Counted from the stretch's first letter, positions 1 to 16,510 are shown. The stretch is DNA of 16,510 bases from Nitrospinae bacterium RIFCSPLOWO2_12_FULL_45_22 (GCA_001803565.1 MHDQ01000229.1:1-16510), one strand, 5' to 3'. Numbers and translations: made by a program. Notes: generated by a model not told the origin, from the letters alone.

Positions 1-5
1 GTAGT

Positions 6-23
6 CGCAGGCTTTAGCCTGCG
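6..23. repeat. Perfect short palindrome (CGCAGGCT-TT-AGCCTGCG)
   Basis: Eight-base arms around a two-base loop form a perfect hairpin just downstream of the permease stop codon on the minus strand. No T-tract follows on either strand, so it is a weak terminator candidate. It looks more like one copy of a dispersed intergenic palindrome. Confidence 0.6.
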
Positions 24-44
24 TTAATTTAAATGGTTATTCTT

Positions 45-76
45 GTCTAAAGATTTCTCCCTTCGCTCGAAATGAC
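45..76. repeat. Dispersed-type intergenic repeat around TTCGCTCGAA
   Basis: The stretch begins GTCTAAAGATTTCTCC, carries a small palindrome TTCGCTCGAA at 62-71 and ends AATGAC. From memory, repeats of this style recur in intergenic regions of several environmental bacterial genomes. There is only one copy in this window, so its repeat nature is recalled, not shown here. Confidence 0.4.
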
Positions 77-101
77 TATTTTATTTGGCCGTTTACTATA
101 G

Positions 102-1214
102 TTACAGGGTGCGCTTGAAGGCAATGGTAGCAATAATGAGTGCCAGGCCAGTGAATAGGCAGAGGATGAGTAGGTCTGACCAGATGACCCTCAGGTCAGG
201 CCCCCGGAAGATCAAGGATTTCAGGGCAGCGACGGCATAAGTCTCTGGGTCAATAGCAGAAAAGGCCCGTAACCATGGTGGGAAGGAATGTATGGGATAG
301 ATGGCACCGCTGGGGAAGAATAGGATCACATTGAGGAAGCTAGCAAAGGCCCCTACAATCCGGGGGTGACCCGCCCGGCCCAGGATAATAAACATCAACC
401 CCAGATGACCCAGGGTAGCCAACGCAATAATACCGGTTATAGCTACTAAGCCCCATAAACCGCCTTTCAGGGGTAAGCCGGTAATCAGGCTACAGAGGGC
501 AAAGATAATAAGGGATATAACTGTAGTAATAAAGAGCCCGGAAGCAATCAGTCCCCCCACAATATCCTTCTTTTCCAGGGGGGTGACAAAGTAGGCTTCA
601 TGGATGCCTAAGAAACGATCCATTATTAACCCAAACACGCCCGTGGTAATACTGCCTAAAAATATTCCCATAATAATTATCCCCGGGATAATAAACTGGT
701 CATAGTCAAATACTGGATAGAGGTTTTCTTCCTGTACCTCTATCCGGCCCAGTTCTTGCCGGATGGGGATATATTCCTGCTGGAAACCACTCAAGGCAGC
801 CCTGAGCCCATTATATAAGCTATCGGCAGAAAAGATATTGACATTATCCAGGAATAACCCCAGGTCGGCCCGTTCACCCCGAACCACTTTCCGGCTATAA
901 TCACTGGGGATGATCAGGGCCCCGGCGTAAAATCCTCTTCGTGTGGCCTCAATAGCAGCCTGAGGGTCTTCTTCGCGATAGACCCTCCAGGTCTTAGGGC
1001 TAGCTTCTATGGCTAGCAAGAGTTCTATTACCCGCTGGCCTTTAGGCCCTCTATCCAGGTCCACCACTGCCAGGGGGAGGTGCTTCAGGCTACCCTGGAT
1101 GCTATTGCCTACAATCAAGAGATAGCCTATGGGAAATAGTAAAGTAATAACTAATACAATGGGGTTACGGATAAACTTCTTGATATCTCGTTTGAATATA
1201 GCCCAGAACCGCAT
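102..1214 (-). CDS. ABC-2 type transporter permease
   Basis: This 370-residue protein is an integral-membrane export permease of the ABC-2 family, of the YbhR/YbhS or drug-export kind. It has one hydrophobic segment near residues 18-36, then a long extracytoplasmic loop of about 130 residues. A cluster of about five membrane segments follows from about residue 172 to the C-terminus. The start with MRFWAIFKRDIKKFIRNP is typical: a short amphipathic cytoplasmic lead before the first helix. It is the last gene of the HlyD, ATPase, permease operon and pairs with the ATPase encoded just upstream at 1342-2346. Only one permease is present, so it probably homodimerises. The substrate cannot be read from sequence; drugs, lipids or other amphiphiles are usual for the family. 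Confidence 0.9.
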   Translation of the reverse strand: MRFWAIFKRDIKKFIRNPIVLVITLLFPIGYLLIVGNSIQGSLKHLPLAVVDLDRGPKGQRVIELLLAIEASPKTWRVYREEDPQAAIEATRRGFYAGALIIPSDYSRKVVRGERADLGLFLDNVNIFSADSLYNGLRAALSGFQQEYIPIRQELGRIEVQEENLYPVFDYDQFIIPGIIIMGIFLGSITTGVFGLIMDRFLGIHEAYFVTPLEKKDIVGGLIASGLFITTVISLIIFALCSLITGLPLKGGLWGLVAITGIIALATLGHLGLMFIILGRAGHPRIVGAFASFLNVILFFPSGAIYPIHSFPPWLRAFSAIDPETYAVAALKSLIFRGPDLRVIWSDLLILCLFTGLALIIATIAFKRTL

Positions 1215-1227
1215 ATCTATTGAGTTT

Positions 1228-1340
1228 TCAGTGATCAGGGATCAGTTGTCGGCCCGGCCATACCTGATCAGTATCACTACCCTTCAGCTTGTCTCCAAGC
1301 TGATTGCTGACCGCTGGCCTCTGATCGCTGACGGCTGCTT
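1228..1340. repeat. Intergenic repeat cluster with a 17-bp direct repeat
   Basis: The gap between ATPase and permease holds two near-identical 17-mers, CTGATTGCTGACCGCTG at 1300-1316 and CTGATCGCTGACGGCTG at 1321-1337, 21 bp apart. GATCAGGGATCAG lies at the other side. A related CTGATGGCTGATAGCT string occurs at 12080-12095. The repeat splits an otherwise tight operon by 127 bp. It is non-coding and likely a decayed dispersed element. Confidence 0.6.
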
Positions 1341-1341
1341 C

Positions 1342-2346
1342 TTATTGAATAGTTTGGGGCATACCCGCACCAATGATCCAGGATATCTTGCGGGGTTCTT
1401 CTTCCCGAATGGAACGGCCCGTATAATGGATAAAGACATCTTCTAAGGATAGTTCCCTGACAACCACCTTTTCCACCTGATGCCCACCAGCCCTTAAAAC
1501 ATCAATGAGGGGCAGCATAGTCCTGGAACCTTCATCCACATAAAAGCTGTGGAGTCCATCCCCCACTTCTACGCGGTGTAAACCAGGGATTTTAGCAGTT
1601 ATGGCCTCAACGGCCCCAGGCTCCAGAGCCGGGCAAAGGGTCATTTCTACCACATCCGTTCCTGGCAAGGTCTTTTTTAGCCCCGAAGGGGTATCCAGGG
1701 CAATGATCTTACCATAATCAATAATCGCCACTCGACGGCATAAGTACTCAGCCTCTTCCATATAATGGGTAGTGAGCAGGATGGTCAATCTCCATTGCTG
1801 GAGCATCTTTCCCAGTATTTCCCAGATAACGTGGCGACTCTGCGGGTCTAAGCCAATAGTGGGTTCATCCAGGAAAAGTACCTGGGGCCGGTGCATGAGC
1901 CCCCGGGCTAGCTCTAACCTCCGCCTCATACCACCAGAATAAGTGGCTACCAGGTCATGGGCCCGGTGGGTAAGACCTACTGATTCCAATAAATACTCTG
2001 ACCTCTCCCGCCGCTCTTTCTTTGGTATAGCATAGAGCTGCCCATATATATCCAGGTTTTCCCAGGCAGTGAGGTCCAGGTCGGTAGTTAATGCCTGGGG
2101 TACTACACCGATAATCTTTCGGATAGCCTTAGCTTCCCTTATAATATCTTTGCCTGCCACATAGGCCCTGCCCGAGGTTGGCTTCAAGATAGTACAAAGC
2201 ATCCGGGTTAAGGTGGTTTTGCCGGAACCATTAGGCCCCAGAAGGCCAAAGATCTCACCCGGTGCGATAGCGAAGCTTACCTGATCAACCGCAACCTTCT
2301 GGCCGAATTTTTTGGTTAGTTCAACAATTTCAACGGTATTGCTCAT
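1342..2346 (-). CDS. ABC transporter ATP-binding protein (DrrA/CcmA type)
   Basis: The 334-residue nucleotide-binding subunit energises the permease at 102-1214. All ABC motifs are present: Walker A GPNGSGKTT (37-45), Q-loop Gln84, signature YSGGM (136-140), Walker B VLFLDE (156-161) and switch His194. Beyond the catalytic core is an extra C-terminal domain of about 100 residues, seen in DrrA-like exporters, ending in the typical LEDVFIHYTGRSIRE-type tail. I chose the ATG at 2346 (MSNTVEIVEL) over a GTG eight codons upstream because it starts where family alignments usually begin. It overlaps the HlyD gene end by 17 nt, indicating translational coupling. A GGAG lies 11 nt upstream. The function assignment is firm; the substrate is unknown. 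Confidence 0.93.
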   Translation of the reverse strand: MSNTVEIVELTKKFGQKVAVDQVSFAIAPGEIFGLLGPNGSGKTTLTRMLCTILKPTSGRAYVAGKDIIREAKAIRKIIGVVPQALTTDLDLTAWENLDIYGQLYAIPKKERRERSEYLLESVGLTHRAHDLVATYSGGMRRRLELARGLMHRPQVLFLDEPTIGLDPQSRHVIWEILGKMLQQWRLTILLTTHYMEEAEYLCRRVAIIDYGKIIALDTPSGLKKTLPGTDVVEMTLCPALEPGAVEAITAKIPGLHRVEVGDGLHSFYVDEGSRTMLPLIDVLRAGGHQVEKVVVRELSLEDVFIHYTGRSIREEEPRKISWIIGAGMPQTIQ

Positions 2347-3337
2347 CTTTTTGAAACTCCACCTGGACACTCATACCCGGCTTCAGGATGCCCGTAGGGT
2401 CTTGCAAGGCTATTTTTATACGAAAGGCCTTGATATCCTGCCTACCCCGCTTCACATCACGCTGGGTAGAGAATTCTCCTTCTGCTCCAATAGCCACTAC
2501 CTTGCCCGAGAAAGACTTTTCTGGGATGATCTCTAACCAGGCGCGGGCTGCCATTCCCAAAGAGACTAAAGGCATAGCCTTTTCGTCCAGGTACACTTTG
2601 GCCCATATCTCGCTGAGGTTCCATAGGGTAAGGATAGGTACACCAGGAGAGACTATTTCCCCGGGCTCAAAATATCTTTTGGCCACCAGGCCCATTATAG
2701 GGGAGAATATTTCTGCATCTTCCAGGCGGGTCTTCAGAACCTGGACTGAGGCTTGTCGGTGGGCAATCTGTACCCTCGCTTCTTCCATCTGGCCCTGGGT
2801 AGCGTCCATCTGCCGGGCAGCCGCATCTGCCTCCGCCGAAGCGGCCTTTACACCAGCCTCTAAGGCCAGATATGCCGTCCGGGCACGGTCGTATCCTTCC
2901 TGGCTAATTACGCCTTCTTTCCAGAGGTTTTCTGCTCGTTGGTGATCTTTTTTTGCCTGGTTGCGGTTTATTTCGGTCTGGCGGAGTTTCTCGTAGGCTT
3001 GGGCAAGGCGGGCTTCTGCGGCCTTCTTTTCTTTCTCTAACCGGGCCAGGGTTGCCTCTGCCTGTCTGACCTCTTCTTCGGCCTCTAGTATTTGCGCTTG
3101 AAGGTCCCGGGCTTCCAGCTCTACTACTTTATTGCCCTTATTTATAAGATCTCCTTCTTCGAAAGGGAGGGTTATGATGCGGCCGAATATCTTGGAAGAG
3201 ACATTTACTTCTTGTCCTTCAATAAGCCCCACAGCCTTTATGTTTTCCTGTTCTTGGTGACGAACTAATGACCAGATAAGTAGGGGTATAAAAAGCAGGA
3301 TAAGGGCCGCAAGAAAGAGCCATATCTTTCGCGCCAT
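2330..3337 (-). CDS. HlyD/YbhG-family membrane fusion (periplasmic adaptor) protein
   Basis: The 335-residue protein is the periplasmic adaptor of the export operon. It has an uncleaved N-terminal membrane anchor (about residues 5-25), then a lipoyl-like half (KIFGRIITLPFEEGDLINKG, about 49-68). A long, charged, Ala/Glu/Lys-rich coiled-coil hairpin spans about 80-205. The second lipoyl half and beta-barrel region (IFSPIMGLVAKRYFEPGEIV, then a PGMSVQVEF end) follow. The hairpin length and the VSPGVPILTLWNLSEIWAKVYLDE stretch resemble YbhG/EmrA-type adaptors. A periplasmic adaptor implies a two-membrane cell envelope or an equivalent exit channel, but no TolC-like gene lies in the window. It is the first gene of the operon, and no strong ribosome site is visible before its ATG. 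Confidence 0.9.
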   Translation of the reverse strand: MARKIWLFLAALILLFIPLLIWSLVRHQEQENIKAVGLIEGQEVNVSSKIFGRIITLPFEEGDLINKGNKVVELEARDLQAQILEAEEEVRQAEATLARLEKEKKAAEARLAQAYEKLRQTEINRNQAKKDHQRAENLWKEGVISQEGYDRARTAYLALEAGVKAASAEADAAARQMDATQGQMEEARVQIAHRQASVQVLKTRLEDAEIFSPIMGLVAKRYFEPGEIVSPGVPILTLWNLSEIWAKVYLDEKAMPLVSLGMAARAWLEIIPEKSFSGKVVAIGAEGEFSTQRDVKRGRQDIKAFRIKIALQDPTGILKPGMSVQVEFQKDEQYR

Positions 3338-3392
3338 AAAACATTTTCAGCAATAAGCTGCCACTAAAAAATAAGGTGTTGAGCAAGCTCGA

Positions 3393-3449
3393 CCACTACA
3401 CACTATATATAACATTATGTAGTGGCATTAAGTAAATGCCATAAGGCAT
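3393..3449. terminator. Hairpin cluster between the ThyX module and the export operon
   Basis: The 158-bp gap after the thyX stop contains CCACTACA (3393-3400) pairing perfectly with TGTAGTGG (3418-3425). GCATT (3425-3429) pairs with AATGC (3435-3439), and ATGCC (3436-3440) with GGCAT (3445-3449). Read on the minus strand these lie 46-103 nt past the thyX stop and could stop or slow transcription before the export operon. No clean U-tract follows the main stem, so a Rho-independent terminator is only possible. The hairpins may equally be a dispersed repeat. Confidence 0.4.
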
Positions 3450-3476
3450 GAAGCTTTTATACTTTTTTTAACGACT

Positions 3477-3489
3477 GTTTTGCCAGGCA
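3477..3489. repeat. 13-bp direct repeat GTTTTGCCAGGCA bracketing the AT-rich module
   Basis: The same 13-mer occurs at 9173-9185, inside codons 7-11 of the ATPase gene. The two copies bracket almost the whole four-gene AT-rich module. Its core TGCCAGGCA is palindromic. It could be the trace of an integration event (att-like core) or a coincidence. No integrase gene is present. Confidence 0.3.
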
Positions 3490-3495
3490 TATCCT

Positions 3496-4125
3496 CTATC
3501 CTCCATGCTTTATCTTCTTTATAACACTATTCTTTTCATCAATCTCAAAATCTTCAAAAATCGTTGGAACATGACCCTTTAATATTTTTAAAATTTCTAT
3601 CACTACTTTCCTTATTTCCCACTGTGCGGTAGGACTGCTTCTGAGTTCAATTATATGATGCCACTCCCTGAGATTAGCAGTAACTACAATCTGGCTTTTA
3701 ACAGCATTGGGTAGTACAAATCTTGCATCTTCATTTTTAATTCCTAATCTTTGTAATTCTGAGTAACTCCTCTTTGCCTCTTCCATAAATTTAGTAAAAA
3801 GGATATGGGCTTTTGAATTGTTTTTAATAGGATCTGGTTCGACATAATTGAAATTACTTTCATCAACATATCTTTGTGACTGTTGAGTGAATGAGCATAA
3901 TCTATGCCTTACTAATTGATGTGTAAATGCCCTTGATACTCCAGAAATCCTGAATGTAGCATAAGCATGTTCTAATACAGAGTAATGCCCTCTCTTAGTA
4001 AGCATTCGTATAAATTCTTTTTCAGTATTTTCTCCTTGCCTATTAAACGATAAATAAGATGTACGTCCCGCTGTTTCTATTAGTTTCTCTGCATCTGGAG
4101 TGATAAACAATAACTCAACTTTCAT
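3496..4125 (-). CDS. thyX: Flavin-dependent thymidylate synthase ThyX
   Basis: ThyX makes dTMP from dUMP using methylenetetrahydrofolate, FAD and NADPH, independently of ThyA. The diagnostic RHRX7S signature is intact (R73-H74-R75 through S83, in HQLVRHRLCSFTQQSQRY). The conserved EHAYATFRISGVSRAF block precedes it. The later DARFVLPNAVKSQIVVTANLREWHHII and SPTAQWEIR segments carry the flavin- and dUMP-contacting residues. At 209 residues it is compact but complete (family commonly about 210-250). It starts 7 nt after the methyltransferase stop, so it is the last gene of the AT-rich operon rather than a stand-alone housekeeping gene, and its base composition matches that operon. It may serve the cell's thymidylate supply or a DNA/nucleotide chemistry specific to the module. 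Confidence 0.95.
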   Translation of the reverse strand: MKVELLFITPDAEKLIETAGRTSYLSFNRQGENTEKEFIRMLTKRGHYSVLEHAYATFRISGVSRAFTHQLVRHRLCSFTQQSQRYVDESNFNYVEPDPIKNNSKAHILFTKFMEEAKRSYSELQRLGIKNEDARFVLPNAVKSQIVVTANLREWHHIIELRSSPTAQWEIRKVVIEILKILKGHVPTIFEDFEIDEKNSVIKKIKHGG

Positions 4126-4132
4126 TTAATCA

Positions 4133-5395
4133 TCATTTCTTCCGAAATACGGTAATCCATTCTTCTTTAATGATTCCGCCGTTATGATTTCTGTCTGGTG
4201 GTAATGAACGATTTTTGATTTCATCCCTGCTTATTTCTAATAGCTTAAAACCGGTATTTTCCGCTATAGGAGAAAAAATCTTGTATGTTGGAATTTGAAC
4301 CCCGCAGATAGTATTGCTTCCAGTAATTAAGCAAAAATAGCCACCTTTTTTTAGCACATGATAAATCTCTTTGAAAATACTTTTCATATCCTCGAAGTAA
4401 TTATAAACAATGTGGGATTTCTTTCTATCTATTTGCCAAATTTGGTTAAGAATTATATTGAGGAGTCGATATTCACTTTTGGGTATAGCACTGTAGTTAC
4501 TTCCTGAAATATTTTCAGTTCCAATTGCCCGCTTCTTTAGATATCTTACTTCTTCGGGAGTAGCTAATCCCAACCACCATAATTCCAGTTTATAACTCCT
4601 AAAATAATCCTGAGCATTAATATATGGGGGTGATGTGATAATGAAATCAACTTCCTCCATTCTATTTGGTTTCAATGTGGCTAAAGTTTCTCTTGCATCT
4701 CCTTGGAAAACTTTCACATAATTATTATTTTCGGTTAAATGCCATGAAATTGCTTTAATTTTTTCAAAATTTTTAGCAATAGAGTCCTCAAAATATTGTA
4801 TTGGTGTAGGTACCCATCCTGTTTTGACTTTCTCTATAACTCTTTTCGATTTGTATGTTTTTGCCATTCGAGGATCAGCATAAGATGACTTTCTAATTAT
4901 TGAAGAAAAACAAACTAATAAAAACCTATAGAGACTTTCACTAAATCTACCATTGAGACTCTCAATACTAAATTTTATCCTGGATAGTTCATTCCTTGCT
5001 TTTTTGCAGAACCAATAGTCAATATTTGGAAACACTACAGTTAGTTTCCTATTGCTATTTTTTACATCTTCTTTAACTAAACGAATTGCTAAACTGAGTT
5101 CATCTATATCTAATGGCGTGGTTTTCACCTCTGAGATAAGTGTTGCCAATGGGTTAATATCGATACCTATAGCATTTCTGCTCAAAAATCTTGCTTCCAA
5201 AAGTGTTGTTCCCGAGCCACAAAAAGGGTCGAAAATCACGTCCCCTCTTTTGGTATATTTTTCTATAAAATAACGAGGGATGTGAGGAATAAGTTTGGCA
5301 GTATAAGAATGAATTCCATGGGTCAGATAATTTGTAGCAGGAATCTCTTTAAGACTATATAACCGTTGAAAGTCCATTCTTTTTACTTTGCTCAT
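4133..5395 (-). CDS. DNA methyltransferase, N4-cytosine/N6-adenine amino type
   Basis: A 420-residue S-adenosylmethionine-dependent DNA amino-methyltransferase. Motif I DPFCGSGTT (56-64) binds AdoMet, with GIDINPLA (77-84) as the following acidic strand. GDARE (232-236) precedes the catalytic motif IV TSPPY (254-258). The order I then IV, with about 190 residues between, suggests alpha or gamma class with a possible target-recognition region in that gap. SPPY is frequent in N4-cytosine enzymes but does not exclude adenine. The ATG at 5395 overlaps the upstream stop as ATGA and beats a further-upstream in-frame start. No restriction endonuclease is adjacent, so any recognition partner must be the neighbouring ATPase or 330-residue protein. 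A Trm11-like RNA methyltransferase is a less likely alternative. Confidence 0.88.
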   Translation of the reverse strand: MSKVKRMDFQRLYSLKEIPATNYLTHGIHSYTAKLIPHIPRYFIEKYTKRGDVIFDPFCGSGTTLLEARFLSRNAIGIDINPLATLISEVKTTPLDIDELSLAIRLVKEDVKNSNRKLTVVFPNIDYWFCKKARNELSRIKFSIESLNGRFSESLYRFLLVCFSSIIRKSSYADPRMAKTYKSKRVIEKVKTGWVPTPIQYFEDSIAKNFEKIKAISWHLTENNNYVKVFQGDARETLATLKPNRMEEVDFIITSPPYINAQDYFRSYKLELWWLGLATPEEVRYLKKRAIGTENISGSNYSAIPKSEYRLLNIILNQIWQIDRKKSHIVYNYFEDMKSIFKEIYHVLKKGGYFCLITGSNTICGVQIPTYKIFSPIAENTGFKLLEISRDEIKNRSLPPDRNHNGGIIKEEWITVFRKK

Positions 5396-6384
5396 AAAGT
5401 GTTTACCTTGGGTAATGGCAAGAAAAATTGAAAAGTGTTGCCTATACCCCACGAATAGTAGGGAATATTGTGTTCAACGGGTGTAGTGGTAATTATATTA
5501 AGTGGTATCTTTGGATTAGATAGAAGATAAAAGAAAATGCCTATTATCTGTGGCTTTGTGCCAAGAGGTGATATAAATATGTTATATTTTTTAGTTATGG
5601 CATCAGTAATATATTTCTTAAGAACATTACTTGTTTCAACTGGATTGAGTGCAGAAATACTATCTTTAGAAGGTATCTCTTTCAAAAGTAGTTCGTTATA
5701 TTTTTCGCAGTATGTATCCCATGTGGGTATGGAGCCAGGTTTTGTCACGAAAAGCAGATTAACATTTGCATCAAATTTATTAATCAACGACCATGCTCTC
5801 ATCTCCTCGTAACCTAAAATGATTATCAAAAGGTCATCTCTGGTAGAAAACCATTCATTCCAATAGAATGGTAAAATATGAATCCCCTTAATTCCATAAG
5901 ACAATTCACCTTCTTCCGGTGATGCATAATTTTTTGGTATCGTATAAAGCAGTCGTAATTTTTCTACATTAAGAAACTTTCTTATGTAAAATAGGGTATC
6001 TAACAAAAGACTTTTTGTAAAGGTGGTTATATCCATTGTAATCACGAGATTTTTATGCCCCAATAAACTGTTATGTTTACAGTAATTATGAAATTTTAGA
6101 ATGCTTTCAGTACTTTTTCCATGCTCAACGGCAATTGTATAATATTTCTCCTCAAAGGTTTCAATTTTAAAAAGGCTTTGCATTTCTTCAATAAGATTCT
6201 CTCTTTTCTCGTTTGGCTCTGTAAATCTAAACAATACTATCCTCTCTGAAAAGTTAGTTTCACACCTTTGTGGTACCCCCAAACATCTTTCCTCAAAACT
6301 ACCGCATGTTAAAAAAATAGTGTCAGGTACATCTTTTCTAATAGAGAAAATTCTATCAACTCTTTTTGGTTGCAATTCATCCAT
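5392..6384 (-). CDS. Unknown protein with two Rossmann-like halves (possible ligand sensor)
   Basis: I cannot name this 330-residue soluble protein. It appears to be an internal duplication. In the N-half, GSFEERC (28-34) leads to VITMDITTFTK (114-124), LLYTIPKNY (145-153) and ELSYGI (160-165). The C-half repeats the pattern: GYEEMRAW (191-198), FISPLGTKPQ (270-279), NIITTTPVEH (296-305) and YYSWGIG (309-315). Alternating hydrophobic strands with polar loops suggest a Rossmann-like fold. GTKP in the C-half recalls the TGGTK motif of Card1/Can2-type CARF domains, so nucleotide binding is conceivable but unproven. The ATG at 6384 follows the ATPase stop by one base with GGAG nine bases before it. 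A TTG five codons earlier is less likely. It overlaps the methyltransferase start by ATGA. Confidence 0.8.
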   Translation of the reverse strand: MDELQPKRVDRIFSIRKDVPDTIFLTCGSFEERCLGVPQRCETNFSERIVLFRFTEPNEKRENLIEEMQSLFKIETFEEKYYTIAVEHGKSTESILKFHNYCKHNSLLGHKNLVITMDITTFTKSLLLDTLFYIRKFLNVEKLRLLYTIPKNYASPEEGELSYGIKGIHILPFYWNEWFSTRDDLLIIILGYEEMRAWSLINKFDANVNLLFVTKPGSIPTWDTYCEKYNELLLKEIPSKDSISALNPVETSNVLKKYITDAITKKYNIFISPLGTKPQIIGIFFYLLSNPKIPLNIITTTPVEHNIPYYSWGIGNTFQFFLPLPKVNTL

Positions 6385-6385
6385 G

Positions 6386-9205
6386 CTACAAATCTCCAAG
6401 TCTTATCTGAAGGTCATTTCTTAACAATTCTTTCAACTCTGCTAAATTTGTATATTCTATAGCCCATGGTCTTAGATCCGAAATAGGACGCTCAGAACTT
6501 AAGCTGGTATTATGAAGCTGAATGAATTTCTTATCTCTTCCAAATGCAAGACCAAGGCCAAACATCATGGATATGTCATTATAGGTAGTGTCAATGATAC
6601 AAAAAGAGGAGCTTCTGATTGCTTTACACATCTGGCATAAATTAGCCAAAGTTTTTGCAGGGACGTGTACTACAATTTGGTGTTTTTGACTTAGAAGTTC
6701 TCTAATTAGCCTCTCAGTGGTCTTAAAGAAATCTTGATTTTTATCGAAAGGCATGCCTATGAATATCTTGCCTTCTTTTGTTTCGACCTTCATATTTGGA
6801 CAATTGCCTCTAAGCACCCAGCATGATACTTGACGTTCTTTCTTTGTGTTTTCAATTGTAGGCAAAATTTTATCCTGAATAGTTTCAGCTATGCTAGCCG
6901 GACTTAGTTGATACGGCGTATACTCTATCCCTTCCAAAGGCGGGGGAGGAAAATTCGCCTTATGATTGGGTGGGATTTTTTCCTTATAAACCAGCATAAA
7001 GTTTAGTTTATTTAATCCAGTTGCCATTCCCAATTCAAATATTACATTTGGATTAACCTCAGTAATCTCAAAAAGACCAATTGGCATTTGCCTTACGCAA
7101 GAGCAAATTTTACAAAGGATTAGTCCTCCCTTTACCTCAACATCATCAACATCTACACATCGAATCTTAAAATTATCATGCATCGATTCCTTTATCCATC
7201 TCCTAGGATCTTTAACCCAACTTTTTGGGTCAAAAGGGATGGCCAGAAAAGCTTTGGCTTTTATCTCCGATAAAGAATATTTTATTAAATTTTGATTACA
7301 TCCAACACCTGTAACTGGACAATTAGAAAGGTTCAAAGGGATCTTTTTATCATTGAATGGAAAAAGCGAAGTCTGCTTTGTCTGTTTATCTTTCTTACGC
7401 ACAACCCTCTTTCTTTCCTCAATTTGCTTGATAATCTTTTCAAGTGTTTCTGTGCGGTTCTCAGTAGAACATAACCCTTTCAATTCTTCTACCTTAAGCT
7501 CAGTCCGCCAACGCTTTTCGAGTGAGATTCCAAGCAAAGGACTAAAGATCCAATTTAAACTAAAAGATTCCGGCATTGGATATTTCACATCTCTTGGTTT
7601 AAAAGAAACCTCACTAAGAAATACTGGTAAATCTAACCCACTTTCAATAAGTCCTCTCACTATTCTATAGTCTTCATCCTCAAACTTCTCGCTGTCAATT
7701 ATTTCAATTCTATTTGCCTGGGGTTGAGTTGAGAAATGGAGCTTGGCGCGCAAGATACTTCCGATATCAAAAATGAATCGTCCCAATTTTTGCCCATATT
7801 GATTGGTAACATTTTGTGGGATTGTAATTGTAAGTTCTCTCTTGGAAACCTCCCATGCGGCTTTAGATTGAGTATGCACATCTATGGATTGTCCTTCTTC
7901 AATTCTCATTCCATTTTGACGGGCTAATGAAAAAGCCCCACGACATAACCATATAAAAAGTCGTATTATTCCAGACGATAGAGCAACATACTCATCAAAT
8001 CCTGCATACAATTTATCCTTTCCTTTTTGCCTAAGTAACCTATATATTGCTGCATCTCTATAATGTCCTTCAAAATTTTTCCGATACACTTCAGGGTCTT
8101 CGATATTTTTCTTTTTCGTTAAATCATTGCGTATCTTTTTTAATTCTCTTTGGATTTCTTCTTCTGTTAAATCTTCGTATTTCAATGTGAGTGATGGGAG
8201 CAATCTCCCAGGATCTTTTTCCTTATAAAAACTATCATACAGATTTAACCTATTGACAAATATATCTTTTGCGAGGCGCTTATATGGTGCCCGAGTCTCT
8301 CTTGATACATCAAAATGCAGAGGTATTATTTCATAGTCATGTACCTCATCAATTCTTTCTAAAGTTTTAATACCTTTAATCTTTGAGGCAATCCTGAAAA
8401 TCAACCTGCGTTGTTTTATAAGACGATTAATTAGTTTTTGCTGGTAGGTATCTAAATCTTCATACTCATCAATTAAAACGAACAAAACCTTTTCACTCAA
8501 AATTTCTATTTCATTTCGGATAATATTGAAAAGTTCTAATATAAAATCAGGGGTGTTAGTAAAATGTAGGTTTTCTCTAAACTTAGAAAAATCCTTTTCA
8601 TAGGGAAACAATTTTACAAAATTTTGAATTTCCTTTATTTCACTATCTAATGAATTAAAGATCTCAGAAAAAGTGTGGCCCCTTAGTATTGCAGTTCTTC
8701 CAGCAATTTTGAGCCAGATTTTTGCTTTTTTCTCTTTTGGGATATCTGAAAAATTGATGCAGAAAAACCGGGTTGCATCCAAAATTGCTCTGCCTATTTG
8801 CAAGTTAAATAAATGCTCAAAAATGGGATTAAGCTGATCAATTGAAAGAAACGATATATTCTCGGTTGAAAGAGGAAAAAAACAATCTGATTTGACATAG
8901 ACACCAAAATATCCTCTATTATAGTCTCTCATGATCAATTCTTTCTTATTTAATTTTCTTCTTATATCGTTAATTACGGATTGGACTGATAACATTCTAA
9001 GAATATGTGATTTTCCACAGCCTCTTCCACCCATTATTATTAGTGCTTTCGTAATACTTGGATCTTCTAATTTGTCCATAAATCCTGGAGGAGCAAAACA
9101 GCTAACCAATTCTTTATAATTCGCTGGAAATTCTTCCACTCTCCAGTCTTCTAATCGATCTTTGGCAAAAGGGTTTTGCCAGGCAATCTTATTATTGTTG
9201 ATCAT
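6386..9205 (-). CDS. ORC/AAA-like ATPase fused to two TIR/deoxyribosyltransferase-like domains
   Basis: A 939-residue multidomain protein, first in the AT-rich operon, with a strong GGAGG site seven bases before its ATG. The N-terminal P-loop ATPase has Walker A GGRGCGKSH (59-67, Lys65) and Walker B LFVLIDEYEDL (241-251, Asp246-Glu247), resembling ORC/Cdc6- or KAP-type STAND switches. A helical, charged middle (about 300-620) follows. Two related C-terminal Rossmannoid domains come next. Copy one runs from AFLAIPFDP (652-660) through LCKICSC (697-703) to NPNVIFELGMATG (718-730). Copy two runs from IFIGMPFDK (814-822) through LCQMCKA (856-862) to FGLGLAFG (882-889). The NPNV-x-x-ELG pattern belongs to nucleoside deoxyribosyltransferase/TIR-like enzymes, and Glu724 would be catalytic. 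Copy two has Gly883 there, so it is probably inactive. A defence role with nucleotide hydrolysis as output is inference. Confidence 0.85.
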   Translation of the reverse strand: MINNNKIAWQNPFAKDRLEDWRVEEFPANYKELVSCFAPPGFMDKLEDPSITKALIIMGGRGCGKSHILRMLSVQSVINDIRRKLNKKELIMRDYNRGYFGVYVKSDCFFPLSTENISFLSIDQLNPIFEHLFNLQIGRAILDATRFFCINFSDIPKEKKAKIWLKIAGRTAILRGHTFSEIFNSLDSEIKEIQNFVKLFPYEKDFSKFRENLHFTNTPDFILELFNIIRNEIEILSEKVLFVLIDEYEDLDTYQQKLINRLIKQRRLIFRIASKIKGIKTLERIDEVHDYEIIPLHFDVSRETRAPYKRLAKDIFVNRLNLYDSFYKEKDPGRLLPSLTLKYEDLTEEEIQRELKKIRNDLTKKKNIEDPEVYRKNFEGHYRDAAIYRLLRQKGKDKLYAGFDEYVALSSGIIRLFIWLCRGAFSLARQNGMRIEEGQSIDVHTQSKAAWEVSKRELTITIPQNVTNQYGQKLGRFIFDIGSILRAKLHFSTQPQANRIEIIDSEKFEDEDYRIVRGLIESGLDLPVFLSEVSFKPRDVKYPMPESFSLNWIFSPLLGISLEKRWRTELKVEELKGLCSTENRTETLEKIIKQIEERKRVVRKKDKQTKQTSLFPFNDKKIPLNLSNCPVTGVGCNQNLIKYSLSEIKAKAFLAIPFDPKSWVKDPRRWIKESMHDNFKIRCVDVDDVEVKGGLILCKICSCVRQMPIGLFEITEVNPNVIFELGMATGLNKLNFMLVYKEKIPPNHKANFPPPPLEGIEYTPYQLSPASIAETIQDKILPTIENTKKERQVSCWVLRGNCPNMKVETKEGKIFIGMPFDKNQDFFKTTERLIRELLSQKHQIVVHVPAKTLANLCQMCKAIRSSSFCIIDTTYNDISMMFGLGLAFGRDKKFIQLHNTSLSSERPISDLRPWAIEYTNLAELKELLRNDLQIRLGDL

Positions 9206-9271
9206 ACCTACACCTCCATTATTCCATTAACCATATGCGCCACAAACAATTCTTCTTTAATCGGGGGCCTT

Positions 9272-9475
9272 GCAAAGATTTTGTAATTGTTTAGTCAATA
9301 TTAGGATTTTAACCACGGATGGACACAGATAGCGTAAAGCTTAAAGCGCAAAGTGCAAAACTAAGGAATAAATTACCTCAGCTTTAATCTTTACACTCTA
9401 CGCTTTGGTCATCCGTGTGTATCCGTGGCAAATATTATAAGGCTTTATTTGGCTAAACTATTACAAGATTTTTTA
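9272..9475. repeat. ~200-bp long imperfect palindrome (MITE-like)
   Basis: Arms of about 60 bp face each other across a centre near 9373. CCACGGAT (9313-9320) pairs with ATCCGTGG (9421-9428), and ACACAGAT (9323-9330) with ATCCGTGT (9411-9418, one mismatch). AGCGTA (9331-9336) pairs with TACGCT (9399-9404). The outer GACTAAACAATTACAA (minus strand, 9280-9295) matches GGCTAAACTATTACAA (9451-9466) with two mismatches. It fills the gap between the ThiC/BzaF stop and the ATPase operon. It touches the stop codon and could act as a transcriptional barrier. No transposase is present. Confidence 0.75.
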
Positions 9476-10783
9476 TTTTTTTATGCCCTGGGCTAATGCT
9501 GTCTGAAAATGGATATTGGCATTCCTTAGGGCACAAAAAGAGCCACACATAGTACAGGTATCAGCCAGGGAAGGCTGCCGGGCTTCACGGATCTTTCTGG
9601 CTTCATTGCCATAAAGCGCCAGGGCAAACTGGGCATCCCAGTCCAGGTCTCGGCGGGCTTTGCTGATAGCCAGGTCGCGCTGCCGTCCTTTATCTTTATA
9701 CTTGTTCATATCGCCAATATGGACCGCTACTTTAGCTACTTTCACACCGGTCTTTACATCTTCTATAGTAGGTAGGGCCAGGTGCTCGGCCGGGGTAATA
9801 TAACAGATCAGATCAGCGCCATAGCGCGATGAACAAGCGGCACCAATAGCAGCGGCTATATGGTCAAAGCCGGGCGCAACATCAGTAGCGATAGGCCCCA
9901 GCATATAATAAGGGGCATCATTGCTCATCCTTTTCTGTAATATGATATTAGCTTCTATCTCATCCAAAGGGACATGCCCCGGCCCTTCCACCATCATCTG
10001 ACACCCCATCTGCAGGCCGATCTCTGCTAACTCGCAATTTATTACCAGCTCCTGGATCTGGGCCCGGTCGCTCGAATCATGGATAGCCCCGGCTCGCAGA
10101 CCATTCCCCAGCGATAATACACCATTATATCTCTTGAGGATATTCACTACCCGATCAAATTGCTCATAAAGGGGGTTTTCCCGGTTGTTATGGAGCATCC
10201 AGGCCACCATAGAGCTGCCACCCTTAGAGACCAGGCCACCATAGCGGTACCCTTGTCGCTTGAGGCGATCTATTGTGTAGAGGTTGATGCCGCAATGGAT
10301 AGCCATAAATGAGATCCCATCCGCACATTGCTTTTCTATAACATCAAATAGGAGTTCTTCATCTAGCTTATTGGGAGCGCCATATTTTCGATTAGCCTCA
10401 CAAAATGCCTGATATAAAGGGACACTACCGACGGGTATTTTCACGGCGGCTATAATCTCTTGCCGTACCCGATCCAGGTCTCCGCCTACACTAAGGTCCA
10501 TCAAGGTGTCAGCACCAGCTTCTTCCGCGGCTAATGCCTTAGCTACTTCTTCAGCAATACTACAAATATCAGGCGAGGTGCCTATACTGGCATTGATCTT
10601 TGTCCAGAGGCCCTTGCCGATCCCTACCGGCTTAGCCTTATGCTGCGGGTTAGCGGGGATGATAACCTGTCCCAAGGCCATCTTCTGCTGGATGTACCTG
10701 GGTTCTACCCCCTCTACCTTTGCTACCTCCTTCATCTCGGAGGTTATGATCCCTTCTTTAGCCAATTCTACTAATGTTGCCAT
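9473..10783 (-). CDS. thiC/bzaF: ThiC-superfamily radical SAM enzyme: probable 5-hydroxybenzimidazole synthase (BzaF-like) or ThiC
   Basis: The 436-residue enzyme belongs to the ThiC superfamily, which rearranges aminoimidazole ribotide with a C-terminal 4Fe-4S cluster and AdoMet. ThiC makes the thiamine pyrimidine; BzaF makes 5-hydroxybenzimidazole, an anaerobic cobamide lower ligand. Family blocks are intact: TKINASIG (61-68), GADTLMDLS (90-98), VSKGGS (185-190), ENPLYEQFD (202-210), VEGPGHVPLDEIEANI (265-280), YITPAEHLALP (328-338) and Cys410/413/417. Three features favour a Bza-type paralogue: LSLGNGLRAG (223-232) where ThiC usually has LSLGDGLRPG, the BzaC-like O-methyltransferase gene just upstream, and no TPP riboswitch in the leader. 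The cluster spacing is CX2CX3C, one shorter than the CX2CX4C of well-studied ThiC. The start at 10783 has GGAGGT four bases upstream. The family is certain, the reaction is not. Confidence 0.93.
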   Translation of the reverse strand: MATLVELAKEGIITSEMKEVAKVEGVEPRYIQQKMALGQVIIPANPQHKAKPVGIGKGLWTKINASIGTSPDICSIAEEVAKALAAEEAGADTLMDLSVGGDLDRVRQEIIAAVKIPVGSVPLYQAFCEANRKYGAPNKLDEELLFDVIEKQCADGISFMAIHCGINLYTIDRLKRQGYRYGGLVSKGGSSMVAWMLHNNRENPLYEQFDRVVNILKRYNGVLSLGNGLRAGAIHDSSDRAQIQELVINCELAEIGLQMGCQMMVEGPGHVPLDEIEANIILQKRMSNDAPYYMLGPIATDVAPGFDHIAAAIGAACSSRYGADLICYITPAEHLALPTIEDVKTGVKVAKVAVHIGDMNKYKDKGRQRDLAISKARRDLDWDAQFALALYGNEARKIREARQPSLADTCTMCGSFCALRNANIHFQTALAQGIKK

Positions 10784-10806
10784 CTCTACCTCCCCAAATT
10801 ATATTC

Positions 10807-10922
10807 AGGACGCGGATTTCCGCAGATTCACGCAGATAAAACGGTAAGGAGTGAGGCGTAAGGAGTAAGCAGTTATCTGCTCACTGTTCTACAATCTTGA
10901 AAATCTACGTTCATCTGTGTCC
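10807..10922. repeat. MITE-like element with ~22-bp inverted ends
   Basis: The left end GGACGCGGATTTCCGCAGAT (10808-10827) matches the minus strand of the right end, GGACACAGATGAACGTAGAT (10903-10922), at 15 of 20 positions. Inside are GCAG-TTAT-CTGC (10869-10880) and a copy of TGAGGCGTAAGGAGT (10852-10866) that recurs in reverse at 12046-12060. The element fills the gap between the O-methyltransferase and ThiC/BzaF genes. I see no TPP or cobalamin riboswitch consensus in this gap. Confidence 0.65.
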
Positions 10923-10932
10923 CAAAATTATT

Positions 10933-11934
10933 TTATTTAACCGCTATAATTAGTGAAGTGCCACCGGTTAATGGTTTTAGCCGGGACCCAGAAAAGCCGA
11001 GGTTTTCCAGGATGCTCCGGAGCTCATCCCAGCCGTAATTCCTGCCTCCCCAGGTACCTACCAGCATATTCAGTGAGAAAAGGGCCCCTTGCCAGGGGAT
11101 AGGGTTGTCATCAGTTAAGACATAGTCATGGATTATCAGACACCCTTGCGGCCTCAATGCCCTATAGGCCCGAGCAAAGATATTATTGTTGGTCTCAGGG
11201 TCATACATATGAATCAGTTGAGAGATCAGGATAACATCATAAATCCTATCTCCATAGTCCTCGTAGCGGCAATCTCCCTCCTTATAAGAGACCCTGCCCT
11301 GGCCATTAAGTAGCGGTGAGATATCTCTTACCATTTTTATTATATGGGGCAAGTCAAAGAGGGTGATCTGGGGATGAGGGTATTGAGCCAATAATAATCG
11401 CGTGATAGGGGCCAGGCCACAGCCCAGGTCTAATAAATGATCTTTACCTTCTAAATCCAGACTAGCTATTATCTCGGGAGCCACCAGGCTAGTAGCCTGC
11501 TCCATAGCCCTAATAAACAGGGTCAACTGGGAAGGATCAGGTTCGGTATAGGTATTTGATATGAGTGGTTGGCCGGATTTTAGTACCTCAGCCAGCCCTT
11601 CCCAGTAATTTTTCATGTACTCGGTATGGGAGATAAAATCGCCTATATAACCCTGTCTGCCCTTAACCAGGTATTGATTGCTCAATGGACTGTTATAATA
11701 TTGCTGATCATTGCTCCTGGTTAGCAGGCCCAGGTTAGTGAGGGCAGTCAGGAAAATAGTAGTAGCACGAGGGTCCAGTTGAAGATGGGCAGCTATCTCT
11801 TCTGCATCCATAGGGCCTCCGGCCAAAAGCTCAAAAATACCTGCTCGGTGGGCCACAAATAGGGATTGCGAAAGCCAATAGCCACGGCTAAGCTGGATCA
11901 AATAATCTGCCCCTTTATCCTTTAACAACTCCAT
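10933..11934 (-). CDS. SAM-dependent O-methyltransferase, class of hydroxyneurosporene/acetylserotonin enzymes; BzaC candidate
   Basis: A 333-residue plant-type O-methyltransferase. An N-terminal winged-helix dimerisation domain (about 10-95, with LSQSLFVAHRAGIFELLA and LDPRATTIFLTALTNLGLL) precedes a Rossmann methyltransferase. Motif I is LLDLGCGLAP (167-176), followed by the acidic strand end LFDLP (192-196) and the RALRPQGCLIIHDYV region (258-272). His242 and Asp270 sit where family catalytic or substrate residues lie. It precedes the ThiC/BzaF gene on the same strand. In known anaerobic benzimidazole operons BzaC is this kind of O-methyltransferase and converts 5-hydroxy- to 5-methoxybenzimidazole, so the pairing suggests BzaC here. 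The identity is inferred from context; other small phenolic substrates are possible. The AAGG site sits unusually close to the ATG. Confidence 0.87.
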   Translation of the reverse strand: MELLKDKGADYLIQLSRGYWLSQSLFVAHRAGIFELLAGGPMDAEEIAAHLQLDPRATTIFLTALTNLGLLTRSNDQQYYNSPLSNQYLVKGRQGYIGDFISHTEYMKNYWEGLAEVLKSGQPLISNTYTEPDPSQLTLFIRAMEQATSLVAPEIIASLDLEGKDHLLDLGCGLAPITRLLLAQYPHPQITLFDLPHIIKMVRDISPLLNGQGRVSYKEGDCRYEDYGDRIYDVILISQLIHMYDPETNNNIFARAYRALRPQGCLIIHDYVLTDDNPIPWQGALFSLNMLVGTWGGRNYGWDELRSILENLGFSGSRLKPLTGGTSLIIAVK

Positions 11935-12108
11935 CCCTTATTGCTGAAAGTGTTGAGCTGTCAACAATCAGCAGTCAACTCTTTCCGTTAGTAGTAAGGC
12001 ATGAGGCGTAAGGTGATTTTTTTCCTCACGCCTTACCCCTCACTCACTCCTTACGCCTCACGATTGATTTCGCTGAAAGCTGATGGCTGATAGCTAATCG
12101 CTTATGTA
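11935..12108. repeat. Intergenic repeat block with inverted TGAGGCGTAAGG copies
   Basis: The gap holds TGAGGCGTAAGG (12002-12013) and its inverted partner ACTCCTTACGCCTCA (12046-12060), separated by a T-rich loop and another CTCACGCCTTACCCCTCA string. The inverted 15-mer is identical to 10852-10866 in opposite orientation. The right edge has CTGATGGCTGATAGCT (12080-12095), related to the repeat at 1300-1337. No gene is seen here. Confidence 0.65.
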
Positions 12109-12603
12109 TTATCTGAGTAATACCAGGCCAAAAAAATCCCTGGACTTATCCTTTTCTGCCACGAACCTACCTTCCCAACCACAACGCCTTACCGTGCTAA
12201 ACACATCTATCCCCGTGGCTTCCATAGAAGGCCGGGCCTGGGTAGGGTGTTGGCAGGGGCGGCTAGTATCACAAGACTCACATAGCCGGCAGGGACCAGA
12301 GCCCAGTCCAAAGGCTTTAACAAAACCGCGGTTAAGGAAGGCCCTTTCCAATTCTGTAGCTAGATACCGGATTAACCAGCTACTGTCAGCCCGGAAGAGC
12401 AATGCCTCATTATAATCTCTTAATATAAGCCTCATCTCTTCGAGAGAAGGGGAGAAAGGTGGGCAGACCAGGCAATTGTTGTAATAAGGACAGCCATATT
12501 TACATTTTAGAAATACCCAGGGGGCAGTCACAATGTTTCTGACAGCAATCACCTGGGCATCGTGACAACCAAGATGCCGGGCCAGTTGCTCTAAATCTTC
12601 CAT
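12109..12603 (-). CDS. DUF2284-family predicted metal/iron-sulfur protein
   Basis: A 164-residue cysteine-rich protein of the DUF2284 type. The N-terminal cluster is KCKYGCPYYNNCLVCPP (Cys34, 38, 44, 47). The C-terminal cluster is GPCRLCESCDTSRPC (Cys105, 108, 111, 117; CX2CX2CX5C), ferredoxin-like and probably binding a 4Fe-4S centre, followed by Cys141. The family function is unknown; members often sit beside sulfur-relay or anaerobic oxidoreductase genes, as here beside TusA and DsrE genes. I chose the ATG at 12603 (MEDLEQLARHLGC). A TTG 18 codons earlier would run through a heptamer repeat and gives a low-complexity leader. Neither start has a good ribosome site, so the start is less sure than the family. 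Confidence 0.82.
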   Translation of the reverse strand: MEDLEQLARHLGCHDAQVIAVRNIVTAPWVFLKCKYGCPYYNNCLVCPPFSPSLEEMRLILRDYNEALLFRADSSWLIRYLATELERAFLNRGFVKAFGLGSGPCRLCESCDTSRPCQHPTQARPSMEATGIDVFSTVRRCGWEGRFVAEKDKSRDFFGLVLLR

Positions 12604-12607
12604 CTGC

Positions 12608-12657
12608 GGGTTATGGGTTACGGGTTGCGGGTTAAGGGTTAAACTCGCAACTCGCAA
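12608..12657. repeat. Tandem heptamer repeat upstream of the DUF2284 start
   Basis: Five consecutive heptamers GGGTTAT, GGGTTAC, GGGTTGC, GGGTTAA, GGGTTAA fill 12608-12642. Two CTCGCAA units follow at 12644-12657. The block directly abuts the chosen start codon and occupies the position where a ribosome-binding site would be. Confidence 0.75.
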
Positions 12658-12678
12658 CTATTATTTTACTTATTATCG

Positions 12679-12918
12679 CTATTCTTTCTGGATGATTATT
12701 TCCCAATCAGAGCCATTTATAGGGGCTACTTTTAATACCTTATTCCCTTCATGTTCCATACTTCGAGGTACATTCTTGGTAGCAGGTAAATAATTAACGA
12801 TAACACGCAATATAGACCCCGAGGCCATCTCTTCTATGGCCAGTTTGGACTTTACAAAGGTATAGGGGCAGACCTCTCCTTTAAGGTCAAGCTCTTTATC
12901 AATCACCAGGTTCTCCAC
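12679..12918 (-). CDS. TusA/SirA-family sulfur carrier protein
   Basis: A 79-residue TusA-like protein that carries sulfur as a persulfide on a conserved cysteine. The motif DLKGEVCPYTFVKSKLAIEE places the carrier at Cys17 in a CPYT loop, the variant lacking the second proline of classical CPxP. A helix and a strand end (GSDWEIIIQKE) complete the beta-alpha-beta-alpha-beta-beta fold. I chose the GTG at 12918, preceded by AGGAG four bases upstream. The longer reading to 12951 would translate the neighbouring CACAAAG repeat. The DsrE/Tus-like genes at 13184-13858 on the same strand fit a TusA relay. The acceptor is not identified. Confidence 0.88.
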   Translation of the reverse strand: MENLVIDKELDLKGEVCPYTFVKSKLAIEEMASGSILRVIVNYLPATKNVPRSMEHEGNKVLKVAPINGSDWEIIIQKE

Positions 12919-12947
12919 AATTCTCCTCTCTGTTCTTAAATTTGTTA

Positions 12948-13170
12948 CCACAAAGACACAAAGAACACAAAGAATTTAATTAACAATCCTTCGGATGCCA
13001 TCCTTAAGAACTGGAACATTAAAATTGATGAGCAACCCAAGCCACAAATCAGAAAGTTTAAGATATGTCAGAAGTTGCGCTTCATGTAGATGTACCTCTA
13101 TCGCCGAACCAATTATAAGATTTGATAACTCATCGCTTTTCTTAGTGCACTTTGTGGCTTTGTGGTTCAT
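12948..13170. repeat. CACAAAG inverted repeat flanking the GxxExxY remnant
   Basis: CCACAAAGACACAAAG (12948-12963) and CTTTGTGGCTTTGTGG (13150-13165) are inverted copies with 15 of 16 matches. They enclose the short GxxExxY remnant; the right copy overlaps its first codons. Together they look like a small cassette inserted between the DsrE and TusA genes. Confidence 0.6.
12976..13170 (-). pseudogene. GxxExxY (PDDEXK_3-like) protein, internally deleted
   Basis: The 64-residue frame joins two ends of a GxxExxY-family protein. The N-terminal IIGSAIEVH (19-27) is the start of the family signature. It is followed at once by [23 protein letters not shown] (29-51) and [13 protein letters not shown], the family's C-terminus. 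Intact members are about 120-130 residues. The missing centre contains the ExxY end of the signature and the PD-(D/E)xK nuclease-like residues. The frame is open, so the deletion was in-frame, but the product should have no catalytic core. It splits the DsrE and TusA genes and is bracketed by CACAAAG inverted repeats, which suggests insertion of a mobile cassette and later decay. Confidence 0.75.
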
Positions 13171-13183
13171 CTTATCTTAATTC

Positions 13184-13543
13184 CTAATAAGAAATGACTA
13201 TGTGGCTTTGGGCCAGCAGTCCGGCAATCTCTGCCCGGGTCTTTATCTCTACTGGAAGCGATAATTGCCCTAATCCTCGCTCCTCTAAAGATTCTCTTTC
13301 TACCACCAATGGACAATCCAGACTTTGCAAAGTCTCGATGTGTCGGGCCAACGGGGCTGAGCCAATAGCCTCTGGTGAGGTCTTCAGCAAGGTATATACC
13401 CCATCCTCCAAAAAAATTACCTGCACCTTATCATCCCTTAAGGTAAGCCCCAGGCTCATCCGCAGGGCATCGGCGTTCCTTACGGTATCAAAGGGTGCCT
13501 TTCTAAGGAGTACTGATATAGTTTTTTCTGCGTCTCGGGCCAT
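13184..13543 (-). CDS. DsrE/DsrF (TusC-like) family protein
   Basis: A 119-residue DsrE/F-fold protein. The pattern [26 protein letters not shown] (8-33) then [15 protein letters not shown] (40-54) is the first half of the fold, typical of TusC/DsrF. It lacks an obvious catalytic cysteine (only Cys77), as TusC-type subunits do, while the partner at 13547-13858 keeps one. The two genes are separated by 3 nt, so the products probably form a hetero-oligomer in the cytoplasm that passes sulfur to or from the TusA-like protein. Called by fold and context; exact orthology to TusC or DsrF is not established. Confidence 0.82.
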
Positions 13544-13546
13544 GGG

Positions 13547-13858
13547 TCAATTCAAGCTTATGAATCTATCGCATTCATGAGCGATACAGGCCAGGTCATA
13601 TTGACTGCCAAAGACTACTCCTTCCCTCTCCTCGCTAATGGCTCGCTCCTGGGCATTAAAATCACAGAGGGTTATATTAGCCCCTTTTTCGCGCAAGGCT
13701 ATAAACCCCTTATGATAGATATTATAAACCCCATCGCACATCAGGAAGATATGGACTTCTCTTGCTGTAGCCAGGGCTGCTTCTGCTAAGCGGATGCAAG
13801 TATAGGTATTTTCGTTTTCTGGGCTGGTAGTTAATAAGATACCTAGTTTTTGCGCCAT
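13547..13858 (-). CDS. DsrE (TusD-like) family sulfurtransferase subunit
   Basis: A 103-residue DsrE-fold protein. LGILLTTSPENENTYTCIRLAEAAL (5-29) and VHIFLMCDGVYN (35-46) form the core. ITLCDFNAQERAI (62-74) places Cys65 where TusD/DsrE proteins carry the persulfide-forming cysteine. Other cysteines are at 21, 41, 91 and 96. The start ATG abuts the TAG stop of the MoeB-like gene (TAGATG), and the stop is 3 nt before the TusC-like gene, so all three are translationally coupled. The likely role is to accept or donate sulfur with the TusA-like carrier. The direction of transfer is unknown. Confidence 0.84.
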   Translation of the reverse strand: MAQKLGILLTTSPENENTYTCIRLAEAALATAREVHIFLMCDGVYNIYHKGFIALREKGANITLCDFNAQERAISEEREGVVFGSQYDLACIAHECDRFISLN

Positions 13859-14668
13859 CTAACGAGCCCCTAAGGTACAGAATTGTTCGTAATCAATCAG
13901 CTCTGTAATGGTCGGATTGATGCCACAGAGCGGGCAATGGTTATCCTTTTTCAGCCTTACCCCTCTGAAGTCCATGCTTAAGGCATCAAAAAGCAACAAC
14001 CTGCCTACCAGGGGCTCGCCCTTTCCCAGGATAAGCTTTATCGTCTCGATAGCTTGAATAGTGCCGATAATCCCTGGTAATACGCCTAAAACACCGGCTT
14101 CCTGACAGCTAGGCACCATATCGGCTGGTGGTGGTTCCGGGTAGAGGCAGCGATAACATGGCCCCTCAGGGGGTTTAAATACCGTGGCCTGCCCTTCAAA
14201 CCGAAATATACTACCATGGACATTGGGCTTGCCTAGCATTACACAGGCATCATTGATCAGGTAACGGGTAGGGAAATTATCACTACCATCTACTATTATG
14301 TCATAGCCCGCAAAGAGCGATAGAATATTGTCAGTAGTAAGCCTTTCGGGATAAGTATTGACCGTTACATCAGGATTCAGGGAGACCATAGTCTCTTTAG
14401 CAGAGTCTACCTTGAGCCGGCCTATATCGCTGGTATTATGCAGGATCTGCCGCTGCAAATTACTCAGTTCCACTACATCGGAGTCTATGATACCAATAGT
14501 CCCTATGCCTGCGGCGGCTAAATAATAGGCACAGGGCGACCCTAAACCGCCAGCACCGACCAGTAGTACCTTTGCTTCCAGGAGCTTCTGCTGTCCACTA
14601 CCACCTACTTCTTTAAGGATAATATGACGACTGTAGCGCCGGATCTGCTCTTCACTGAATTTATGCAT
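13859..14668 (-). CDS. MoeB/ThiF/HesA-family adenylyltransferase
   Basis: A 269-residue E1-like enzyme that adenylates the C-terminal glycine of ubiquitin-like sulfur carriers (MoaD, ThiS). Features: nucleotide loop GAGGLG (38-43), NLQRQILH (70-77), DGSDNF with Asp130, HGSIFRFEGQ (151-160), and the zinc site CYRC (Cys171/174) with CPLC (Cys245/248). Cys188 is in PSCQEAGVLG, the position of the MoeB/ThiF active cysteine. There is no C-terminal rhodanese domain, so it is MoeB/HesA length. It heads the sulfur operon behind a consensus minus-strand promoter and an AAGGTGAG site. Its usual partner, a small protein ending in Gly-Gly, is not in this window, so the substrate is open. Confidence 0.92.
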   Translation of the reverse strand: MHKFSEEQIRRYSRHIILKEVGGSGQQKLLEAKVLLVGAGGLGSPCAYYLAAAGIGTIGIIDSDVVELSNLQRQILHNTSDIGRLKVDSAKETMVSLNPDVTVNTYPERLTTDNILSLFAGYDIIVDGSDNFPTRYLINDACVMLGKPNVHGSIFRFEGQATVFKPPEGPCYRCLYPEPPPADMVPSCQEAGVLGVLPGIIGTIQAIETIKLILGKGEPLVGRLLLFDALSMDFRGVRLKKDNHCPLCGINPTITELIDYEQFCTLGAR

Positions 14669-14680
14669 ATCTCACCTTCA

Positions 14681-14706
14681 GCACAAATTGGTTAAACCAC
14701 TTGTGC
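14681..14706. promoter_or_regulatory. Palindromic operator candidate GCACAA-N14-TTGTGC
   Basis: Perfect six-base outer arms (14681-14686 and 14701-14706) enclose an inner GGTT-A-AACC (14690-14698). The site lies just downstream of the -10 box of the moeB promoter and covers the expected transcription start, a classical repressor position. No regulator gene is present in the window to match it. Confidence 0.5.
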
Positions 14707-14709
14707 TCT

Positions 14710-14738
14710 ATTTTAAGCAGAAGAACCCGCTATGTCAA
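14710..14738 (-). promoter_or_regulatory. Sigma-70-type promoter for the MoeB/sulfur operon
   Basis: On the minus strand, TTGACA (14738-14733), a 17-nt spacer and TAAAAT (14715-14710) match the consensus at 11 of 12 bases. The predicted start near 14703 gives a leader of about 35 nt before the ATG at 14668. Confidence 0.8.
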
Positions 14739-14769
14739 CTTCTTCACCAAGATTCAAGGAAAATTTGGC

Positions 14770-14798
14770 TTGACAAGAAGGCAGAACTGATTTAAATA
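14770..14798 (+). promoter_or_regulatory. Sigma-70-type promoter for the CoA-transferase gene
   Basis: TTGACA (14770-14775), a 17-nt spacer and TAAATA (14793-14798) point to the plus strand. The -35 box lies 31 bp from that of the divergent promoter. A start near 14805 gives a leader of about 165 nt. The rest of that leader (to 14969) shows only a possible GGGACC/GGTCCC pairing and no riboswitch I recognise. Confidence 0.72.
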
Positions 14799-14969
14799 GA
14801 GGTTATACCTGAGGGACCAAGGAACTGCCTGATAGTTACTACACAAAATCCTATCCCTTGACCAGAGTTGATGTCTTGCTCAGCTTGGAGCTACCCCTCA
14901 TTTTCCTCCCGTCGGTCCCCAAAGAGGAACAAAGTTTATAAACCTATCACAGTATAAGGGGGGCGGGTT

Positions 14970-16211
14970 ATGAAAAAGGAAGAGTTTTTTGCTGAGGCCA
15001 TACCTGGTAGCACCGGACCTTTGCAAGGGGTGAGGGTATTAGAAGTAACTACATCTTTAGCAGGGCCTATAGTAGGGACTCTGCTGGCCGATTTAGGGGC
15101 AGAAGTCATCAAATGTGAGCTGCCCAAGGTAGGCGAAGTAATAAGGTATTGCCCACCTTTCTTAAGTAGCGAGGCATTTATGGAGCGGAGTACACCACAC
15201 CTAAGTGTAAACCGGAACAAGAAAAACATTACCCTCGCATATAATAAGAGCGAGGGGGCAGCCATTTTTAAAGAACTAGCTGCCAAAGCTGATGTTATTG
15301 TAGAAAACTATAAACCCGGTGCTACGGATAAATGGGGTATCGGCTATAAAGATATCAGAAATATCAAACCAGATATTGTCTATACTTCCATCACCGGATA
15401 TGGTCAATTTGGTCTCTATCATAAGAAACCAGGCTATGATCCTATTGCCCAGGCTATGAGTGGTCTGATGCACATTACCGGTCAGCCCGATGGCCCACCT
15501 ACTACTACTGGTAACTATATGGCGGACAATTTGACTGGTTGGCAAGGGGCCTTTGCCACGGTAGCAGCCTTGTTCTACCGCGAAAAAAGTGGTAAGGGAC
15601 AGCATATTGATGTCTGCCTGTTAGATTCTCTATTGTATACCACTGAGATGGGCATCATGGCAGCATCACACCTGAACTTCTTTTGGGAGAGACTGGGTAG
15701 TGGGGCACATCCCATAGGGACGCGGGTCCTTTATCGCTGTAAAGATGGCTATGTCTGCTCCCTGGTAGCTATTCAGACCCATTGGGAGAGGCTCTGTAAA
15801 CTCATCGGGCGGGAGGACCTTATTACTGACCCTCGTACCAGAACCTTGATAGACCGAGTAACCAATTTCCAATTATGTGCCGACACTATCCAACAATGGA
15901 CTATGGGTAAGACAGTAGAAGAAGTAGTGAGGCTATTTGACGAAGCAGAGCTGGTAGCAGCCAGGATATATGATTTCCGTCAGATAATTGAAGACCCCCA
16001 TATCCAGGAGCGGGACATGGTGACTGAAGTTACCCACCCAATCCATGGGAAGCTCAAACTCTATGGAGTAGCGGCAAAACACTCCCTCACACCAGGTAAG
16101 GTAAGGATGCACGCACCTATGCTGGGTGAGCATAATAACGAGATATATCAAGAGCTACTGGGCTATGGAGAGGATAAATTGATAGCTTTAAGAGAAAAAG
16201 GTATAGTTTAG
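14970..16211 (+). CDS. CaiB/BaiF family (class III) CoA-transferase
   Basis: A 413-residue class III CoA-transferase that moves CoA between carboxylic acids through an aspartyl-CoA anhydride. The N-terminal PLQGVRVLEVTTSLAGPIVG (18-37) with ADLGAEVIKCE (40-50) is the family signature. LSVNRNKKNITLAY (78-91), VIVENYKPG (109-117) and TSITGYGQFG (139-148) follow. Asp186 in NYMADNLTG is the expected catalytic aspartate. The C-terminal GEHNNEIYQELLGY is the usual end, so the gene is complete. AAGGGGGG lies about eight bases before the ATG. It has its own promoter and diverges from the MoeB operon. Substrates (formyl-, carnitine-, benzylsuccinate- or bile-acid-like) cannot be told from sequence, and no adjacent dehydrogenase helps. 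Confidence 0.93.
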   Translation: MKKEEFFAEAIPGSTGPLQGVRVLEVTTSLAGPIVGTLLADLGAEVIKCELPKVGEVIRYCPPFLSSEAFMERSTPHLSVNRNKKNITLAYNKSEGAAIFKELAAKADVIVENYKPGATDKWGIGYKDIRNIKPDIVYTSITGYGQFGLYHKKPGYDPIAQAMSGLMHITGQPDGPPTTTGNYMADNLTGWQGAFATVAALFYREKSGKGQHIDVCLLDSLLYTTEMGIMAASHLNFFWERLGSGAHPIGTRVLYRCKDGYVCSLVAIQTHWERLCKLIGREDLITDPRTRTLIDRVTNFQLCADTIQQWTMGKTVEEVVRLFDEAELVAARIYDFRQIIEDPHIQERDMVTEVTHPIHGKLKLYGVAAKHSLTPGKVRMHAPMLGEHNNEIYQELLGYGEDKLIALREKGIV

Positions 16212-16213
16212 GG

Positions 16214-16446
16214 CATCCTTCATTTCGCCCAAAAAGTAGTTAACACTTTTAGTCAATAAAATTATTTTACTAATTTACCACCGAGCGCACAGAGAAAATT
16301 ACTCTCTGGCCTCTTTGAAGTGTGGGAGTTTGCGGACCCTCTTCAACCCTAACTCCCTGACTCTCCCACTCCTTAACTTCCTGGAGTGGTGAAGGGTTAA
16401 AAAACTATTTTCCTTTTGTCAAACTGTTAACTACTTTTGCAGGATG
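16214..16446. repeat. ~230-bp MITE-like element with perfect 14-bp inverted core
   Basis: AAAAGTAGTTAACA (16232-16245) pairs perfectly with TGTTAACTACTTTT (16425-16438). The outer CATCCT (16214-16219) pairs with AGGATG (16441-16446), and the centre has GTGGGAG against CTCCCAC. It begins two bases after the CoA-transferase stop and could also end that transcript. No transposase or coding frame is seen, and the remaining bases to 16510 show no feature. Confidence 0.7.
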
Positions 16447-16510
16447 GCTGATTTTGTTTTCAAAAATTCTTGATTGATAGATTTTCATCCGTTACTATCC
16501 AAACTTGTAT

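Follow-up and report, generated by a model that had tools for sequence, protein, structure and literature searches.

A four-gene operon in the 16,510-nucleotide stretch analysed here (the window; positions are counted from its first letter), which comes from Nitrospinae bacterium RIFCSPLOWO2_12_FULL_45_22, is probably an anti-virus defence system, judging by the relatives of its genes. By sequence comparison its core, an ORC-CDC6-like ATPase and a CARF6-family protein, together with its methyltransferase and its thymidylate synthase ThyX, is homologous to a recurrent system with an interchangeable effector slot. On the same evidence the slot is occupied here by a tandem TIR/NDT-like domain at the C-terminus of the ATPase.

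The operon and its predicted proteins

The four genes form one operon on the minus strand. Gene 1 (6386..9205, 939 aa) encodes the ORC-CDC6-like ATPase with its C-terminal tandem TIR/NDT-like domains, gene 2 (5392..6384, 330 aa) the predicted CARF/SAVED-type sensor of the CARF6 family, gene 3 (4133..5395, 420 aa) the DNA methyltransferase, and gene 4 (3496..4125, 209 aa) the FAD-dependent ThyX. Genes 1 and 2 are spaced by +1 nt, genes 2 and 3 by an ATGA overlap and genes 3 and 4 by 7 nt; these couplings, claimed in the original prediction, were confirmed from the coordinates. The start of gene 3 was taken as the ATG within the overlap and not the GTG at 5452. The ribosome-binding site claimed ahead of the operon is GGAGG (9213..9217, minus strand), which lies 7 nt upstream of the ATG that starts gene 1. 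The module is AT-rich as described, with a GC content of 0.31–0.37 against 0.43–0.52 outside it, and this difference from the flanks fits horizontal acquisition. No repeats flanking the module were detected with a repeat finder.

Gene 1 and thiC are separated by a long imperfect palindrome (window 9305–9435) with CCACGGATACACACGGAT at one end and an inverted copy of it at the opposite end. Its DNA fold has a free energy of −26 kcal/mol (z −6.7, 0/200 shuffles), and it looks similar to a MITE-like or mobile hairpin. Small sulfur-relay-type genes (TusA-like, DsrE-like and ThiF/MoeB-like, assigned by eye from the ORF list) are clustered on the far side of thiC at 12109–14668.

The ATPase part of gene 1 (residues 31–565; 7511..9115, minus strand) matched Pfam PF24389 (ORC-CDC6-like) with E=3e-58 and 198 bits at a cut-off of 27. 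Both Walker motifs are intact, the Walker A GGRGCGKS at residues 59–66 (K65) and the Walker B-like VLIDEYED at 243–250 (D246, E247), and K65 and D246 are invariant in the ATPase alignment; the P-loop ATPase with Walker A Lys65 had been called correctly. The ATPase and CARF parts share about 20–33% identity with their relatives.

The last ~315 residues of gene 1 consist of two repeats related to each other at E=2e-8 in a two-sequence set. The first (residues ~625–787; 6845..7333, minus strand) carries NPNVIFELG at residues 718–726, with the candidate catalytic Glu724, as well as a C-x6-C and a CxxC pair. In the second (residues 790–939; 6389..6838, minus strand), which is probably inactive, MMFGLG replaces IFELG and the position of Glu724 is a glycine. 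The glutamate of this PNVxxELG-type motif is also present in two relatives from other genomes, L124 (VFEL) and L067 (VVELG). Each repeat of gene 1 has a cysteine pair near its start and a CxxC, and the four cysteines are invariant in a four-row alignment of both gene 1 repeats, L124 and L067; from this pattern they are a possible metal site.

Similarity of the repeat to CAP12-PCTIR_TIR (PF10137) is weak, centres on NPNVIFELG and lies below the cut-off (E=0.005; 17.3 bits against 24.7). The best matches in the PDB were all nucleoside 2-deoxyribosyltransferases (NDT), at only E=0.13, and phmmer found no convincing PDB-sequence relatives of the C-terminal part. Stand-alone relatives (same profile) matched either a TIR or an NDT Pfam model, always below cut-off, and the label TIR/NDT-like is therefore apt. 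No relative of the C-terminal domain was encoded on any plasmid searched with tblastn. No Pfam cut-off is reached by the TIR-like domain, and AlphaFold modelled its first repeat with a pLDDT of 37, so that its putative catalytic activity and substrate are read from motifs. The NDT/TIR-like fusion with Glu724 had been predicted, and that domain call was broadly right.

Ten PADLOC CARF6 models matched gene 2 (best PDLC01911, E=2.4e-36) and no Pfam family did; phmmer found no convincing PDB-sequence relatives. The AlphaFold model was usable for residues ~95–330, the N-terminal ~95 residues being poor. It aligned with the CARF domains of Csm6, Can1, Cam1 and Card1 at Z 9–11 (Csm6 11.1, Can1 10.2) and with the two-lobed SAVED domain of Cap5 at Z 8.5 over ~194 residues. 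Gene 2 is thus a predicted sensor with, on the model, a CARF/SAVED-type fold, and we infer that it binds a nucleotide. It had been described as a paired Rossmann protein and a possible sensor; the CARF6 profile and the model support the second description and supersede the generic Rossmann label. No ligand synthase was found among the operon's four genes.

Gene 3 matched PF01555 (N6_N4_Mtase) with E=1.2e-24 and carries DPFCGSGTT followed by TSPPY; it is a DNA methyltransferase of the N4/N6 type. It shares 31% full-length identity with the methyltransferases of Sinorhizobium ORC-CARF loci and matched that of locus L089 with E=5e-66. Gene 4 is a canonical ThyX with the RHRxxSxxxxSxR motif (PF02511, Thy1, E=1.6e-65; TIGR02170, E=1.2e-54). 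Both genes had been named correctly from the sequence.

Recurrence of the core and its exchangeable effectors

The original prediction proposed searching for the gene set in unrelated genomes, and there the set recurred. About 1,700 genomes, one per species and picked by taxonomy and not by context (~290 spread over the domain and, for five further phyla, sets that were either complete or evenly drawn), were searched with PF24389, and 34 loci, detected by this model only, were examined in context. Matches of Walker A length (near 1e-4) were discarded as generic P-loop noise. A CARF6 gene was directly downstream of the ATPase or fused to it in 30 of the 34 loci and one gene away in L067, giving 31/34; the three loci lacking it (L088, L094 and L127) were the weakest by an iterated ATPase profile. 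Two further loci came from viral contigs and 15 from species genomes. The ATPase and CARF pair occurs in many phyla, and some members are carried by conjugative plasmids or prophage contigs. Searches of viral and genome contigs with single proteins and single patterns found no close relatives.

A methyltransferase of some class lay within 3.5 kb at 18/34 sampled loci and 22/25 other ORC loci, counts that are lower bounds because some loci end at a contig edge. ThyX was present within 5 kb at 6/59 loci and dUTPase at 5/59. A crude model, which assumes one ThyX for every 4 Mb genome and treats the loci as independent, predicts 0.18 for ThyX (P about 3e-8); the figure is rough, since several of the loci are related rhizobial plasmids. 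Neither methyltransferase nor ThyX is universal among members of the core, and ThyX is absent from most.

Across the loci the effector slot holds PRTase-CE, HD-CE, calcineurin-like, Pkinase, SIR2_2 or TIR/NDT-like domains, and the searches of plasmid and phage collections recovered the PRTase-CE or HD-CE versions. The ORC-CDC6-like/PRTase-CE conflict systems (PF24389, PF24390) have a homologous ATPase and CARF6 protein in the same order as here, a methyltransferase of the class of gene 3 and, in the Sinorhizobium plasmid members L004 and L011, ThyX (gene order ThyX-methyltransferase-PRTase-ORC-CARF). In L007 and L010 (Moraxella and an Acinetobacter record) the order is dUTPase-PRTase-ORC-CARF-methyltransferase. 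The present operon differs in having no PRTase-CE or HD-CE gene beside the ATPase and in carrying its effector as the C-terminal fusion. The HD-CE (PF24391; L009, L085, L086) and calcineurin (PF24408-containing; L066, L090) versions share the ORC-CARF6 core and a methyltransferase, but the latter is of the C5 or Dam type and a separate HD or phosphoesterase gene stands ahead of the ATPase; Yoonia L009 has a C5 methyltransferase-HD-ORC-CARF set, and one calcineurin-like locus includes wHTH-Calcineurin_assc. The PADLOC CARF6 type CARF_STK_AAA has the same core and methyltransferase type, with ThyX in L064, but its effector is a protein kinase fused at the ATPase N-terminus, and L065 and L092 have the CARF part in the fusion too.

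Among these loci were several irregular forms. In L021 (3507–5228) and L024 (11585–13321) an N6-type methyltransferase is followed by another ORC-like ATPase, shorter than the first (573 and 578 aa, respectively). L006 (2465–8654), a Rhizobium plasmid locus, is apparently decaying: its genes for the system's ThyX, methyltransferase and ATPase are each split between frames. L103 (G1065 C1:1816162-1817004), from a genome that belongs to the genus of the L124 genome, is what remains of an ORC-CDC6-like gene and is interrupted by six in-frame stops.

The TIR/NDT fusion had one clear counterpart among the sampled loci, L124, which is from another phylum. Its ATPase has two C-terminal repeats, the first with the VFEL motif and the second degenerate, with CARF6 downstream and a PF01555 methyltransferase upstream. 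Its alignment with gene 1 spans nearly the full length at 21% identity (E=2e-22), rising to 36% over 99 aa in the first repeat; the CARF protein of L124 shares 33% identity with gene 2 over 201 aa. In L067, from a third genome, the TIR-like domain is a separate gene sited between ATPase and CARF. Effector type was strongly clustered on a CARF6 tree (11 changes against 25.6 when shuffled, 0/200). Gene 2 grouped with L067, L124 and the SIR2-ORC fusion L063 with moderate support (91/91) and long branches. Like the present operon, L063 has an NAD-acting-type domain on the same ATPase, but the SIR2 is at the N-terminus, and a DUF6884 protein is found and no methyltransferase. The placement of two NAD-acting-type effectors on one CARF branch is suggestive. 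Standing in for a methyltransferase in L063 are the DUF6884 protein upstream (8295–8762) and an unannotated 396-aa protein downstream (3558–4748), which possibly represent another kind of DNA modification.

Proposed action and alternative readings

With moderate confidence the operon is read as a conflict (anti-invader) system of the ORC-CDC6-like/CARF6 type whose effector is TIR/NDT-like. The gene 1 product, probably oligomeric, would together with the CARF/SAVED protein detect an invader through DNA and/or a nucleotide ligand. ATP-dependent switching would then free the first TIR/NDT-like domain (Glu724), which would cut N-glycosidic bonds in NAD+ or nucleotides and stop the cell, and the second repeat may act as a catalytically dead regulator or a dimerisation unit. 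The methyltransferase would mark host DNA as self, and ThyX might keep up the dTMP supply or buffer the deoxynucleotide pool being sensed or attacked. The defence logic itself, an ATPase switch with a sensor, a nucleotide-acting effector and a self-marking methylase, had been proposed from the sequence and is strengthened by the recurrence, the exchangeable toxic-type effectors and the frequent methyltransferase; the steps of the mechanism are ones that we infer.

In a less likely version of the same defence system, the TIR/NDT-like domain would produce a signalling molecule, an ADP-ribose derivative or another nucleotide, for the CARF/SAVED protein to bind, along Thoeris-like lines, with killing exerted elsewhere, for example through DNA action driven by the ATPase. 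Signal makers as well as NADases are known in the TIR/DrHyd class (PMC9503650), and gene 2, with its predicted nucleotide-sensor fold, is encoded in the same operon; yet the slot is occupied in related loci by kinases, calcineurin-like and HD proteins, which do not make signals of this sort, and the operon has no gene for a separate effector.

Resemblance to the TIR effectors of CBASS and Pycsar (CAP12/PCTIR, PF10137) is limited to the weak likeness around NPNVIFELG and the predicted SAVED-type sensing fold of gene 2; here there is no cyclase gene, sensor and TIR are on separate proteins and an ATPase is present. CBASS was rejected, a CD-NTase not being among the four genes. Because the ATPase has CARF6 partners across phyla, a type III CRISPR accessory role was not adopted as the main reading.

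It is improbable that the operon is a modification system with no abortive effector, in which methyltransferase and ATPase would act on unmodified DNA in the manner of BREX or restriction-modification and the TIR/NDT-like repeats would merely bind nucleotides. ORC/Cdc6-type ATPases do scaffold BREX (PMC12839542), several methyltransferase classes accompany the core, and the second repeat has no Glu. Against this, the NPNVxFELG motif is kept in the first repeat, the operon encodes no PglZ, BrxB, helicase or nuclease, and no methyltransferase was found in some members, so that this enzyme may not belong to the core. BREX proper shares an ORC/Cdc6-class ATPase and a DNA methyltransferase with the operon, but was rejected since PglZ and BrxB/BrxA are missing from the four genes, which have instead a CARF sensor and a TIR-like effector.

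It is very improbable that the genes serve not defence but metabolism or stability, as a cassette gained by horizontal transfer for thymidylate synthesis, nucleotide salvage or methylation: ThyX is a housekeeping-type enzyme, but it is missing from most members of the core, whose effectors are typical conflict domains (SIR2, TIR, HD, kinase) and which are located on plasmids and in prophage contigs.

A narrower form of the anti-invader reading is offered as speculation, with little weight attached to it. A CARF/SAVED sensor outside CRISPR and CBASS would be a nucleotide-pool checkpoint, the travelling ThyX and dUTPase genes would tie its trigger to a dUTP/dTTP balance disturbed by phage, and the ORC-like ATPase would switch the fused, cysteine-bearing TIR/NDT-like domain, which would act as an N-glycosidase on deoxynucleotides or NAD+.

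Standing and meaning of the system

The original prediction did not recognise the set as a named system. The families are catalogued in Pfam (ORC-CDC6-like, PRTase-CE, HD-CE, wHTH-Calcineurin_assc) and in PADLOC (CARF6, including CARF_STK_AAA), so that this kind of system is already known from computation and the claim holds only in part; the effector variant may be new. No description of the TIR-fused form was found in a literature search, which did not reach two 2020 papers (Burroughs and Aravind; Makarova et al.) that are said to define these families. The effector form seen here, with two TIR/NDT-like domains at the C-terminal end of the ATPase, is uncommon.

The analysis assigns an operon that had no annotation to a group of predicted defence systems that is both widespread and little studied. 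The comparison presents this group as one fixed core, the ORC-like ATPase with a CARF6 sensor, combined with effectors of at least six types that can replace one another. The recurrent link to ThyX and dUTPase suggests a connection to deoxynucleotide pools, and the TIR-fused form offers a compact version for probing what a non-CRISPR CARF protein senses.
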